This document shows, piece by piece, positions 1 through 64,000 of a stretch of 64,000 nt of DNA. The notes under the pieces are model-generated. The model made no database searches, was not told where the DNA came from, and saw only the letters and a list, made by a program, of their open reading frames with translations. Source of the stretch: Rhabdophis nuchalis (taxonomy: Eukaryota; Chordata; Lepidosauria; Squamata; Natricidae); NCBI GenBank assembly GCA_039707465.1, contig CM077648.1, forward strand, positions 77,252,119-77,316,118, written 5' to 3'. Numbering within the stretch: the stretch's first letter is position 1; each line of letters opens with the position of its first letter. A program made the translations under genes and the position numbers.

Positions 1-166
1 TCAGATTTTGAAGTATTTCTAAACAATTTTATAAAGAGAACTAGCTATACCCGGCCACGCGTTGCTGTGGCCCAGTCTGGTTAAATGGCCAACCAATCTG
101 TGTGTAGATCTACACCTGCACACATACACCCAACCACCATATAAGCCCCAACCTACCTACCTACTG

Positions 167-205
<39 letters not shown>

Positions 206-1345
206 ATCCCTCTACCTACCTACCTACTGTATTTCTTTCTTTCTCCCTCTACCTACCCTACCTATTGTATTTCCCCCTCTCTATCCCTCTACCTACCTAC
301 CTACCTACCTACCTACCTACCTACTATATTTCTCCCTCTCTATCTATCGCCCTATCTACCTACCTGCCTACCTACTGTATTTCTCCCTCTCTGTCTATCC
401 CTCTACCTACCTACCTACCTACCTACCTACTGTATTTCTTTCTTTTTCCCTCTATCTACCTACCTACCTACTGTATTTCCCCCCCTCTATCCCTCTACCT
501 ACTTACCTACCTACTGTATTTCTCCCTCTCTGTCTATCCCTCTACCTACCTACCTACTGTATTTCTTTCTTTTTCCCCTCTATCTACCTACCTACTGTAT
601 TTCCCCCCCTCTATCCCTCTACCTACCTACCTACCGTATTTCTCGCTATCTATACACCTACCTACCTACCTACCTACGGTATTTCTGCCTCTCTGTCTAT
701 CCTTCTACTTACCTACCTATTGTATTTCTTGCTTTCTCCCTCCACCTACCTACCTACCTACCTACCTACCTACCGTATTTCTCCCTCTCTATCTATCCCC
801 CTATCCCTCTACCTACCAACCTACTGTATTTCTCCCTCTCTGTCTATCCCTCTACCTACCTACCTACTGTATTTCTTTCTTTTCCCCCTCTATCTACCTA
901 CCTACTGTATTTCCCCCCCTCTATCCCTCTACCTACCTACCTACCGTATTTCTCGCTATCTATACACCTACCTACCTACCTACGGTATTTCTGCCTCTCT
1001 GTCTATCCTTCTACTTACCTACCTATTGTATTTCTTGCTTTCTCCCTCCACCTACCTACCTACCTACCTACCTATCTACCGTATTTCTCCCTCTCTATCT
1101 ATCCCCCTATCCCCCTACCTGCCTACCTACTGTATTTCTCCCTCTCTGTCTATCCCTCTACCTACCTATCTACTGTATTTCTCCCTATCTATCTATTTCT
1201 CCCCCTACCTATGTACCTACCTACCTACCTGCCTACCTACCTACTATATTTCTTCCTTTCTCCCTCTACCTACTTACCTACCTACCTACCTACCTACCTA
1301 CTGTCTCTCTCTCTCTTTCTCTCTTTCTCTCTTTCTCTCTTTCTC

Positions 1346-1377
<32 letters not shown>

Positions 1378-1440
1378 TCCACCTACCTACCTACCTACCT
1401 ACCTACCTACCTACCTACCTACATACCGACCTTATTTCTG
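1..1440. repeat. Pyrimidine-rich (CTAC)n-type array with higher-order repeat
   Basis: The stretch is made of CTAC/CCTA runs alternating with short CTGTATTTCTCCCTCTC-like spacers, ending in CTTT runs at 1310-1378. A block starting TGTATTTCTCCCTCTCTG recurs at about 515, 825 and 1131, so a higher-order unit of roughly 306-310 bp has been duplicated. Long open frames here result from a stop-free tetranucleotide repeat and are not genes. Confidence 0.93.
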
Positions 1441-1460
1441 CCTCTCTATCTATCCTTTGG

Positions 1461-2133
1461 GGGTCATCTAGTCCAACTCCCTGCTAGGCAGGAAGCCCTA
1501 TACCCATGATGGCGAACCTATGGCACGGGTGCCACAGGTGGCACACGGAACCATTTCTTAGGCCACTCGAGGCATTGCCCTATCAGCTTCAGTTTGTATG
1601 TGTGCCCTGGCCAGCTGATTTAGGCCTTCTTTTGAGGCCATTTTTTGCCTTCTGGAGGTGGGGGAAGGCTGTTTTCACCCTCCCCAGGCTCCTATAAACC
1701 ATCTGGAGCCTGGGGATGACGTAAAAAGCATTCCAAATGCAGGGGGTCTTGCACATAGCATTATGGATGTGACACACCTGTGCACATCGCCCCTGCACTC
1801 CCCCTGCTATTGGCACTTGAGCCAAAAAAGGTTAGCCATCACTGCCCTATACCATTTCAGACTAATGGCTATCCAACATCTTCTTGAAGACTTCCAGTGT
1901 TGGGGCATTCACAACTTCTGGAGGCAAGTTGTTCCACTGATTAATTGTTCTAACTGTCAGGAAATTTCTCCTCAGTTCTAAGTTGCTTCTCTCCTTGATT
2001 AGTTTCCACCCATTGCTTCTTGTTCTGCCCTCAGGTGCTTTGGAGAATAGCTTGACTCCCTGTTCTTTGTGGCAACCTCTGAGATATTGGAAGGCTGCTA
2101 TGCTGTCTCCCCGTCCCTCTTTTATTAAACTGT
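1461..2133 (-). mobile_element. CR1-type LINE 3' fragment, split by a hAT MITE
   Basis: This reads as the reverse complement of a CR1 3' end (the TCATCTAGTCCAAC block, then the C-terminal ORF2 region). It matches the corresponding part of the long CR1 copy at 4797-9569. It is interrupted by the MITE at 1504-1844 and bordered on both sides by the pyrimidine repeat, whose motif resumes at 2130-2160. The 5' truncation falls at ATTAAACTGTATTT, the same place as in the next fragment. Confidence 0.82.
1504..1844. mobile_element. Non-autonomous hAT MITE, 341 bp
   Basis: The ends are imperfect inverted repeats (CCATGATGGCGAACC at the left; CAGTGATGGCTAACC as the reverse complement of the right). The element is flanked by the 8-bp direct repeat CCCTATAC (1496-1503 and 1845-1852). 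An 8-bp duplication is the hAT signature. A second copy of the family lies at 4264-4656 in the opposite orientation. No transposase is encoded. Confidence 0.85.
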
Positions 2134-2162
2134 ATTTCTCCCTGTCTCTCTATTCCCCTATC

Positions 2163-2530
2163 TACTGTAATACAATAATACAATAGCAGAGTTGGAAGGG
2201 ACCTTGGAGGTCATCTAGTCCAACCCCGCTGCTCAAGCAGGAGACCCTATGCCGTTTCAGACAAATGGTTTTCCAGTCTCTTCTCTCTTCAATGTTGGGG
2301 CATCCATAACTTCTGGTGGCAAGATGTTCCACTGGTTAATAGTTCTCACTGCCAGGAAATTTGCCCTCAGTTCTAGGTTGCTTCTCTCCTTGATTAGTTT
2401 CCACCCATTGCTTCTTGTTCTGCCCTCAGGTGCCTTGGTGAATAGCTTGACTCCCTCTTCTTTGGGGCAACCCCTGAGATATTGGAAGGCTGCTATCATG
2501 TCTTTCCTAGTCCTTCTTTTCATTAAACTG
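2163..2530 (-). mobile_element. CR1-type LINE 3' fragment
   Basis: It starts (3' end) with an AATAC-type tail and the GAGTTGGAAGGGACC block. It then reads into the ORF2 C-terminus; an 88-residue open stretch (2257-2523, minus) has the family's TRSNGWKLIKERSNLE segment. It ends at the same ATTAAACTGTATTT junction as the fragment at 1461-2133. Confidence 0.82.
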
Positions 2531-4079
2531 TATTTGCTGTCAGATGGGTGATTCTTTGTAACAGTTTGGTTCAGTTGGTATTAAACAGTTTAAAGCAGCT
2601 GCCTGGCTCCATTTTTTTTACCTCAGAGAACAGTCCTGAGCAGAATTTCCCCCCCCCCCCTCTATGGGCCACCTGGGAGTTTGCTATCCTCTGTGCCTTT
2701 TTGGCCCCAAGAGGCCGCCGTATGAGGCTTTTCCAACACTGGCAGTTGAAAAGCAGTTTGATGGGCGTGGCTACAGGGATGTTAAATCACATTTCAGTGA
2801 GTACATTTTTGTGTGTGTTATTTGTACACAACACACGTGTGCTAGGCACAAAATGATTTGGTATTCTATTATCCGAAGTGCTTCGCTACGTTGTGTGAAA
2901 GTTTCGTTTAAATCGGTCTGGTACTTTTTGAGATTAGTGGATTCGTACAAACTATTTTACATTTTTATTTATATAGATAAGTAAGTCATAAAAACAAAAA
3001 TGCAGAACAGATGACAAAGAAAGCTGAATTCTAGTTTCCCATTGTCTCTCTTTCTGATTGATCTCACACAATTCTTAACCGCCTTATTCCCACTTCATTC
3101 ATTATGTTTCTTCTGACATATATAGCACTCTGTTATCACAAACAAGTGGGCAGCTGTATGCTGTCAGAAATCTCTTGATAAGTTGGACTAGAAACAGGCA
3201 TTCCAGAAAACAACTCTCATAAGCATCTTTATTATACAAAAGGCAGTGAAGCCATTGTGAAAGAATTCCAGTAACCGCAATGTGTCAAATGTAGACACTG
3301 TTTATATTATCCTGCTGATCTGACCATTAAAAATTAGTTATATAATTTCCTACTAATTTAAGAAAATATGCAAACATTGCATGACTGCTTAAAAATAGGA
3401 TTAATACTTCTATTAATCTTATTCATAAAGAGGAGAGAGAACAATACCAATTCCATGATATATGTAGATACCATTACACAGCTATTTTTAACAGAAGTAT
3501 TATGAGGATAGTTTATCTGAACCCCACCTGGGATTGGTTGCTGAGCTGCTGCCCAGCTGTCTCTCACACAGCTATACACTGAGGGAAATCCCCCCCCCCC
3601 AGCCTGGTTTCAAATGTATCTTTCTTTTGCCCCTCAAATATTCCCATTCTTATTTTAGGAGCTATCTTGCTACAGACAGCCATACAGAGACTGGTTCTCC
3701 TTTAAAAGTACTGCTCTCCTTTTATTAATAAATAAAATTGATTTCCCACAACCTGTTTGGTTGGAAAGAAGATAGGGAAAGCACACAGAGCTCAGACACT
3801 GAATTCTTTCCAATCCTTAATAATAGCATTACTGTTGGCCACATAACAAGGAAGGTAGCAAAACAACGCATACAACAGAACAATAACATTCTGTGCTACT
3901 GCAGAGGTGCCTCTCTAACACTGATGAGGCAGGGTTTGCTTTTTTTTCCAGCATCTCGATAAATGGACTGAATTCTAAGTCTTTTACATTTCTCTCTAAT
4001 AATTAATTGGAGTGAAAACACAGAATATATGCCCCCCCCCCAACCACTTTACATTTGGACAATTAGACCACCTTTTATC
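2531..4079. other. Intergenic stretch, no gene recognised
   Basis: No coding region is supported. There are C runs at 2651-2660, 3591-3600 and 4033-4040. The segment at about 2850-2985 ends in TTTTTATTTATATAGAT and resembles the 3' end of an RTE-type retroposon, but I cannot place it firmly. The rest looks like ordinary AT-rich non-coding DNA. Confidence 0.5.
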
Positions 4080-4170
4080 TGGGATGGTATAAGGACTCCT
4101 CTCTTGGGGAGGGGGTTAGACTAAAAGACCTCCAAGGCCCCTTCCAACCCTATGATTCTATGAATGTTAT
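4080..4170 (+). mobile_element. CR1 3'-end stub
   Basis: A short sense-oriented CR1 terminus, GGTATAAGGACTCC to CCTTCCAACCCTATG, followed by a GATTCTATGAAT tail typical of CR1 octamer ends. It is heavily 5' truncated. Confidence 0.7.
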
Positions 4171-4263
4171 CACCCATTCCCATTACAGAAGCAGGAAGAG
4201 AGATGGAATTTAGAATGGATTAGTTAGAGGCATTTCAAGCTATTTCCCAACACTCTCCTATAG

Positions 4264-4656
4264 CAATGACGGCCAACCTTTTTCTTATGGTGTGCCAAAA
4301 TTGTGTGCGTGTGTGCGATACCGCATGTCCACAACAATTCACTCCTCCCCGCCACCTGTGCATGAACCCTCCCCAGGCTCCGGAGGTTTTCCAGAAGCCT
4401 GGGAAGGGTGAAAAGGGCCTCCCCCAGAAGCCCTCTGGAAGCCGGAAACGGATTGTCTCTGAACTTCCGGTTGGGGCTGCTTTCCACCCTCCCCAGCCTC
4501 TGGAGGTTTTCCTGAAGCTTTGCGAGGGCAAACATGCCCCCCCCCAGCCCTCCGGACAGGCGAAATATCAGATGGCACAGCTGACAGCTGGCATGCCAGC
4601 GAATATGGCTCTGCATGCCACTTGTGGCACAGGTGCCATAAGGTTCGCCATCATGG
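4264..4656. mobile_element. Non-autonomous hAT MITE, 393 bp
   Basis: Flanked by a perfect 8-bp duplication TCCTATAG (4256-4263 and 4657-4664). The termini are CAATGACGGCCAACC and the reverse complement of CCATGATGGCGAACC. This is the same family as 1504-1844, inserted in the opposite orientation. The open frames inside it on both strands are not conserved between the two copies. Confidence 0.88.
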
Positions 4657-5125
4657 TCCTATAGGTTGCTTTGGGAAATTTTGTTCTAAAATACTCTTCT
4701 CTGCTGTTCCCCACTGGACCTGGCTCATTTTTTTACTTAATCTTTCTTTTGTTGTCTTCTCACACTGCAGTACACCAAATATGATCCCATACTGTATCAG
4801 AAGATACAATACAATACAATACAAAAGCAGAGTTGGAAGGGACCTTGTAGGTCTTCTAGTCCAACCCCCTGCGTGGGCAGGAACCTTATACCATTTCAGA
4901 CAAATGGCTATCTAATATCTTTTTAAAGACTTCCAGGGTTGGGGCATTCACAACTTCTGGAGGCAAGCTGTTCCAGAGGTTAATTGTTCTAACTGTCAGG
5001 AAATTTCTCCTTAGTTCCAAGTTGCTTCTCTCCTTGATTAGTTTCCACCCATTGCTTCTTGTCCTGCCCCCAGGTGCCTTGGAGAATAGTTTGACTCACT
5101 CTTCTTTGTGGCACCCTCTGAGTTA

Positions 5126-7755
5126 TCAGAACACTGCTATCATGTCTCCCCTGGTCCTTCTCTTCATCAAACTAGACATACCCAGCTCCTGCAACCGTTC
5201 TTCATATGTTTTAGTCTCCAGTCCCCTAACCATCTTGGTTGCTCTTCTCTGCACTCTTTCCAGAGTCTCCACATCTTTTCTACATCGTGGCGACCAAAAC
5301 TGTATGCAGTATTCCAAGTGTGGCCTTACCAAGGCACTATACAGTGGCATTAACACTTCACGTGATCTAGATTCTATCCCTCTGTTTATGCAGCCTAGAA
5401 CTGTGTTGGCTTTTTTGGCAGCTGCTGCACACTGCTGGTTCATATTTAAATGGTTGTCCACTAGGATTCCAAGATCCCTCTCACAGTTGCTACTATTGAG
5501 CAAGGTACCACCTATACTGTACCTGTGCATTTTGTTTTTCTTGCCTAAATGTAGAACCTTACTTTTTTCACAATTGAATTTCATTTTATTAGATAGTGCC
5601 CAATGTTCAAGTTTGTCAAGATCCTTCTGTATCTTAAGCCTATCTTCTGGAGTGTTGGCTATTCCTGCCAGCTTGGTGTCGTCTGCAAATTTGATGAGTT
5701 CCCCATTTATCCCCTCATCCAAATCATTGATGAAGATGTTGAAGAGTACTGGGCCGGAAACAGAGCCTTGGGGGACTCCACTGCATACTTCCTTCCATGT
5801 AGATGCAGTTCCATTGAGGACTACACGTTGAGTGCGGTTGGTCAGCCAGTTGCGAATCCATTTGATGGTGATGTTGTCTAACCCACATTTTTCTACTTTA
5901 TCTAATAGTAGGTTATGGTCTACTTTATCAAATGCCTTACTGAAGTCCAAGTAAATTATATCGACAGCATTTCTCTGGTCCACTAATTTTTTCACTTTGT
6001 CAAAGAATGCAATTAGATTAGTCTGGCATGATCTGTTTTTGACAAACCCATGTTGGCTTTTGGCTATTACTTTGTTTGCTTCTAGGTGTTCACTTATTTC
6101 TTGCTTAATTATCTTTTCCAGAATCTTTCCTGGTATTGAGGTCAGGCTGATGGGTCTATAGTTTCCTGGATCTATTTTTTTTCCTTTTTTGAAGATGGGA
6201 ACCACATCAGCTCTTTTCCAGTCTTCTGGCAGTTCCCCGGTGCTCCAGGATCTCTGAAAGATATAGTTCAGTGGTTCTGAGATCTCGTCTGCCAGTTCCT
6301 TCAGAACCCTGGGGTGTAATCCATCCAGTCCTGGTGATTTGAACTCGTCCAGGGCAGACAGATGCTCACTTACAATTTTCTTCCCTATTTCAACTTGTGT
6401 TCCTAATCTGATTTTTGTGGTGCTGTTTTTGATTGGTTGGACTGTTTTATCCCTTTGTGTAAAGACAGATGCAAAAAATGAGTTAAATAATTCTGCTTTC
6501 TCCCTGTTGCTCATCATCTTCTTGCCATTTTCTCCCAGCAGTGGACCAATTGTTTCCTTAACCTTTTTCTTGTTTTTAACATGTTGGAAGAAGCTTTTTT
6601 TGTTATTTTTTACTTTTTTGGCAAGCCTTTCTTCATTGCGAGCCTTAGCTTTCCTCACTTCATCTTTACAGGCTCGGGCTATTTGCTGATATTTTGCCTT
6701 AGTTATGTCCCCCTCTTTCCATTTTTTATATTTATCCTTTTTGTCTTTCAATTTGTCAGAGAGTTCTTTATGCAGCCATGCTAGTTTCTTTTGGGAACTG
6801 TTATTTTTCTTCTTCATTGGTATTGCGCTGGACTGGGCTTTTATAATCTCATTTTTCAAAATTTCCCAAGCTTCTTGAGTTGTTTTTCCCTTGAGGATTC
6901 TCATCCATGGAATCCTTCCCAAGCTCTCTCTAAGTTTATTGAAATTAGCTCTCTTAAAGTCTAAGACTCTAGTTTGACTTTGTTCTACCACTTTTGTTTG
7001 CATAATGTTGAATTCCAATATTTCATGATTGCTTGCCCCCAAAGTTCCTGTAGCTTCTACACCTTCCATCATTTCCTCTCTGTTAGTGAGAATTAAGTCC
7101 AATATTGCTGATCCCCTTGTTCCCTTCTCTACCTTTTTGGAAACAAAGTTGTCTGCTAGGTTTGTTAGCAACCTGTTGGATCTTCCACTTGGTGCAGAGT
7201 TTGTTTCCCAATTGATGTCAGGGTAGTTAAAATCTCCCATTACTATTGTAGTGTGCTTCCTACATACCTTAGTTAGCTGGTTAGCAAAAAGTTCATCCAC
7301 TTCCTCTGCTTGGTTGGGTGGCTTGTAGTATATAGACCTATGACAATATCATCCCCCCCCCCACCTTTAATATTGACCCAAATACATTCAAGATAGTTCT
7401 CATCATTGTTGTGCTCTATTTCTGTAGAGATGTAATTATTTCTTATATATAGTGCAACTCCACCTCCTCTTTTATTTGGTCTATTTCTTTTAAATAATTT
7501 AAATCCTTCTAGCTGTATGTTCCATTTGTGGATTTCATCCCACCAAGTTTGTGCAATGGCAACAATATCATATCTGCCCTCATTTACTTGAATTTCTAAT
7601 TCACCCTGTTTATTCCTCATACTCTGTGCATTGGTGTATAGACATTTGAGTCCATTTTGATTGACCCTGTGTTTACTGTCTACGTAACCTGTGTTATGCC
7701 TGACTATGGTTCTCTTTGCCCCTATTTCTTTGCCACTTGTATGGTTCATGCACAT
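5126..7755 (-). pseudogene. CR1 ORF2: endonuclease-reverse transcriptase, broken
   Basis: The reading starts at 7755 with an AP-endonuclease-like domain (LYTNAQSMRNKQ, then QTWWDE). After a frame change it continues with VMGDFNYPDINW, a long linker, and a reverse transcriptase (FLDFSKAFD-type block, GVPQGSVSGPVLF, and the catalytic FADD). The break is at about 7330, where an extra TA pair in GTATATAG shifts the frame between the two endonuclease halves. Near 5126 two stop codons (TGA TAA) interrupt the C-terminus where related fragments read Gln-Tyr. The protein would nick target DNA and reverse-transcribe the element's RNA, but this copy cannot make it whole. Confidence 0.88.
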
Positions 7756-7913
7756 GGTATGGCACTCACTGTTAATTGTTTGGTTTTGCTTGACAGCAGT
7801 GGTGATAATATTACCCGCACAAACATCTATGTTACATGCACTGATAACCCTATGAATTTTAGTTTGCTGGGGACAGAAATGTTCTTTATCTATTGATTCT
7901 CTGTCCCCACTAT

Positions 7914-8942
7914 TCAGTTTAAATGTTTAGCCAGGAAATCTGTGAATTTAATGCCAAGTAACTCAGTCCCTTTCTTGGATGGGTGCAAACCATCTCTTTT
8001 GTACAGTTTATCATTGGACCAGCTGCAGGCATCATGACTAATAAAACCAAAGTGTTCCTTTTTACGCCACTCCTTTAGCCACACATTAAACTCTGCTATG
8101 CGCTGGCCCTTTCCTTTTTGTTCCTTGTATACTGGTATAACCTCTGAGAAGATAAGCCTACAACCTGTACTACTAAGTTCGTACCCCAAACTCTGGAAAT
8201 CATTCTGCACAGAAACTACATCTTTTTGGGACAGGTCATTTGTGCCAAGATGTATAATAGCATCAACTTCACAGTCCTTACTTGCATTCTTGACTATCTT
8301 AAGAATACGCCTCTTGTCTCTGCTGGCTGTAGCACCCGGCAAACACCTGACATCTTTCAAAACCTCCATATCCTTACCTAAGTTTACATCCCTTACGATT
8401 GAGTCACCAATCAGAAGGTGACTTCTCTTTTTGGGTACCTTGCTCTTGTTGTGCGACTGATGCATGATCCCTGATTCACACTTTTGCATTTCTGAAGTAA
8501 GTTCTTCACTTTGGACCACAATCCCCTGCTTATTTGAGTCGTCATTATTACCTTGACCTGTCATTTTAGTATCCCCATTAAGATCAGCAAGGGCGCTATA
8601 TCTGTTATGCTGGGACACAGCAAAAGTTTTTTGTTTGTGGTTCACAGCTCTCACCCTGCCAGATCCCACAGTTGTCCAGACTGCTCTTCTTCTGTGGGAT
8701 CTTTGCGGTAGAGGAAGCTGGTAGTATGGCATCTCCACAGGGTGGAATGGCCGAATTGGACACTTAATTTCTGCCTGGAGAGCACAAATTACAGATTCAA
8801 GATATGTGATGTGTCTATGTAATCTATTAATTTGTCTGCAAAGGGGACAGTATCCAAATTTGAAAAGAGTACTGCGGAAGACAGGTGCAAAACAGTTATT
8901 ACATTGAACTAAGCCAGTCACTTTGAAATAAAATACAATCAC
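7914..8942 (-). CDS. CR1 ORF1 protein with SGNH/GDSL-like esterase domain
   Basis: A 342-residue open frame. The N-terminal 40 residues have paired cysteines (CNNC and CPLC) that could form a zinc-binding module. Residues about 60-170 are low in recognisable motifs. The C-terminal half reads as an SGNH hydrolase: LLIGDSIVRD carries the nucleophile Ser in GDS, HLGTNDL gives the GxND block, and DGLHPS near the end supplies the Asp and His. Esterase domains of this type are known in CR1 ORF1 proteins, where the role in retrotransposition is unclear. The frame is intact, although ORF2 next to it is broken. The start is the first Met after the tandem 5' region. Confidence 0.82.
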   Translation of the reverse strand: MIVFYFKVTGLVQCNNCFAPVFRSTLFKFGYCPLCRQINRLHRHITYLESVICALQAEIKCPIRPFHPVEMPYYQLPLPQRSHRRRAVWTTVGSGRVRAVNHKQKTFAVSQHNRYSALADLNGDTKMTGQGNNDDSNKQGIVVQSEELTSEMQKCESGIMHQSHNKSKVPKKRSHLLIGDSIVRDVNLGKDMEVLKDVRCLPGATASRDKRRILKIVKNASKDCEVDAIIHLGTNDLSQKDVVSVQNDFQSLGYELSSTGCRLIFSEVIPVYKEQKGKGQRIAEFNVWLKEWRKKEHFGFISHDACSWSNDKLYKRDGLHPSKKGTELLGIKFTDFLAKHLN

Positions 8943-9008
8943 AGTCTTAAGCGCACAAATCTAGAATGTATTATTTCTATTTTTGCTTTATAGATATGTT
9001 AGACCTCT

Positions 9009-9569
9009 GTGTTTCTTGGCCTCCCCTCTCTCTCGGCCAAAAGCTCCTCCCTCTAGCCTCAAGAAGTTCAAATGGGGAAATAATGCAGCTTACTCTCTTG
9101 TAGTTCTATGTTTCTCCTTGCCTCCCTCCTCACGGCCAAAAGCCCCTTCCTCTAGCCTCAAGAAGTTCAAAATGGGGAAATAATGCAGCTTACTCTCTTG
9201 TAGTTCTTTGTTTCTCCTTGCCTCCCTCCTCACGGCCAAAAGCTCCTCCCTCTAGCCGCAAGAAGTTCAAAATGGGGAAATAATGTAGCTTACTCTCTTG
9301 TAGTTCTTTGTTTCTCCTTGCCCCCCTCCTCACGGCCAAAAGCTCCTCCCTCTAGCCACAAGAAGTTCAAAATGGGGAAATAATGTAGCTTACTCTCTTG
9401 TAGTTCTTCGTTTCTCCTTGCCCCCCTCCTCACGTCCAAAAGCTCCTCCCTCTAGCCTCAAGAAGTTCAAAATGGGGAAATAATGTAGCTTACTCTCTTG
9501 TAGCTCTATGTTTCTCCTTGCCTCCCTCCTCACGGCCAAAAGCTCCTCCCTCTAGCCACAAGAAGTTCA
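9009..9569. repeat. 100-bp tandem repeat, about 5.6 copies
   Basis: A unit containing CCTCACGGCCAAAAGC, CTAGCC and AAGAAGTTCAAAATGGGG recurs every 100 bp, with unit starts near 9009, 9109, 9209, 9309, 9409 and 9509. Copies differ by a few substitutions. The array lies immediately 5' of the CR1 ORF1 start in element orientation, so it is probably the element's own 5' UTR. Confidence 0.93.
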
Positions 9570-9604
9570 AAAAGATAATCAAGATATACCAAGCTCCCTG
9601 TACT

Positions 9605-9714
9605 CAGGACTGTCAAACTCCTGGCCTGCAGATCACGCCCATGCCCAGTTTAGTGAAGAGGGAAAAAGTCCCGATATGTCACGTGACGCCACCATGACGA
9701 GTTTGACACCCCTG
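9605..9714. mobile_element. Short hAT-like MITE
   Basis: It runs from CAGGACTGTCAAACTCCTGGCC-like sequence to GAGTTTGACACCCCTG, giving inverted CAGG-GTGTCAAACTC termini. No convincing 8-bp duplication is visible. It shares ends with the elements at 38613, 44208 and 48612. Confidence 0.6.
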
Positions 9715-10315
9715 CTTTACATAATTTGTATGCAATTTTATAGTGGTTTGGAGTAGAACCAACTGCAACTATAGAACTATTTCTAACATCTAAAAGCAGG
9801 AACTTAACCTGCCTTCCTTCCTTCCTCAGCATACGTATGTTAATATAACAGTATACCTACAATCTGTCAATACTTGCTTTCCATAGTCCTGGACTTATTT
9901 ATAATTCTGTCTCTAACATCTTTTCCAAGTCTAGGACTCTCTGGGCTACCTTCAGGCTCCTCAATTCTCCCCTCCCTTTTGACTATAAATTGGGAGGAGG
10001 CATCCTCCACGACCCTGCTTTGAATAGCAGTTCCATTACTAAATCATCAAAGCTTAATATCAGCATTGGGGTAATACATCTCAATCATTACAGATTATTG
10101 ACTAGATTTTAAGAAACCTTCTGAAAATTTGTCGCATTGAAAATTAACAAATTATTAATGTTGGAGCAGTGCTTTCCCTAGCCTTACATAAATTATACTC
10201 TAAATACAGCTCCCACCTCACCAGTGATGTACAAAAACAGCAAACAATGTAAAACTAGATTAAAATGTGGAGTCCTAATTCTGCATTCAAGAGGCTTTTG
10301 CGCCATACATTAAGC
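9715..10315. other. Intergenic, nothing recognised
   Basis: AT-rich sequence without a supported gene or repeat. Confidence 0.5.
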
Positions 10316-10512
10316 CAGAGGTCTCATTTTCGCGGCCCGCAGGCCAATTGTGGCCCGCAGGACGGTATTTTGTGGCCCCCACCGTGATATGAAAGTATAA
10401 TATTAGTATTAATATTAGTATTAATATTAACATAAGGAATCCCTTATGCGGCCCAGCCTCACCCAGCCTCTGCCTCCAGTGGCCCTCAGGTAAATTGAGT
10501 TTGAGACCCCTG
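10316..10512. mobile_element. hAT MITE, 197 bp, intact
   Basis: The termini are CAGAGGTCTC and GAGACCCCTG, with an 8-bp duplication CATTAAGC at 10308-10315 and 10513-10520. The interior has GC-rich GCGGCCCGC blocks and an ATTAGT/ATTAAT run. A near-identical sister copy starts at 12973. Confidence 0.88.
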
Positions 10513-10850
10513 CATTAAGCTAACTTAAGCTTGTTGCTTGTTCATAACAAGTTGTGTGCATCCAGAAAGCATAGTTTACGAAGTATGGTTTATGGCTTCA
10601 TTTATAATGCAAACCCTATGAATTTTGTCTTTCACAAATCCATACTGGGTGTTGTGAACATAGCCAGAGTATGAGTTTGAGTCGCTTGCATCTGAAACTC
10701 ACACTTTTCAAGCAATGCCCTTTCGAGATTGTACCCATCTGCCAGTCTCCTGTTCGCATCCTGCACACTGAGAGGGGTTGGGGGAAAAACGGCCCGATCT
10801 GATAAGAGAGGGAAGGATAACCCGAGTTTGGCCCGGAGGATCATCTATCT

Positions 10851-11547
10851 CAGGGGTTCCCAAACTTGGCAACTTGAAGGCTAGTGGACTTCAACTCCCA
10901 GAATTCTCCAGCCAGCTCAAACTTGGCAACTTGAAGACTAGCGGACTTCAACTCCCAGAATTCTCCAGCCGACTCAAACTTGGCAACTTGAAGACTAGCG
11001 GACTTCAACTCCCAGAATTCTCCAGCCGGCTCAAACTTGGCAACTTGAAGACTTAGTGGACTTCAACTCCCAGAATTCTCCAGCCGGCTCAAACTTGGCA
11101 ACTTGAAGACCAGTGGACTTCAACTCCCAGAATACTCCAGCCGGCTCAAACTTGGCAACTTGAAGACTAGTGGACTTCAACTCCCAGAATTCTCCAGCCG
11201 GCTCAAACTTGGCAACTTGAAGACTAGCGGACTTCAACTCCCAGAATTCTCCAGCCGGCTCAAACTTGGCAACTTGAAGACTAGCGGACTTCAACTCCCA
11301 GAATTCTCCAGCCGGCTCAAACTTGGCAACTTGAAGACTTAGTGGACTTCAACTCCCAGAATTCTCCAGCCAGCTCAAACTTGGCAACTTGAAGACCAGT
11401 GGACTTCAACTCCCAGAATTCTCCAGCCGGCTCAAACTTGGCAACTTGAAGACTAATGGACTTCAACTTCCAGAATTCTCCAGCCAGCAGAGAATTCTGG
11501 GAATTGAAGTCCACAAGTCTTCAAATTGCAAAGTTTGGGAAGCCCTG
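10851..11547. mobile_element. hAT foldback MITE expanded by an internal 57-bp minisatellite
   Basis: The ends CAGGGGTTCCCAAACTTGG and TTTGGGAAGCCCTG and the 8-bp duplication ATCTATCT (10843-10850 and 11548-11555) define one element. Its left arm is repeated about 11 times at a 57-bp period; each unit has AAACTTGGCAACTTGAAG and ACTTCAACTCCCAGAATTC. Sister elements at 12487, 16556, 46714, 61039 and 61771 have a single copy of the arm. The open frames here arise because 57 is divisible by 3. The right end is about 350 bp upstream of the ZDHHC17 start codon. Confidence 0.88.
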
Positions 11548-11559
11548 ATCTATCTCCTT

Positions 11560-11898
11560 CCTTCTCCCCCAACTTCCTTGCCGCCGATCAGTTGGGATCA
11601 AGATAAAAGCATTGATGTGCGCAAATAGGAGGTCGATCCCTTAACGCTCCGCAGAAGCGGCCTTGGGAATTTGCTGACGGCTGCCAGGGGCTCCGATTTC
11701 AGTCGCTCATCCAATCCGTGGCTCGCCTCCCTCCCTCCCTCCCTCCTCCCCCCCCCCACTTCCAGCCGGGCTGGCGCTGCCCACCCCAACCCCTCCCCTC
11801 CCCTCGCGCACTGAGAGAGAGAGAGAGAGGGAGAGGGAGAGAGAGGTCGTGAGGGAGCGCGTTACCCGGCATGCAGCAGGCAGCGCGTTCGCACCAAG
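11560..11898 (+). promoter_or_regulatory. ZDHHC17 CpG-rich promoter and 5' UTR region
   Basis: The sequence turns from AT-rich to GC- and CpG-rich at about 11580, and this continues to about 12130 across exon 1. It has a C-rich run (11728-11758) and a GA-rich tract (11812-11847). No TATA box is evident. The transcription start cannot be fixed from sequence alone. An ATG at 11871 opens a different frame from the main start and reads through to 12077. Confidence 0.6.
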
Positions 11899-11961
11899 AT
11901 GGCGGCGCCTCTAAACGAGTACGAGAAAGAAGCGGGCTGCGTCCCTCTTTTGCACTCGGAG
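11899..11961 (+). CDS. ZDHHC17: ZDHHC17 exon 1 (coding part)
   Basis: Encodes residues 1-21, [21 protein letters not shown] without its last letters aligned to the vertebrate AGCVPLLH block. The ATG has a strong context (A at -3, G at +4). The reading frame stays open upstream and keeps Thr-Lys before the Met, but it has no Met where the longer mammalian form starts. The short start is therefore the likely one. It ends at GAG before donor GTGAGG, phase 0. Confidence 0.9.
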
Positions 11962-14900
11962 GTGAGGCCCTGTGGGTGTTTCGGCTGTTTTGCAGCCCCG
12001 GGTTGAGAAAGAAGGATCCGGTCGAGCGAAGGGCGGGGGAGGAGGAGACGCCGGTGGCTGCCGCCCGCCTTCCTTGACACTCCCTTCTCTGGCGGGGGCG
12101 GAGGGTGGCCCTGAGGCACAGGAGGAATTGTCAGGGAGAGAGAGAGAAGCGGGGCGGGATCCCTGCTGGGTCGTGGGAATGAAGGGAAGCGGGTGTAGAA
12201 GCCGTTGTTCCGTGCAGACCAGGTTTGAGGAGAGGGATTTTGTTTGTTCCCCCTTTTTTTAATTCCATGTAGAGAAGTGAGAGGGAAGTTGGCTGAGGTG
12301 GCTGGTCAAAGCTGGTGTCCCCCCGAAAGTGTGAAAGCGCCTCTATTCTCCCAAAGGTGTATATATGGGCCACTGTTGATTGGGTGGTGCTGTATCTGTT
12401 GTGCTTGTGGAGGTTCTCAGATGGGGAAACTCTCATCTTTACTAGCAGTGCCTACAGTTATATACTCTTTATATGTTGGTTTAGTTCAGGGGTCTGCAAA
12501 GTGGGCTCTTTTAAGACTGGTGGACTTCAACTCCCAGAATTCCCCCTCTGGGAGTTGAAGTCCACCAGTCTTAAAAGAGCCAACTTTGCAGATCCCTGCA
12601 TAGAAAAAGACTTCAACTTTTTCTGGTCGTTCTAGCAGGGACTTACACAATTTACCACCTCCTGAGGGTTTCACAGTTTTAAATTTCCATGTCTGAAAAA
12701 TGCAAAAGTTCTACTTTAAAAAAACCTTCTCTGATTTCATAGAATTATTGATCTGCTTTCTTATAACGTTACACATACAGACGAGGCCTGGTGGTGTTAT
12801 ATCTTGATCCATATTATTTATAAGTATAATTTAAAGTATATAGCAATAAATATTCTTTGATGGATCTTTATATAGAAATTGGACAAACTTACTTGTTTCT
12901 CCAAAATCAGTTACTGGGAAACAGTCAATTTTATACTGTATATTTTTGGTTAGATTCAATAAACACCTAATGCAGAGGTCACATTCTCACGGCCCGCGGG
13001 CCAATTGTGGCCCACAGAACGGTATCTTGTGGCCCCCACCGTGATATGAAAGTATAATATTAGTATTAATATTAGTATTAATATTAATATAAGGAATCCC
13101 TTATGCGGCCCAGCCTCACCCAGACTCTGCCTCCAGTGGTATAGCCAGCTGGTGCCATCTCTGGCTATTGGGGGCGAGTTATTGGCCCCCACAGAGAGGG
13201 CTCTCAACTTGGGCGTCCTCCTGGACTCTCGGCTGTCTCTAGAAGACCATATGACGGCCGTGGCCAGGGGGACTTTCTATCAGGTTCGCCTGATATGCCA
13301 GTTGCGCCCCTTTCTGGATCGTGACGCTTTACGCACGGTCACTCAAGCCCTCGTCACTTCCCGCCTGGACTATTGTAACGCTCTCTACATGGGGCTCTCC
13401 TTGAGGTGCACCCGGAGGCTCCAGTTAGTTCAGAATGCGGCCACGCGGGGGATTTTGGGAGCATCTAGATGCTCCGATGTGACACCTCTCCTGCGTGAGC
13501 TGCACTGACTGCCTGTGGCTTTCCGGGTGTGCTTCAAGATATTAGTGACCATCTTTAAAGCGCTCCATGGCAAAGGACCTGGCTATTTGCAAAACCGCCT
13601 CCTGCTGCCAAATACCTCCCACCGACCAGTTCGCTCCCACAGAGAAGGCCGCCTCAGGGTGCCGTCGGCCAGGCAATGTCAGCTGGCGACCCCTAGGGGG
13701 AGAGCCTTCTCTGTGGCAGCTCCTGCCCTCTGGAATGACCTACCCCCTGAACTACGGACGATCACGGACCTCCGCCTCTTCCGTCGGGCCCTGAAGACCC
13801 ATTTATTTCGTGTTGCCGGCCTGTCGTAGTTTTTAAATTGATTTTAGCAGGGGGTTTTAATTGGCAGGCCAATCTATTTAATATATCTTAACATTTGTTT
13901 TTAGTTTTTGTATTACCTACTTTTACCGTTGGCTGTGCACCGCCCTGAGTCCCGAAAGGGAGAAGGGCGGTATACAAATTCAATAAATCTGAATCCAGTA
14001 GCCCCCAGGTAAATTGAGTTTGAGACCCCTGACCTAATGGATGATCGTTTATGTTACCTGTATTTGTTACACCAGTTACCTGCAAATACGCTTAAAATAA
14101 TAAAAATCTCAGAAAATTATTTTTATTTTTATTCCAGAAGATCGTACAATTAAAACATCTGCTCTTCATTGGGTCATAAAAGGTAGCCCCATTCCCTCCA
14201 ATATTGAAACCCATGGCTTGTGCTAACAAAACATTTTAATATTTTTCGCATTAGTATTGAAGAATCATCACTATTAAGTTAATCTGAAGTTTGATTTTAA
14301 CTCAGAGATTCTTTGGGATTCTAGCAGTTGTGTTTACAATATGGTAAATGTCTGGAAGACTTTTTTGTTGTTCTTTTTATAGATAGATATCTTCATCAAT
14401 AGTTTCAAGTTTCATTCAAGACAGTTTAAATTTGGAAATCTTATTTTGCAACGCAGTTCTCTTATGAATAACTTTATGGAATTTAGTCACTTATTTCTGA
14501 CAATGCTTATACAAAATTGTATTGTCTGTCAGTGAAAATAGTGCAGTCAAATAGACAGTGGACACACTTTAATCATACTGAAATGACTATATACAATAAT
14601 TTCAGAATTATAACTAGTTTAAAAAAACTAAGTTATATTTTATATTGTTAGAATATAGCAATTCTGTTAAGTATTAGACAGGAATTGTGGAATAGAAGAG
14701 ATTGTCTTGAATACTTAGTTCAGGTATTGTGAAAATGTAGAGATATTTAGAATATGGTAGGAATATTATTTTTTCCACAAATCAGAAATTTTTAGAATTG
14801 TGTCCTAGTACCACCCAGATCCAGAAGGAGACAACTAATTTAAGATTGAGACATATTGTCCAGCACACATCTCTACAACACATTCATAGTATTCTGCTTT

Positions 14901-17900
14901 CTGTAAGTTTAGTGACATTATGAGTAATTGCTTGTTACAATGAGCCTTCAGGGGTTAATTTCCATATGCTAGCGATGGCTACAGTTGTGAGTCCTAATTT
15001 ACAAAGGGAAGAAAAATAATGTAATTCAATGGGAAGAAGGATAATAAAGAGGCTATAAACCATCACAAATGTTTCTATGAAATTTATGCCTGATTTGGAG
15101 TTTATGAATACTATGCTAGATAACATAAATTGATAAATTACCACTTATGAACAATCTATTTTTAAAAATTTTATTAATTGCTTGGAAGTAGGTAATTGTT
15201 ATTTCAAAAAGCATTAATGCTAGATGTTACATATCTTTCTCTCTCTCACACACACACTCCCACACATACGCTCCCACACACACAGTGGTACCTTGGTACT
15301 CTTAGTTAATTGGTTCTGGGAAGTGTAAGTAGTACCAAAAATGGTGAGTACCAAATAATTTTTTTCTCTAAAGAATAATGTAGTGAGTCACAAGGCAGCC
15401 AACACCAGCAAATTCTAGCTTGTGCATTAAGTACTAAACAAACGATGAGTACCAGGACAAAAATTCCGTATCACAATGTTTTGAGTACCAAATTTGATGA
15501 ATTTCAAGCAGTTGAGTACCAACGCACTGTATAGTGGTCTGTTTTCATTTTTATATAATTTATATCATGAATATTGATCTTTTTAATATTTAAAATAAGT
15601 GAACTCTGCAGTATGAATTTGTATGGACATGTTGATTCTTCAGGCTAAACATAGTGTTTGAATAAAAGACTGGTCATATAACTATTCACCTTATTGCTGT
15701 ATAAAAATTGTATAATAATGGCAAATAAGAAAGATTTAATATGTGAGTTAAAAGTTATACTGAGTAAGTTAGTTATGTTAATTAGTTTTCAGTGTCTAAC
15801 ATAAATATTTGTTAATGTTCTGTGTTTTCAAAAATGTTTGCAGTTAGGCTTTAATAAACATATTTCAACAGTTATTTATCCCAGTTTCTGCAGTTGTTTT
15901 TTTTTACAATTCTTTCCCTTTAAAAGAAGTAGCAGCTGATCTCAAGTACAGGATAGTTTGATTTACAAATTATACATGTACTCCACTTACATTGATTCCA
16001 TTTTACTAGATAGATATTCCTTGACCACAATTGAGCCTGGAATTTGGGTCGTCATTGTAGCAGGTAAACTAAATGCCCACGGGACCACTTTGTTTAGTGA
16101 CCACAATCCCAGTTCCCTCATTGTAGTTCTTCAGTTACTGCATGGGGATGCCTCAGAGTGGGAGGCCCAGCATCCATGGTATGTGGAAACCTGCCACGGG
16201 GCAGTAGGCTTACCAATGTATGATACAGCACTCCATGGGGGTTCACTTATTTTCTCTTACCTTCTGCTGCTAAGAAGGTAATACCTGTAGTGTGGAAATT
16301 TAGCCAACAAAATTTTTCTGAAAGTAGAAAGAGTTTCCAAACACCATAAAATTGGCACTTGTGATATTTTTGAGGCTCTTCCTATGTCTGGGCAGAAGGG
16401 AATTGTAGCCTGGGCTGGAGAAAAGAAGCTCAAACCTTTGAGATCCCAGCTTTTCTCCAGCTCAGCACTGGAGTTCTCTTCTGTGCATAGAATGCCTATG
16501 TGGTTGGATTTAGAAACAAAATCAATCTCAAAGGCAGCCATACCACTCTCTAAGACAGGGGTGTCCAAACTTGGGAACTTTAAGACTTATGGACTTCAAC
16601 TCCCAGAATTCCCCAGCCAGCATGCTGGCTGGGGAATTCTGGGAATTGAAGTCCGTAAGTCTTAAAGTTCCCAAGTTTGGACACCCCTGCTCTAAGATGA
16701 TAGCTGAAAATGTCAACGGTGAACCCCAAGTTGGATTTTAATGTGGAGCACTTGCAGTACTGATTCCGAATGCCCTGTGCTGCAATCATCTCATGATAAA
16801 ATCCGTCTTGGCTTTCACCATAAACTTTTCAGCCAGCATCTTTGAGAGCAACAAGACTGTTTGGTGTAGGTATTCCATCCTGAGTTGGCTAAAACTAAGT
16901 TGGAAGCAGCCCTAAGAGGCTGGTTTAAAAAGGTCCTTTCCAAAATGAGTTTCAATGGACCTTTTTCAATCAGCCCCCAGGAACCAGGCAGTAGTGACTT
17001 CCAACCTCCTCTGCCAGTGCCTTCATTGACTTTCTGAGGAAATGTAATTATGGGGCACTTGGCAGCCTGTTATAAGTGTGAACATGTTTCCTAGAGTCCA
17101 CATCTCAGTCAAGTGAGTATTGGGGAGCAGGGAAAGGCTGCAATTGCTATAATGTTCTGCACCAGTTGTACAACCCTTTGTTCAGCATTATAATTATTTT
17201 GAGCAGTCACTGAATGAATGATTGTTAAGCAAGGTCTACCTATAAAGGCTTTTGGAGAGGCTTCTTCCAAAATATTAGTAACATATTCATTTTGTTATTC
17301 TTCCTTCTCTGCTTTTAGGTGCCTGGAAACTTATATATAAGAAAATGTTAAATATCTACCCCGTCAACTAGGATTCCTAATAATGAAGCTTCCTTTGCCT
17401 TCAGCACTTGCTGAAGTACAATATCATAATTATATTTTTATTCATAGGGAAAATTAATTATTCAGATTTCTGGCAATTTCTTTCCAATCTTGGTTGATCC
17501 CAAAAAGCTAAGAAGTGTAAAGCCTAGTTTATAATTTGGATCAAGCCAGAACTGTAGGCCACTTCACACAGTTAAAAAAAAACACCTTGCAGCAATGAAC
17601 GGCGATCTGCTTTTTTATTGCTACCAAAAAAACCCACATGGAGATGACTTTGAAGTCACCATGAATTGAACTTGATACACTGATTGCCTTACAGAAATTA
17701 AAATCATTTTAAGTTAGGATGTGGTTGCCTCCCTAAGAGAGAAGACTTTTTTACGTTCATCTGACATTTAATCTTAAACAGTGCAAAAGTAATGATTTTC
17801 ATAATTCATATTTTCTTTGACCAAACAAGATCCAGAGTTTTCTGATTGAGATATGAATGTTTCATGGAATATGAGAAAATGACTAGGCAGCTAGTTGGAG

Positions 17901-20900
17901 ATTTAATTGATACTTTAGATTGGTTAATTGCTGGATTTTTTAATGTTTTGACTTGTAAAAAAGCCTAAATTGAATAATGTCTGAAGGCTTCACTGTATTA
18001 CATTTGAAACATAGTTTTAGCTTTGAAAAGCTTGATGTTGGCAGGTATAAGTAGTTAGTTCTTCGGTTACCACAGCAATTGGGATTGGAATTTACACTGC
18101 TAAGTGACACAGTCATAAAGTGCAATGTCATGTGACCACATCACTTAGTAATGGCAGACCCTTTCCCCACCTTTAAGTGAGCATCTCAAGTCATTAAATG
18201 AGGGGATCACATAACCATGACTTGCAGATTTTCATAAGCAAAGTCTCTTGGGGTGCCAACAGGAAGTCACAAGAACCTGGCAGGGAAAATTGCAAATGGC
18301 GATAACCTAGCTGCAGTGTGCTGCAACTGTCATAAGTGAGCTATGATCAGTGTCTGTGTGGGTGTTGCAATGGACAGAACTTTGGGGACTGGTCATAACT
18401 ATCACATTTCAGCGCCATCAGTACTTCAAATATTGCTAAAAAAATGGTCATTAACCAAGGACTCTATATGTATCTGCCTCCTTTAGTATAACCCAATTTT
18501 TATTATTTCCAGTGCATTATTGATGTTTGTGATAATTAGATTTTCCTGAGAAAACGATAATTTTGGTCTTAGAGCAGTGGATTGTGAAATCTTTCTTCTT
18601 ACAGAATTGCATTCAGGCCTTCAGACTTTTTCTGAGGTCCACCTATGCAGGTGAAATAATTGCTGCATCATCAGCATAAACAATATTGCCAAATACCTGT
18701 CAAAAAAGTTCAGGAGGATAGAATTCCTTTTTGGTTAAGGCAACTATCATTGCATTCAGATGGATATTAAACCCAGGGGAGCTAGAATACCGCTTTTTTG
18801 CTCCTTGGTAGATTGGAATGTCTGCAAGTAGGTGGCCAGCTCTTTCTAACTTGGATGACTGTATTTTCATACAGAGAAAGAAAGCTTCCACCACCAAAGC
18901 TTCTATTACCAAAGGGATAGGAATGGTTATAGATCAGATCTAGTCACCTGGTATTTGTTATTTTGTGTTGCTGTCAAGGAAAAAGGATCACAACTGGGGG
19001 CTTTCTCACTTTTCAGTCAATTAATTAGCTTATGCTATGCTGTGTTGTCAGTGGAGTCTAGCAAAAGCAGCTAGTCCTCAACTTATGAATAATCACTTAG
19101 CTGTTAAAAATTTCAGCAGACAGCGCCACTTATGACCTGGTCCCAAAGTTGACATTTACCATTACAGATGACTTATAAGGGATGCTACAGCTGACTATAG
19201 GGATGCTCCACCTATCTATCCCCTATCTTCCCCACCCCATCTCCATAGGTCTTGGGTTTACTTCCCACCCCACCAACCCCCACACTCTCCTCCTCACTTA
19301 CTTTCAAAGATTTCTAGAGTTTGGATTACAGAGAGGTTGAATTGTGGATGCTTGGAAAATGGTGGCTATTGGAAAATAGTAATTTTATTGACAATTGTAA
19401 TTAAAAAGATAAATAATAATAAAATAAAAAATAAAATAAATATATAAACAAATGGTTTCCCCTTCATCACAATCATTTTGTAACCTACTACCTTAAAATG
19501 TAACAAATAAACTCTTTTTCCCATCCCATAACGATGTTAGATAGCCATTTGTCTGAAATGGTATAAGGTTCCTGCCCACGCAGGGGGTTGGACTAGAAGA
19601 CCTACAAGGTCCCTTCCAACTCTGCTATTGTATTTTATTTATTTTTTTATTTTATTAAATTTATACCCCGCCCTTCTCCAAACGGACCCAGGGCGGTGCA
19701 CAGGAATGTTAAAATACATACAAAACATATAAAATTTAAAAAACTTATTCTAATGAAGCCCTGCGCTAAAAACCGAATTAAAAATCCCAAATTTAAAACT
19801 GTCTAATAGTCAGTAATGGAGGTTACGCTAGGCCGGCTAGATGGAATAGATGTGCCTTCAGACACTTGCGGAAGAGGCGGAGGTCGGAGATGGTGCGGAG
19901 TTCAGGGGGTAGGTCGTTCCAAAGGGCTGGTCCCGCGACAGAGAAGGCTCTTCCCCTGGGTGTCGCCAGACGGCATTGTCCAGCCGACGGCACCCTGAGG
20001 AGGCCCTCTCTGTGGGAGCGTATCGGTCTGAGGGATTTATGGGGCAGGAGGCGGTCTCGCATATAACTAGGCCCCGAGCCATGGAGCGCTTTAAAGATGG
20101 TCGTTAAAACCTTGAAGCGCACCCGAAAGACCACAGGAAGCCAGTGCAGCTCGCGCAGGATAGGTGTTATGTAGGAATGTGTAGGCGCTCCCGTAATCAC
20201 CCGCGCGGCTGCATTCTGGACTAGCTGCAGCTTTCGGGTGCACCTCAAGGGGAGCCCCATGTAGAGAGCATTACAGTAGTCGAGTCGAGAGGTGACGAGT
20301 GCTTGAGTGACTGTGCGTAAGGCACCCCGGTCCAGTAAGGGGCGCAATTGGCGCATCAGGCGTACCTAATGAAACGCCCCCCTGGCCACGGCTGCCACAT
20401 GATCTTCCATAGACAGCCGGGAATCCAGGAGGACACCCAAATTGTGCGCTCTCTCCACGGGGGCCGGTGTTTCGCCCCCAATGGCCAGAGTTGGAATAAT
20501 CTGGCTGTACCGGGACGCCGGAAGCCACAGCCACTCAGTCTTGGTCGGGTTGAGCTTGAGTTTGTTACCACCCATCCATATCCGTATGGCCTCCAAGCAC
20601 CGGGACATAACCTCGACGGCATCGTTGGGGTGGTCTGGGGTGGATATGTACAACTGAGTATCATCAGCGTACAGATGATATCCCACCCCAAAACCACGGA
20701 TGATCTCACCCAGCGGCTTCATATATGTGTTGAACAGTAGGGGCGAGAGGACCGACCCCTGAGGAACCCCACATATGAGGGGCCTCGAGGCCGACCTCTG
20801 CCCCCCTGCCAACACATTGCGACCGACCAGAGAGGTAGGACGAGAACCACCGCAAAAAGGTGCCTCCCAGCCCCAACCCCCCCCAGTCGGCGCAATAGGA

Positions 20901-23900
20901 TACCATGGTCGATGGTATCAAAAGCCGCTGAGAGGTCTAATAGGACTAGGATAGAGGAATATCCTCTATCCCGCGCCCTCCAGAGATCATCAACCAACGC
21001 GACCAATGCTGTCTCGGTGCTGTGCCCGGGTTGGAAGCCGGACTGGCGTGGGTCTAGATAATCAACTTCCTCCAAGTGTCGCGGAAACTGTTGAGCCACC
21101 ACACTCTCAACAACCTTCACTAAAAAGTGGAGGTTGGAGACGGGACGATAGTTCTCTAATAATGCTGGATCCAGGGACGGCTTCTTGAGGAGGGGCCTTA
21201 CTACCGCCTCTTTCAAGACGGCAGGCAAGGACCCCTCACTCAAAGATGCGTTGACAATGCCTTGGAGCCAGCCTCGTGTCGTCTCCCAGGATGCCAGTAC
21301 AAGCCAGGAGGGACACGGGTGCAATAAACATGTGGTAGCCCTAAGTCTCTTTGACAACTTGTCCATATCCTCGGTGGTAACAAAATCAAACTCCTCCCAA
21401 GATGGTGTCACAAGAACAGCCTCGGCCCGCTCGACTGGACCACTGTCGATGGAGGGTAGCTCGTTCCGAATCCGAGTGATTTTCTCCTGCAGATAAATCC
21501 CAAATTCCTCTGCTCAACCCTGTAAAGGGGCTTCCCGCGGCCTCTGTTGAAGGAGGGAGCGGGTCACCCCAAACAGGGCAGCAGGGCGGTTATCTGCGGA
21601 TGCAATAAGAGTGGCACAATACTCACGTTTGGCCACTCTTATCGCCACTAAGTAAGTCCTAATATGGTCTCTCACTAGTGTTCGGTCGGCTTCGGAATGA
21701 GAAGATCTCCATCTGCTCTCTAGGCGTCTCTTGTGGCGCTTCATCTCCCTAAGCCCCTCGGTAAACCAAGGAGCCCAGGTGGTTCGTCGCCGCAAGAGAG
21801 GCCGCAAGGGCGCGACTCGCTCCAAGGCCCCATGGCCGCACTTAACCATGCGCCCACTAGGTCCTCAGTCGAGTCGCGGGGCAAGTCCACAGGAATTGGC
21901 CCAAGCTCCCTTTGGAACCTTATTGGGTCCATCAGGAGCCTGGGGCGGAACCATATAGGAATGTCCGGTTCCGCCTCCCCGCAGTGAGGTGCTGCGATCG
22001 GAAAGTCGAGCCGAAGGAGAGCGTGATCTGTCCATGACAGGGGTGTGATGACTAGATCCCCTATTCCCAGATCACTACTCCACTGTCCTGAGACGAAGAT
22101 TAGATCCAGGGTGTGTCCGCCCTCGTGGGTAGGGCCTACAACTACTTGGGTCAGGTCCATGGCTGTCATGGAAGCCATGAACTCCCGAGCTACCCCAGAG
22201 GTTTCACCTGCTGACGGCAGGTTAAAGTCCCCCATGACTAACAGTCTGGGCGTCTCAACCGCCGCCTCGGCTAGGAGCTTGGGCAGGGCTGTTGTTGTAT
22301 AGCGAGGAGCCAGGTATACAACTAACACGCCCAACTGCCAATAAGAGTATTGTATCTCTTATCTACAAACATATTTTATATCTTAAAGCCTTGTCATTCT
22401 AAATGTATAAATACATGTATAATAAATAAATGTATAAATTACATTATAAATGTAATAAATTAAATTAATTCAATCCTAATCAGCAAAAGATCAGCAGATT
22501 ACTTCTCTATTTTAACCTTGATCAAATAAACCAACTTTATTTTTCTTTCTTTTACGTTTAGGAATCTTGATCTAGTCCCTTCTAATGCCACAGAATTTGA
22601 TTTCTTTTCAATATTTTTTTGGCACTTCTCATAAAATTCTTCAACAAATCTACTTTGTAAATTCAATATGAAGTTTTCCAGGTTACTTTTTTGGTTTGTT
22701 ATTTGTATGTCAGTGTAGCATCTTTTTCTGTATCATTCTTGTAGCCCATCATTTTAAAATTTACTTTCAGGGCACTTCCAAACTTTTCTAGTAAAACTTG
22801 CTCATCCTCCATAACATATATATTTTAAACATAATCTGCAGAGGGAAACACTTTTAGAATTAACTTCTGAATGAATTGTTCAAAAATATCCTTCAATATG
22901 CCCAGTGTTAAAATATTTTGCTCCATCTGTACTATGAAGTCAAATTTAAGTGTTCTTTACTTGTAATCTTCAGTTCCTTCTGGTTGCCTTCTGGCACCCA
23001 ATGTTCAAAATCTAATCCTGCCATTGTTTTTAAAGTTCAAAACAAAAGCATTTTACCATGGGAAGGATTCTTATAGTCAATTCCAAAATCTTATTTCAAA
23101 TCCATCTGGAATCTTACTCTGCTTGTAACTTTCCAAAATCCAAATTCTGAGCATCCTTTGATTGCTTATTCCAAACTATTATTTAAGTCCTTAAAACTTT
23201 TATTTCAAACTTTTATTGCTAAGTATTGAAGAAACACACCATTTGTTTTCAGATTTATCAATCCAAAGATTTCCTAATAGCTGAAAAGCAGTTCAAAGGT
23301 AATTTCCTCAAGTGATTAGAAAAGGAAGTATATGATCCTAGTGTCCTTTTGAAGGTGCCAACCTGAGTTTGAGCAAAAAGATGACTATTCCTTTGTCTGC
23401 CATAACTCTAAATCTGATAGATACCACTGCCTTACATTTTCTTTTCAAAGAGCGACTGTATGGAGCATTTGTTTTTGATCTCAAGTCCTTTCGTTGTGCA
23501 GAGAGGAATTTAGAGCCTGCTTACTCCTTCCTTGGTTCTTCATTCCACTACAGTCATCAGCTTTTTAAAAATCTTTTCTTCTCTGGGGAGCTGTCACGGC
23601 AACTGAGTTAAATTCTATAGAAACAATAAGCTATATAAATAAACTTATTTCTTCTTTTCTTCTTCATCTAAAATGTGCTATTTAAACGATTGCCTACTTT
23701 GGTCTAATAGAGTTCAAACATGAAAAATAGGCATTTTATAGTTGATTTAATACATCTTTGATTTTGATAGGTTTTACAATTGTAATACACATGTTGGGGA
23801 ATCTCCCTTCTCTATCAGCAATGCACCTGGGATTGATGTCGTTTATTTGTTTAAAAAAAGTAGCTATTTTAAGAACACATTATTCCAAAATATATCCCAG

Positions 23901-26900
23901 GTCAATTACTTGGCAACACAATACTTCTTTGCATATTAATCAGGTGATATTTCCAACTATCAATATTTAATAGTATGTTAATTTGGGGATGTTGTAACTA
24001 CTGGGTTTTTTTGTTTTGTTTTTGTTTTTGTTTTTGTTTGAATTCTCTTTCTTCTATAGATTATTTCAGTTTGCTTCCATTTTCTACTGACTTGTTACCA
24101 ATAATTTTGTGTCAGTATATTCTTTGGAATTTTTGGATGTTGTAATTGGTTACTAGACTTTACAGTTCTCATTTTGAAGGATTCATTCATCTGTATTGGC
24201 TCTTTAAGCTGGGATTTTCTTGTTACGTTTTTGAATTTGAAGGCATTCAGAGTGAGTAACTAAAACTGAATTATAAAAGTATTCCCATTTTAAATGAGGT
24301 ACATTGGAGAAGTTTGTAAAGAATGAACAGGTACAAAAAAATAGTACAGTTAGTCTGCTTTGTTGCTCAATCTATTTTAATAGATTTGTAAAATTGCCTG
24401 GAATGAGATTCAGGTTTACTGAAGAGTTATGCAAAAAAATTGGAAATTTGAAAGTCTTTGGCCCAGTTTAAAGGAGAATCAACATGATGGTTAAATTGTT
24501 GAACTGCAAGCAAAGGAGTTCAAACTCTAATCTGTTCTCAATCATGAAAGTTTACTAGGTGACAGAGGTCAGTCATTCTCTCTTAGCCCAATCTACCTTA
24601 TAGGAATATTGCTTTGAGGAAAAAAAATAAGAAAAGTGGGACCAATCTGTAGGCCCCTTGAATTCGACTGAAATGCTGTGTATGTGTCTAATAATATTAA
24701 GCAAAAGAATTGTTGTGTATCTTTTCATCTCTTCTTTATTATCATGTTTTAAAGTAATTATTTTAATTGTACATCTATTTGTACAGTAGCTAGTATTGTA
24801 ACTAATTATTAATATAGACAATATGTATGTGTATATATGTGTATGTATGTATGTATGTATGTATGTATGTATGTATGTATGTATGTATGTATGTATGTAT
24901 GTATGTATGTATGTATAACAACAGTGGTTACATCAAAACAAGCTACACTGAAACCAATGTGCAATTTTTGCTGAATTTTTGATGTAAGTGCTTCCTGACT
25001 TTGAAGGAAATCTTGCAATAGCCATACGGAAACCCTAGATTTAGCAGCAGTGTGCTTGAATATCATTTGGGGATTAATAGTGAAAGAGGATTGCTACTCT
25101 CATCCAGTTTGCAATCTGTCTAGAAGAAGGGGGTAATCAGTGCCCCACAAACTATATGTAGCCTCACAGATTTCAATTTATGGCATAATGAGATTATATA
25201 ATTTCAGCAGTTCATTTGTTTTTAAAATAGAAGTCAGGGTGGGACCAAGATGCTCTCAGAAATAAAATGACTTCTATCTCAACTATTTAAATTACCCTCA
25301 AATCAGTCCAAAATCATGCATATATGGCCACATTTATGATGTATCATTTCCGGCAGTTTTAGGGAGAGGGAGACCTTAAGGATGGCAATGGGAGCAATGT
25401 GTTTATTCCCACTTTTATTAATCTTTTAAAAACAGAGAAAACAAATGGGCTGTTTTTGAGGTCTTCTTTAGTCCTCTAGAAGTCTGGAAACTTGAATTGC
25501 AAAAATTGCACATACTTGATCTAGGGATATGAGCTATAGTGGAAAAGAGTATATTGAGATAAATGGATCAGCAGTCTGATTTAGTGGAACTGATACTTTT
25601 CTGTTTTAGACATTTTAATATATTTTAAATAGTTTAATAAAACTGCTTCTTTTCAGGAAATCAAATCTCAAGGTCACTATAACCATGGATACAATGAAAC
25701 ACTTGGGCGCAAAAGCCACATTGATGATTACAGCACATGGGATATTGTCAAAGCCACACAGTAAGTGTATTTTTTAGTCAGCATATAGGTATTTGTTTCA
25801 TTTGGAAATCAACACTTAAGGTATTACTTTTGTATTGTTATGTATCAGTAATTATGAATGGATGTGATAGAAGCAAAGATTGTTTAGGTCTTTTGACTCT
25901 TTTGAGCCTAAACAATCTTTGCTACAATACAAATTAATATTTTAAGTGTTGGTTTCCACATGAAACAAATACATAAATATAGTGCATGACATTGGTGATT
26001 CAGTTGTTTTACTTTTTCTCTAATGATTTTGCTTATTTGTTTCTGATTCCTTTTTAATGCTTTGAATAATGATGCTTACTCTGAGAGGGAATAGCATGAT
26101 GGGGAAGTTTCACCCTCTAGCTGTTACTATAGGCTACACAATCCCACACTACTCTGCTGCTGGTCAATTTCCGTAGGCTTCTGTTATGGCACTGCTTAGC
26201 GCTTAGGACTTTTTGACAGTCACCCACCAAGTCTCTTCTAGCCTTCACTGGCGAATCTGGCAGCAAGCCTTTTCTTTTTTTTCTTTTTTCTTTTTATTTT
26301 TTTTTAATTGAAAAAGTTTTATTGGTTTTTACAATTTTCAAAGGGATAGGGAATACAGAAACATTTTAAGAACTTTCGCGTCGGAATCATTGGTCCTTCC
26401 AGGGCTTCATAATAAAATATCAAAAAAAGCGTTTTTCCAGAAATACTACAAGGTGAAAATAAGTACAGTGGTACCTCGGTTCACGAACGCCTCTGTTCAC
26501 GACCAATTCAGTTTACGAACAGAAATTTTCCTCAAAATGTGCTTCGGTTCACGAACTCTGCTTCGGTTCACAAACAGGAACCGCGGCCATTTATAATGTA
26601 TTCCTGGCTGTCACATGGTTGTGACTTCCTGTAGAAAGATCGTAGAGAGAAGAAAATACAGAAAAAAGCCCCAGCACGCACACTGTGAGTACTTTCAGTG
26701 ACTTTTTTTAAATTTTTGTTATGCTTTTAGCATATGGAAAACTGTGCCTCGGTTCACGAACAATTCGGTTCGCGACCAGAGTCAGTTCACGAATTAAGTT
26801 CATGAACCGAGGTACCACTGTACCTGTTTCCTAGATTCTCAATTCTATGCTAGCAGTCGTGTGCAAACATCCAGATATAAAGGTTATAGAATATTAATAA

Positions 26901-29900
26901 TAATAAAATAAAAAAAGCAAAGTTATTTTTTTGATCTAAGTCTCTTGGCAATTGTATCTTCTTTTTCTCCTCCCTGGCCCCCAGCGGGCGGGGCCGTGGC
27001 CCCCTCCGTCCCCCCTGGATCTTCCCCCAGGATAGAGGAATGTTTTTTAAGAAAGGCTTCCGCCTCAGCAACTGTTTTAATCCTTACTCTTCCTTCATCC
27101 CAGAACACCAGCATCCCTTCCGGCATCGCCCACTTAAACCAGGTCCCGTGGTCAAACAATTTTTTAGATAAGAAGGAATACTTCCTTCTCATCTCTCTAA
27201 TCTTTTTTGGGATCTGCTTCAAGATGACGACTTCCTTTTGTTGGTAAATTAACGCCCTCCCTCTCTGCGCCTTCAAAATTCCCTCTCTGGTTGACCTTCT
27301 AACAAATTTAATATGTATCTCTTTGGGTACTTCATTTATCCTGGCATATGTCGAATTTATTCTGTAGACTAGGTCAATGTCCCCCCTGATCTCATCTTTA
27401 GGTTTATGTAAATAGTCTGCTAAAATTGTACTCATGAGTTCAGGAAGACATTCACCAGGTTCTTCAGAAGTATTCTGAAATCTTAAAAAATATAACATCC
27501 TTTCAAAATCCATCCTAGACATATGACCAGACAAATCTGCAATTTCAGTGTTGACATTTTTAAGTTCTCCCTTTCCCCCAGCCAGCCCCCCTTCCAGCTC
27601 CTCCGTCTTCTGTGTGTTCTCCAGCACTTGCTTCCGTGTTTCCAGAAGATCCTTCTTGAAACTATTATTATCTTCTCGCAAAGCTTTAATTTCATGCACC
27701 AGAGCTTGTAACACTGATTCCAAAGATGACATTCTTTGTTCCAATCCTGCCAGTTCTGATTTAGATGCCATGGTAAGCTGTTAAAGTCAGTGCCACTAAG
27801 ATGGCATTTTTTGGGTGGGGCCGTTGAAGCAGGTCAGGAGAAAAACAGTTCAAATGAATGTAAAATGTTCAGGACCCAGCAGAGAAACACTGTTCACAGT
27901 CAATAATTATAGCAGGGAAGGCACTCCAGAGAAGGAATCAATTAATCCAAAAACGTCTTCATTAGTATAGAGAGAGAGTCCAGTTCACAAGAGATGTTGG
28001 TAATTTTTCAAAAGTAAAAATAATCATTCAGGAACAAAGGGAACCATCCTCCACCGCCCAGTCTGAGAGCCAGCCGGAGAAAACAACAAAAGAAAAATTG
28101 TATCAAGCCAGCCGGACTTAGATACATTTTAAAGAAACAAGCCGCAAATCACTTTCACTTGGTTAAAGCAGTCCGGATACAAAATATCCGCTCCCTCGCA
28201 ACTGGGAGCCATTTCTAAACGCTGCTTTAAATCCGAGGGGGGGTTTAACAAACAAACATCCCCCTCTACGTTCTTTCAGTCCAGGCTGCCAGCACAAATA
28301 ATGTTACAAATCACTCACTCTTCATCTCGCTGCCAAAGCCCCGGGGAACCTTCCGACCCGACACTCAGCTTTTTTTAAATTCGCTGTTCGTTGCCGTCCT
28401 CCATTGGCGAAGGGAAACCCCCCCCCGCGGCATGCCTTCTCTCATCTAGGCCAAAGACAAGGGCCGTTTTCCCGCCGCCGCAGGGAAAAACAAACCCAGG
28501 CGAGCCAGCCCTATGGGAGGCCCCCCAAAAAGGGGGTGACTCGCCCCCGTGGGGCGGCAGAAAAAAGGACAAAGCGGCGACCGAGTCAGAGACTCGCCCG
28601 TCGCCGCTGGAAGGCAGAACCGGAAGTCCGCAGCAAGCCTTTTCAAGCCATGCTCCTGGTGAACTGTCCTAAGTCTTTTTGCTCTAATTTCCATTAGGCA
28701 GCTTCATAACTGAAGCTTTAGCTTTCTCTCTATCTTATAACTTCATGGCTTGTAATACAATTCTGCTTTTCCTCAAAGATTTTCAGCTCTCTTCATTCTC
28801 TTCTACTAACTTGAACTGCAGGAGTTTGGGGAGTGGGTGGGGGGAGCTGATTCTCCATTCTCTTTGAGCTCTAAATTCCATTCTTTTATCTTACCTCTGC
28901 TAATAGCATAGGCAGGGGGGGCTATTTAAAAGGAGCAGACCAAGGGTGTTTCTTTCCCTGTGTTTCACAACTTGTTCTTCCACAGGTGGTATAAACTGAG
29001 TCAATGAAATTGCGCACAGTGAGAATCCACTTTTTAAATCAGGATTGCCAAACTCTCTGTGCTTTCGTTCTGAATGTATTGGAAATTTAGAAGATTTTAT
29101 AAATAATGCATTGATGAAGGGTGGAGAAGGAGTAGATAAAAGTAATGGTGATAAATGGTTATCTCCATGATTTACAGATAGTCCTCAAGCCTTCCCATTA
29201 GGATCGTAAGTCAAAATTTTGTAAAATGAATTGGACTCATTTTTATGACATTTTTGAAATATGCTTTTTAAGCAAATCGACTGGATCTCTAAATGATTGA
29301 AGATTTGGCTTACTGCTTGCTTTCATTCATTAAATGACCTCTGACATCCTTAAGTGAATTTGCCGGGCTCTGGAGCCTCCAGAGGGAATGCTGCTGCCTG
29401 CCCATCACCTGCTCTGGTAAGGTCAGGCGCTCCTTTACTTCTAAACCGCAGCACCTCCAGGCGAGTGATGGAGGTAAATTTGCAGGGCTCCATGTCGAGC
29501 CTCCGGAAAAAAATGCCCACTCATCAGCTGTTCTATAAACAATCTATAGTATTTCACACTATCCTCAAAGCAAACAAATGCAGTACACTTGACTGCAAAA
29601 TATCTTTCTGCAAGCAATCTACACTGTGCAAACGAACAGTACAGTTGTTACGCAGCGCCATTTGTACCTCAAGGACTACTTGTAATTATCTAGTTGCATC
29701 ACTACAAAAGACTAACGCCCACATACATTTTACGAAAACTAGTTACTGCTTCCTTGTCCTCAAGTAGGTATTGTAATAACAGCGAACAGGCATATGGCAG
29801 CTTCATAAAACAAAATGACTTTTGCGATAACTTTGATTACTAGCCTAAAAACATTTTCTTTGTAAAAATACAAATACGGTAGCAATAGCACTTAGACTTA

Positions 29901-32900
29901 AATACTGCTTCATGATGCTTTACAGCCCTCTCTAAGCAGTTTTACATAGTCAGCATATTTCTCCCAACAATCTGGGTCCTCATTTTATCGATCTTGGAAG
30001 GCTGAGTCAACCTTGAGCCGGTTAAGATTGAACCCCCGGCAATCAGCAAAATTAACCTGCAATACAACATTCTAACCTCTGCACCACCATGGATCTTAAT
30101 TCTTAAATCTAATCTTGGTTTACATAATAAAAGTATATAAAGTGTTTACTGATATGTAATATTGATTATGCAGGACAGAAACAATAAGATTTCACCTTGG
30201 AAGAACAGGAAAATACGTGCATTACATTTTAACTGTAGAAGGCATTTGGAAAAAGAAAATAAGAGAGATGTCTCCCTTTTTTCTGTCCAGTGTTGTTCAA
30301 ATTCAAATATTAAATTTGGTTAATTCTGAATTACTGACTACTTATACTTTTCTTCAAGGTATGGAATATATGATCGTTGTTGTGAGTTGGTAGAAGCAGG
30401 CTATGATGTACGGCAACCTGATAAAGAAAATGTTACACTTCTCCATTGGGCTGCAATCAATAACAGATTGGATTTAGTGAAGTAAGTGCTACTTTTCTGT
30501 CACAATCAGTTTTTAATTTTCTTAATAGGACTTTAACTCCATATTTCTGTCATAGTTAGATTAGGCATAAATACATTGTGTAGTCATATACATTAATTGA
30601 TTGGCCAATGGCTGTAAGAAAAGTTAGTTAGTTATTTAATTAGTTATTTAGTTAGTTAGCTAGTTTGTTCGTTCATTCATTCATTCAAATGGTGACTATT
30701 CTTTTTTATAGTGTTTTTCCTCTATAGAACTATTTCCTCATTAAATAATTGATCATAGCAGTTGATAAAAATATCAATTTAGGGTTGTCTATAGTTTTTG
30801 ATAACCATTTTTCAAATACTTATTTTGTAATGTTCAAACTATAGGTTGCTAACAGTTACATTTCTATCATGTTAGATTAATAAACTAAAAAAATAGACTA
30901 ATTATTTGGTACTGTCATCTTGAGGTTTACAGCCATAAAGTTTAAATAAGAATATTCTAGAACAGAAAATACAAATATAATATTTAATATATTAATACAC
31001 ACACATAATATAATATACAATATAGAATATAAATATTAACAGTTTTGGAATTCATACATAATTCATAAAACTTTTGCTTATATAAAATAACCACATTTAA
31101 ATGTTTAAATATATTTTAAATCTTTCCAGTCCAGTTTACTTGGCATAACTACAAAAATTCAATCCACTGCTTTTAAATACTATAATTGATGTTCTTTTGT
31201 CAGCTGACACCACATGCAGTCTGCAGTAGATGAAATGGTAAATAAGGGATTGGAGAGAAGCCTGTGAGCTACTGTAACTACTTATGTAGCAATGAACTGA
31301 TCAAGACTATTTTTCAGCTTTTTAATAGTCAAGGATTTCATAAAGAAGTAGGATTGCTATGCACGTTGCTTGGAGGAAGCTTTTTGGTTTATGGACCTGT
31401 ATTGTGCTTTTCATTCGAAGATTGTTGGATAATTTATAATAGAAAAATGTAGCATAAAACAACTAAAATGTCACTTGTTTAAAAAAGAAGAGAAACAAAA
31501 AGATTTTAAAAGCTTAAAAGTCATTGGCACCATAAAGGTGACAAATTAGACAAATGGGTCACCACAAATGAAACTGGATGTTGTAATTGAAACTCTTTCC
31601 TGGTCATTATCTCCTTTCACAGTAGGATATGATGCAGAGAAGAACATTGGAGAGAAAGTGGATTTGCATGGATTTTATGTACATTATCTTTTGAATGTTT
31701 AATGCTTCTTGAGCAGTGATTGTGCAAATTACTGTTTGGCCTCCCCACAGTGAATATGGAGTTTATTTAAACTTATTGGTCCCCCAACTTTAGTTAAGGT
31801 CTGCAGTTGAGTTGATTATCTTACTCTTTGCTTTTTTAAAATCTGATAACAACTAATGGTAACAGCATGAATGAACACACATTTAAAATATTTTATCAGT
31901 AAATTTCTGTATATAGCTATGTAACAGTTTTACTTTAAAAGTCAGTTTTCTGATTAGTCATTGTTTTTTTTTTTAATAAACACAACACAGAAAATCCTCT
32001 TTCTTTACATACTATAGAAAGTGTATGTTGGTTACAAAAAGCTTTCTTGCATCTCTTCCACAGTCATCACCTATAATTCATATCAAATCATATGTTTTAA
32101 ATCAAATATATTTATACATATTACTATCATTATGCCTCAATTTTCATTTGACTATAATTGTTTTAACGTCCTTCTGCATAGAATATTCCAAAATTTAAAG
32201 CATAACCACATAATGGCATTTTATTAGCTATTTCCAATATCATCCAATAACATTAGATTCTTATGGCCTGTTCTAAATAAGTCAATAATATTTAGTAACA
32301 AAGTTTCTAGTCCTCCTTTCCAAATCACTGTTTACAATTTACATCCAATTTCCTTATATTGAACTAATACATATATACATTATTGTTATCATAACACATT
32401 TTAACCTAATGCTCAAAGCTTAATTAAATTTACTTAATTCTTTATTATTAGCTTTTATATATAACAAAAAATTCAATCTTCCTTTCATAGTTGCTATTTA
32501 CTATTCATATGCAATTACCTGTTATCAAACCAATACATACGTATACATTATTATCATTATCAATTGTTTATTTAACCATATCCATTATCACTAAATTTCA
32601 CTAAATTTACCTAATTTTTAATTGTATGCTTTCATATATCAAGCTGTATCTTTCCAGTAATAATGCAATCTTATGTCTTTTGTCATTTGTGGCCTTAATC
32701 TTCTAATAATCTCCTTGGTCAAATTTGTATGGACTTCTGTTCACAGCTCCTTGCTTGTTGCATCTCTTGTATAATCTCGATACTCTCCCATCTGTTTCTT
32801 TAATCAGCTTATCTTTAGTTATCAATGGTGTTTCTGATAAGATTTCTCTCTTTAAGTCCATCAGTGCTTTTCTTTTTTCTTCTCCTGTATCTTGCCATCT

Positions 32901-35900
32901 GGGGTTAGAGTTCCTGACCATCTAGCTCCCCTTTCCATATTCAATTCTTTCCATTTCCAACCACAATCCATTCACCTTAGATATCAACAGTTTTCTTATC
33001 TTTGTATTCATTTTTCTCTTCGGTTTTTAGGACTCTAACCCCCACTTTTTCCAATATATAAACATCTCCAAATTCTCCATCATATTTTACTGTTATATGC
33101 TCTATGTTTTCCAGTTTCTTCTCGCTGATATTTCAAGTAATTTTTGAATTTCAAACATTATCTTTTGCAATGTTAAGGTTTCTTTTTGGTGTTGAAATTG
33201 TGCCATTCTTCCAACTTATAGACACTGCCACTCTGGTTTTCAAAACTTTTTATTAGATTAACCAGAAGTTCATTTATAATTTTTCACACTTGGACCTTGT
33301 TTTCACTTTTTTCTAGTTGACAATAAACTTCAAAAGAGCACCTGCATAAACAATTCGTGCTCTTCTTCTTATCACTCTCTATAAACAAGCTGCAAGGCCT
33401 TGAAGTGTAAATCCAAATGATCAAAGAGAGAAGTGAAAGTACAATGTTTCCAATGCTGAAGCCTCTAGCCTCCAAGTGGCAGTGTTGTTTCTTTTCACTC
33501 TGATGTTATAACCCTCTATATACTCCTTTTGTATCTTTTTTATATTCCAAATGTAAGCAAAGTAAAATTCTTGAATGAAATAAAGTAGAAAAAAGTAAAA
33601 AGCTCATGTAGATATGAAGAAAAATGTCTTTTAATTCATAGGTTACAAAAATAAAGAAAAAATAGAAGAAGAAAAAAAACTAATCCGTTCGCTTTAAAAG
33701 GCTTGCGTAGATTCCATCCATAAAATAACATTTATAAAGTAAGATAACACACTGTCCAATGCAATCGAAAGCTTAATTTTGCTGCTTATTTCTTCTGTTC
33801 TCAAATTTAATTTAGCTTTAAGGGTTTTTTTGGGCAGTCTCTTTTAAAACAATAAAAATTCCTTATCAGCTTTCCATTTCCTTCTGTTCCGAAGCTGTCC
33901 CAACTTCATCAGCCTGGGCTGAGCTTTTGTTGTTGGCTAGAAGAACTTCTCCTGGATCAATTAGGGACTTTGCAGGGTCCCTGAGATCAGCAGGACGTAT
34001 TCTTTTCGATCACCATCTCTGCAGAATGGTTTAGGTCCGTATGGACTATCCAGCGGCAAAAGTATCGGCAGTTCGTCTCGTCGCAACCTTGGCTCCTCAA
34101 TTAGTCATTGTTTTTTGAGAACTTTATTCACCATAAATGCACTTTGATTCCCTTAATCTTTTACTATTTAAACGGAGTATATCATTTACTGATTAATCCA
34201 AAAATATAATGAATATAAAATACTGTTTTCTAGGTTTATAAAAGCTCTTTTCATATCCTGCATTTCTTGATGAAAGTGTTACCACTTTCCATCTTCCCAT
34301 TATTAGATTTATACTTATTCCTTTTCTACAGGTACTACATATCAAAAGGTGCTATTGTTGACCAGCTAGGAGGTGACCTGAACTCCACACCACTCCATTG
34401 GGCAACTAGGTGGGAAAAATTGGATGTTTTCTCATAATTTCATTATTAATTAATGTTTATAAAAGAGTTTTGCAACACTGTACTGCAAATTAAATCCAGT
34501 AAGAAAGAGTTGCTGATTGACATTGAGTCTCTATATCATCTCTGTCAGACACGGAGGAAGAAGATCTGCAACTTGGACTCAAAGCTACTGCTTGCTAGGT
34601 AGATATAGGCTATAGATAAGGCAGCATTTGCTCCAGTGTTTTTTTTTGGGGGGGGGGGGGTTGTGGTAAATCACCTGTGCTCCTATCTAGCAGAAAGACA
34701 TACCTAGAATAATTCATATCATCACCACTCATTTGTACTAGTGCAATGTTTAGTGCAGGGGCTGCTTTTGAAGAACATCTAGAATTCACAGTTGATTGGA
34801 AGCCTGCCTGTTAGGTTGTAGAGCACACATTGCCAAGTCTGGGAGCTGAAGTCCTTCAGACTTAAAGTTGCAAAGGTTGGAGACCCCTGTTATAAAACAC
34901 AGAAAAAAGTGACTTATGACTAGGTTTCACATGATCGTTGCAGCATCCCCATAGCCATGGGATCAAAATTCAGGCACTTTGCAACTCGCATGTATTTATG
35001 ACAGTTGCACTGTCCCAGGGTCATATGATCATCATTTGTAACCTTCCTTGCTAGCCAACAAGCAAAGTCAATGGTGGAAGCCAGATTTGTTTAATGACAG
35101 CACAATTCACTTCGCTCTAGTGATTCATTTAACTCTGGCAAAAAGGTCATAAAATGAGACAAAACACAATGGCTGCCTGATTAGCAACAGAAATTTTGGA
35201 TTTTCTTGTGGCTGTAAGTCCTTGTATTTATTTCAGAAGACACTGAAAGTAGATGCTCCAAAGAATAAGTAGCTGCCAATTGGGATCTTCTGTTACTGCT
35301 GAGTTTGTTTTGGTTTCAGTTAGGGGCGTTGACATTTGTGTGCTATTTTATGCATATTTACCATGGTTTTTAAAAATTATGTACTCTATATTTAATAATT
35401 GTTAGTTTTAGCAAATCACAGTGGATTATCAGTCTGTTCAATGAATCAAGAGTTCGTTAATTGCCGATTAGTGATTTTGAAAGGACTTATGTGTATATTC
35501 AGTAATACGCTAATTTTTGAGGACCATTTTTTAAGAAAACATACAAAATATCTAGTATGTTTACTAAATGAAAGAACAAACTGCATGACTGATGAGTGTA
35601 AAACCTGAAAAGGTTCTATGTGCTCATGGAATATTTCCCTGTTTTAATTGTTGTGTCAAAACGCTTGGTACATAAATCAGATTTCCCTCAAATTTGTGCC
35701 ACCTAAATGTATTACATTGTAATTCTCATCATCTAAAAATGTAATGGTTCATATGAAAATGTGAAGGTGCAATTTTTAGTGGCTCTTGTTTTATCAGGAG
35801 TGCAGACCAGGTGGCTTTCTGTCTTATCTGTAAATCTAGAGAAATTTAGATTGACAGGACTGAAGAAAATATGGATTTTTCATTATGCTACATATTAAGG

Positions 35901-38900
35901 ACTTGGAATAGCATAAAAATTATTCAGTCAAGTTGTTCATCTGGCTAAATAAAGGTAAAATTATCACTTTAAAAAATGTGAAGTAAGCAACATTTTTTAA
36001 ATTGTTACCTAGGATGATTTTGAGAACAAATGATTTTGTAAATAGATAGACTTAAATAGGTTTGTATTTCTTCTCTAGGTGAAATAATTTACAAATAAAG
36101 AAAAAGCTACATTACAAAATTTAATGCTGTTTTTATTGTTTTAGACAGGGTCATTTATCAATGGTTGTACAGCTTATGAAATATGGTGCAGATCCATCAT
36201 TAATTGATGGAGAAGGATGTAGTTGTATTCATTTAGCAGCCCAGTTTGGACATACATCTATTGTTGCTTACCTAATAGCCAAGGGACAGGTATGTACATT
36301 TGTTTCATAACTTTAGGAGTGACAAATACATATTCACATGTATTTTATAATTGCATTTCTGAGATTAACATATGCAGTACTATGCAAAACTTCCTGGGTA
36401 TAACTCTTTGAAATCAACAGAACTTACCATTGAATAGTTGAATATAGTACTAGTAAATTGTTTTATATTATCTAAATAGACTCAATTGCAAATATGGAAT
36501 TTAATTGGTTTAATTGGAGATAATACTTTGTAGCCTATGGTTATTCACCCTTACAACCCACCACAGTGTTGCTACAGCACCCTCCCGGCACTCTCCCCCA
36601 TCCTACCTCACTGGAATCCTGAAAAGCTTGGGCCTCCATTGCACACGGCCATCACATCTGACACCTTCTGAAACTTTCCAGACCTTAGGTTGTGGAAGTA
36701 CGCAGACCATGTATCCTTGGGCAGTGCAGTAACAATCCAAATGTGGCCACTATTTTGTCCCATCCGTTTGTGGGCAGGACAAAATGAATGCAAGAATTTG
36801 CTGCATTTTGCTACGCTAGAGAAATCTGCACAGTTCTGCAGAAAGCTTCTGCAACAGTTGGTAAGGCAGTAGAACACAAGTAGTTTTTCCCAGGCTGTGT
36901 GGCAGCGACCCAAATGCAGTCACCATTTTGTCCCCGCTCACAAATGCACACATTTCACCTAACGATGCAACCCTAATGGGCAGGCTCCATTATAGTCGTA
37001 TCACAAGGACTACCTGTATAAATTCAGGTATTCCTTTACTTATAACAGTTCATTTAGTGTCCGTTCAAAGTTACAACGGCACTGAAAAATGTTACTTTTG
37101 GGCATTTTTCACACGACCATTGTAGCATCCCCATGGTCATGTGATCAAAATTCAGGTGCTTGACAACTGACTCATATTTATGTCAGTTGCAGTGTCCCAG
37201 GGTCACGTGATTACCTTTTGTGACTTTATGACAAGCAAAGTCAATGGAGAAACCAGATTCACTTAACAATTGTGTTACTAACTTAATAGTTGCAGTGATT
37301 CACTTAACAACTGTGGCAAAAAAGGTTGTAAAATGGACCAAAATTCACTTAACAAATGTTTTCCTTAGTAACAGAAATTTTGGATTCAATTGTGGTCGTA
37401 AGTTGAGGATTACCTGTAATTTCATTTACAGAAATGACTGACCTAAAACAGTAGATGGTGCTCTTACACCTGCAACACACTGTGATCAAATGCATGCACA
37501 CAAAATAATACTTCATAATAACACAGTATTATACTGTCTTAAGTTTCCTTACGAGGAGGTATCCAGATGTTTTCCCTTGGTATTTCTCTTTTTATATGTG
37601 ATTATTTCTTTTTTCATCAGGATGTTGATATGATGGATCAAAATGGAATGACACCTTTAATGTGGGCAGCTTATAGAACACACAGGTAAATTTGCTCATT
37701 TAAGCTTAAACCTATGGGCCATTATTTTTAACATTCCAGTAGCATACATAATATCAAATACGTTAGAATTTTGTATTCCTAAATATTATTTGAAAGAAAT
37801 GGTTCATACCTCACAGGTGCATAGCAGTCTTCTACAACAGTGCTAGCTGTTCAACAAATCTAGCAAAGTCGGGGGGGAAAGCCACTTCAGTTTCCAGAAA
37901 AATATTGCCAATAGGGTAACATAACAAAATTTAAAAGCCTGTCAAAGCAGTTCTCATACTCAACATAATTAAGGTGATTTTTTTCCCCCTTATACTTGCC
38001 CATGCTACCTCTAGTCTCTCTGAGCTGATAAGTATATTTTACATCATTCTTGTTTTTTCTTCTTCTGACTCTTGGTCTGTTTGATAATCTATCACATTTT
38101 TAGAGTAGCAAGATATTTTTTCAGGTTTTCATTGAAACCTGAAAAAGTAATTCTGCTTTAATGAATCAGCTGAGAAATACATAAGGATTGACACACTACT
38201 TTCAAATTATTTTGAAACTGCACAGTTCTATTGTTTATAGTATTATAAACTATGTATAGTTTATATGTACAGTATCTACTGCATGTCATCCACATTATTA
38301 TATTGCTAATACTTAGCTCTTGCTCCTTGTTATCCAGTTCCAAGAAAATATTCAATATCTTGGACATAATTGAACTCTAATGACTAAACAAGGAAAAGAA
38401 CATGAAATTAAATCCAGACATGATAAATACAAAATAGACTGTGGGACTGAGGAAATGAAGAATTAATGTCATTGAACAGCCCAGATTTTGCAGTATACAG
38501 TGATGATCAGACCAATTAAAAACTGTATTTCTCCACTGCAATTGTATTCTAAGAACAGCTAGGAAAACTGATTGCTTGCCCCTGAATCAACAGCTTTTGG
38601 ACAGTCTAGTGCACAGGTGTCAAACTCATGGTGTCACGTTGCCGTCACGTGACGTTTCATGATGTTTTTTTCCCTTTTCAGAGCTGTGGTGGGTGTGGCC
38701 TGTGCGTGACATCTAACCTGCGGGCCGCCAGTTTAACACTGCTAGTCTAGTGCCATGACTAGAGCAATATTTTGTAAGATCATTTGAGACTCTTTTGAAT
38801 TAGTGAAATCTGAGAAAAAGAATAAAACTCCCAATGACATGAGGTTAGCTTTCACTAAAATGCATCCATGCCCAGCTTGGATCTTTCAAGAAACTTGATG

Positions 38901-41900
38901 GGGTGTGTATAGCTTGATTCAAGAAGAGATAAATACTTCCTTTGTGAAGGATGCTACTTAGTTATTCTCAAAGTGTCCAGTGTGCACTTCTGTTTAAAAA
39001 TCCATCTCTGTCATAATCTTCTTTGACAATTTCCATTCAATTTGTAGTCTCCCCTTTATAGGGAAGTTTATAGAGAAGATGATAGGACTTCAGTTACAAC
39101 AGATTGTCAGATGGCCATGATATTTCTCAAGACTGCTTCTGAGGGTTGGGTTCTGCTTTGATAGTGCTGCTTCTTCATGCACGGGTAGTTCCAATGAACG
39201 GGGGCTGCTGTGGTCGTCACTAGTAATAAATCATTCATTTGTATTTTAATTAATTCAGAAACCAACCTGATCCAGTGTAAAAAAATATATACTCTTTCTC
39301 CAAGGATTTTTTAAAATCTAAATGAACCTAATAAGTCTTTGTTTATATAATGTTTTTGTTAATTTTCCAGTGTGGATCCTACTCGGTTGCTGCTTACTTT
39401 TAATGTTTCAGTGAATTTGGGAGACAAGTATCATAAGAATACAGCATTACACTGGGCAGTTCTAGCAGGAAATACGACAGTGATTAGTCTACTGTTAGAG
39501 GCTGGAGCTAATGTTGATGCTCAAAATATCAAGGTAAGTCTGTCTTCATGTAGTAAAAATTTCACATTTTGTTAGTTATTTTTTAATAAGAACAAGATTC
39601 AGTTTCAACACATACATTCAGTAAAAACTCTCTTCTGCATTACAGAGACTTTTGGCTCTTTCCCTATATCCAATGTCTGGTCAACTGTTTAACTCTTCAT
39701 GGATATTCCCTCCATCCCTTTGTTGTGGTCACAGATTTACTATTTACTTGTGTTTTTTTTCTTTGAGTTACCTTGTCTCTTGTATTATACAAACATAGTC
39801 CCATATCTTCTAGGACCGCTTTCATCTTCTGTCACTGCTTGCCTTATATTTAATACCATTGCTTTATCTGTGGCATGATTTCCAATCTTATGAAATTAGT
39901 GGTAAAGAGTATATAAATGCTTCATTAAAATCTCCTTTGACTTAACATTTTCTGCTGCCCATTCCTCGAGTATTATTTTTTGAAATATTCAGAGATCTCC
40001 AATATTTTGGGGTGGTTAACATATTTGGAATTTTGAGAGCATGTCTTGATATTGTCACAGAATTGCTACCATGATGGGTATGGCCAGTCACAAAACACAT
40101 TTTTCCACAAGGCTAATAGTGTGGCTTCTTTCCTTTGCCCAGAGATCTCAGCTGAACATCTCAGTTTAATTACCTTTTTTTTTTCTGGATAGATGGGTAC
40201 TCTTTCAAACCAAGCACTGAACTGCCAACAATAATAATTTCATTCTGTTAAGAATATTTTTTGGAAATACTGTAATTACAGGCACACTGTTTGGATCCAT
40301 GAAAATAAAGTATTCATATATTTATTAAAGAAAAAGCAAAGTGCCCTGTAACATCTTGAAAACTTTTTAATGTTGTTATTAATATAAACTTTGGTGGAAC
40401 AGTATTTACTGCATTAGATTGTTTTTTCATCAGACCTTGTAACATCATTCTGATTAATCTTTAAGATCCTGTGAACACTAGTTTTGTTGTTCATTTTGAT
40501 AATTGAAAAAGCCTAATAAAGACATGGATAGATTTATCTAAAAATAGCTTCCATAGTCTGGAACATCTTTGCTTTCTCTTCATTAAATGGCAAGCAGCAG
40601 TTGGCCATGAACTATTTACATGCTTTGTTTTTTGAAAACTGCAAAGTAGTGAATAGATATAAAATCCTATAAAGAATTTTGTGGAACCTTAAAAACGAAT
40701 ACTGATACTATAACCTATATTTTCATCCATTGTTTTCAGTGAAGTGAATGTAAGGCACAGAAGCTTGGGATTTAACAAATTAATCTTTACTAAGCACAGT
40801 TTTTCTTGTGCTTTTGCTGCACAGGCTGACAAATCAAGGTATATAGTTACTTGTTTTATAATTTATGGAAGAGGGAGAAGATACTGTAACTCAGAAAGGC
40901 CTGCAATGTCTGGACAGTGGCAATTCCAGAGGAAAAAATAAGAGTTAACTTTTGTTCAGTGTGTATCTATAAAAAGAAAAGGGCATTAAAAAATACTCTC
41001 TGAATACTCTCAAATGAGATATTATAAAGAAAATAAAATATCTTTTTCAGTTTTCAGAAGAATCCCTTCAAAGGCATATTGGATACTTGCTTTCTTTATA
41101 GCTGAATGCTAAATGTTGTCTCCCTTCCAGTTAGTAAAATAAAAGAAATTACGTTTCTGTGTCTTGTGCTGACTCAGGGTGAAAACCCAGAAACTCTTTG
41201 TGCTTTCTGTGGTTGAAATACTCAAGCATATGTTCCAAACTCATATGCATTCCTTTTTTTTCTGTTTCCTCCCTATTTTCATTAATTAACCCAGGAGAAT
41301 GGTGAATGAGTAATGGAAGATGACTTATTACATATTCTACACTGTAATGTAGCATAATGGATGGTTTATTTTCAACCACCTGTGTTTGTGCTTTAATACT
41401 AGAAACTGTCTTTTAGAATGCTGGTTTTGAGTAATGTAAGTATCTTATATAAGGGTGTTAGGTGAAAATTTTAGATTCAGATTCAGATGTGACCTCAATC
41501 ATGGAAGCCTACTGGATTCTTTGGCTCAGTCATTGTCAGCCTGGCGTACCCCATAAGTTTAGTTTAGTTTACTTTATTATCATTGCACATTGTACAATGA
41601 AATTAAATGTTATCTTCAGTGTACATTATATATAAAAAATAAAACAAAAGCACATACCTATCTATATGTATATATATATACAATTGAATTAAACTTCCCT
41701 AATGTATTAATATTGCACTATACAGTAGAATTAAATATAATTACTGCTCTGGGGTGGTTGTTTTTCAGCCTATTGTTTTTATTATCCTGTACCATCTACT
41801 AGATGGTAATAATTCAAAAAAGGGTGCCCAGGATAAGATATTGTACGTTGCCTTAGTGGACCTCCAAAGACTATGGAATAAAATAATAATGTTTAATTAT

Positions 41901-43452
41901 GTATCTAATTACCCTCAGATCTTATGGTGTTAAAAGAACCTGTTCTTTCACCACTCCAAATAATCCAGATAATGATGGCCAACTTTCAAGCTCTTCTGAG
42001 GTTCTGGTGTAGCAAGTAGGAATTCATTTGGCATCACCAAGAGTGTTTATTAGCGTTGGGAGGGAGGTTGATAATTGAAAATGATCCACTATTCAATAAC
42101 TATGGGCAAAGCATATAATTTAGAAACATAATATTCTAGATAACTCCTAAACATGTTTCTTCCTGCCTATCTGGTTATTTGGGAGATTAGTCTTCTGGGA
42201 ATATATCTTCTAAAATTAGAGGTATGTTGTAGTACTACCTATGTTCTGTCTAAATGGACAGATAGATTTCATTTGGCAGAAAAACATGGCAGCAAGTTTA
42301 GATCTGCTGGTATTTGAAATAATGACTTTTTTATATTAACTTTTTAAAAGTTAACTTTTTTCTTATCCAATTTAATGAGAGATGTGAGTTTACTGTTTTT
42401 ATTTTTTTAAAGGAGGAAATGGTTTAAAACAGTTTCTCTAAATTGAGAGGGAAATGGATATAAAGGGCAGCTTTGAGTCCTATAAAATTAGTATAATTGT
42501 ACCTTTCCAGGTTTTTTTTGTTCTACAGAATTGAAATTACCCACTTTGAAGCTCTTATCAAAAGATCAATTAGAAATCCTACATGAGGACAGTAAGTGGG
42601 GAAGTATTGTTATACTTAGGAGTGCTGCAAGTAGGTACATCGTGGTGTATTAGATAAGTAGTAGATTCATCATCTTGGTCAATTCATCTAGACTTACCTG
42701 ATTCTGATGCAATATCACTTGGTTCAGATTCTAGAACAAGTCTCTGATTATTCAGTAGAGTTACAGGATGATTGAAAGTTATGTTCTTTGTTGGTTTGAA
42801 AATAGGAATATACTTTTTCTGTCATGCTTTTTGATTGATTATATGCCATCAGGGCATTTCGACTTTAATGATCACATTGATAGATTTTCTTCATTATGAT
42901 CTGTCTCATTTCTACTGAGTCCATCCACCTTGCTGCTGGTTGTCTATTCTCTTTCCTTCCACCTTTCCCAGCATTAAAGCTGTTTTCTAGGAAGCTAGGT
43001 CTCCACATAATTTGTCTGAAGTAGGATAATTTGAGCCTGGTCATTTGTACCTCGAGTGAGAACTCTGCATTGATTTGTTTGCTGATACATTTGTTTGTTT
43101 TCTTGGCTGTCTCCAGTATTCTCAGGACTCTTCTTCAGCACCAGAGTTAAAAAGCATCAATACTCTTCGTATCCTGCTTCTTCAAAGTCCAACTTTCACT
43201 TCCATTGGGTGTTACAAGGAATTTTATGACTTGTATGATTCTGATCTTTGTAGCCAGAGCAGCATCAAGAATATATTTTCCAAGGCGTACATGGCAGCTC
43301 CATCTAACGCTAGTCTGCAGTGTATTTTTAAGTGCTTTTTCCTTTACTGTTGAAAGTTGATCCTAAAAGGCAAAAGCCATCCACCATATTGTCATTACTA
43401 ATTCTAAGACTAGTTATTCTACCTGTTGTCATTTGTTTAGTCTTCTTTATAT

Positions 43453-43523
<71 letters not shown>

Positions 43524-46500
43524 TTTTACTTTGCTCCTTAACATTTATCACTACAGCTTGCAAATTCTTTGTATTTTTCATTACCAGAATAGTACCATCA
43601 GTGTAATGCAGGTTATTGATATTACTCCTTTACCAACTTGGAGCCAACCTGTTTCACTATGTTCTGTTCATGCTGTGGTTTCCTGACCCGTATATAGTTT
43701 TCTAATGAGGGCAATGAAGTATTTTGAGATGCACATTTTTTCTAATCATGTTCCGCAGCTTGATGTGATGGTCACAGTCAATAGCATTTCTATAACCAAC
43801 AGTGACTTATTTTGGATATTCCTTGCTTTTCTCAATTATTTTACGGTACATGCCTCAACTATAATTTCTCATGTACCCTGGCCTTTCTAAAGCCAGCTTG
43901 AACATCTGGCATATATTTTTCCACATAGGGCTCTAATCTCCATTGGATGATCCTAAGTATTATTTTGCTTTATCCAAATAATATATTAACTAGAAGGTTC
44001 ACATATAAATCAAAGGGCACATTTCTTAGTAAGCTATTAATTAGAAATAAAGTAATTCTTGCAAACGAATATTCATATAGCTTACCAGGTTTTCCATCTT
44101 ACATCTAATTCTCATAGTAAAGAACTCTTTATTATGATCGTAGACCAGCATGGAATGCCGTTTGTTTCTTTGCAGAAGAATTGATTGTGTTCACAGTTAA
44201 TGTACTGCAGGAGTGTCAAACCCACAATGATGCATGGTCATATGATGTATTGCAACTTTTTTCCCCTTTACTAAATCCGGGATGGGCCTGGCCAGAACGT
44301 GATGCATCTGGCCCATGGGCCGCGAGTTTGACATCCCTGTTGTACCGGATTAGTCAAATTTCAAACCTTTTGAGTTGATCTTGCATATTCTAGTAATTGC
44401 TACATTTCTATTTCCTGTTAAACAGGTCAGGGCTGTTAAAACTGACACTGGCTTTGGTAGATTAATCCTATCTGTTGAGTTAACTCATTTATCATCTGGT
44501 TGATTGTCATCTATTATCATCACTTGATTTCTGTAAAAAAAAAGTAGTCTTTAAGTTACAAGTTTCAAAGTTACATCATTGCTGAAAAAATGGATATGAC
44601 TGACCTTTGAAGTTCTGGCCCTCTGTGGTCATTGATTGCGATCGAGGTTTACAGCCCACAATTATGATATTGGAGCGAGCTGTGTCACATGATTGCTAGC
44701 AAGGAAGGTTGGAAGTCATTCTAATAAGTCACTCCTGCTGCTTTTTCCCACCCAAGAGCCCCCTGCTGCCCACCCATATTCTGTAGTGCCTGCCCATGGC
44801 ATTCCTCCTATACTCTTTGCCTGGCCATTGTTTTCCACTTAACAGCCATGTGGGTCCTGGGGTTACAATGGCATCCAGGATTGCCATCACTACCTGATGT
44901 GGTCAGTGGCATCATACTTTATGATGACATAGCTTATTGATGGCAATCCCAGTCCCAATTGCCATCATAACCTGTGAATTACCATATTGAAACAAGGCAT
45001 TGGTAATTTGCCTTATAGTGGGTAACTGTAACCATCATGTTAATCCTCAGCTCATAGGATAACAACTCTTTGCTCATAGCACTGAGAACAATCAAACATC
45101 TGGACTCAACAGTATGTTACAGTATATCAGCTCTAGCCTAGTGTCTCAGACATTAGAGTTGTATCTTCATTGTAGATATCAGTGAAGAATGAAGTCTCAT
45201 ACAAAGTAATTAATTGTTTACTGCAACACCAAGAGCTTGTAGATCTATATCCTCCAAATTATAAACTCCTCCTGCCATTTCAATTTAACAGATATTTACT
45301 TGGTCTCTTCATAGCCTTAAGTAGTTGAGACACATTATATATGTTTCTGGGGACCATTGGCTCCAGTCCTGCCAGCCTCAATCATTATTAATGTCTGATT
45401 CCCAGATTATCCCAGTTAATGGAGAAGGGGCTGTAATTGGTCAAGATATAGATGTCACAGCTAAATTTTATTTCTTTTAAAGCTGTATGTTTAATTTGTG
45501 ATACTGTGCCTTTTTTCTTTTTGTAAAGCTGCAGGTTTCCATTTTTAGGGAAAGAGCCATAGGGCAAAAGTCATTTGTCTTATACTATACAAAATGAAAG
45601 GAAAACAAGGACTAAAATAATTCATGTTATGGCAGAGTAGTTGTTATTGTCTTGTTTATGGTTACAACTCATCTTTCTTTCATTTTCTCAGTTCTAAATA
45701 ATTGATAATTCTATTATAATTGATAATGTTTTATACAACACAACATTCTCACTACTTATTTTCCTGAGATCTGAACATCCTGGCATAAAAATAAGACTGA
45801 GTTATAACTTCATATTACAAAATCTTGAATCCATTCTTTCTTTTATTCTTAAAAACCATATGTTTACATATAGGTTGCCAATTCAGAGAGACAGTTCTTT
45901 GGGCATTCAGATTAAATCTTTAAATTACTCTTTATTTTACATGAAATTTAAATCAGATTTTCCTATTGTCTTTGCATGGCAGAGTTTTTCCACCTGAAAA
46001 ACATAGTACTGTATCTTAGTCAGCTTCTGGTCCGAATGCTCATAATATACAAAATCTTTACTCTTTCCACATGTGAATTTGATTTACTCCCAACTATATC
46101 AAAAGACAGTTTGGCCTAGTGTTTAAAGCACCACACTAGGTAGCAGGAAACCACGAATTCAAGTCCTGCCTTAGTCATGAAAGCCAGTTGGATGAAGTTG
46201 AGCCAATCACTCTCTCAGACAGCTTTCCATATAAGGTGGTTGTTATGGGAAAAATAGGAGAAAGGTGTGTTGAATATATTCAGCAATTTTGAGTTATTTG
46301 TAAACATAATAAAGACAGGATACAAATAAATGAATAGGTAGTTACTTTTAACTGGATAGATGAGAAAGAGATCAATTATTTTAACCCTTCCATAATGTAT
46401 TTGTCATTCAGATTAAGAGTTCTGCCTGGAAACTGGGACTTTATGCTTCCTTTTTCCTACTTAACCTGGCTCTGTTCACATGCTTTCAAATGCATGGTTC

Positions 46501-49500
46501 TGATATTAAAATTGAGGTAGAAAAGAAAAACTGCAATTCAGACTGTTGTATTTTAGTACATAAAAAAAGAGTACTAGTATTTCCTGTTGCTCTAGAAGTT
46601 CATAGATTATTTATTTCTGTTTCTTTCTCTAACTTTTTCTCTAATTAAAATAAAGTAGCAAGATATTGAACTGTCCTGTACTTTCTAGTAGGCTAGTTAG
46701 GAATCATCTACCACAGGGGTCTCCAACCTTTGCAACTTTAAGTCTGAAGGACTTCAGCTCCCAGAATCTGGGAGTTGAAGTCCTTCAGACTTAAAGTTGC
46801 AAAGGTTGGAGACCCCTGATCTACCACATTTGTATAAAACTTCATCCTCCAGTGAACAAACTTTGGGGCTAAGTTGTTGCAGTGTTCTAGCTTGTCTTCA
46901 GGGGCCAAAGCAATTAGGAACCTTACATTATTACTATATTTGAATGGTCTGAAATTGTATTAGGTAGAACTACAATGAAAAGGTGAACCAGAGAGAATTT
47001 GGCTTTGTCCAACCTGGCATATCCAGATTATATAGGTATTGATTTCCTTGAAGCATGTGGTGTTTCAAGGGAGGGATAAACTCCCAATATCTTGGAAGTT
47101 TGGTGAAGTACTTTTAAATGAATAGTGGAAATGCAAGGAAACTCCTCCTAAGAACCATAAAATACTGTGAGCTGATTTTTATTTCTGTTGCTGTCTCTCA
47201 TGATGATTTGTTGACTAAGATTTTGATACTACTACCCAGGGCTTTTGTGTTCAAATCCTACCAATAGAAATTAACTACCTACTTCTCTGTATATCTAGTT
47301 TCTATTGATGCTGGAGTACATGTGTAATCCTTGCAATTTTTATTTTGTTTCAAAGGATTTATGCCTTTTCAGGGTAAATTTCAGTTTCTGGTACCTGTTT
47401 CATTTTTTTTTAGGCGGGGGCCAAACGATAGAGGATTCAACCATTTTTCAAGCTTCCATGAATATTTGTTTAGGAGGGAGTTACCTTCAGTAGAAGAGAG
47501 GAGGAGTGCAAAACTGGAGCTGAAGGTACCTTCAGTTGGTTGTCCTTTGCCTCCTCTGTTCCATAAGAACTTTTCTTTCTTTAGGTGTAAATGAGGTCTA
47601 ATGTTTTATCTCAAGTCTCTGACAGAAAACTGTATTGCAGGTTTATTTTAATTTTCTAGGCGTTGGAAGGATTTCTGTATTTCATGATGAATTATGTAAA
47701 GAGATTGCCACAATCTCAAAACATTTTATGTTGTGCCAAATTTATGAGACTTACAGATTAAAGTGATCAGGACCTATTATTAATGTAGTGTTTCTCAGAA
47801 GAAGGATGAAAATTATTCATTATTAATTTTATTTCTTAGATCTGTTATAGCAATGATTTTGAAAACTAAAACATTTCTTATAGTTTAAATTTCATACTAA
47901 TAGCAGCAGGTAGTCTTTAATTTACAAGTGGTCATTTAGCGACTCTTCGAAGCTACAACAGATCCCCCAAAGCTACTTACAACATTTTATGATGGGTGCA
48001 AGCCCAGTCCTCTGCTGTCATGTGATTGTATTTTGGGTGCTTGACAACTGGCTCACCTTTTCAGCAGTTTGTTGTTCTGTGGTCCAATGGCCAGAATTTA
48101 TAAGTATTTTTTCAGGTTTCTGACATTTACTTCTAGTCTCTGGCAAAAAGCTCCTTGAATAAAATTGATTTGCTTACTGTTTGCAGCATTTATTTAACCA
48201 CTGCATTTGCTTAATGACTGCCGCAAAAAATGTAAAAAAAAATAAATCAGGTCCAGTCATGTGATGCCTTGATTTACAAATTCAACAGATTACAACAATA
48301 ATTCCAAACTTAATTAGAGTTGTACATCAAGAACTATCTGTAAATAATGAAAAACTCCCAATTGTTCCGTTGTTGGATTAATCTTTACAAAATGCCCATA
48401 GAGAGAGAAATATGTAATCGTTATGCAATAATATACATAGAACCTGCTGATAGAATCTAGGTTTGCAAAAGCACATATCAGCACTAGCACATATATTTAG
48501 TGAAAAATGTGAACATTTGGTGAGAGCTTGATGGCTGGAATTCTATTACATCCCTTATAATGATGCTTAAAACATACTTTAATCTCCAATTGATTTTCAG
48601 TCAGTGTATTGCAGGGGTGTCAAACTCTGGGGCAAAATCCGATCCAGAGGTTTCTTAGATCTGGCCCGCGGGCCTGTCCTAGAAACAGCAAAGCGCCGGC
48701 CTATGGTGCCTCTGCCAGTAAAAACGGAGCTTGGGAGAACTGCGCACAGTCCTCCCAGGCTTTTATTTGGCTGCAACAGTCTCCTGCCTCCCTCTGCCAG
48801 CAAAAAGGGAGCCCATGGTCCCCTGAGCTCCGTTTTCACTGGCAGAGGGCATCAGGAGGCCGTCACAGCTGAGAGTGGAGCTTGGGAGCCTGTTTTCACT
48901 GGTAGAGCGCTCAGACCATCACAGATGCCCCCGAAACAAGAAACATCAACTAGCCACACCCATACTGGTCCCTGGTGTGGCCCTCAATGAAATCAAGTTT
49001 GTCACCGCTGATCTAATGTATTGAGTAAACATTTACATAAGATATTGATAATACACAAACATGTTAGCTAAATCCTGTTAGCTGACGAAATTGACTTTTT
49101 CTTTGCCTCTGCTGCTTGTTAATATGTGAAAGAGAGCCTCGTGTTCCACGCTAGTGAACTACATAATATAATGAACTGATTTAATATTTATAACACTTTA
49201 AAGTAATATTTTAAATGAAATTGTTACATATTTTCCACTCTTAATCTAAAATTATTTTAAATCTTTTTATATTTTAATAGGGAGAATCACCACTTGATTT
49301 AGCAAAGCAAAGAAAAAATGTTTGGATGATAAATCATCTACAGGAGGCAAGGCAAGCAAAAGGTTATGACAATCCATCTTTTCTCAGGAAGTTGAGGGCT
49401 GATAAGGTGAGAACTATATTTAAAAAATGATAAACTTTTGTTGACATGTAATTTCTTGAGATGATGTCAAGAGATACTTGAAATCTTGTGCTTTTACATC

Positions 49501-52500
49501 TTTTAAATTTACTTTCTAAAAAATAACTTTTCCTACTGGGGAGAAGTGACTGATCATACCTAGGCCTCATATATTTCACTCAACATAGTTTTTCTTTGAT
49601 TTTTTACAATTAAAGTTACTGTGAAATATCTGAGTAAAAATTATATTTTTGCAGTGCTTCATTTAAAAAAATAGAATAATTAATATTTAATATTGTTTGT
49701 AGGAATTTCGTCAGAAGGTCATGCTAGGAACACCATTCCTAGTTATTTGGCTGGTTGGATTTATAGCAGATCTTGATATTGATTCTTGGCTAATCAAAGG
49801 ACTAATGTATGGTGGTGTTTGGGCTATGGTTCAGTTTCTTTCCAAGTAGGTACCCTCAAAACTTGATTTGTTTATTATGTAATATACTGTCAAATACATT
49901 AAGATGCTAGTTTCATTCTTTCTTTATACATTAATATGAAGCACAGATAATGAAACATGGAAAATATTAAATGTCTTCTATAAGGAAATGTGCTGTTATG
50001 TTCTTATATCCTAACGTCTTCATATTTGCTCATGTTAAATGCTACAAGTGGCATTCATAATGTAGCTTTCAGTGGGAGCTTTACCAGTTCAATCAAGGGG
50101 TGGAAATGTTACAGGCAGGGCACCAGCGCATTCTTTGACGGCTTCACTGCAGGAGGCAGACCCATGAGGTAACTCTGCGGCTTCTGCCTCTTGCCGGCTC
50201 GTCAGCCTACCAGCTCCGCTTGTATCATGGAGGGCTCCAGACCAGCACCTTCGCCTTTCAGCCACTACCCCAGGCACCAGCAATTTGAGGCCACCGCCAT
50301 GCTTGACCCTAGAACTGCTGCCACTGCATCGCCATCGTCAGCCCCCAACGTTCCATGGACCTCGCATTTGCCGCCAGCTGCTTTTGCCGGTGTAGGAATG
50401 CTGCAGCCGCTTGCCGCCAACGTTCAGAGAGGCCTCACTTCCCTGCCTGGCCCCAAGAGGCTCGTATTGCCTCAGTGGCCATTTTGTTTGGCAGCAAAAC
50501 TTGCGGTGGCCATCTTGGGGCATTAACATTTTGTAAGTACAGGCTATGGCCTCGGTTCCTAGCCAGGATCCCCCTGTGCCCTCAGCCTCTCCTAAGTCTC
50601 CAAGCCCCATAGCAGGCCTGTCTGGCACCAGGGCCTCTAAGAGAAAGGCAGTCCCAGAGACATCTCCCACCAGGCACCCTGCCAAGTCTCCAAAATCGAA
50701 CCCTACACACAAGACCTCATCTGGGGAAGCTAATAAGACCACCCAAGGAAGGCCAAGGAGAAATCCAAGCACATGGTGTCCCCTCACCCTTTCCAGTCTC
50801 AAAGGGTCACTGAGACTAGTCCCCCAGTTGAATTGTCATCAGATTCTGAGGAGGAATTGTCACCTGCTGCTTCCCTTATTCAACCTGAGGACGCTAGGGG
50901 CCTGGGGGAGCTAAACCTCAGTGAGGAGGGGTTTGGGGATGATAGGAGTCTTACTCCTGAACCAGACCTCTTGTCTCAAGACTCTGGGAGCCTTCCATTC
51001 TCGTGTCACCCCTGTACCCTGGATGTTGCAACCATTCTTTCAGATGCCATTGAACGGGGCATGCAGCAGGTCTCCAACATAAATCATCTTCCCATTCTAC
51101 TCCACGCAGGACTTCCTCTGGTTCCAGCAGGCATCACAGAGATAGAGTTCCGCATCTTCATCACGTGTGGTTCTTGGCTCGTCCACCCAGCCATCAGTGT
51201 TTGGAGAGGAGGAGGGGTGGCCTCTATTTCCACCTACCTTTGTGGGCTTCTTTAAATCTGCTGTTTTTCGCTCTCTCCTCTTTAACGCTAAGAAGATAGG
51301 GGGTATCCCGGCTCCCAGGTCATCCCAGGGAGCTGATCCTGACAAGACAGACACCATGGACCCCCCTCTTCCCCCAACTCAAGGTGGAGAAGGATGTGAT
51401 ATCCTCACCCAAGCTATTCCTTGATGAGGTCCAGAACCAGTGGGTATCTCCAGGTACAGGCCCTCTTCCAAATACCCTGGACAAACATCTCTACAATGTG
51501 GGACCAGAGCTCTCCAAGGCGCTCAAGGTACCTTCTATTGATCTCCCAGTGGTGAGTCTGTCTTCCCCCAATGCGGCTTCTGCTGCCTCTGAGGATGCAC
51601 TTTGTCCTGAGGACAAGAGGCTTGAGCAAACGCTCGTTAAAGAGCATCAAGTCTCGGCATGTGCCATCCGTGCTTCAACCTCGGCCTCATTCTTCAGCAG
51701 GGCCGCTCTCCTTTGGTTGAGGCAGCTCCAGGAGAGAATATCCCCCAGAGATTCCAGTGTTCGCAGAGACATCAATAAATTGAAAGCAATCTTAGAGTAT
51801 ACAGCAGATGTGGCCCACTTTGCGTCTAAGTCCATTGCATCCTCAATTTCCACGCGCCATCTCCTGTGGCTAAAACATTGGCATGCGGATGCGAGGGCTA
51901 AGTGGAGGCTTGCCTCCTCAGCATATTCCACTAATTTCTTATTCGGCCCTCCATTAGAACCTCTGCTAATCGAATCTAAGGATAAATGGAAAGTCCTTCA
52001 ATCTGCCTCAAAAAAGCCGGAAGCGCGGGCTCAGTCATGTTATCGCAGGCCGCCCTTTCAAGGACAGGACGGGGGTTTTGCAAACTCCCATCCACATCTA
52101 CCGGCCTTCGCAGATCGTTGGGACGACATCACTAATGACACATGGGTCAGGTCCACCTTCAAATTCAGCCTATACCTGGACCTGCTCTCCAGTCCCCCAA
52201 ACTACTTTGTCATGTGCCTGGTCTCCAGGGACCTTCTCGAGTGCCACCTAGTGGAGCAGGCTATTCAGCACCTGCTCCACATTCGGGCCATTCAACCTGT
52301 GCCTCCAGGCCAGGAAGGACAAGGGTTTTACTCTTGTCTCTTTATCGTGCCAAAATCTTCAGGGGACTGGAGAGCGATCCTCAACTTCAAATTTCTCAAC
52401 CATTCCATCAGATACAGGATATTCAAAATGTACTCTCTCCTGTCCATCTTGGAGAATGTTCGCAAAAATGACCTCCTCACCTCAGTGGACCTTACGGAGG

Positions 52501-55500
52501 CTTTTCTCCATGTCCCCATCCACAAGAATCACAGAAGGTTCCTGCGGTTTGTTTATGTGGGCAACCATTTTCAATACAGGGTCCTCCCCTTCGGGCTGTC
52601 ATCTGCCCCAAGGGTATTCACCAAACTGCTAGCAGTAGTAGCGGCCCACCTTCGAGCCAGACCCATACGGATCTTCTGCTGTCTGGACAACATATTGTTG
52701 CTGTCCAAATCGCACAATCGTGCTCTCCAGGACCTCCACATCACCAGTCCAGTGCTTCAGGACGAGGGCTTCTCCATAAATGGAGACAAGAATCATCTAG
52801 TGCCCACCTCCCATCTTGTACACCTGGGAGTCCTGATAGATTCTGTCCAAGGGAGGATTTTTCTCTCTCTGGATGGCAACTCAGCCTCTGGGAGCTGTCC
52901 AACACAGTGAAGAGCAAGCAACAGGTTCCACTGATCCAACTGTCTCAATTACTGGGGAAGATGGTTTCGTGTGGAGACGTGCCCATCATTTGGTGGACAC
53001 GTCTCCCATGACTGATGTCAGCCTGAGTGGGTGGGGTTTTCACCTCAACTCTCAGGTGGCCTAGGGTCTGTAATCCCATTCCAACCAAACCCATAGCACA
53101 AATTGGCTGGAATTGAGGGCAATCCATCTCGTCCTCCTTCACTTTCAGTCCTCAGTGTGCAACACCCACATACTGATTCTCACAGACAATACGACCGCGA
53201 AAGCGCATGTCAGTCGCCAAGGGGGGACGAGGGTCATCTCCCTCACAGAGCCAGCCTTTCACCTGGGACTTTGGGCAGAAACCAACCTGCTCTCCCTCTG
53301 CGCAGAACATATTTCAGGTACAGAGAATACACGGGCAGACTCGCAAGCTGATCAACCCAGCGGAACGGAGCCTGAACTGTCGCATCTTCACGCAGCTGAC
53401 CAGAAGGTACGGAGTTCCACTACTAGACCTCTTTTCCACACAGTCCAACAACCAGCTGTCAAGGTATTTCACACGTTTCACACCAGGGTCAGAAGGGACA
53501 GACGCACTCAGGTGCAGATCCCCCCCCCCCCCCCCCGGGGCTCCTATATGCCTTCCCTCCCTTCCCACTGATCCAGAGGGACATACGCAAGATGTTAGAG
53601 GAGGAGACGGAACTTCTACTCCTTGTCCCCCACTGGCTGCACTGGCCATGGTTCGCGGACTTGGTGAACTTATCAGTGGGCCCATCATGGCGACTCCCCA
53701 TGTCAAAATCACTTCTCCATCAGGGGTCAATCCAGAGATCAATCCATCACTCTGACCTTCAATGGTTGCAGCTAACCGCCTGGAGATTGAGCGGGCAGCC
53801 TTAACAGCTGCAAACTCTCTGACAAGGTTATTCAGACAATCCAGGCGTATCAACGCCCCTCCACTAATAGGATTTAGGATGCCACTTAGCTGACCTTTGT
53901 CACCTGGTGCAATCAACATTGTTCCTTTCAGGGCATCCATCGCCAATGTCCTAGAATTCTTACAACTTGATAAGGGACTCTCACCAAGCATGCTCAGATG
54001 CCATGCCCTCTCTTCAGTCCTCACCCTCCATCCTTCCAAACTGCTCTCCTTGCACCCACCCACACACCGCTTCCTTATGGGTGCATCTAATCTCAGCCCT
54101 CCTGTTACCCATAGATTCCCTACTCCTGCCAAAGTCCTCGACTTTGTCACTGAACCTCACTTTGAACCCTTGAGGTCCATCTCGTTACAACATCTCACAC
54201 TGAAGGTGGCCTTTCTAGTCACTGTCACCTCAGCAAGGCGGGTTTCGGAATTGGCGGCACTTTCCATCAGGGACAATCTGTGCGTGTTTCATTCAGATAG
54301 GGTCGTTCTCCGGCTGGACCCCACATTCATCCCCAAGGTAAACTCAGCCTTCCGTAGATCACAAGAATTGATTCTGCCAAATTTTTGCCCCAATCCAACT
54401 CACAGACTCAAGCGAAAGTGGCATACCCTGGCCGTGCGCCGTGCCCTTAGGGTTTATATCAACAGGACCACTGAATTTAGACGATCTGAGGCCCTTTTTG
54501 TTTCCTTTCACATGACCAATAATGGACTGAAGGCCTCATCTTCAATCATAGGGCTCTGGATCAGATCCTCCATTGCCAAGGCATATCAAGCTCATCACTT
54601 GGCTCCACTATCAAACGTCACAGCTCACTCAACACGCAGTGAGGCAACCTCAGCAGCCTGGGCAACACAGGCCTCTGTAGCGGAAATCTGCAGGGCAACC
54701 ACATGGACTACTCCATTCGTCTGCCACTAAAAGCTAGACAAGTACGCATCAGTGGATGCGGCATTTGGAAGGCGGGTCCTACAACAAGTCCTTCCCACAC
54801 AGGACACCTAGGTCTACACACAGTCCTACCTGTGGACAGGCCAAGTTTTGGTATGTCCCATGCATGGCTGCTTTATCCACCAACTTTGGATAATGGGCAT
54901 TGGTGCTTATCTGATACTCCCTTTCTCAGAACGGTGGAGCCATCCCCACCCTAATGCTTCGTGCGGACCTAATTCCATATGTGGTCAATAGGAGAGATGA
55001 GCATACAATATCAATCACATACAGCACAATAGTCTACTCAACTTCGTCAAAAGCGGGAGGAGCTACCTCAGGTGCTATGACATTATGATTTGTAGACTCA
55101 GTCCTATTGGATACTGACAGAGTTAACCCATGCATGTCTCCACCGTCCTGAGAAAGGGCGTAGCAAGTAAGCACCAACGCCCATTCTCCTCAGTATTCTT
55201 TCTCTTACTTTTTTATTGATCATTTTAGAAAGAGAGAACGTGTTAAATTTTTGTGTATGTGCAAATTACCGTAACATTTGTAAGCTTTACTGGACAAATG
55301 TTTAAAAATTCATCCAGATGGTTGCTGGTGTTGATATATTTGCTGGACAAATTAATCATAACACTGTTAATTCCTAGCATCAGTCATGGTAGATTCCAGT
55401 TTTGAAATTGGCTTAATTGATACATCATGTGAAGATGAACAGGCTGAACAGATGCAATTTCTGAATCAATCACTTGTGAACCTGGCAAGCATTTATCAAA

Positions 55501-55909
55501 TTTTATGTGTATACACACACACTGAAACTATCTTTATATATATAAAGAGGTGTCATCCCACCTACCAGACATCTAGAAACCAGCACTGACCAGCAGATGA
55601 GCCCCACCCTCCACCCAAGCCGTTGAAATTCAAAATAAGGAGAAACATACAAATGAGACCATTTGCATCAATATACTAGTCATGATGCAGCTGCACAGCC
55701 AATCAACACACTCACAACAATAGTCAGCACTCCACCACCCCCACCAAGATTTTAAAAAGGGCCATGCCTTCACAGTCACAGTCACAGACCAAAGCCTGAC
55801 AAGTGAGATCTTGTCGCAATGTTGCAATAACATTTCCATGCCTTATACACGGGAAAATACCCGAATAAACCAAAACCTACCTACCTACCTACCTACCTAC
55901 CTACATACA

Positions 55910-55945
<36 letters not shown>

Positions 55946-56110
55946 TATCTGATGAGAGCTAATAAGCTCGAAATAGATCCATCCTGGTCTCTCTCTAATT
56001 TAATTTATTGATCAACTCATAAAACTAACACACACACACACACATATATATATATGTGTGTGTGTGTTAGTTTTATGAATTGTGAAACAATTACCTATAT
56101 ATATATAGGT

Positions 56111-56181
<71 letters not shown>

Positions 56182-58154
56182 ATATTATCACAGCTCCTGT
56201 TCAGAGGTCCCTTTAAGGGGAGGAGACTTAACGTCATCCCTCTCTGCCCTTCGACTCAACCTAGAGATCATCCAGACAGAGAACCAAATAGATTACTGCT
56301 GTGTGACATTTTTTAGATATGTGTTAGATTTTTAAGGGCTGAAAATAAAGAGACCAGGATGGATCCATTTCAGGCTTATTAGCCTTCTTCAGCTGGCCAT
56401 ACTCCTTCTACTGGGATTTGAACCGGTGCTTTCCAGCATTTGAGGCAAGCCTCTCTATGCCTTGAGCTATCCGGTATCCCTGATACATCAGCCAATTTAC
56501 AGGACTCTTAAAGGAGAGAATATTATCACAGCCTCAAATGCTGGAGAGCACCGGTTCAAATCCCAGTAGAAGGAGTATGGCCAGCTGAAGAAGGCTAATA
56601 AGCCTGAAATGGATCCATCCTGGTCTCTTTATTTTCAGCCCTTAAAAATCTAACATATATATATATATATATATTTGTTTTCGTAGGTTTTCACGGGTAT
56701 AGGTATGTAGATATATATATGTTAGATTTATAGAGGGAAACAGCATGTCTCCTCCCTTAATTGGGGCCCTTACAGGAAGTTGTGGAAACAATTATCTATA
56801 CTAAATACTCCTGGATTAGCTGATGAAACAGGGTAGAACCGATTAGGCTGGAGTGCTAGGCTTCTGCCTCTGATTCATTACAGCCCCGGTTCGAATCCCA
56901 GTGGGGTGTGGCCAACTGATGAGAGTTAATAAGCTCGAAATAGATCTATCTTGGTCTCTCAAATTTAAATTTATTGATCAGCTAATAAAAACTAACATAT
57001 ATATGTGTGTGTGTGTGTGTGTGTGTTTTCGTAGATTTTCACGGGTGTAGGTATGCTGGTATTGCTGGGTTCGGGGATTTTCCCGTGTATAAGGCATAGA
57101 AATGTTATTGCAACGTTTCGACAAGATCTCACTTGTCATCATCAGGCAGGCTTCTGTCTGTGACTGTGATTGCAGAGGCATCGCCCCTCTTTAAATCTTG
57201 GGGGGGGGGTGGAGTGCTGACTATTGTTGTGAGTGGGTTAATTGGCTGTGCAGCTGCATCATGACTGGTAGATTGATGCTGATTGGTCTCATTTGTATGT
57301 TTCTCCTTGTTTTGAATTTCAACGGCTTGGGTGGAGGGTAGGGCTCGTCTGCTGGTCAATGCTGGCTTCCAGATGTCTGGTAGGCGGGAGGTATCATCAC
57401 GTTTGTTCATGCTGTTAGATTGTTTCTCTATTTCAATGGCTTCTCTGATTATTCTCCTGTTCAGTTGTTCAGCCTTGGAGATCATTTTAGTTCCTTGAAA
57501 GTCAATGTCATGTCCTGTAGTTTTGAAATGCTGATAAAGAGATGAGGTATTAAGTTGATTTTTTAATGCATTTTTATGCTCTGCGATACGTGCACTTATC
57601 CTTCTGTTGGTTTGTCCTATATAAGTGGCAGGGCAGATTTTACATGGAATTTTGTAGACCCCTTGGCTTTCTAGCTGGATCTTGTCTTTGGGATTCCTTA
57701 GGATATTGGTTATTTTTTGGTCGGTGTTGAAGGCTGTCTTGATGTTGTGCTTGTGGAGAATTTTGCTGATTTTGTCTGTGGTACCTTTAATGTATGGGAT
57801 GAGGGCAATGCCATTTTCCTGTTCTTTGTCTTGGTTCCTGGGGGGTGTCTCTTTTTGGATTAGTTTGGTGATTGTTTTTCTTCTGAATCCGTTGGATATT
57901 AATGTATTTGTGAGGAAGTGTAATTCGGTTTTCAGGTGGTCTTTGTCAGCTAGGCGTTTGGTTCTGTGTATGAGGGTTTTGGCTACAGAGTTTATCTGTG
58001 CAGGGTGGTGATGGGATTGTGCATTTAGGTAGCGGTTGGTGTGTGTTTTTTTCCGGTAGATGGTGTGTCCCAGGGAGCCATTAGGTTTTTTGTAGATTAG
58101 GACGTCTAGAAAAGGGAGTTGGTTGTTGGCTTCTATTTCCATATATATGTAATT

Positions 58155-58212
<58 letters not shown>

Positions 58213-61200
58213 AAGATAGTTTCAGTGTGTGTGTATGTGTGTGTATAAAATTTGATAAATGCTTGCCAGGTTCACAACTGATTGTGAATATATATATATT
58301 CATTCCAGTGAAATGATCTTTATTTTAGTCTACATGACCTTTTAAACAGATTCAACTATTTTGCAGCAAGCAAGAATATGGAGCATGTATCTTCTTCTTG
58401 TGCCATATCCATCATTGGACTTAGCAATCATATTGGCGATCCTATTTTTGTCAATAGCTGCACGAAAAAGTGCTGCTGAGTTTTGTCCAAACCACTCCTT
58501 TAGATTTTGAAGCCACAATGTTCTTCTTCTGCCTGGACCTCGTTTGCCTTCGATTTTTCCCTAGAGGATTAAGTGAAGTATGCCGTATTTTTCTGGGTGT
58601 TGCATCACATGTCCAAAATATTCTAACTTTTGGTTTTTTATGGTTTTGATAATTTCCCTTGGCTTTGCCAGGCAGCTTATCACCACCTCATTTCCGATTT
58701 TGTCAACCCATCTTATAAGTAACAGTTGTCTGTAATTCCACATTTCAAATGCTTCTAGTCTCTTCAAGTAGCTTTCTGTCAGAGACCAACTCTCTACTCT
58801 GTAGAGAAGGATAGAAAAGATATAACATTTGACAAGCCTAATTTTCAATCTTAATGTAACATGTATACTAATCAATTATGTGATGTTTCTCTGTCCTACA
58901 GATCATTTTTTGATCACTCCATGCATAGTGCTCTGCCTCTTGGAATCTACCTAGCAACAAAATTTTGGATGTATGTGACGTGGTTTTTCTGGTTTTGGAA
59001 TGATATCCTTTCTCTTGATCTCAGCAATTATGCCAGAAAGACTGTTTAAGTGTGTAGAAGGAAATAGTGCAGATTTTCCTTGATAATATACAACAGAAGT
59101 AAGAATGTTTTAAAAAAACTATAAAATTATTGGTTTAAATTATTCCAGGCGCAACATTAAGCGACATTTACCTGGCAAAATGAAATTGGTCCAAAGTGGT
59201 TTATGAAATTTTTGGACCTCTCCTTTTAGTATCTTCCTTTTCCTAGATTCCATAGGTTTTCTCCCCTTTTCACTGATTATCACATTTGGTAGAGGTTTTT
59301 AGGGGAAATTTGAGTAAGAACTGAAAACAGTAGAGCACTGGCAACCCAATTTTATATGGGAATTTTTTCCAGCTTCCCATCTTCCCTTCTTAGGGAAAGT
59401 GATAAAAAAGGTGGTTCCTTGGCAGGTTCAGAGGATCCAGATTATCTAGATCAGGAGTGCACAATGCTTGGATCATGGACTTGTACTGGTGCACAGCCTG
59501 TTGGGAACTGGACTGTGCAAGTGGCAAGCAAGTGTGTGAAGTTTCATTGCACATGAATGGGAGCTAGGTTATACACATGAAACCATCTCGCCTGCTGCTG
59601 CTGCTCCATGGAGCCAGAAAAGTTGTGGACCACTGATCTAGACCTCTTCCAGTCATGATTCAGGTCTGGTTATGAGACAGTTTCCTGTATCAGGAACGCT
59701 CTTTGGTATATACAGTAGCAGTAAATTAAATTAATTTAAAAACTCTGCTTTAAAGGACACTGTGATTTTTTAAAATAAAAATTACATTAATTTCAACATT
59801 TACATTCCTTAATGACTGTACATCTCAGTTTTCTCTTTATCCACCTTCCATTTATTGCTAATAGTGTTGCACTTTTCTATAATTTTGGGAAGTCCTGGAA
59901 ATCAGATCCAGGAATAATTAAAGCCACAGAAGAACAAAAGAAAAAGGTAACAAGATTTTTATTGTTACTATAATAACAATAACTAATAACACTATAAATA
60001 GTGAAATGTAGTTTCTTGATTGAATAGTTCCTTTCTTGATTGAAGGTTCTTGGTTGAATATAGTATAATTTCAGCCTTCTATCACAAGTTTGATGTCTTC
60101 TCAGTTTCCTCCCATCCCTTGTCTTGGAGATTATGGGCCGAGTTCTTTAACCTTTATCTTTTTATCTCTAAATGCATTCGTAGTAGTACTTGATTATTGT
60201 CTCTTACCACATTATAAAAGTCCTTTTATATATAAAGTTAAACAACAGCAACATGTTTGTGCTAATATTATGAAGAATTATTAGCAAAGGTCACTGAATC
60301 GACTCACCATGTATAATGTTTGCAGAATTGTTATTTAGGGATTATGTTTCTGATATTAAATGTATTTTACCTGAATATCTGTTCGCTTTCTTGAATATTT
60401 TTATAATGCATTGCCATGATTAATAGCAGTGATTGTAGGTTCCCTGTAGGCGATATGTGTTTGTTTTTGCTCCTGTCCAGTTTGTCACCTTTTATTTCCT
60501 TGTTCTTGTATTTGTTACGTTATTCTATGCCTTTTAATGTTGGTTATATGTGGAATTTCCAAAGATGTTGGATAGAACACAGAAGTTTAATAATAATAAT
60601 ATTCAATACTAATATCAAAGCTAGCAGTAAGTAATAAAAAAAATTGAAATGGTTAAATTTACAGTTTAAAGTCCATAGTGACATCACCCAATATGTTAAA
60701 ATGAATAGTAAATAACCAATTTTTTAGACTTTAAGACAACAGTAATATTGCTCATAATTATGAGATCAACTCTAAAAAATTGTGACCTTATGAACCTTAA
60801 CAATATTGTGTTAAGTTGGAATTTAAATGTTTAAAAGACTCAATAGAATTGCAGACAGTCTTTCTAGTGACTGATGCAAAACATATAGAACTGAATAATA
60901 ACAATCCTTTCATTGGGCTCAATCTAACAACAAACACAGCTGATTAGAATCAATGTTAACATGCTTTAATTGCTTGACATCCAAGCAGCAGAAATTGCAC
61001 AATTTGATTTACTTATCTGGTACTCAGATGGTCTATATCAGGGGTGGGCAAACTTTGCAACTTTTAAGTCTGAAGGACTTCAGCTCCCAGAATTCTCCAG
61101 CTCCCAGAATTCTCCAGCCAGCTTTGCTGGAGAATTCTTCAGCTCTGGGAGCTGAAGTCCTTCAGACTTAAAGTTGCAAAGTTTGCCCACCCCTGGTCTA

Positions 61201-61356
61201 TATGCTAATATGTCTATTTATAAAAATCTACATAGTATGTATAAAGTCAGTTTTTAAAAGATGTAATATGTTTTTTGTTTTATTTTTCTACAGACAATAG
61301 TGGAACTTGCAGAGACCGGAAGCTTGGATCTCAGTATATTCTGCAGTACCTGCTTG
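11899..61356 (+). CDS. ZDHHC17: ZDHHC17 (HIP14) palmitoyltransferase, exons 1-12 of a gene continuing beyond the window
   Basis: The enzyme transfers palmitate from palmitoyl-CoA to cysteines of proteins such as SNAP25, CSP and huntingtin, mainly at Golgi and vesicle membranes. Twelve exons join to 433 in-frame codons: N-terminal tail (1-40), about seven ankyrin repeats (about 41-275), a linker, four hydrophobic segments (about 296-313, 321-336, 347-369, 373-392) and the beginning of the cysteine-rich domain (CSTC near 429). Asn90 and Trp120 here match human Asn100 and Trp130, the residues that hold substrate QP motifs, so the recruiting surface is kept. The DHHC catalytic exon, the last two membrane segments and the stop codon lie beyond 64000. 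The exons are nearly identical to the mammalian protein, while the introns carry many insertions. The open frame across all junctions argues for a working gene. Confidence 0.97.
12487..12598. mobile_element. hAT foldback MITE, 112 bp
   Basis: A near-perfect palindrome from CAGGGGTCTGCAAAG to CTTTGCAGATCCCTG, with the family core GGACTTCAACTCCCAGAATTC. It has no clear 8-bp duplication. It is in intron 1, 525 bp after exon 1. Confidence 0.8.
12599..12964. other. Intron 1, nothing recognised
   Basis: AT-rich intronic sequence with no supported feature. Confidence 0.5.
12973..14031. mobile_element. hAT MITE, sister of 10316-10512, split by an L2 insertion
   Basis: The ends CAGAGGTCAC and GAGACCCCTG are flanked by the 8-bp duplication ACCTAATG (12965-12972 and 14032-14039). 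The MITE halves are 12973-13139 and 13995-14031; together they match the intact copy at 10316-10512. Confidence 0.88.
13140..13994 (+). mobile_element. L2-type LINE 3' fragment inside the MITE
   Basis: An 855-bp 5'-truncated copy. It encodes the C-terminus of an L2 reverse transcriptase ([35 protein letters not shown], then LKTHLFR). The conserved LHWLP reads LH-stop-LP because TGG became TGA at 13506-13508. The 3' end is CGCCCTGAGTCCCGAAAGGG and a GGGCGGTATACAAAT tail. CCAGTGG/CCAGTAG on either side is a short target duplication. Confidence 0.88.
14040..15282. other. Intron 1, nothing recognised
   Basis: AT-rich intronic DNA with no gene. A short CA-rich run at 15245-15283 precedes the Tigger-like element. 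Confidence 0.5.
15283..15529. mobile_element. Pogo/Tigger-like MITE
   Basis: The ends CAGTGGTACCTTGGTACTC and GAGTACCAACGCACTG are inverted repeats, with TA following the right end. On the left the TA has been lost into a CA microsatellite. Internal GAGTACCAA repeats occur several times. Confidence 0.7.
15530..16008. other. Intron 1, nothing recognised
   Basis: AT-rich sequence without a supported feature. Confidence 0.5.
16009..17239. mobile_element. Decayed Tigger-like MITE region with nested hAT element
   Basis: The left end TAGATATTCCTTGACCACAA is the reverse complement of the terminus seen at 37416. A matching right end (AAGCAAGGTCTACCTATAA) lies near 17239. The interior holds the hAT MITE at 16556-16689 and sequence I cannot assign. 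Confidence 0.4.
16556..16689. mobile_element. hAT foldback MITE, 134 bp
   Basis: An almost perfect palindrome with ends CAGGGGTGTCCAAACTTGG and its complement, centred on CCAGCATGCTGG. It has a perfect 8-bp duplication CTCTAAGA (16548-16555 and 16690-16697). It is a young-looking copy of the ACTTCAACTCCCAGAATTC family. Confidence 0.92.
17240..18035. other. Intron 1, nothing recognised
   Basis: AT-rich intronic sequence with no supported gene or repeat. Confidence 0.5.
18040..18470. mobile_element. Decayed Tigger-like MITE
   Basis: It shares blocks with the clearer copy at 37025-37416: TCATGTGACCACATCACTTA, GTCATAAGTGAGC and AACCAAGGACTCTA at the right. Boundaries are approximate. Confidence 0.45.
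18471..19530. other. Intron 1, mostly unassigned
   Basis: No gene. A stretch at about 19070-19200 (AGTCCTCAACTTATGAATAA) looks like part of another Tigger-like MITE. 19400-19450 is an A/T-rich simple run. Confidence 0.45.
19535..19632 (+). mobile_element. CR1 3'-end stub
   Basis: A sense CR1 terminus (GTCTGAAATGGTATAAGG, GGTTGGACTAGAAGACC, CCCTTCCAACTCTGC) that runs into a T-rich tail. It lies tail-to-tail with the L2 copy that follows. Confidence 0.8.
19640..22337 (-). mobile_element. L2-type LINE, 2.7 kb, 5' truncated, frames broken
   Basis: From 22334 downwards: endonuclease part ([21 protein letters not shown]), linker, reverse transcriptase ([56 protein letters not shown], catalytic YADDTQLYI) and the L2 C-terminus ([44 protein letters not shown]). 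These lie in at least four frames, so several indels have accumulated. The 3' end has the GGGCGGGGTATAAATTT tail shared by L2 and its SINEs. It would encode the enzyme for target-primed reverse transcription, but this copy is dead. The G+C content is well above the surrounding intron. Confidence 0.88.
22338..24440. other. Intron 1, AT-rich, possibly a decayed L1-like element
   Basis: No gene. On the minus strand around 23020-22700 a broken frame begins with Met and a polar segment ([18 protein letters not shown]), which could be an old retroposon ORF. I cannot show its family or ends. The rest is unassigned. Confidence 0.3.
24440..24690 (+). mobile_element. Degenerate tRNA-derived SINE
   Basis: A weak B-box-like GGAGTTCAAACTC is followed by ATCATGAAAG and GTCAGTCATTCTCTCTTAGCCC. 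These blocks match the body of the clearer SINE at 46106-46335. Boundaries are approximate. Confidence 0.4.
24821..24917. repeat. (GTAT)n microsatellite
   Basis: About 20 tandem tetranucleotides. The complementary strand gives a long but meaningless open frame. Confidence 0.97.
24918..25656. other. End of intron 1, nothing recognised
   Basis: No feature other than the polypyrimidine and AG before exon 2. Confidence 0.5.
25657..25760 (+). CDS. ZDHHC17: ZDHHC17 exon 2
   Basis: Encodes residues 22-55 plus two bases of Gln56, including [20 protein letters not shown], which leads into the first ankyrin repeat. Acceptor TTTTCAG and donor GTAAGT; exits in phase 2 (CA then G). Confidence 0.96.
25789..25972 (+). 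repeat. Long imperfect hairpin just inside intron 2
   Basis: 25789-25838 pairs with 25924-25972 (about 50 bp, with a handful of mismatches; both begin GTATTTGTTTCAT when read inward). 25872-25888 pairs perfectly with 25907-25923 over 17 bp. A 33-nt unpaired segment separates the two stems on the left, and an 18-nt loop caps the structure. It begins 28 nt after the exon 2 donor. Confidence 0.85.
26466..26820. mobile_element. Pogo/Tigger-like MITE, 355 bp
   Basis: The ends CAGTGGTACCTCGGTTCACG and the inverse (GAACCGAGGTACCACTG) are flanked by TA on both sides. TTCACGAAC repeats occur internally. It was inserted into the 3' UTR of the L1-type element and is therefore younger than it. Confidence 0.88.
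26923..27771 (-). CDS. L1 ORF1-type RNA-binding protein, intact
   Basis: A 282-residue frame. Residues about 1-75 form a coiled coil ([20 protein letters not shown] and on). Residues about 92-170 match the L1 RRM-like domain ([12 protein letters not shown], then [20 protein letters not shown]), and 175-245 match the C-terminal domain ([11 protein letters not shown] to AFLKKHSS). L1 ORF1 proteins trimerise, coat the element RNA and act as nucleic-acid chaperones. The tail is basic (AKRLRSKK). No reverse transcriptase follows, so movement would depend on a partner L1. The uninterrupted frame suggests a fairly recent insertion. Confidence 0.85.
   Translation of the reverse strand: MASKSELAGLEQRMSSLESVLQALVHEIKALREDNNSFKKDLLETRKQVLENTQKTEELEGGLAGGKGELKNVNTEIADLSGHMSRMDFERMLYFLRFQNTSEEPGECLPELMSTILADYLHKPKDEIRGDIDLVYRINSTYARINEVPKEIHIKFVRRSTREGILKAQRGRALIYQQKEVVILKQIPKKIREMRRKYSFLSKKLFDHGTWFKWAMPEGMLVFWDEGRVRIKTVAEAEAFLKKHSSILGEDPGGTEGATAPPAGGQGGEKEDTIAKRLRSKK
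28645..29174. other. Intron 2, nothing recognised
   Basis: Unassigned intronic DNA. Confidence 0.5.
29175..29682. mobile_element. Decayed Tigger-like MITE
   Basis: The left end CAGATAGTCCTCAAGCC and the right end CTCAAGGACTACTTG are inverted copies of the family terminus. The interior includes a GC-richer block at 29360-29510. Confidence 0.55.
29683..30358. other. Intron 2 end, nothing recognised
   Basis: No supported feature. ACCCCCGGCAATCAGC near 30035 lies in a short SINE-like stretch, but this is too weak to call. Confidence 0.4.
30359..30481 (+). CDS. ZDHHC17: ZDHHC17 exon 3
   Basis: Encodes residues 57-96, ankyrin repeats 1-2, with the LLHWAA block. Asn90, equivalent to the substrate-binding Asn100 of the human protein, lies here. 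Acceptor CTTCAAG, donor GTAAGT, phase 2 exit. The Cys-Cys after DR replaces the Cys-Arg usual in mammals. Confidence 0.96.
30482..31952. other. Intron 3, nothing recognised
   Basis: AT-rich. A TTAG/TTCA simple run occurs at 30627-30690. No gene. Confidence 0.5.
31970..34099 (-). mobile_element. L1-type retroposon of about 2.1 kb without visible ORF2
   Basis: A direct repeat ATTAGTCATTGTTTTTT flanks it (31953-31969 and 34100-34116), and a T run at the left gives the poly(A) tail of a minus-strand insertion. The 5' part (34099-33700) is GC-richer and resembles a LINE 5' UTR. The longest open stretch (32921-32703) is only 72 residues, charged and not recognisable. The family is different from, or much older than, the element at 26275-28629. 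Confidence 0.7.
34332..34409 (+). CDS. ZDHHC17: ZDHHC17 exon 4
   Basis: Encodes residues 98-122 of the second and third ankyrin repeats ([18 protein letters not shown], then TPLHWAT). Trp120 corresponds to the key substrate-pocket Trp130. Acceptor TTCTACAG; the donor is a weaker GTGGGA; phase 2 exit inside Arg123. Confidence 0.96.
34829..34889. mobile_element. Half of a hAT foldback MITE
   Basis: The arm CTGGGAGCTGAAGTCC to GGTTGGAGACCCCTG matches the right half of the copies at 46714 and 61771. The left arm is missing. Confidence 0.6.
34895..35230. mobile_element. Tigger-like MITE, partial
   Basis: It shares GCAGCATCCCCATAGCCATG, CAGTTGCACTGTCCCAGGGTC-like and AACAGAAATTTTGGATT blocks with the copy at 37025-37416. 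The left terminus is missing. Confidence 0.6.
35231..36144. other. Intron 4 end, nothing recognised
   Basis: AT-rich, no gene. Confidence 0.5.
36145..36289 (+). CDS. ZDHHC17: ZDHHC17 exon 5
   Basis: Encodes residues 124-171, ankyrin repeats 3-4, with [20 protein letters not shown]. Acceptor TGTTTTAG, donor GTATGT, phase 0 exit. Confidence 0.97.
36530..37016. mobile_element. Tigger-like MITE relic
   Basis: The right terminus CACAAGGACTACCTG (ending at 37016) matches the family. The interior is diverged (AATGTGGCCACTATTTTGTCC repeated in variant form). It sits head to tail with the next copy. Confidence 0.45.
37025..37416. mobile_element. Tigger-like MITE, best copy in the window
   Basis: It runs from CAGGTATTCCTTTACTTATA to TAAGTTGAGGATTACCTG, inverted termini of about 18 bp. 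Internal landmarks are CATCCCCATGGTCATGTGAT, CAGTGTCCCAGGGTCACGTG and repeats of TTCACTTAACAA. There are related copies in introns 1, 2, 4, 5 and 7. Confidence 0.75.
37621..37685 (+). CDS. ZDHHC17: ZDHHC17 exon 6
   Basis: Encodes residues 172-192 ([18 protein letters not shown] region), spanning ankyrin repeats 4 and 5. Acceptor TTTCATCAG, donor GTAAAT, phase 2 exit inside Ser193. Confidence 0.96.
37686..38612. other. Intron 6, nothing recognised
   Basis: No supported feature apart from splice sites. Confidence 0.5.
38613..38743. mobile_element. hAT-like MITE, about 130 bp
   Basis: It has CAGGTGTCAAACTC and GCCAGTTTAACACTG ends, with a direct repeat AGTCTAGTGC on both sides (38603-38612 and 38744-38753). 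Confidence 0.7.
38754..39370. other. Intron 6 end, nothing recognised
   Basis: No supported feature. Confidence 0.5.
39371..39533 (+). CDS. ZDHHC17: ZDHHC17 exon 7
   Basis: Encodes residues 194-247, ankyrin repeats 5-6, with [20 protein letters not shown]. Acceptor ATTTTCCAG, donor GTAAGT, phase 0 exit. It is followed by a 9.7-kb intron. Confidence 0.97.
39534..42829. other. Intron 7, first third, mostly unassigned
   Basis: No gene. At about 41480-41545 a short stretch (ATCATGGAAGCCTACTGGAT, GGCTCAGTCATTGTCAGCC) matches the body of the tRNA-derived SINE at 46106. A repeated AATGAAATTAAATG-like motif at 41590-41740 may be retroposon tail sequence. Confidence 0.4.
42830..44010 (-). mobile_element. 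RTE/BovB-type LINE relic, interrupted by (TTTA)n
   Basis: Read on the minus strand, fragments keep the order expected for an RTE reverse transcriptase: [15 protein letters not shown] just before the catalytic region, then a BovB-like C-terminal segment further left. Many stops and frameshifts are present. The TTTA array at 43447-43527 splits the two parts. Confidence 0.6.
43447..43527. repeat. (TTTA)n microsatellite
   Basis: About 20 perfect TTTA units. Confidence 0.97.
44208..44339. mobile_element. hAT-like MITE, 132 bp
   Basis: The ends CAGGAGTGTCAAACCC and GCGAGTTTGACATCCCTG are inverted. The imperfect 8-bp flanks are ATGTACTG and TTGTACCG (6 of 8 match). Confidence 0.72.
44540..45065. 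mobile_element. Tigger-like MITE relic
   Basis: It begins AGTAGTCTTTAAGTTACAAG, like the family terminus, and has diverged interior blocks. The right end near 45060 is approximate. Confidence 0.4.
45066..46100. other. Intron 7, nothing recognised
   Basis: AT-rich, no supported feature. Confidence 0.5.
46106..46335 (+). mobile_element. tRNA-derived SINE
   Basis: The A-box-like TTGGCCTAGTGTTTAAAGC and B-box-like CGAATTCAAGTCC head is followed by a conserved body (GCCAATCACTCTCTCAGAC, TAAGGTGGTTGTTATGGG). It ends in an AATAAAGACAGGATACAAAT tail of the LINE-derived type. It is not a tRNA gene because no cloverleaf is preserved. Confidence 0.65.
46336..46705. other. Intron 7, nothing recognised
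   Basis: No supported feature. Confidence 0.5.
46714..46818. mobile_element. hAT foldback MITE, 105 bp
   Basis: A perfect-looking palindrome with CAGGGGTCTCCAACC ends and the core CTTCAGCTCCCAGAATCTGG. It has a perfect 8-bp duplication ATCTACCA (46706-46713 and 46819-46826). Confidence 0.92.
46827..47910. other. Intron 7, nothing recognised
   Basis: No supported feature. The open frames at 47305-47594 have no recognisable domain. Confidence 0.5.
47914..48345. mobile_element. Tigger-like MITE
   Basis: It begins CAGGTAGTCTTTAATTTACA and ends near GTACATCAAGAACTATCTG. It has the family blocks GGTGCTTGACAACTGGCTCA and TTATTTAACCACTGCATTTG. Confidence 0.6.
48612..49010. mobile_element. Long hAT-like MITE, about 400 bp
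   Basis: The ends CAGGGGTGTCAAACTC and AAGTTTGTCACCGCTG are inverted. The interior is GC-rich (GGCCCGCGGGCC) and includes a duplicated segment on the GAGCTTGGGAG theme. GTGTATTG and ATGTATTG lie just outside the two ends. Confidence 0.7.
49281..49406 (+). CDS. ZDHHC17: ZDHHC17 exon 8
   Basis: Encodes residues 248-289, the last ankyrin repeat and the linker to the membrane ([20 protein letters not shown]). Position 250 is Ser-Pro where mammals have Ser-Ala. Acceptor TTTTAATAG, donor GTGAGA, phase 0 exit. Confidence 0.96.
49703..49845 (+). CDS. ZDHHC17: ZDHHC17 exon 9
   Basis: Encodes residues 290-336, containing the first two hydrophobic segments ([14 protein letters not shown], then [14 protein letters not shown]). 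Acceptor TTTGTAG, donor GTAGGT, phase 2 exit; the codon is completed as AAA (Lys337) by the first base of exon 10. Confidence 0.96.
50546..51370 (+). pseudogene. DIRS gag-like region
   Basis: The open stretches 50546-50914 and 50773-51255 overlap in different frames. The first is Ser/Pro/Lys-rich ([18 protein letters not shown]), and the second is acidic ([10 protein letters not shown]). Position and composition fit a DIRS gag-like ORF; no domain is recognisable. Confidence 0.6.
51384..52910 (+). pseudogene. DIRS reverse transcriptase with altered active site
   Basis: A 508-residue frame. The RT blocks are [20 protein letters not shown] (about 315-335), [16 protein letters not shown] (with the first catalytic Asp) and [20 protein letters not shown]. 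The usual YLDD box reads CLDN, so the second Asp is Asn and the enzyme would be inactive. After GRIFLSLDG the frame leaves homology. The N-terminal 200 residues belong to the gag/linker region. Confidence 0.85.
52960..53755 (+). pseudogene. DIRS RNase H and linker, frame-broken
   Basis: The pieces are [15 protein letters not shown] (first frame), [13 protein letters not shown] and [18 protein letters not shown] (second frame), which keep the Asp/Glu/Asp RNase H residues. Then [19 protein letters not shown] and [20 protein letters not shown] appear in further frames, a segment typical of DIRS elements. Confidence 0.75.
53780..54730 (+). pseudogene. DIRS tyrosine recombinase
   Basis: The frame 53897-54730 (277 residues) covers most of the domain. 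[12 protein letters not shown] carries the first catalytic Arg, and [14 protein letters not shown] gives the His-x-x-Arg pair followed by the expected helix. It ends in WTTPFVCH just before the position of the nucleophilic Tyr; the next codon is TAA, so the Tyr is replaced or displaced. In DIRS elements this enzyme inserts a circular cDNA without target duplication. Confidence 0.78.
55465..55550. repeat. Left arm of a 2.8-kb-spaced inverted repeat
   Basis: GTGAACCTGGCAAGCATTTA through ACACTGAAACTATCTTTATA is the reverse complement of 58205-58290, differing mainly in the length of the CA run. The two arms enclose the Penelope/hammerhead cluster. Confidence 0.85.
55552..55883 (+). mobile_element. 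Penelope-like element 3' fragment (+)
   Basis: It begins within the coding end (CCTACCAGACATCTAGAAAC, matching the RLPDIWKPA part of the minus copy) and runs to the 3' UTR blocks AGTGAGATCTTGTCGCAATG and CCTTATACACGGGAAAATAC. It is a truncated partner of 57018-58160 in the opposite orientation. Confidence 0.82.
55877..55948. repeat. (CTAC)n(CATA)n(TA)n microsatellite
   Basis: It joins the Penelope 3' fragment to the hammerhead core that follows. Confidence 0.95.
55949..55990 (+). ncRNA. Hammerhead ribozyme motif A, partial
   Basis: CTGATGA, stem II GAGC/GCTC with loop TAATAA, GAAA, then ATAG-AT-CCAT-C and CTGGTC. Stem III has one A-C mismatch. The 5' strand of stem I is absent, replaced by the TA microsatellite, so this copy should not fold fully by itself. 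Confidence 0.72.
56127..56173. repeat. (GT)n microsatellite
   Basis: About 23 GT units, preceded by TA-rich sequence. Confidence 0.96.
56352..56398 (-). ncRNA. Hammerhead ribozyme motif B
   Basis: On the minus strand: GGCCAG, CTGAAGA, AGGC-TAATAA-GCCT, GAAA, TGG-AT-CCA-TC, CTGGTC. All invariant core bases are present (position 7 may be any base). Stem I is 6 bp with one G-U, stem II 4 bp, stem III 4 bp with a 2-nt loop. The predicted cut is after the C preceding CTGGTC. Confidence 0.88.
56395..56480 (-). ncRNA. tRNA-like sequence upstream of hammerhead B
   Basis: On the minus strand it runs GGGATACCGGATAGCTCAAG (A-box-like TAGCTCAAGG) to CACCGGTTCAAATCCC (B box GGTTCAAATCC) and ends TATGGCCA, where CCA overlaps stem I of the ribozyme. 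The D and T stems are imperfect, so this is a tRNA-derived polymerase III promoter head, not a functional tRNA gene. Confidence 0.72.
56579..56625 (+). ncRNA. Hammerhead ribozyme motif C
   Basis: This is the same sequence as motif B on the + strand: core CTGAAGA at 56585-56591, stem II AGGC/GCCT, GAAA at 56606-56609, predicted cut after 56619, stem I GGCCAG/CTGGTC. The stem III segment ATGGATCCAT is self-complementary. The upstream tRNA-like head is cut off at GCCTC (56531) but keeps the B box. Confidence 0.88.
56655..56715 (-). mobile_element. Penelope 3'-terminal stub
   Basis: After a TA microsatellite comes TTTTCGTAGGTTTTCACGGG, which is the reverse complement of the end of the Penelope 3' UTR seen at 57018-57060. 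Confidence 0.75.
56831..56914 (+). ncRNA. tRNA-like sequence upstream of hammerhead D
   Basis: It has a perfect B box GGTTCGAATCC at 56888-56898, a weak A box (TTAGGCTGGAGTGC) and a CCCC/GGGG pair around the B box. It ends TGTGGCCA at the ribozyme. It aligns in order with the tRNA-like head of motif B, although the two sequences differ a good deal. Confidence 0.7.
56910..56956 (+). ncRNA. Hammerhead ribozyme motif D
   Basis: GGCCAA, CTGATGA (56916-56922), stem II GAGT/GCTC (one U-G pair) with loop TAATAA, GAAA (56937-56940), stem III ATAG-AT-CTAT, cut after C 56950, then TTGGTC closing stem I. Compared with B and C, bases change on both sides of all three stems while pairing is kept. ATAGATCTAT is again self-complementary. 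Confidence 0.9.
57018..58160 (-). mobile_element. Penelope-like element, 5' truncated (-)
   Basis: It covers the end of the reverse transcriptase, the GIY-YIG endonuclease and the 3' UTR (CAAGATCTCACTTGTCATC region; CCCGTGTATAAGGCATAG). The 5' truncation falls in a CA/TA microsatellite at about 58143-58208. It lies opposite to the + fragment at 55552 and antisense to ZDHHC17. Confidence 0.88.
57129..58142 (-). CDS. Penelope polyprotein C-terminus with GIY-YIG endonuclease, truncated
   Basis: A 337-residue open frame. Residues 8-45 ([20 protein letters not shown]) are the last conserved block of the Penelope reverse transcriptase. Residues 161-190 hold the endonuclease signature: [10 protein letters not shown] (GIY position), TYIGQTNRR (YIG and catalytic Arg) and EHKNAL. 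The C-terminal tail is polar and Pro-rich. Penelope-like elements pair this nuclease with a telomerase-related reverse transcriptase. The catalytic RT part is missing, so the copy is not autonomous, but the remaining frame is open. Confidence 0.87.
   Translation of the reverse strand: MEIEANNQLPFLDVLIYKKPNGSLGHTIYRKKTHTNRYLNAQSHHHPAQINSVAKTLIHRTKRLADKDHLKTELHFLTNTLISNGFRRKTITKLIQKETPPRNQDKEQENGIALIPYIKGTTDKISKILHKHNIKTAFNTDQKITNILRNPKDKIQLESQGVYKIPCKICPATYIGQTNRRISARIAEHKNALKNQLNTSSLYQHFKTTGHDIDFQGTKMISKAEQLNRRIIREAIEIEKQSNSMNKRDDTSRLPDIWKPALTSRRALPSTQAVEIQNKEKHTNETNQHQSTSHDAAAQPINPLTTIVSTPPPPQDLKRGDASAITVTDRSLPDDDK
58158..58208. repeat. (CA)n microsatellite
   Basis: About 24 CA units between the Penelope truncation point and the inverted-repeat arm. 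Confidence 0.96.
58205..58290. repeat. Right arm of the 2.8-kb-spaced inverted repeat
   Basis: TATAAAGATAGTTTCAGTGT through GCTTGCCAGGTTCACAA is the inverse of 55465-55550. Beyond TGATTG the two sides diverge. Confidence 0.85.
58362..58875 (-). mobile_element. Non-LTR retrotransposon C-terminal fragment, clade uncertain
   Basis: The minus-strand frames read [34 protein letters not shown] and KLEYFGHVM, then, after a stop, [24 protein letters not shown] sequence. This is the region after the reverse transcriptase in RTE-like and related LINEs. It ends 26 bp before exon 10 of ZDHHC17. Confidence 0.68.
58902..59002 (+). CDS. ZDHHC17: ZDHHC17 exon 10, ends at an AT-AC intron
   Basis: Encodes residues 338-370, with the third hydrophobic segment ([17 protein letters not shown]). 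Acceptor CCTACAG. There is no GT at the end of homology; the exon stops after AATG, followed by ATATCCTTT, the U12-type donor. Phase 1 exit: G joins AT of exon 11 to make Asp371. Ignoring the splice, the frame runs on to a stop at 59047-59049. Confidence 0.95.
59003..59821 (+). promoter_or_regulatory. U12-type AT-AC intron 10 splice signals
   Basis: The intron starts ATATCCTTT, a perfect match to the minor-spliceosome AT-AC donor, and ends GTAC. TTCCTTAAT at 59805-59813 fits the U12 branch-site consensus, with the branch A about 10 nt before the acceptor. Joining at these points keeps the frame and gives the conserved [13 protein letters not shown] order. The 819-bp intron also holds a hAT MITE at 59452-59635. 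Confidence 0.93.
59452..59635. mobile_element. hAT-like MITE inside the U12 intron, 184 bp
   Basis: It runs from CAGGAGTGCACAATGC to GTTGTGGACCACTG, with 8-bp flanks ATCTAGAT (59444-59451) and ATCTAGAC (59636-59643). Confidence 0.75.
59822..59946 (+). CDS. ZDHHC17: ZDHHC17 exon 11
   Basis: Completes Asp371 and encodes residues 372-412: the fourth hydrophobic segment ([19 protein letters not shown]), then the cytosolic [19 protein letters not shown] leading to the catalytic domain. The acceptor is AC (U12 type), the donor GTAACA, phase 0 exit. Confidence 0.96.
59947..61038. other. Intron 11, nothing recognised
   Basis: AT-rich intronic sequence without a supported feature. Confidence 0.5.
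61039..61195. mobile_element. hAT foldback MITE, 157 bp
   Basis: The palindromic ends CAGGGGTGGGCAAACTTTGC and the inverse are present. CTCCCAGAATTCTCCAG occurs twice in tandem in the left arm. It has a perfect 8-bp duplication GTCTATAT (61031-61038 and 61196-61203). It ends 98 bp before exon 12. Confidence 0.92.
61294..61356 (+). CDS. ZDHHC17: ZDHHC17 exon 12, start of the cysteine-rich domain
   Basis: Encodes residues 413-433, [14 protein letters not shown] then IFCSTCL, with the first zinc-binding cysteines of the DHHC cysteine-rich domain. Acceptor TTTCTACAG, donor GTAATA, phase 0 exit. The next exon (the DHHC motif) was looked for up to 64000 and is not in the window. Confidence 0.96.
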
Positions 61357-61770
61357 GTAATATACTTTTTCCCTAATACATAAAGACACAACTTACTTGA
61401 ATTCAAACAAAACATTTTAATGTTGAATGTTTTTTAAAATGTATACTTTAGGATTACAAGAGGATATATTCACATAGAATATAAGTCATGTTTTTGTTCA
61501 TTTAGAATTCAGACATATGAAAACCATAAAGAGCGGTATCAGTATTCTTGTTGATATGAAACTTAAAGTAGGATATCAAGGTTCCTCACTGGAGTCTTCA
61601 TACTGATGAAGCTGCAACATCTGAAAAATAGTTCAGGTGACTCTTGTTAGAAATTTGAATTTAAATATATGTAACTTTTTGTAATGAACCATATTAAATT
61701 AGTTAGATAAATTCTGACAGATGGCTCTACCAGAAGTTCAAGATTTTTCAAGACAAAAAATACTCTATAG

Positions 61771-61887
61771 CAGGGGTCTCCAACCTTTGCAACTTTAAGT
61801 CTGAAGGACTTCAGCTCCCGGACTTCAGACTTAAGTCCGGGAGCTGAAGTCCTTCAGACTTAAAGTTGCACAGGTTGGAGACCCCTA
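61771..61887. mobile_element. hAT foldback MITE, 117 bp
   Basis: A palindrome with CAGGGGTCTCCAACC ends (the last base is mutated to A), a core of GGACTTCAGACTTAAGTCC and a perfect 8-bp duplication CTCTATAG (61763-61770 and 61888-61895). Confidence 0.9.
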
Positions 61888-62039
61888 CTCTATAGAGAAA
61901 TCCATATGAAACTACAGGATTAGGGTTAGATTTATTCATTTAGCTTTGAATACTTTTCCTAGTCACTAGGGTTGGAACTAGGACTAGGAAGAAAAAATAA
62001 TATAAGCAACGTTTTAAAAAGGGATTGATTTCTTACCCT

Positions 62040-62163
62040 TTCTAGATTGTCAGGCTAGAATGGGCAGAATCACGCTTGGTAAAGTGATCTCAGAAATTTC
62101 GGTGCCATTCCATATAGGGTTTTATAGATGATAATAATAATAATAATGATAATAATGATGATG

Positions 62164-62229
<66 letters not shown>

Positions 62230-62430
62230 TTGAATTTATTGACCGCTCCCTCTCCCCACAGGGACTCGGGGCGGTGCACAGGGAGAATAAAAGCAATAAA
62301 TATACAAAATACATACAAATTTAAAACAGATTAAACTAATTCCTGTGCTAAAATCCCTTAACTAAAAATCCCCACTAAATATAAATATACATTTGAAAAC
62401 CCATAGAGAGAGAGACTACCCTAGGTCGGC
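62040..62430 (-). mobile_element. L2-type LINE 3' end with (ATT)n tail
   Basis: Right of a 100-bp ATA array (62129-62228) comes the L2 3' hairpin region (CCCACAGGGACTCGGGGCGG) and UTR. On the left, TGGAATGGCACCGAAATTTC (minus) resembles a second L2-related C-terminal piece. Confidence 0.65.
62129..62228. repeat. (ATA)n microsatellite
   Basis: About 30 trinucleotide units forming the L2 tail. It produces long Ile or Leu open frames that are not genes. Confidence 0.97.
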
Positions 62431-64000
62431 CAGGCGGAAAAGATACTAACTAGACCTTCAAATAAAATTTTGCACTGCCTTGTGTAGCCAGTGGAACAGC
62501 CTAAGGATACATGTAATTCTCACATAGCAAGTTTCCCCAGCTGATAATCTGCTTTCTCAGCACCAGTTCAGAACTAGCACCATTGAATGCCTTGCAGTAA
62601 AGCATTCAAGCAATAATCTGGGACTGAGACACCATTGCAAGAGCATCCCATTCACGGTTGGTCCCTCGGGCCATAGCTTCCATTTTTGTATAAGTCAGAA
62701 GGATTCTGATCACACAGCAGCTCTTTCACAGAAACTGTCCCATCCGGAGCAAGCACATGGCTATTATTATTGGATGTTTGATAGCACTCAGTCATGGTTC
62801 CCACTTTAACAGCAGATAGGGGCTGTGGCCATGGGGATCTTTGTACCATTTCATTTCATGCTCAATTTGTGCCTTTTCCTGGATCTGGAGGATTTCTCAG
62901 TCATTCATGCCCTTGCCACCAATTTATTGCATGTGCAATGTATTATACATAGGGCTGCCCACTATATGGTCTAACATGCAGCAGGTGGTTAGATCATAGG
63001 TGCATCAAGGTTTGCCCATGCAGTAATACTACAATTAGAGCTACACTGACTGCCAACTAGCTTCTGGGTACATTTCAAGTGCCCTTTGCCTTGGTATCAT
63101 TGAAACTGCCTTCTCCAAGTTGAATTGAACTGCCCAATCAGATTTAGGAGGGAAGACGTGTTGAGAGATGCCATTTTAGGGATTCCCGATTCAAGTCTTC
63201 TTATTGATAGCTCCTATCATTTGAAATAGCTCGTCCTCAAATATCTGAATCATCTTTTTGTTGGCAAGCCAGAGCAAAAACAAACATGCCTCTTACGAAA
63301 TTCATACTCTGAATGATGGCACAATTGAACTCAATGGTTATTTATTTTATTTAGTTATTTCATTTTTCAAATTTATATACCGCCCTATTCTCCGTGGTAG
63401 GAGTCATATGGTTTTGCTGCAAATCACTCAGTGTCCCTTGAAATGGAATAGCATATAAGTTGTAATAAATATTCAGTTACTGTTATAGACTTTCCTAAGT
63501 TACTTTTGTGGATAATTTATCATTTGTAGTCCACATGTTAAATTATTGGCCTCATTCTACTTCCATGTTGTCAATGTAACTACAATACTGTTATGTTTAC
63601 GTATAACATATTTCATACTGGGTCTCAGATAATGGTTAGACTGCATCATACATTTTCTGTCTTAAGCCTGCTTCTTTCATTTTTTCTTTAGATCAAGGGA
63701 ACTTTCAGACTATTATAAGAGTTCGTTGATATGTAGATGTTCTCTTTCTGCAGCTTATTTTCTCTCCTGATGTTCAGTATGCCTAGTCTAAATGTGAACT
63801 ATTAACCATGAACTACGAATATATTTCTATCAGCAATTACAGATGAAGTTTACAGTTTTATTTTATTCAGTAAATCATATGCACTTTGCTTTTTGTGTGG
63901 AGTTTAGTTATGCAGTATATGAGTTTAAGATTAATCTGAACCATGAACTAAGGCAGAAAAAGCACAATCACGATGTATCCAATTTGGATACACTTTTTGA
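62431..64000. other. Intron 12 (continues), old LINE relics
   Basis: No exon was found. At 62890-63250 (+) the broken reading ELHWLPTSFWVHFK-like matches the L2/CR1 C-terminus with stops. 63345-63400 has a TATACCGCCCTATTC motif, an L2/SINE 3' end on the minus strand. The rest is unassigned. Confidence 0.45.

Follow-up and report, generated by a model that had tools for sequence, protein, structure and literature searches.

A high-copy hammerhead ribozyme repeat of Rhabdophis nuchalis that probably belongs to a tRNA-headed, Penelope-dependent, retrozyme-like element

Results

Hammerhead motifs in the window

The window analysed here is a stretch of 64,000 nucleotides from Rhabdophis nuchalis (GCA_039707465.1, contig CM077648.1, positions 77,252,119 to 77,316,118 of the forward strand), which carries hammerhead motifs within copies of a non-coding repeat, together with 3' parts of Penelope-like elements (Table 1). 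Sequence inspection and pattern search found all four ribozyme-like motifs, A to D, at the positions where an earlier note on this DNA, made from its letters, had placed them. The claim of that note that B, C and D hold the full hammerhead core was borne out by a strict descriptor (CTGANGA, stem II of at least 4 bp, GAAA, stem III of at least 3 bp, base 17 not G, stem I of at least 4 bp), which picked out exactly these three in the 64-kb window; 150 simulated sequences of 64 kb, drawn from a first-order Markov model, contained none. All three are complete type I hammerheads, with CUGANGA/GAAA as their core, an H where the RNA would be cut, three stems and an open stem I. Motif A is truncated: it retains the core, stem II and stem III and, as had been noted, lacks the 5' half of stem I, and its stem III additionally has an A.C mismatch. 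The bare pattern CTGANGA...GAAA, with 11 matches in the window versus 5.3 expected, is weak evidence for a hammerhead.

Table 1. Features of the locus, in window positions; units are numbered from the base that follows the predicted cut.
Feature	Position	Strand	Description
Penelope-like element, second copy of 3' part	55556..55888	+	86% identical; 5' of copy A
Copy A	55949..56032	+	5'-truncated, unit 312 to 49, 3' end at (CA)n; = L001:590-673
Copy B	56176..56533	-	second subfamily, slightly more than one unit
Hammerhead motif B	56352-56398	-	strict descriptor; predicted cut between 56358 and 56357
B-box-like sequence of copy B	56414..56424	-	32 nt 5' of ribozyme core
Copy C	56531..56663	+	head-to-head partner of B, arms 98% complementary; 3' end at (TA)n
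B-box-like sequence of copy C	56553..56563	+	pattern match
Hammerhead motif C	56579-56625	+	strict descriptor; predicted cut between 56619 and 56620
Piece matching Penelope 3' end	56677..56707	-	31 bp; downstream of copy C
Copy D	56732..57002	+	first subfamily, unit 129 to 52, 5'-truncated; 3' end (TA)n(TG)n; = L001:1373-1643
B-box-like sequence of copy D	56888..56898	+	GGTTCGAATCC; 28 nt 5' of ribozyme core
Hammerhead motif D	56910-56956	+	strict descriptor; predicted cut between 56950 and 56951
Penelope-like element, 3' part	57025..58157	-	C-terminal coding part with GIY-YIG-like region, 3' UTR

The boundaries of the stems proposed earlier had to be redrawn: a stem II of 5 bp enclosing AATA and a stem I of 6 bp give the better reading. 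The four motifs had also been counted as separate evidence, which does not hold: B and C, whose 47-nt motifs are identical, lie in the arms of one inverted repeat (133 nt, 98% complementary), so that the independent copies number three (A, D and B/C). The earlier note had named the lack of a covariance-model match above threshold as a ground for giving up the hammerhead, and formally this is what was found, as no Rfam family reached its gathering score in the window and none of the hammerhead matches in an Rfam scan of sampled loci did so. The sole hammerhead listed in 55500-57500 was Hammerhead_HH9 on A (15.7 bits against a gathering score of 52, E 2.3). Folding energies of the four single motifs were ordinary compared with shuffles (z from -0.32 to 0.06), and their minimum-energy structures were without stem III. 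Rfam microRNA matches of 58-71 nt, all below gathering, were set aside as effects of inverted repeats. We judge the missing Rfam match to be outweighed by the genome-wide count and the covariation described below.

Genome-wide copies and covariation

The genome (1.918 Gb, 348 contigs) was searched with the pattern CTGANGANNNNTAATAANNNNGAAA, in which the stem letters are left free, and with the reversed pattern as control. There were 10,109 matches (4963 and 5146 by strand) versus 2 for the control, and in 93 of the 100 matches listed of these 10,109, which had not been chosen by their likeness to D, all four free positions of stem II were paired. The matches listed put the density of the core pattern at about 3.06 per Mb on the stretch of contig C1 from 1.7 to 34.3 Mb. 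At such a density the squamate gene intron, in which the earlier note had found the arrangement worth describing, is a place where the element landed incidentally.

A pattern that fixed only the core and the spacing found 78 instances in the fetched loci and the window, 23 of them distinct. Pairing of stem II, which the search had not asked for, reached at least 4 pairs in 23/23 distinct motifs; stem I had at least 4 pairs in 18/23 and stem III at least 3 in 22/23, with all three thresholds reached by 18/23 and H17 present in every one. For these 23 motifs, which share ancestry, 90.4% of the cells were paired versus 85.5% after shuffling, and the covariation score was 0.294 versus 0.186 (0/500 shuffles as high), with at most 0.118 for a slid partner. 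Changes on both sides were seen in two pairs of stem I, three of stem II and one of stem III. Two of the five covariation measures were not above the shuffles, namely pairs with both-side changes (6 vs 5.2) and further pair types (15 vs 15.2), and unconstrained RNAalifold preferred another pairing, of the core with stem III bases. The selected fold that had been proposed from compensating changes in four motifs thus gains support far beyond those four from the genome-wide count, the 23-motif covariation and the pairing of stem II, and at the level of sequence there appears to be good support for a conserved hammerhead, whose fold as a monomer is weak.

A random sample of 20 stretches of 10 kb from three contigs gave 6 matches, in 3/20 stretches, to a model built from the family. 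Three intact cores were present in the sample, each within a stretch that BLAST also matched to the unit, and simulations gave 3 in 4 Mb.

The repeat unit and its arrays

The ribozyme lies in a non-coding unit of 338-346 bp that falls into subfamilies. The D-type unit of the first subfamily has 346 nt, a GC content of 0.42 and a longest ATG frame of 35 aa; the B-type unit of the second, to which copies B and C belong, has 338 nt, a GC content of 0.44 and a longest ATG frame of 55 aa. Both can be aligned end to end with 250/366 columns identical (68%), and 38/47 in the hammerhead. No coding sequence for a reverse transcriptase-endonuclease (RT-EN) and no long frame was found in the unit, and the Penelope coding part adjoins it instead. 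Runs of at least four T, which usually stop Pol III, are absent from the sense strand of the D-type unit (L009); the B-type unit has one such run.

Several observations indicate that units are joined head to tail. Copy B runs past its own start, since an 18-bp stretch recurs after 338 bp (at 56176 and 56514). Locus L009 holds two head-to-head arrays of 3.0 and 11.2 units with a period of 346, their intact cores being spaced by 344-346 or double that distance. Across the 215 nt that surround the ribozyme, the 10 intact-core units of the longer array have an average similarity of 99.9%, as against 97.7% for comparisons between loci (163 pairs); other multi-unit insertions show 85-99% identity within, by a crude comparison. 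Among the 100 listed of the 10,109 matches, 6 of 14 same-strand spacings were 336-346 bp. In the fetched loci, 13 insertions are longer than one unit (15 rows, with three rows belonging to a single array), which argues for a circular or multimeric template. The arrays could instead have arisen without a circular template, by unequal crossing-over, and crossing-over could likewise have lengthened some of the multi-unit insertions.

Insertion ends

End mapping covered 25 loci and 51 segments of at least 90% identity, two of the boundaries being artefacts of the splitting of a long array. The 3' ends fell at unit 47-56 in 18/51 segments and at 196-205 in 11/51, and the 5' ends were scattered, which speaks against arrays starting exactly at the cut site. 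The sequence next to the 3' end was (CA)n at unit 49, mostly (TA)n or (TG)n at 52-55, and (TATC)n-like or (TA)n in most cases at 196-197. When the 91 segments were taken together, simple repeat made up the 20 bp past the 3' end in 37/84 and the sequence past the 5' end in 8/84. The ends lie in microsatellites, which would mask any target-site duplication.

Neighbouring segments within 120 bp of each other stood head to head in 24 cases and tail to tail in 10 (91 segments), and among the 100 listed of the 10,109 matches, neighbours within 1 kb were head to head in 8 and tail to tail in 2. The pair formed by B and C in the window is one such head-to-head pair. Two traits of Penelope-type insertion, head-to-head inverted copies and an optional tail at the 3' end, are found in this element.

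A tRNA-like head

A match to the B-box pattern RGTTCRANNCC lies 27-32 nt 5' of the core in 66/78 motif instances, most of which are related by descent; in the random sample, 400,000 positions contained 10 matches to the pattern. A third subfamily is represented in L030 by two copies spaced by 338; here ARAGORN identified a tRNA-like sequence at 436-512 (RF00005, 26.9 bits, below the gathering score of 29) with the hammerhead directly 3' of it, and a second, weaker pair of tRNA-like and hammerhead matches lies at 99-172 and 174-220. A full tRNA-like head was present in 1/11 loci scanned with ARAGORN, and neither an Rfam search of 55500-57500 nor a tRNA scan found a tRNA in the window, so that a plain tRNA-like head in all copies is not supported. 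We take the head to be tRNA-derived, recognisable in one subfamily and reduced to a B-box-like sequence in others. Such a head may serve as a Pol III promoter. The Sm-alpha and W36 repeats of Schistosoma have a Pol III promoter.

Neighbouring Penelope-like elements

Copy D and the minus-strand Penelope-like element lie with their 3' ends towards each other, a microsatellite between them. A search with the protein of this element (57129-58157, minus strand) gave 176 relatives with E values of 0.001 or below, led by one from Ahaetulla prasina at 73% identity, and many of them are annotated with PF26215 and reverse-transcriptase domains; the GIY-YIG-like C-terminal part scored 16.6 bits in Pfam, below the cut-off of 22.6. 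Many beetle and other insect proteins are among the relatives of this lineage, with 45-60% identity, and P0091, a relative from Vipera, shares 64% identity with a Diabrotica protein and 48% with an Anolis one. This insect-like kinship would fit either old lineages or horizontal transfer. Searching viral contigs for the Penelope protein gave 10 pattern matches, none confirmed, and exact and degenerate hammerhead core patterns had no match in viral or in prokaryote contigs. A search for solved structures found none.

Penelope 3' pieces occurred in 15/27 loci chosen for the retrozyme, a set biased by that selection, in addition to the window, and in 0/20 random stretches, a sample of only 20. Those within 150 bp on the 3' side of the retrozyme faced it in 13 cases and lay otherwise in 5; on the 5' side (8 cases) the numbers were 5 and 3. 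The 28 Penelope pieces include 12 that stop at query position 541-549 and 8, one of them the query itself, that extend to the query end at 573-576; this end pattern resembles the optional 30-40 bp tail of Penelope elements.

The Penelope 3' UTR contains a hammerhead-like stretch of its own (window 57116-57145, minus strand) with CTGATGA, a long stem with one extra base and GAAAC, which looks like a minimal Penelope hammerhead and has copies in L007, L009, L013, L018, L020, L023 and L028. The outer flanks of the nest of Penelope and retrozyme copies, 55467-55543 and 58208-58284, are inverted copies of each other (77 nt, 78%), as if the target had been duplicated in reverse.

Discussion

Taken together, the motif and its covariation, the unit and its arrays, the preferred 3' ends, the head-to-head pairs and the adjacency of Penelope-like elements are best explained if the motifs are the ribozyme of a high-copy, non-autonomous, tRNA-headed and Penelope-dependent retrozyme-like element, a reading to which we assign a probability of roughly 0.7 on the basis of sequence comparison. 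Non-coding repeats of about 150-450 bp with a type I hammerhead, a GC content below 50% and head-to-tail tandem copies characterise retrozymes, and all of this is found here. The earlier note had connected the motifs with Penelope-like elements, and this connection survives indirectly, through adjacency and insertion anatomy; as a part of a Penelope coding element the motif does not qualify, since it sits in a separate non-coding unit. Being separate, non-coding, tandem and in part of the family provided with a tRNA-like head, the ribozyme unit appears retrozyme-like rather than a piece of Penelope.

A Penelope enzyme is the likely helper, given the biochemistry of PAc of Anolis, the arrangement of Penelope copies in a rotifer, and the scars and adjacency described above. 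The PAc protein cuts and extends both strands, with reverse transcription starting inside the RNA, and the PAc RNA has a hammerhead with an AUG at stem II, which cleaved only with the protein present (PMC11167929). In the Penelope elements of a rotifer, according to an account cited from an excerpt, head-to-head is the commonest arrangement and a 31-bp tail is optional (PMC3846280). A shared preference for microsatellites would likewise place Penelope and retrozyme copies together.

Here we propose a scheme in which the unit would comprise a tRNA-derived head, then a minimal type I hammerhead, and a preferred copy end some 50 nt further on. Transcription from the head, or read-through, might give RNA of one or more units, which the hammerhead would cut, probably as a dimer or with the help of a protein, because stem III is weak. 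The RNA could then be ligated to a circle by a host ligase or be left multimeric, a step suggested by the copies that are longer than one unit; circularisation by host ligase has been shown for other retrozymes. Finally, a Penelope-type enzyme would cut both strands of a microsatellite and use the two ends as primers for reverse transcription, which would begin within the RNA where its sequence is similar to the microsatellite, as is suggested by the preferred 3' ends, the head-to-head pairs and the Penelope 3' ends nearby. On this view, three such insertions would stand in the intron beside the Penelope copies of the window. Of the steps of this scheme, we infer cleavage, the RNA circles, transcription by Pol III and the helper enzyme. 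The fullest version of this scheme, a tRNA-headed SINE-retrozyme hybrid in an amniote that has an internal promoter, is transcribed by Pol III, turned into circles by its hammerhead and primed by a Penelope RT-EN from both microsatellite ends, is one that we offer tentatively, with the odds leaning somewhat against it.

The strongest rival is that the unit is the pseudo-LTR (pLTR) of an autonomous Penelope-like element whose frame starts in the hammerhead, the copies being solo or tandem pLTR fragments. This would agree with PAc, whose frame starts at hammerhead stem II and in which tails and internal starts are typical (PMC11167929), and with the excerpted rotifer account, in which pLTRs alone seem sufficient for the Penelope-mediated integration of a host gene (PMC3846280). 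It would also accommodate the longest frame of the D-type unit (L009:2500-2845), which starts, much as a Penelope frame does, at an AUG inside the hammerhead core (unit position 315, 32 nt before the cut) and runs for 35 codons. However, arrays of up to 11.2 units have no coding sequence between them, subfamily B is without an AUG in the hammerhead core, and the full-length Penelope proteins examined do not, as judged by eye, begin with the peptide of the D-type frame. In addition, the Penelope copies of the window end in a microsatellite with the neighbouring unit D in opposite orientation, and in the chosen loci facing 3' ends outnumber direct order by 13 to 5. As a sole explanation, pLTR fragments are rejected in view of the coding-free arrays and the facing orientation, and we regard this rival as unlikely overall.

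That the unit is an ordinary tRNA-derived SINE or a satellite moved by a LINE, with the hammerhead as a passenger, would account for the tRNA-like head, the B box and the high copy number, but not for tandem multi-unit insertions, two preferred 3' ends in microsatellites and head-to-head pairs, traits that to our knowledge LINE-dependent SINEs do not show. Nor would a passenger be expected to keep its hammerhead pairing across subfamilies that are 68% identical overall, and we reject LINE-driven movement on these grounds as very improbable. Chance or decayed look-alikes with no catalytic history, to which the lack of an Rfam gathering match and the weak folding of single motifs might point, are rejected as a negligible prospect in view of the simulations (0 in 150), the genome count (10,109 vs 2) and the pairing of stem II (23/23).

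Compared with known systems, the retrozyme-like element is close to metazoan non-LTR retrozymes, above all to the amphibian ones. Animal retrozymes are described, in an account cited from an excerpt, as tandemly repeated, non-coding sequences of 150-450 bp whose type I hammerheads work better as dimers, those of the axolotl measuring about 330 and 350 bp, and as occurring beside Penelope elements with minimal hammerheads (PMC7229834). With the retrozymes of axolotl and the newt satellite the present units share the type I fold, a weak stem III, tandem non-coding units of near the same size, a GC content below 50%, the lack of LTRs and the presence of Penelope elements in the same genome (PMC7229834, excerpt); the squamate host and the Penelope-type scars set them apart. 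A review, again in excerpt, states that retrozymes seem promoterless, to which the tRNA-like head stands in contrast, names Penelope elements as likely helpers, and reports thousands of dispersed copies of minimal hammerheads in many animal genomes (PMC7761336). Like PAc of Anolis carolinensis, the element has a minimal type I hammerhead, an AUG in the core, preferred downstream ends and a signature of insertion at both strands (PMC11167929), and unlike PAc its unit has no coding region, forms long tandem arrays and carries a tRNA-like head. The Sm-alpha and W36 repeats of Schistosoma, an unrelated host, are likewise short and SINE-like, measure about 335 bp and contain a type I hammerhead (PMC8490949, excerpt). 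Hammerhead_HH9 was the best-scoring hammerhead family for several copies, reaching 30.6 bits (E 6.8e-5) in L018 against a gathering score of 52; HH9 represents conserved single loci thought to be domesticated (PMC6155905, excerpt), in contrast to the thousands of mobile copies found here.

The literature searched contained no squamate retrozyme family and no tRNA-headed retrozyme. Single hammerhead motifs in squamates may well have been counted before, and Cervera and De la Pena 2014 reportedly may list squamate minimal hammerheads. What goes beyond the accounts that we found is the squamate host, the tRNA-like head with a B box 5' of the ribozyme, and the Penelope-type scars.

The enzyme that moves animal retrozymes and their promoterless transcription are open questions in the reviews, as far as the excerpts cited here go. 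More than 10,000 intact cores, some with tRNA-like heads, and scars that can be read as Penelope-type in an amniote make both questions testable. Amniote hammerheads are described, in an excerpted source, as conserved intronic loci that are probably domesticated and stem from retroelements of lower animals (PMC6155905), and the present family offers a possible mobile source for them. If the hybrid reading were true, the enzyme that drives retrozymes would be identified, and the conserved hammerheads in amniote introns could have arisen from such families.

As for the host region, exon-like stretches with splice-like flanks lie on the plus strand at 58901-59010, 59863-59949 and 61294-61360, which we take to belong to a ZDHHC17-type palmitoyltransferase gene; the short peptides of these stretches matched no Pfam family. 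Since copies A, C and D share the strand of the exon-like stretches, a ribozyme cut in the host intron is possible, but idle speculation. Remains of retroelement coding sequence, presumably DIRS-like, are located at 52000-54730 (plus strand) with a tyrosine-recombinase-like frame that scored 13.6 bits for Phage_integrase, below the Pfam cut-off. Two fold-back repeats whose arms appear related by eye, at 61040-61200 and 61770-61890, are probably small mobile elements.
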